NCBI GenBank assembly: GCA_030613045.1
Contig: JAUWMS010000046.1
Coordinates: 1-10,176, forward strand
Length of the DNA: 10,176 bases
Source: Candidatus Latescibacterota bacterium
Lineage (GTDB): Bacteria > Latescibacterota > 4484-107
Reading direction: 5' to 3'
The translations under genes and the position numbers were made by a program. Under the pieces are notes generated by a model. The model made no database searches and was not told the origin of the DNA. It saw nothing but the letters and a program-made list of their open reading frames with translations. Below are positions 1 to 10,176 of this stretch, in pieces (the stretch's first letter is position 1; every line of letters begins with the position of its first letter).

Positions 1-482
1 CCGTACCTTTTCTGCAATTGGATCGTGCCTTTTACGTCGAGCTTCACCTCCGGGTTCTTCGTCCCGATGCCGACCCTGCCGGAGGAGGGAAAGACATTTT
101 CCGCTCCCTCTACGTTGTAGAGATAGGGGGACATGGAGAAGCGGATGCGCGGTTCCATTTCCTGGCCAGTCTCCACTTTAACGGCCAGCCAGTAGGGCTG
201 ATTGCTAAAATCAATATTTGAAAGAGAGTTTTGGCTGCCCAATACCACACTGTAAACGCCGTTGACAATGCTGACATCCTGGTGGACTTCTTCCCAGAGA
301 GATGATCCGTCTTTTTCAGCCTCATACAGCCTGAAGGTCAATGTATAATCGCCATCCTCGACGGCTCGGCCATTGCTGTCTCTCAACACCCCCTGCGTGG
401 TCAGGGTCTGGCTCCATACGTCCTGGGCGAGCACGCTGAACACGACGACGCACAACAAAGCTACGGTAAGCATGCGTTTCAT
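1..482 (-). CDS. Secreted/surface protein, N-terminal part (3' end beyond the window)
   Basis: About 160 codons are visible and the frame is open to the window edge. The protein starts MKRMLTVALLCVVVFSVLAQ, a clear Sec signal peptide with a basic n-region and a long hydrophobic core, cleaved probably near residues 19-25. The mature part is a beta-rich domain: a 'GVLRDSNGRAVEDGDYTLTF' segment, then 'LYEAEKDGSSLWEE', 'NGVYSVVLGS' and 'YWLAVKVETGQEMEPRIRFS'. From memory this pattern is common in extracellular proteins of environmental bacteria. It is followed by 'VGIGTKNPEVKLDV', the start-of-stalk motif often seen before tail-fibre-like or adhesin-like C-terminal regions. The start is set by a strong Shine-Dalgarno AAGGAGGAG six bases upstream; a second in-frame ATG is codon 4. 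A sigma-54-type promoter lies about 165 bp upstream. Export and surface location are well supported. The exact function is unknown because the C-terminal part is missing. Confidence 0.8.
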   Translation of the reverse strand, partial: MKRMLTVALLCVVVFSVLAQDVWSQTLTTQGVLRDSNGRAVEDGDYTLTFRLYEAEKDGSSLWEEVHQDVSIVNGVYSVVLGSQNSLSNIDFSNQPYWLAVKVETGQEMEPRIRFSMSPYLYNVEGAENVFPSSGRVGIGTKNPEVKLDVKGTIQLQKRY

Positions 483-488
483 GATCTT

Positions 489-497
489 CTCCTCCTT
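489..497 (-). promoter_or_regulatory. Shine-Dalgarno site of the secreted protein gene
   Basis: On the minus strand AAGGAGGAG stands six bases before the ATG at 482-480. It favours this ATG over the in-frame ATG three codons later and supports the open frame as a real gene although it is cut by the window edge. Confidence 0.75.
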
Positions 498-503
498 GGG
501 TTT

Positions 504-552
504 GGTGATTGGTGATTGGTGAGTGGTGATGCGTGATTTGGCATTTCTGATC
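504..552. repeat. Heptamer array, GGTGATT family
   Basis: Seven consecutive 7-bp units read GGTGATT, GGTGATT, GGTGAGT, GGTGATG, CGTGATT, TGGCATT and TCTGATC, degrading to the right. The same words occur at 2783-2803 and 4652-4686. The array falls between the predicted sigma-54 start site (about 638) and the start codon at 482, so it would lie in the 5' untranslated leader. Confidence 0.8.
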
Positions 553-648
553 GGTAAAGGGTTCGGGTTGGCCTTGTGACAGGCTTCCCCATATTTTGGA
601 GGTTGATTTGCTTTCATCGCTTCCGCAGTGAGACACGGTATTATATAG

Positions 649-664
649 TGCAAAATCTATGCCA
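649..664 (-). promoter_or_regulatory. Sigma-54 (-24/-12) promoter
   Basis: The minus strand reads TGGCATAGATTTTGCA. The known sigma-54 consensus is TGGCAC-N5-TTGCA. The invariant GG (-24) and GC (-12) are present with exactly ten bases between them, and both TGGCA and TTGCA are complete. The predicted start is near 638, giving a leader of about 156 nt to the gene at 482. The element points at that gene, has palindromes 70-190 bp upstream where enhancer sites normally lie, and neighbours a gene encoding a sigma-54 activator. The match is seen directly; activity is inferred. Confidence 0.7.
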
Positions 665-727
665 GCTTCCCCGTTGTGATGCGCAACATCGCGGTTCGGG
701 GTTCGGGTGCAGGCTCCCTGATCGAAA

Positions 728-745
728 CGTGCGATTTAGCGCACG
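728..745. promoter_or_regulatory. Inverted repeat CGTGCG-N6-CGCACG, possible activator site
   Basis: A perfect 6-bp inverted repeat with a 6-bp spacer is centred about 98 bp upstream of the predicted sigma-54 start near 638. Position and symmetry fit an upstream activating sequence for an enhancer-binding protein dimer. Its sequence differs from the two palindromes further upstream except for a shared GTG...CAC theme. Confidence 0.4.
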
Positions 746-785
746 AGCTTTAATTTCCAAAATACGGGAACGAAAACTCTTTATA

Positions 786-801
786 TGTGATCCAGATCAC
801 A
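786..801. promoter_or_regulatory. Perfect TGTGA-N6-TCACA operator-like palindrome
   Basis: TGTGATCCAGATCACA, within TATGTGATCCAGATCACATA, has exactly the symmetry and spacing of a CRP-family binding site (TGTGA-N6-TCACA). It is centred 155 bp upstream of the predicted sigma-54 start. It could bind a CRP/FNR-type regulator, or be an enhancer site for the winged-helix sigma-54 activator encoded next door. The sequence does not decide between them. The palindrome is certain; its ligand is inferred. Confidence 0.65.
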
Positions 802-816
802 TAATTCCCACAAATC

Positions 817-842
817 TGTGATTCGGATCACGTTGATCCGAA
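817..842. promoter_or_regulatory. Second TGTGA-N6-TCACG operator with overlapping 9-bp inverted repeat
   Basis: TGTGATTCGGATCACG (817-832) repeats the upstream palindrome with one mismatch and lies 31 bp from it centre to centre, close to three helical turns. A perfect 9-bp inverted repeat TTCGGATCA-cgt-TGATCCGAA (822-842) overlaps it. Paired, helically phased operators suggest cooperative binding of two dimers on one DNA face. Confidence 0.6.
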
Positions 843-852
843 CTCATGCCTG

Positions 853-878
853 CGTTCCCACGCAGGAGCGTGGGAACG
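853..878. repeat. Palindromic dispersed repeat (CGTTCCCACGC hairpin)
   Basis: A perfect 11-bp inverted repeat, CGTTCCCACGC / GCGTGGGAACG, encloses the 4-base loop AGGA. From memory this exact hairpin word is a widespread intergenic repeat in environmental bacterial genomes, probably non-autonomous. Only one copy is in this window, so the family assignment rests on recall and not on local duplication. Confidence 0.6.
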
Positions 879-890
879 AGAGGAAACGCA

Positions 891-923
891 AAAAGTCAGG
901 TTTCTCAAAAAAACCTGACTTTT
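891..923 (-). terminator. Hairpin terminator, possibly bidirectional
   Basis: Perfect 13-bp arms AAAAGTCAGGTTT and AAACCTGACTTTT enclose a 7-base loop. On the minus strand the stem ends in five T residues, as expected for an intrinsic terminator about 215 bp past the stop of the response regulator gene. The plus strand also has a T run, so it could act in both directions. The stem is moderately A/T-rich. It may itself be a dispersed hairpin repeat used as a terminator. Confidence 0.6.
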
Positions 924-1055
924 AAGCCTTCCGCCCCTCTGATTTCCAAACCACTGCTCTCTCTGCGGACGCTCTGAGTAGGCTTAAAGTATCCGCAGAA
1001 ACCTCCTCTGAGCCTAACCGCCCTCCGTGTCCTTGTCCGCAGCAAATCCCCTCAT

Positions 1056-1097
1056 GTTTCATGTTTCACGCTTTACGTTTCACGCTTTACGTTTCAC
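1056..1097. repeat. Heptamer array, GTTTCAC family
   Basis: Six 7-bp units read GTTTCAT, GTTTCAC, GCTTTAC, GTTTCAC, GCTTTAC and GTTTCAC. The reverse complement, GTGAAAC, forms another array inside the kinase gene (6707-6734) and opens the one at 3735. It lies between the regulator stop codon and the hairpin terminator. Confidence 0.8.
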
Positions 1098-1137
1098 GAC
1101 TTCCCTTTGCGGCTTTGCGTGAGACCGGCACAACCTG

Positions 1138-2757
1138 TCAAGCCGGATAGTAACGCGCCCAGCGCCGTTCGCCGCGATGCGCCAACACGCCGTACCGCTC
1201 CATCTTTTGCAATAGATACGTGACGCGGTGCCGATCCGCCGCGAGAAGCTCCCGGCATTCGGGATTGCTGATGCTGTCGTGGGTGTGAACATACGCCAGG
1301 ATTTTTTCTTCGTCGGTGACCGAAGACGGCTCCGCCTGCGGCTCGGCTGGCTTCCGGGCACGTTGGACCATAAGCGCTTCCATCTGTTTTTGGTCTAAAG
1401 GGCGTTCTGTTTCCCCCGAGGGAGGCGCTGCTCGGTCGGCGGGGTACTCCCGCACGTCCATAAAGTGCAGATGTTGCGGCCGGATGACCGGACTGCCGTT
1501 TTGGATCAGAGCATGCTCGATGATGTTTTTCAACTCCCGGACGTTCCCCGGAAAAGGATAGACTTCCAACGCTGCCAATGCTTCCTGGCTTAACGTGCGC
1601 GGTGCGATGCCGATCTCTTCGGCAAACATGGCGAGAAAATGCTCGGCGAGTAATGAAATATCTTCCTTCCGCTCCCGCAAGGGGGGCACGGTCACGCTGA
1701 ACCGGGCGAGCCGAAAATAGAGGTCTTCCCGAAACGCGCCCTTGGCCATCTTTTCCTGGAGGTCCTGATTGGAGGCAGCCAGGATGCGGACGTCCACGTG
1801 CTTTTCGAGGGTGCCTCCGACAGGCATCACGCAACCGTCTTCGATCACGCGCAACAGCTTGGGTTGTAAGGAGAGTGGCATATCCCCGATTTCATCGAGG
1901 AATAGCGTGCCCCCGTCGGCCAGCTCAAAGGTTCCTTTGCGTTCGCGATGTGCTCCTGTAAATGCGCCGCGGACGTGGCCGAAGAAGCTGGACTCCGCCA
2001 ATTCACCGGGGATCGCCGAGCAATTGACGGGAATGAACGGTCCGTTGGCTCTCGTCCCTCCGAAATGGATGGCGCGGGCGACCAGTTCCTTGCCGGTCCC
2101 ACTTTCGCCGGTGATTAACACACTCATAGTCCCCGCACTCTGAAGCCTGCGAACGTCCTCCACGATTCTGCCAATAGTTTTGCTTTTCCCGATAAATCCA
2201 CCAATGCCCCAGCGATCCGCTTCCTGTTGGGAAAGGATGGAAAGGTGCTCATCCGCCTTTTGCAGAGCTTCCTCAGCCTGCTCGCGTGCGTTCTCCGCCT
2301 GTTCGCGCCGGGCGATCTCCTCCTGTAAGGCTTGATTTTTCTGCAAAAGCTCCTGCGTCAGCCGACTGATTTTCAGGTGGGTTTCCACACGGGCGAGCAC
2401 TTCCTCTTTTTCAAACGGTTTGGTGATGTAGTCCACACCACCCACCTGAAAGCCTTCCACGAGACTTTCCTTCTCCTCCTTCACCGTGACAAAGAGCACC
2501 GGAATGTGCCGGGTGGCTTCGTTTTCCTTCAGCCTGCGACACACCTCGTACCCGTTTACATCCGGCATGACCACGTCCAACAGGATGATGTCGGGCAACG
2601 CGCCCGCGGCGATCCGCAGGGCTGTTTGTCCATTAGGCGCACCTAAAATTTTATACCCCTCCGGCTCTAAGGCATCGCGCAATAGTTTCAGATTGGCGGG
2701 AACGTCATCTACAATAAGCAACCTGGGCCGTATGGAGTTGAATTGAGCTTTACTCAT
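1138..2757 (-). CDS. Sigma-54 enhancer-binding response regulator with C-terminal winged helix
   Basis: This 539-residue cytoplasmic activator has four parts. A receiver domain (about 12-128) carries the acidic pair D17/D18, phospho-acceptor D61 and K113. An Ala/Glu/Gln-rich coiled coil spans about 130-180. A sigma-54 AAA+ domain (about 187-415) has Walker A GESGTGKE (217-224), the sigma-54-contacting GAFTGA (264-269), Walker [10 protein letters not shown] (284-292) and the sensor-region AASN (327-330). After a Pro/Glu-rich linker, residues 480-537 look like a winged helix (EEKILAYV...NPECRELL...[12 protein letters not shown]) instead of the Fis-type helix-turn-helix usual in NtrC proteins. 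Start MSKAQF is chosen because AGGAG lies nine bases upstream and the frame further upstream is repeat-encoded. The start overlaps the kinase stop by 8 bp, implying translational coupling. It probably receives phosphate from that kinase and acts on sigma-54 promoters, with the one at 649-664 a close candidate. Domain calls are firm; target genes are inferred. Confidence 0.92.
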
Positions 2758-5700
2758 GCCGGATCGCTCCTGCGGGAGGATTGGTGAGTGGTGATTGGGG
2801 AGTGGGCATTGGGCATTGGGCATTCGGCATTGGGCATTCGGCATTGCTCATTGTTTCCAAAAGCTCCAGAATCCCTTCCATGTCGAAGTTCCGACTCAAG
2901 GCACGAAGGCGGTGGGCTAACGCACGTCCTTGTTCGTCCATCTTAGAGACTTCATCGAGCGATTCTTCCAGGTCCGTCACCTCGCCGAACTCCGCTGCCT
3001 GCCTGAGGCGCGAAAGGAGTGGAGCGGGAAGGACCATTATTTCAAACGCCGTCTGAGGCCCCTTGGTCTCCTCGTATTCGTATTCCACACGCAAAAGACG
3101 TGCCAGACATTCGTAAACGCGCCCGGCCCGCACGGGCTTGGGGATAAAATCGTCGAACCCCGCTTCAAAATATCGTTGCCGTTCGTGGACTAAAGCCGAA
3201 GCGGAAACCACCACCAACTTCGGACGGTCGTCTCTATATTCCTTCATAATGCGCTGAGTGGCTTCAAACCCGTCCATGACCGGCATCCGAATGTCCATGA
3301 ATATAATATCCGGTCGTTCGGCACGGACAGATTCCAGCACCTGTTGGCCGTCTTCAGCCGGGGTTACACCCACCCCAATATCTGCGAGCATCCGGGACAA
3401 CACCGTCCGGTTTTCCCGATTATCGTCCGCCACCAACGCGTTCACATGGTACCCTGCCGCGAGGCGCGTGACCTGCTTCCCCGAATCCACGGAACGAGGG
3501 GGCACCTCCTCTGTGGGAGGCTTAAACGGCACGGTGAAGAAAAAGCGGGAACCTTGCTTTGGAGTGGACTCGAAGGCAATGGCGCCGCCCATCAGTTCCA
3601 CGAGTCGTTTGGCAATCGTCAAACCCAGCCCGGTTCCTTCTTTTTTGGGGCCCTCTTTGCTTTGGATAAAGGGCTGGAAAATCGCCTTTCTGTCTTGCGG
3701 GGAAATGCCTGTTCCGGTGTCTGTGACCTCGAAGGTGAAACGTGAGTCGTCTGTTGTCCGTTGTCCCTCGTCATTCGTCGTTTGTGATTCGGTAATTCGT
3801 AATGTTATTTCGCCCGATTCGGTGAATTTGACTGCGTTGGAGAGAAGATTCATCAAAATCTGGCGGAGCTTGCCTTTGTCTCCGTGAACCCAAAGGGCGC
3901 GGGAGTCAGATTGCGGATTGCGGATTGCGGATTGGGGATTGGGAAGTTTCGGATCGTGCTGGGATTCGGGACGTTGCCACGCCACACGCCAGCGAAGCCC
4001 TTTCTGCCGGCAACGAAGCTGGAACATCACGGAAAGTCCCTCTATCAGGCCGGTGAGGTTGAAGTCGCTCTCCTCCAATTCCAGCCGTCCGGCTTCGATT
4101 TTGGAGATGTCCAGGACCTCGTTGATCAGCTCCAACAGGTGATTTCCACTGTCCTTGATGGTCGAAATGGCTTCTCTATGTGCGCCGGGCAAATCGGGTT
4201 TGCGCAGCAAAAGCTGCGCATATCCTAAAATCGCGTTCAAAGGCGTGCGGATATCGTGGCTTATGTTCGCAAGGAACGTGCTCTTGGCTTGATTGGCGGT
4301 CTCCGCGGTTTCTTTGGCTTTTTGAAGTTCCACGTTGCTTTTTTCAAGCACTTCGCGGGTGTGCCGCTCTTGCTGCAGTATATGACCTTGTAGTCTTTGG
4401 GCTTCGCGGCGTTTGGCATAGTACCGTGCGCCGAAAAAGACAGAGGAACTCAAGAGGAGAAAAAGGCCTCCCCATACTGGAACCGCAATCCAGCCATTGA
4501 GATACCAGGGTGGGACAACGATCAGAGCAATCCGCGCAGGCTCGGAGGTGTTGAGATCCCGGTCAATGGCCTGCACATCGAACACGTAATCGCCTGTTTT
4601 TCGGGGCGTCCAGTCAAAACTCGTCTCTCGCGTGGGTCTGCCCCAGTCTGCGGTGAGTGGTGAGTGGTGATTGGTGATTGGTGAGGCGGACTTCGTAATT
4701 CGAAAGCGAACCTGACGTTTTTCCGGATGGGTCTTAAAGTCTATGGTGTGCACCTCAATCGTCACACGACTCCCCGCCGTAATGGGCGGAACAGCCGCCG
4801 GATCCGTATATTTCCGATCCGTCTGCACCGAAACGATCCGCACCGCGGGCGGAGAAGCATGGCGACGATAGCGGGTAAGTCCGCTGTTGGTCCCGAACCA
4901 TAACGCCCCCTCCCGATCCTCGTGAATAGCGTACACGGTGTTGTCCGCCAATCCATCCCGTGTATCCAGGGAGGTCCAGTTCGTGCCATCGAATGCGCAG
5001 ACGCCCCCGGAATCGGTTCCCAACCACAGCCGCCCATCGGAGCTTTCATGGATCACCAACACATAGTCGTCAGCCAACCCCTCTTCCTTTGTCAGGTCGA
5101 AGAAGCGTTCCCCGTCATAGCGGGAAATCCCCCTTTTTGTGCCGAACCATAGCCTTCCATCCGGCCCGGGATAAATGGCCTCCACGTGGTTCGAAAGCAA
5201 TCCATCCTCCACGGTGAGGGCAACCAACCGCTTCCCATCGTATCGAAAAACGCCCCCGGCGTTCGTCCCGAACCAGAGGATGCCGTCGGCGTCCCCGTAA
5301 ATGGCCCGGACGTGGCCGTCCGTTAATCCGTCTTTTCCGGTCAGGATTTGGAAAATGCGCCGATTCCCGTCCAAACGAGAAACCCCACGGGCTTTGGCTC
5401 CGATCCACAGGGCGCCGTCGGGAGCTTCCTCGATGACATTGATCTGGTTGTACGCCAATCCATCTCCCTCATCCCACGTCTCGAATCGCTGTCCATCGTA
5501 TCGGGACAGCCCGCCCCCATCGGTCCCAAACCAGAGCATCCCATCGGTACTCCGATAGAGGGCATTCACCCTGTCATAGGGCAATCCGTCTTGGGTTGTG
5601 TAGTTAACAAACGTTTGGCCATCCCTTTGCTTATGCTCAGGATAAACTCCGCGGGAGGCGCCACCGTCTGTCCCAAACCACAAGGCCCCCGCCTCGTCCT

Positions 5701-8044
5701 CCGCAATCGCACGCACCCGGTTATGCGCCAGACCGTCTTGCGTGGTAAAATTGACGAAGGTATGGCCATCGTAGCGAGATACCCCACCACGGTACGTGCC
5801 AAACCACAGCGCGCCTTCCGCGTCCCGATGGATGGCTCGGACCTGGTCATTCGCCAACCCGTCGCGCATGGTGAAGGTGATAAACCCTTTGCCATCGTAG
5901 CGGGAAACGCCGGCGTCTGTCCCAAACCACAAGGCCCCCGCTTCGTCCTCCGCGATTGCACGCACCCGGTTATGCGCCAGACCATCCTCCGTCGTGAGAT
6001 TAACAAATGTGTGGTCCTCATAGCGAGATACCCCACCTACGGTCCCAATCCACAGCACTCCGTTTGCATCCCGATGGATGGCCCTGATCTCATTATGCAC
6101 CAGGCCATCTTGCGTCGTAAAGGTGGTGAACTCTTTTCCATTGTAGCAAGAAAGGCCATTGCAGGTCCCAAACCACGTCGTCCCATCGGGATCTTGATAG
6201 ATGGCTCGGACCTGGTTATTCGCCAACCCCTCTTTCTCGGTAAAGCGGACAAAGCTCCTGCCATCGTAGCGAGAAACCCCACCGTCATAAGTGCCAAACC
6301 ACAGCCCTCCATCATGATTCCGATAGATGGTTGTCACCCAGTTCGAGGCTAACCCCTCTTTCTCGGTAAAGTTGACGAAACTCCTGCCGTCGTACCGGGA
6401 AACCCCGCCGTCAGCACTTCCGAACCACAGGTCCCCATCTTTCTCACAATAGATGGTTGTCACCCAGTTCGAGACCAACCCATCTCTCTCAGTAAAGTTG
6501 ACGAAGTTCCTGCCATCGTACCGGGAGACGCCGTTTTCTGTTCCGAACCATATAAATCCCGCGGCGTCACTCGCGATGGCATAGACCGTATTACAGGCTA
6601 AGCCATCCAGGTAGGTATAGGTGCGCCACACTCCTTTTTTGAAGGGAGCGAAGCGGAAGCCGATATTGGAAAGGGTCTTGTGCTGGGCCACGTGTAAAAC
6701 GTCTCCGTGAAACGTGAAACGTGAAACGTGAGCGTGCCCTTCTTGTTTAGCTCCATAATAGATATAGTCTCCCGGGGTATAGCATCGCACTTGATAGGGG
6801 CCGGGCTTGAGGTTGATGAAGCGGTATTGGCCGTTTTCATCGCTCAAGGTGCTGGCAACTACGGTGCCCATTTCGGATTTCGGATTTCGGATTTCGGATT
6901 GCTTTGATTGCGGACCTGCTGGTTGTCCCGTGTCGCTGATTCGGACCGCCTGCACACAAACGCCCGCGTGGAGGGTATTATCATGCGTCAGGAGCGTCCC
7001 TGAAATGCTGACGGCTTCCTTCAGCGTGAGGTTGAAAGTACGGTGTTCTCCCGGCGAAAAGCGAAGCCCTACCCGCCAGGTTCCTTTTTCGTTCCACGTG
7101 GCCGAGAGATCAACCGGCCCGGCATTCGGAAAGCATACCATCCGATAGCGGCCTGCATCGTCGGTGGTGGTGCGTAAGAGGGTCTTCCCGTCCCTTCGCA
7201 TCGCTCCATGGTAGGCCTGTTCCAGACGAACCCCCGCACCGGCGAGAGGGTTTCCTGCCTCATCGCAAATTTTTCCAGATAGCACCATGGGACGAGCGAG
7301 ATCGTTTGGAGTGGGAAGGTCGGCTCCCACACAACAGGCATCCCCCATCAATATCCCATCGTGTCGGTTCCCGGACGAAGCCCCCGCGTCCCCCGAATCG
7401 AAGTTCCAAAGCCCCACGAGTCCTGTTTCGTCTCCCGTTAACCTCCGGAACATGGAAGCCTGAATCTGTTCCTCCGTGCGGGCGACCTTCCATACGCGCA
7501 CCTCGTCCAATTGTCCCTTGAAATCGTCGTTGTCCGACCAATGCGGCTTACCGAAATAGTTCTCTTCGTCATTACTGATCGCCGAAAAGCTGCCGGTATA
7601 TCCATGTTCTCCCACCAATATCCCATTGAGATATAGCCTCATGCCCTTCCTGCCAGACACACAGGCAATATGAACCCACCGATGCAATCGCAAGACGTCG
7701 GGCACTTTGATACAATACAATTTCATTTGAATATAGATGAAGAATTGCAAATCCGAGGTGTATTCGTCATTATTCACCACCATGGTCCGCCATTTTTCCC
7801 CGGACCCAAAACCGAACGGCTGAGAGTAATAGCCCAGCCGCTCCCACTTGACCCATCCTTCCACCGTGGCTTCGGAAAGGTCGTTGAAGATGTTGGAGGG
7901 CAATTGGACGTAATCGCCCTGTCCGTCCAGTTCGAGCACGCGGTTCTGGGCGGTTGCGGTAAGAGCAAATATGGGAGGCAACGGAAGGATGAAAAAGATC
8001 AGTCCGAGCCTCCACACCGCACGTTTCAAGAATTGGACAAGCAT
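2750..8044 (-). CDS. Hybrid sensor histidine kinase with LamG-like domain and 14-blade propeller
   Basis: This is a 1764-residue membrane sensor. A signal peptide (1-33, ending near 'TATAQ') leads to a LamG/concanavalin-like domain (about 35-222), two carboxypeptidase-regulatory-like beta domains (about 254-342 and 346-430), fourteen '[13 protein letters not shown]' propeller repeats (about 478-1060) and a Y_Y_Y domain (about 1066-1178). One membrane span (about 1182-1208) and a coiled coil (1210-1255) follow. HisKA has SHDIRTP with phospho-histidine H1263. HATPase (1385-1507) has N1399/N1403, DTGTG at 1442 and GTGLGL at 1470. A receiver (1534-1652) has D1540/D1541, D1584 and K1636. A C-terminal extension (about 1665-1730) is a helical type common behind such receivers. 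Start ATG 8044 has AGGTG seven bases upstream. The periplasmic layout matches Bacteroides hybrid systems that sense glycans, suggesting a polysaccharide or polymer ligand. The DNA-binding output is the separate gene overlapping its stop. Six heptamer arrays and one other repeat have been inserted without breaking the frame. Kinase identity is certain; ligand is inferred. Confidence 0.95.
2783..2852. repeat. Mosaic heptamer array at the kinase/regulator junction
   Basis: Ten 7-bp units run GGTGAGT, GGTGATT, GGGGAGT, then GGGCATT three times, CGGCATT, GGGCATT, CGGCATT and GCTCATT. Two word families (GGTGATT and GGCATT) are fused in one array. It encodes the last repeat-like stretch of the kinase (residues about 1731-1754, rich in 'NAQCPMP') and sits just upstream of the regulator start codon at 2757. 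Confidence 0.9.
3735..3804. repeat. Heptamer array inside the kinase ATPase domain
   Basis: Ten 7-bp units run GTGAAAC, GTGAGTC, GTCTGTT, GTCCGTT, GTCCCTC, GTCATTC, GTCGTTT, GTGATTC, GGTAATT and CGTAATG. On the coding strand they encode about residues 1415-1437 ('[20 protein letters not shown]'), an extra loop between the strands before the DTGTG motif. Frame is preserved and all nucleotide-binding motifs are intact. Confidence 0.8.
3908..3942. repeat. Heptamer array, GGATTGC family, between HisKA and ATPase domains
   Basis: Five units (AGATTGC, GGATTGC, GGATTGC, GGATTGG, GGATTGG) encode '[13 protein letters not shown]' at about residues 1368-1380 of the kinase, just before the conserved [15 protein letters not shown] segment. 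The same family is found at 6875-6909 and 9765-9792. Confidence 0.88.
4652..4686. repeat. Heptamer array, GGTGATT family, in the Y_Y_Y domain
   Basis: Five units (GGTGAGT twice, GGTGATT twice, GGTGAGG) encode '[11 protein letters not shown]' at about residues 1121-1131. This would be a loop of the periplasmic Y_Y_Y domain, between 'VRFRITK' and 'TSFDWTP'. A weaker flanking unit CGTAATT (4694-4700) resembles the words at 3791-3804. Confidence 0.88.
4861..6613 (-). repeat. Fourteen tandem two-component propeller repeats
   Basis: Within the kinase, a block of about 41-42 codons recurs fourteen times (residues about 478-1060), each with a '[13 protein letters not shown]' core and a 'F..FT..DGL..N.V.AI' edge. 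Fourteen units match the two seven-bladed propellers known in the sensor part of hybrid two-component systems. Blade 4 (SCYNG), blade 5 (SRYED) and blade 13 (CAFDG) diverge most. Blade 8 carries an extra insertion. Confidence 0.93.
5619..5650. repeat. Dispersed 'CATCCTGAGC'-type repeat fragment in blade 8
   Basis: On the coding strand this segment reads GAGTTTATCCTGAGC followed by ATAAGCAAAGGGATGG. That resembles a widespread bacterial dispersed repeat whose usual words are 'TTCATCCTGAGC' and 'GTCGAAGGATG' (recalled, not searched). In the kinase frame it encodes 'GVYPEHKQR' (residues 799-807), replacing the 'YDG' turn that the neighbouring blades have. It adds about eight residues to blade 8. 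Confidence 0.6.
6707..6734. repeat. Heptamer array, GTGAAAC family, after the second carboxypeptidase-like domain
   Basis: Three exact GTGAAAC units and a GTGAGCG encode 'AHVSRFTFH' (about residues 438-446) between the second beta domain and the propeller. The reverse-complement family is the array at 1056-1097. Confidence 0.82.
6875..6909. repeat. Heptamer array, GGATTTC family, in the second carboxypeptidase-like domain
   Basis: Units GGATTTC three times, GGATTGC and a degenerate TTTGATT encode '[12 protein letters not shown]' at about residues 380-391, splitting the beta domain between '[12 protein letters not shown]' and '[15 protein letters not shown]'. The frame is preserved. Confidence 0.88.
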
Positions 8045-8226
8045 ATATTACACCTGCATGTTCGCTGGAATATAATCCACATCAGAATGCTCGTGTGACC
8101 GTCTCGGACACCTCCATAGTTCCTCAGGCAGGGGAAGAATCTGTTGGAATGGAAGGAGGGAGTTCATCGAGACACGAATGATCTTTTGAAAACAAATCGG
8201 GGTATCCCTTCTATAACAATACGGGA

Positions 8227-9849
8227 TCACTCCCTTTCTCCAAAGACCTGCGTCCTGTACACGTAGAATTCCGCCCCTTCCCGCCACGCCCCCCCGGGCA
8301 ATCCCGCCTTCCGGCAAAGGGATTCCATCTCCTCCTCCACCGTAGCCCATCCCGCCTCCACAGGCACCTCAGGCAGATACGTCGCGCCCCGGCCTCCCTT
8401 CATCATAATGATCCCATGCTCTCCCATCTCGAATTCGCTCAGATCCTCGATCTTGTACACATTGGTCAGATACACCGACACCTTGATCCGCACATCGTTC
8501 AACTCCGCCTTCGAAAGCGGATGAAACCGGGGATCCCGGAACCCGGCCGCCCCCGCCATCTCAGGAACCAGCCTATACAGCGGCTCGTCGCTTTCGTGAT
8601 GCCCGATACATCCCCGAAGCTCCCCGTGCTTCGTCAGTGTGACAAACACGCCGCGTTGCTCCTTTAACACCTCGAACTTCGGCTCGAACGCAGGCACTTT
8701 CCCCGACTTCAAATAGCCCTCCATCGTTGCTCGCGCCATTCGGAGAAGCTCCTGCTGAGCCTCTCGATCCAAAGGCTCATATTCCACCCTTCGGGCTTGA
8801 TTCCTCGAGGGCGAAGCCTTTCTCGAATTTTTCTTTTTCATCTCCGTGCCCCCCTTCTTCGCGTTCCTGTAAATGACCGCCGCACCATAGCCGACCACGT
8901 ATCCTCCGCGTTCCCCGGTCACCTCGTTGGAATTGGTTCGGGCGATCACCCTGACTTGATCGGCTCCCATCGCCCGGGCCGCCATCTCTGCCACCACAAT
9001 GGGGCCTCCTCCGCACGCCTGAAACGTCCCGCTCGCAAGCCCCTCCCACAGCTTCTCCGGTTGAAACGCCTCCACAGCCCTCAAAGTCCGCGCATCCGTC
9101 CGCACGCAAGCCTCGTAGGAATGGCCGTGATAGAGATCGGAACTCGCCACGATCAGCACGTTTTTCCCCTTGCAGGCGGAAACAATCGCCTCGGCCAAAC
9201 GTCGGCAGGTCGTCCTCGTCCGATCTCCCCTCACCATCGGAACGATCCGGAGCTTCTTCCCAAGCGCCCGCTGCAAAAAAGGAAGCTCCACCTCCACGGA
9301 GTGCTCCCTCCCATGCCCCGTCCTGGTAAAGCGAATCGCGTCGTCCTGAGCGATGATCGCCCTGGCAAGCTTCGTATCCACGGGAACGATCCCCAGCGGC
9401 GTCTCATACCCTCCCCGGTCCCAGACGGATACGCCCCGGAAGCCCTCGTGGTGGCTGGGGCCGATCACGATCACTGCGTCGAACGGCTTCCCGACGATCT
9501 GCTTGAAACCTGCCGCCGCGATCCGACCGGAATAGGGATATCCGGCGTGGGGACAGACCAGAGCGATCACCTCACCATCAATCTCGACAGCCTGAGCAGC
9601 CTCCAGCAGATCGTTCACCTGACTCTCCAGCACCTCTCGATCCCTGGGATAGAAACTTCCGGCCGCGGCCATGCGGCGCACGTCCCCCGGAGCGATTCTT
9701 TCCTCAGCCGCTCCCGAACAGCTTGTGAGGAGGCCCATCAACACCACCCACATCCACCCCACCCGGATTTGGGATTGCGGATTTCGGATTTCGGAGTGAA
9801 AACCCCAACCCTTAGAACCCCAACTTACAATCCCGCTTCGCATTTTCAT
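8227..9849 (-). CDS. Lipoprotein fusing MEMO1-family (protein B) and AMMECR1 (protein A) domains
   Basis: The 540-residue product joins two components of the 'AmmeMemoRadiSam' set. Residues 1-44 are a lipoprotein signal (basic n-region, core WVVLMGLL, lipobox LTSC with C44). Residues about 56-327 are a MEMO1-type domain in which the residues matching human MEMO1 metal-site and pocket positions H49, H81, D189, H192 and C244 are seen: H101 in CPHAGY, H133/H134 in GPSHH, D238 and H241 in SSDLYHGH, and C279 in ACGGGP. A Lys/Arg/Ser-rich linker (about 330-353) leads to an AMMECR1 domain (about 355-537) with the hallmark LRGCIG (411-416). The start at 9849 is set by AAGGAG five bases upstream. The frame runs on to 10032 only through repeat DNA and a TTG. 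The molecular role of these families in bacteria is not settled; metal-linked redox chemistry is known for human MEMO1. The radical SAM partner is not in the window. A heptamer array lies within the signal peptide coding region. Confidence 0.9.
   Translation of the reverse strand: MKMRSGIVSWGSKGWGFHSEIRNPQSQIRVGWMWVVLMGLLTSCSGAAEERIAPGDVRRMAAAGSFYPRDREVLESQVNDLLEAAQAVEIDGEVIALVCPHAGYPYSGRIAAAGFKQIVGKPFDAVIVIGPSHHEGFRGVSVWDRGGYETPLGIVPVDTKLARAIIAQDDAIRFTRTGHGREHSVEVELPFLQRALGKKLRIVPMVRGDRTRTTCRRLAEAIVSACKGKNVLIVASSDLYHGHSYEACVRTDARTLRAVEAFQPEKLWEGLASGTFQACGGGPIVVAEMAARAMGADQVRVIARTNSNEVTGERGGYVVGYGAAVIYRNAKKGGTEMKKKNSRKASPSRNQARRVEYEPLDREAQQELLRMARATMEGYLKSGKVPAFEPKFEVLKEQRGVFVTLTKHGELRGCIGHHESDEPLYRLVPEMAGAAGFRDPRFHPLSKAELNDVRIKVSVYLTNVYKIEDLSEFEMGEHGIIMMKGGRGATYLPEVPVEAGWATVEEEMESLCRKAGLPGGAWREGAEFYVYRTQVFGERE
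8839..8856 (-). promoter_or_regulatory. Possible internal start and ribosome site for the AMMECR1 half
   Basis: On the minus strand a purine run GAAGGGGGG precedes an in-frame ATG (8841-8839, residue 337) with CACGGAG between them. The downstream codons give MKKKNSRKASPSRNQARR and then the AMMECR1 domain. It may be the relic of a separate gene start from before the fusion, or a working site that makes an unanchored AMMECR1 protein of about 204 residues. Confidence 0.4.
9765..9792. repeat. Heptamer array, GGATTTC family, inside the lipoprotein signal peptide
   Basis: Four units (GGATTTG, GGATTGC, GGATTTC, GGATTTC) encode 'SEIRNPQSQI' at residues 19-28, between the start codon and the hydrophobic core of the signal. 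Two more units (GGATTTT twice, 9869-9882) lie just upstream of the gene. Confidence 0.85.
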
Positions 9850-9854
9850 AGTTT

Positions 9855-9860
9855 CTCCTT
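9855..9860 (-). promoter_or_regulatory. Shine-Dalgarno AAGGAG of the MEMO1-AMMECR1 gene
   Basis: AAGGAG lies five bases before ATG 9849-9847. It decides the start: the longer frame to 10032 runs through a dispersed hairpin and heptamer repeats, and the later ATG at residue 33 would give a signal peptide without a basic n-region. Confidence 0.75.
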
Positions 9861-9883
9861 CCGACTTCGGATTTTGGATTTTT

Positions 9884-9966
9884 GCACCGCAAAGTCGCAA
9901 AGGACGCCAAGAAAGGCAAAAACCAAAGTCTTGAAGTTCTTTGCGCTCTTCGCGTCTTTGCGGTGC
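9884..9966. repeat. Dispersed inverted repeat (GCACCGCAAAG hairpin)
   Basis: Perfect 11-bp ends GCACCGCAAAG (9884-9894) and CTTTGCGGTGC (9956-9966) enclose further imperfectly paired arms ('CGCAAAGGACGCCAAG' against 'CTTTGCGCTCTTCGCG'). This makes a long hairpin of about 83 bp. From memory, 'TTTGCG..CTTCGCGTCTTTGCGG' words are a common non-coding repeat in environmental genomes. A partial relative, 'CTTTGCGGCTTTGCGTG', appears near 1104-1120. It occupies the region upstream of the MEMO1-AMMECR1 gene, where a promoter would be expected. Confidence 0.7.
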
Positions 9967-9970
9967 GTAG

Positions 9971-9991
9971 TCATTCCGTAATCCGCAATCC
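9971..9991. repeat. Short heptamer array, GGATTGC family
   Basis: Three units, minus strand GGATTGC, GGATTAC and GGAATGA, abut the right end of the 9884-9966 hairpin. They link the hairpin repeat to the heptamer class found throughout the window. Confidence 0.65.
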
Positions 9992-10025
9992 GAGAAAACC
10001 CAACCATATCCCCAGCACGTCCCCA

Positions 10026-10176
10026 CTACCAAAAGATACCATCCTTCTCATAGCATAGCACCAGAGCCGCAGCTTCTTTGTAGTGCCTGTGCATCGCCTT
10101 GGTTTCAAGATAGGGCATAAACAATCTTTCAACCGGGAACGTTCTCTTCAGAAGATAGGAATGCTTAAACTTGCAG
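10026..10176 (-). CDS. Unidentified protein, C-terminal end only
   Basis: Forty-nine codons enter from the right edge and stop at TAG (10028-10026). The other two minus-strand frames close within the first 30 bases of the edge. The visible tail includes 'YLLKRTFPVERLFMPYLETK' and ends 'CYEKDGIFW'. It is rich in basic and aromatic residues with no recognisable motif, and I do not recognise the family. It lies 177 bp upstream of the MEMO1-AMMECR1 start on the same strand, so co-transcription is possible, but the gap is filled with repeats. It does not resemble the radical SAM component that usually accompanies the next gene, although only a short tail is visible. Confidence 0.5.
   Translation of the reverse strand, partial: CKFKHSYLLKRTFPVERLFMPYLETKAMHRHYKEAAALVLCYEKDGIFW

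Follow-up and report, generated by a model that had tools for sequence, protein, structure and literature searches.

In the genome of a Candidatus Latescibacterota bacterium (G000), the gene of a sigma-54 enhancer-binding protein (EBP) is followed by a sigma-54 promoter element, and palindromes lie between the two. Are these palindromes the sites at which the EBP works, and which gene does the promoter serve? The locus was analysed in a window of 10,176 nucleotides, meaning the whole stretch of DNA under study, from a relative of Poribacteria, in a lineage that is uncultured and sponge- and particle-associated. The region is probably a self-contained cassette of sensor, activator and sigma-54 promoter, to which a separate CRP-dependent promoter of a secreted-protein gene is added. 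In the cassette, a propeller hybrid kinase would phosphorylate the co-translated EBP, the phosphorylated EBP would activate sigma-54 RNA polymerase at 649-664, and transcription from about 638 would turn on the secreted-protein gene at 1-482.

The kinase, the activator and the putative target

The hybrid sensor kinase gene spans positions 2750-8044 of the minus strand, and its product features LamG, CarboxypepD_reg, Reg_prop propeller, Y_Y_Y, HisKA, HATPase_c and receiver domains (Pfam). The initial annotation proposed an external polymer as the signal; the LamG-like and propeller domains point to no particular ligand. Propeller hybrid two-component systems of Bacteroides combine a periplasmic Reg_prop propeller with Y_Y_Y, HisKA, HATPase, receiver and fused AraC domains. 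As in these, a large propeller, Y_Y_Y, HisKA, HATPase and receiver are joined in one chain in the window kinase. In contrast, no AraC DNA-binding domain was matched by Pfam in its 1764 amino acids, and the output is a separate sigma-54 EBP, encoded at 1138-2757 of the minus strand in a frame that shares an 8-base overlap (ATGAGTAA) with that of the kinase.

The EBP consists of an N-terminal receiver (Response_reg, PF00072, E 3.1e-28), an AAA+ domain (Sigma54_activat, PF00158, E 5.6e-64), an AAA_lid_14 domain and a C-terminal winged helix, as judged from Pfam, alignment and AlphaFold2. The GAFTGA motif, read directly from the translation at 1951-1968, is strongly conserved across a 31-row EBP alignment. 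Past the EBP gene lies an intrinsic terminator on the minus strand (891-923), a perfect 13-bp inverted repeat (891-903/911-923) followed by five T. Next to it, a dispersed REP-like hairpin (850-886), which takes most of the 59 matches in G000 and of the 42 in the congener G001, is placed outside the circuit. The putative target is the 5' part of a secreted-protein gene on the minus strand (open reading frame 3-482; the contig end cuts the gene, 1-482). Its ATG at 482 is preceded by a AGGAGGAGA-like ribosome site, and the start of the protein is signal-peptide-like, as judged by eye. The gene has no Pfam match, the whole window no Rfam match at gathering score, and nothing similar to segment 483-1140 was found among phage records. 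Direct reading, Pfam and repeat searches thus retrieved all the parts listed in the initial annotation, namely the EBP gene with its GAFTGA, the terminator, the TGGCA-N6-TTGCA element and the inverted repeats.

By the definition in Francke et al. (2011, PMC3162934), group Ia EBPs include a C-terminal HTH_8 (Fis) domain, and targets linked to the cell exterior are proposed there as the theme of sigma-54 control. The window agrees with this definition in receiver, AAA+ domain with GAFTGA, partner histidine kinase and exterior-linked target, and departs from it because the EBP carries a winged helix rather than HTH_8. HTH_8 (Fis, PF02954) has no Pfam match in the EBP, and its C-terminal DNA-binding domain, as modelled by AlphaFold2, is a winged helix in place of Fis (residues 482-539, positions 1141-1314 of the minus strand), with elements in the order H-H-H-E-E and pLDDT blocks of 78-87. 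Folded alone without an alignment, the domain gave a poor model (pLDDT 61.8). Penicillinase_R matches the C-terminus weakly (E 0.071), and no PDB sequence matched the last 74 residues up to E 10. A predicted winged helix is described in PMC4641369 also for DVU0151-type EBPs of Desulfovibrionales, one-component proteins divergent from their targets. The window EBP resembles these in having a predicted winged helix, not Fis, and a sigma-54 promoter close to the gene; unlike DVU0151 as described there, it is a response regulator, and the promoter lies downstream on the same strand.

The recognition helix is the same, or nearly so, in the related proteins P0001, P0002 and P0004-P0007 of the alignment. 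In a tree of 142 of the 155 family proteins, the swap between winged helix and Fis recurs. Left out of the tree were ten proteins in which the search expressions recognised no C-terminal domain, though two of them, P0100 and P0105, carry PF02954, and three of insufficient length over the part compared; the label of L170 was assigned by hand, because the frame is broken after the winged helix.

A probable sigma-54 promoter after the activator gene

The element TGGCATAGATTTTGCA (649-664, minus strand) matches the sigma-54 -24/-12 consensus TGGCAYRNNNNTTGCW with no mismatches. Setting position -12 at 650 places the predicted transcription start at 638. Exact matches number 13 in the 3.14 Mb of G000, hence only about 0.001 would be expected in one strand of the 473 bp separating EBP and element. 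When one mismatch is allowed, the genome as a whole shows no enrichment of the pattern (75 sites vs 70 in a reversed control), and the window element therefore convinces only through its position. The genome hosts rpoN (PF00309, 51.5 bits, contig C169), which had been set as a point to check.

The position was compared in DNA stretches from 30 of 31 relatives picked among the matches listed (G054:C31, whose 3' end falls on contig base 2, was left out). Elements were counted at 33 of 35 loci, the EBP running into the contig end at the other two, and the frame's own stop was used where the EBP frame is broken or cut (L170, L180, L192, L194, L091). In the first 300 bp downstream from the EBP, the same strand carries an element of no more than one mismatch at 13/33 loci and the opposite strand at none (0/33), against a background of 8/1524 tiles. 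Within 500 bp the figures are 14/33 (window included), 1/33 and 8/888, respectively. The 33 loci are not independent, being related to one another and in part closely so (L089/L090, L180/L182), and binomial P values therefore overstate the contrast. The same cut-off of one mismatch leaves 19/33 loci without any element up to 500 bp, and of the 14 loci that have one, only 7 are followed by a signal-peptide-like gene, judging by eye. Within G000, 4 of the 13 exact elements are located 299-505 bp after one of eight EBP genes on the same strand (contigs C207, C29, C13, C480), where about 0.009 would be expected within 520 bp, a limit set after the distances were seen.

The order of genes and promoter thus recurs in relatives, and the comparison of sequences supports what the initial annotation had supposed, a local circuit leading from the propeller kinase through the EBP and the sigma-54 promoter to the adjacent gene. 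With PilR and pilA, too, the sigma-54 target of a regulator follows the regulator's gene. The same order is found in the DVU0569, DVU0653 and DVU0679 EBP genes, which have a sigma-54 target directly downstream (PMC4641369); unlike these, as reported there, the genes analysed here form a multi-copy family whose kinases are propeller or LamG hybrids and whose neighbours often encode exported proteins.

Alternatively, the element might be a chance match, the secreted-protein gene being under the CRP promoter only and the EBP acting elsewhere. The flat genome-wide count, the failure of the direct-repeat test to find an EBP operator in the window, and the long distance from the EBP stop (474 bp, farther than the 93-281 bp of the 13 elements found within 300 bp) all fit this reading. 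It is nevertheless unlikely, as an exact match stands where about 0.001 is expected, and at a location predicted by the relatives and by three other EBPs of G000.

The palindromes and a probable CRP-type promoter

Upstream of the predicted start (638), three inverted repeats have their centres at distances of 98.5, 155.5 and 186.5 bp. The nearest (728-745, centre 736.5), CGTGCG-N6-CGCACG, is weak: its 6-bp arms fall below the 8-nt cut, it is not among the 25 inverted pairs of at least 8 nt, and by a hand estimate it is within chance; it is a candidate EBP site only. The others, TGTGATCCAGATCACA (786-801, centre 793.5) and TGTGATTCGGATCACG (817-832, centre 824.5), are CRP-type sites. E. coli CRP class II/III promoters feature TGTGA-N6-TCACA centred at -41.5, with a -10 hexamer 21 bp past it and a second site upstream. 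In the window, a -10-like hexamer, TATTTT (759-764, minus strand), lies 21 bp after the first site and predicts a start at about 752, relative to which the two sites are at -41.5 and -72.5. The second promoter of the secreted-protein gene would thus be CRP-dependent and of sigma-70 type. It differs from those of E. coli for the poor -10, the sigma-54 promoter downstream, and a CRP gene known only from relatives.

The two palindromes are beyond chance, since TGTGA-N6-TCACA with at most one mismatch has 40 forward matches vs 16 in the control. TAnnnT is found at an offset of 21 bp downstream in six of the eight exact palindromes of the genome, the only ones taken for this count, and other offsets score 0-2; the ill-fitting ones are on C402 (TAnnnT at 22, not 21) and C274. 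Site plus hexamer, with up to one mismatch and on both strands, has 9 matches in G000 vs 0 in the control, two of the nine being the palindromes of C207 and C248 read on their other strand. C248 also hosts a pair with the same 31-bp spacing (7923/7954).

The initial annotation took the palindromes at 155 and 186 bp for EBP enhancers. Accordingly, the winged helix would bind there, and the sigma-54 promoter would be the single one. The distances suit looping; L171, a winged-helix relative, has a 20-bp palindrome inside a repeat block after the EBP (0/60 shuffles); the CRP gene is missing from the assembly; and on C324 a one-mismatch sigma-54 element lies beside a palindrome, though upstream of it. 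The assembly is 78% complete, and contig C209 ends at the expected CRP place, the neighbour gene of CRP running off the end (match to 3251/3258 bases). The class has four other genomes, and in each of them HTH_Crp_2 scores above cut-off and the recognition helix reads RETVSR, fitting the sites. Moreover, exact palindromes are located on seven other contigs, none with an exact sigma-54 element or any of the eight EBP genes, and conversely the other 12 exact elements share no contig with an exact palindrome. At one mismatch both are found on C324, C149 and C274. Site and -10 are also kept in G001, upstream of the orthologous gene (C46, ortholog of C481), and no EBP match was found in that genome at E 1e-160. 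Since CRP-type palindromes, with a -10 at class II spacing, are found again at loci unrelated to this one, and 11-bp direct repeats adjoin five of six further winged-helix EBPs tested, the enhancer reading is quite improbable. The upstream palindromes most likely belong to the general regulator CRP rather than to the EBP, and the secreted-protein gene probably has two promoters, for CRP (start about 752) and for sigma-54 (start about 638). CRP-type palindromes should not be read as sigma-54 enhancers.

In another reading, CRP would modulate or bend the DNA of the sigma-54 promoter itself instead of serving a separate sigma-70-type one. The sites are within the usual range of remote proteins at sigma-54 promoters, but the -10-like hexamer is found at exact class II spacing also at loci with no sigma-54 element nearby, such as those on C481 and C248, and this reading is very unlikely.

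Operators and a possible cassette family

A wider reading may be tentatively advanced. Poribacteria-like bacteria could host multiplied modular cassettes of propeller or LamG hybrid kinase, EBP, private operator, sigma-54 promoter and target, the latter often exported. Fis and winged helix would have been swapped repeatedly; EBPs that end in a winged helix would read 11-bp direct repeats arranged in tandem between EBP gene and promoter, and the window copy would have a CRP promoter added upstream. If so, the lineage runs many one-to-one sensor-to-target circuits via sigma-54, each readable from DNA alone, with sensor, activator, operator and target side by side, and the swap with matching operator change is a natural test bed for activators gaining new sites.

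Direct repeats of period 10-12 were searched in 19 EBP-to-promoter regions and compared with 200 shuffles. In the winged-helix loci L197, L199 and L088 no shuffle reached the observed score, and one and six did in L171 and L177; the sixth, L183 (200), lacks a good sigma-54 element. In the window no convincing 11-bp direct repeats were found, the best score being reached by 9/200 shuffles, and the EBP operator is therefore missing there. Counts in Fis-like loci were mostly high (L175 29, L185 63, L090 93, L089 100, L173 121, L181 142, L172 167); those of L187 (1), L191 (5) and L182 (9) indicate that low counts are not exclusive to winged-helix copies. Loci with broken EBP frames gave 47 (L180) and 147 (L192). 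Palindromes were tested in 16 regions against 60 shuffles. The count was 0 in L181, L182 and L171, and 1 in the window, where the score comes from the REP-like hairpin and not from the CRP-type sites. Higher counts were found in L185 (4), L191 (5), L175 (10), L173 (13), L090 (23) and the other seven regions (33-58), from which single Fis-type palindromes appear mostly weak.

Sigma-54 elements downstream of activator genes

The window comes from a genome of 3.14 Mb, 78% complete. On the minus strand, a hybrid sensor kinase gene (2750-8044) precedes the gene of a sigma-54 enhancer-binding protein, or EBP (1138-2757); kinase stop and EBP start have 8 bases in common (ATGAGTAA). A terminator (891-923), a sigma-54 element (649-664) exactly matching TGGCAYRNNNNTTGCW, and the 5' part of a secreted-protein gene, extending from 482 down to the contig end, follow on the same strand. 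A REP-like hairpin (850-886, core TGCGTTCCCACGCAGGAGCGTGGGAACG) is found beside the terminator, and two CRP-type palindromes, TGTGATCCAGATCACA and TGTGATTCGGATCACG, lie between hairpin and sigma-54 element. Element, EBP gene, terminator and inverted repeats, from which the initial annotation derived a local sensor-activator-promoter circuit, are all present.

Genome-wide, the sigma-54 pattern with one mismatch has 75 matches versus 70 for the control pattern. The exact match in the window is consequently weak evidence by itself, and its position carries the case. Thirty EBP relatives, fetched among the matches listed in 60 related genomes, were analyzed along with four named loci and the window; 33 loci have at least 300 bp beyond the EBP stop, from which distances were measured. 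Elements with up to one mismatch are found within 300 bp on the same strand in 13/33 loci, on the opposite strand in 0/33, and in 8/1524 background tiles. Within 500 bp the figures are 14/33, including the window, 1, and 8/888. Allowing two mismatches, same-strand elements outnumber opposite-strand ones 17 to 0 within 300 bp (background 44/1524) and 19 to 3 within 500 bp (background 41/888). P values from these comparisons overstate the effect, because the loci are related and some are near-copies. The genome of the window has 8 EBPs, and 4 of the 13 exact elements are located 299-505 bp past one of them in the same orientation; about 0.009 are expected within 520 bp, a limit chosen after the distances were seen. 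EBP frames on contigs C57 and C67 run off the contig end, and their downstream regions are absent from this count. The local circuit is likely, and its sigma-54 part, by our estimate, is quite probable.

Besides the window, contigs C29, C13 and C480 of the same genome host EBPs (L004, L209 and L208, respectively) with Fis-like ends, as judged by eye, each with an exact sigma-54 element downstream on its own strand. The gene after the C29 element starts like a secreted protein.

The first same-strand gene beyond the element was judged by eye at the 14 loci with up to one mismatch. It has an exported-like start in 7 (L171, L172, L173, L088, L090, L197 and the window), is not exported-looking in L180 and L182, encodes a GGAGND-type repeat protein without signal peptide in L185, and a receiver-like protein in L177, L192 and L199; the L175 target is ambiguous. 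At four loci with two-mismatch elements (L181, L187, L191, L089) the first gene starts, again by eye, like an exported protein. The receiver-like protein, which starts MKxPxLHIYLxEAENYARQVV, separates the element from the next large gene in L177, L192 and L199, and a short piece of it is found in L197. Frames full of calcium-binding-like repeats of GGAGND type occur 210 bp (L185) and 1180 bp (L199) past the EBP stop; they probably encode large secreted proteins.

CRP-type palindromes and a second putative promoter

The palindromes (786-801 and 817-832) fit TGTGA-N6-TCACA, the form read by E. coli CRP. The initial annotation took them as sigma-54 enhancers bound by the EBP. This is most likely wrong, as the sites recur elsewhere with a -10 hexamer at CRP spacing. 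Eight exact sites are found in the genome, and 40 forward matches, versus 16 in the control, with up to one mismatch. In 6 of the 8 a TAnnnT hexamer is located exactly 21 bp after the site (TATTTT in the window contig C207, C481 and C324, TACTAT in C248, TATCTT in C149, TACCTT in C22), a spacing that would center the site at -41.5; at other offsets from 0 to 44 the counts are 0-2. Of the exceptions, C402 has the hexamer at 22 and C274 has none. The 43-bp pattern of site plus hexamer, with up to one mismatch, has 9 matches in this genome, versus 0 in the control; two of the 9 arise because the C207 and C248 palindromes are also matched on their other strand. Over all five genomes of the class together, the figures are 17 versus 5. 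Site, spacer and hexamer are also kept upstream of the C481 orthologue in the congener.

A copy of window 780-881 is found in C248 (7896-8017, 83% identity), upstream of another apparently secreted protein. It carries the -10 hexamer and both CRP-type sites, the second 31 bp away, so the promoter may be common to several surface genes. Neither an EBP nor a sigma-54 element with up to one mismatch was found in the 2.7 kb of C248 seen. Outside the window, exact palindromes and exact sigma-54 elements never occur together on one contig. If one mismatch is allowed, both motifs are present on C324, C149 and C274; on C324 they are neighbours, the palindrome being downstream of the element. The secreted-protein gene probably has two promoters, with predicted starts near 638 (sigma-54) and 752 (CRP).

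Three cNMP-binding proteins are encoded by the window's genome, at 78% completeness, and no CRP helix-turn-helix over the cut-off was found in it. This domain is present in all four other class genomes; its recognition helix contains RETVSR, the arrangement by which E. coli CRP recognizes TGTGA. In all four, the CRP gene is directly upstream of a CorC-like gene. Its counterpart here, 87% identical from residue 31, starts at base 3251 of contig C209 (3258 bases), minus strand, and runs off the end; the expected place of the CRP gene thus coincides with a break in the assembly.

The activator family, its kinases and operators

Named EBP relatives are mainly from Candidatus Poribacteria (the best 4 of 80 loci, plus several named rows elsewhere). 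Receiver and AAA+ domains are ordinary. The C-terminal domain is not Fis: an AlphaFold2 model from a 31-row alignment predicts a winged helix at 482-539, three helices followed by two strands. Its pLDDT blocks are 78-87 there, the whole model being poor (mean 67.9, pTM 0.34). Pfam gives only sub-threshold winged-helix-type matches there. For 142 relatives, labeled by motif as winged helix (107) or Fis-like (35), a tree built from receiver and AAA+ domains by a quick method with SH-aLRT only requires at least 7 domain-type changes, 4 forced by starred branches. The mean under shuffled labels is 31. Swaps of the domain have thus happened repeatedly but were infrequent. Two close relatives, P0108 and P0116, feature a third kind of C-terminal domain, with the motif FGIPEADY/FGISEADY.

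PMC4641369 offers precedents both for a winged-helix EBP and for EBP genes that are followed by a sigma-54 promoter, and PMC3162934 sets out EBP classes. In the passages found in PMC3909097, two-component genes of Poribacteria are named only beside microcompartments. No description of this kinase-EBP family was found among the papers listed in a mostly open-access literature.

HisKA, HATPase_c and receiver domains are present in all 6 relatives' kinases scanned, and Reg_prop in 4; in L181 and L198 it is replaced by LamG arrays. In 27 loci a frame precedes the EBP, some of these frames being spurious; the EBP frame overlaps the preceding one by 8 bases in 8 loci, as in the window, and by 11 bases in 3 more.

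Many relatives carry repeats of their own between EBP and sigma-54 element. Tandem 11-bp direct repeats are found in the winged-helix copies L197, L199 and L088 (0/200 shuffles each); L171 and L177 scored 1/200 and 6/200, and the test detected none in the winged-helix copy L183. Repeat units of several winged-helix copies share, by eye, a TCTA core. Fis-type copies feature palindromes of differing sequence, clear in L181 and L182 and weak in others, and three of these copies have low shuffle counts for direct repeats as well. Neither type is clear in this interval of the window.

A 291-bp query around the REP-like hairpin has 59 matches in the same genome and 42 in the congener, counts that include some single copies scored on both strands; most fall on 850-886. 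Short dispersed repeats (GGTGATTGGTGA, GGATTGCGGATT and GTGAAAC types) are located at 2781-2840 (at the kinase 3' end), 3906-3940, 4657-4685, 6710-6731 and 6872-6900. By eye, all are inside the kinase frame, leave it intact and are read as peptides. A long frame at 8227-10032, minus strand, appears by eye to fuse a MEMO1-like to an AMMECR1-like part.
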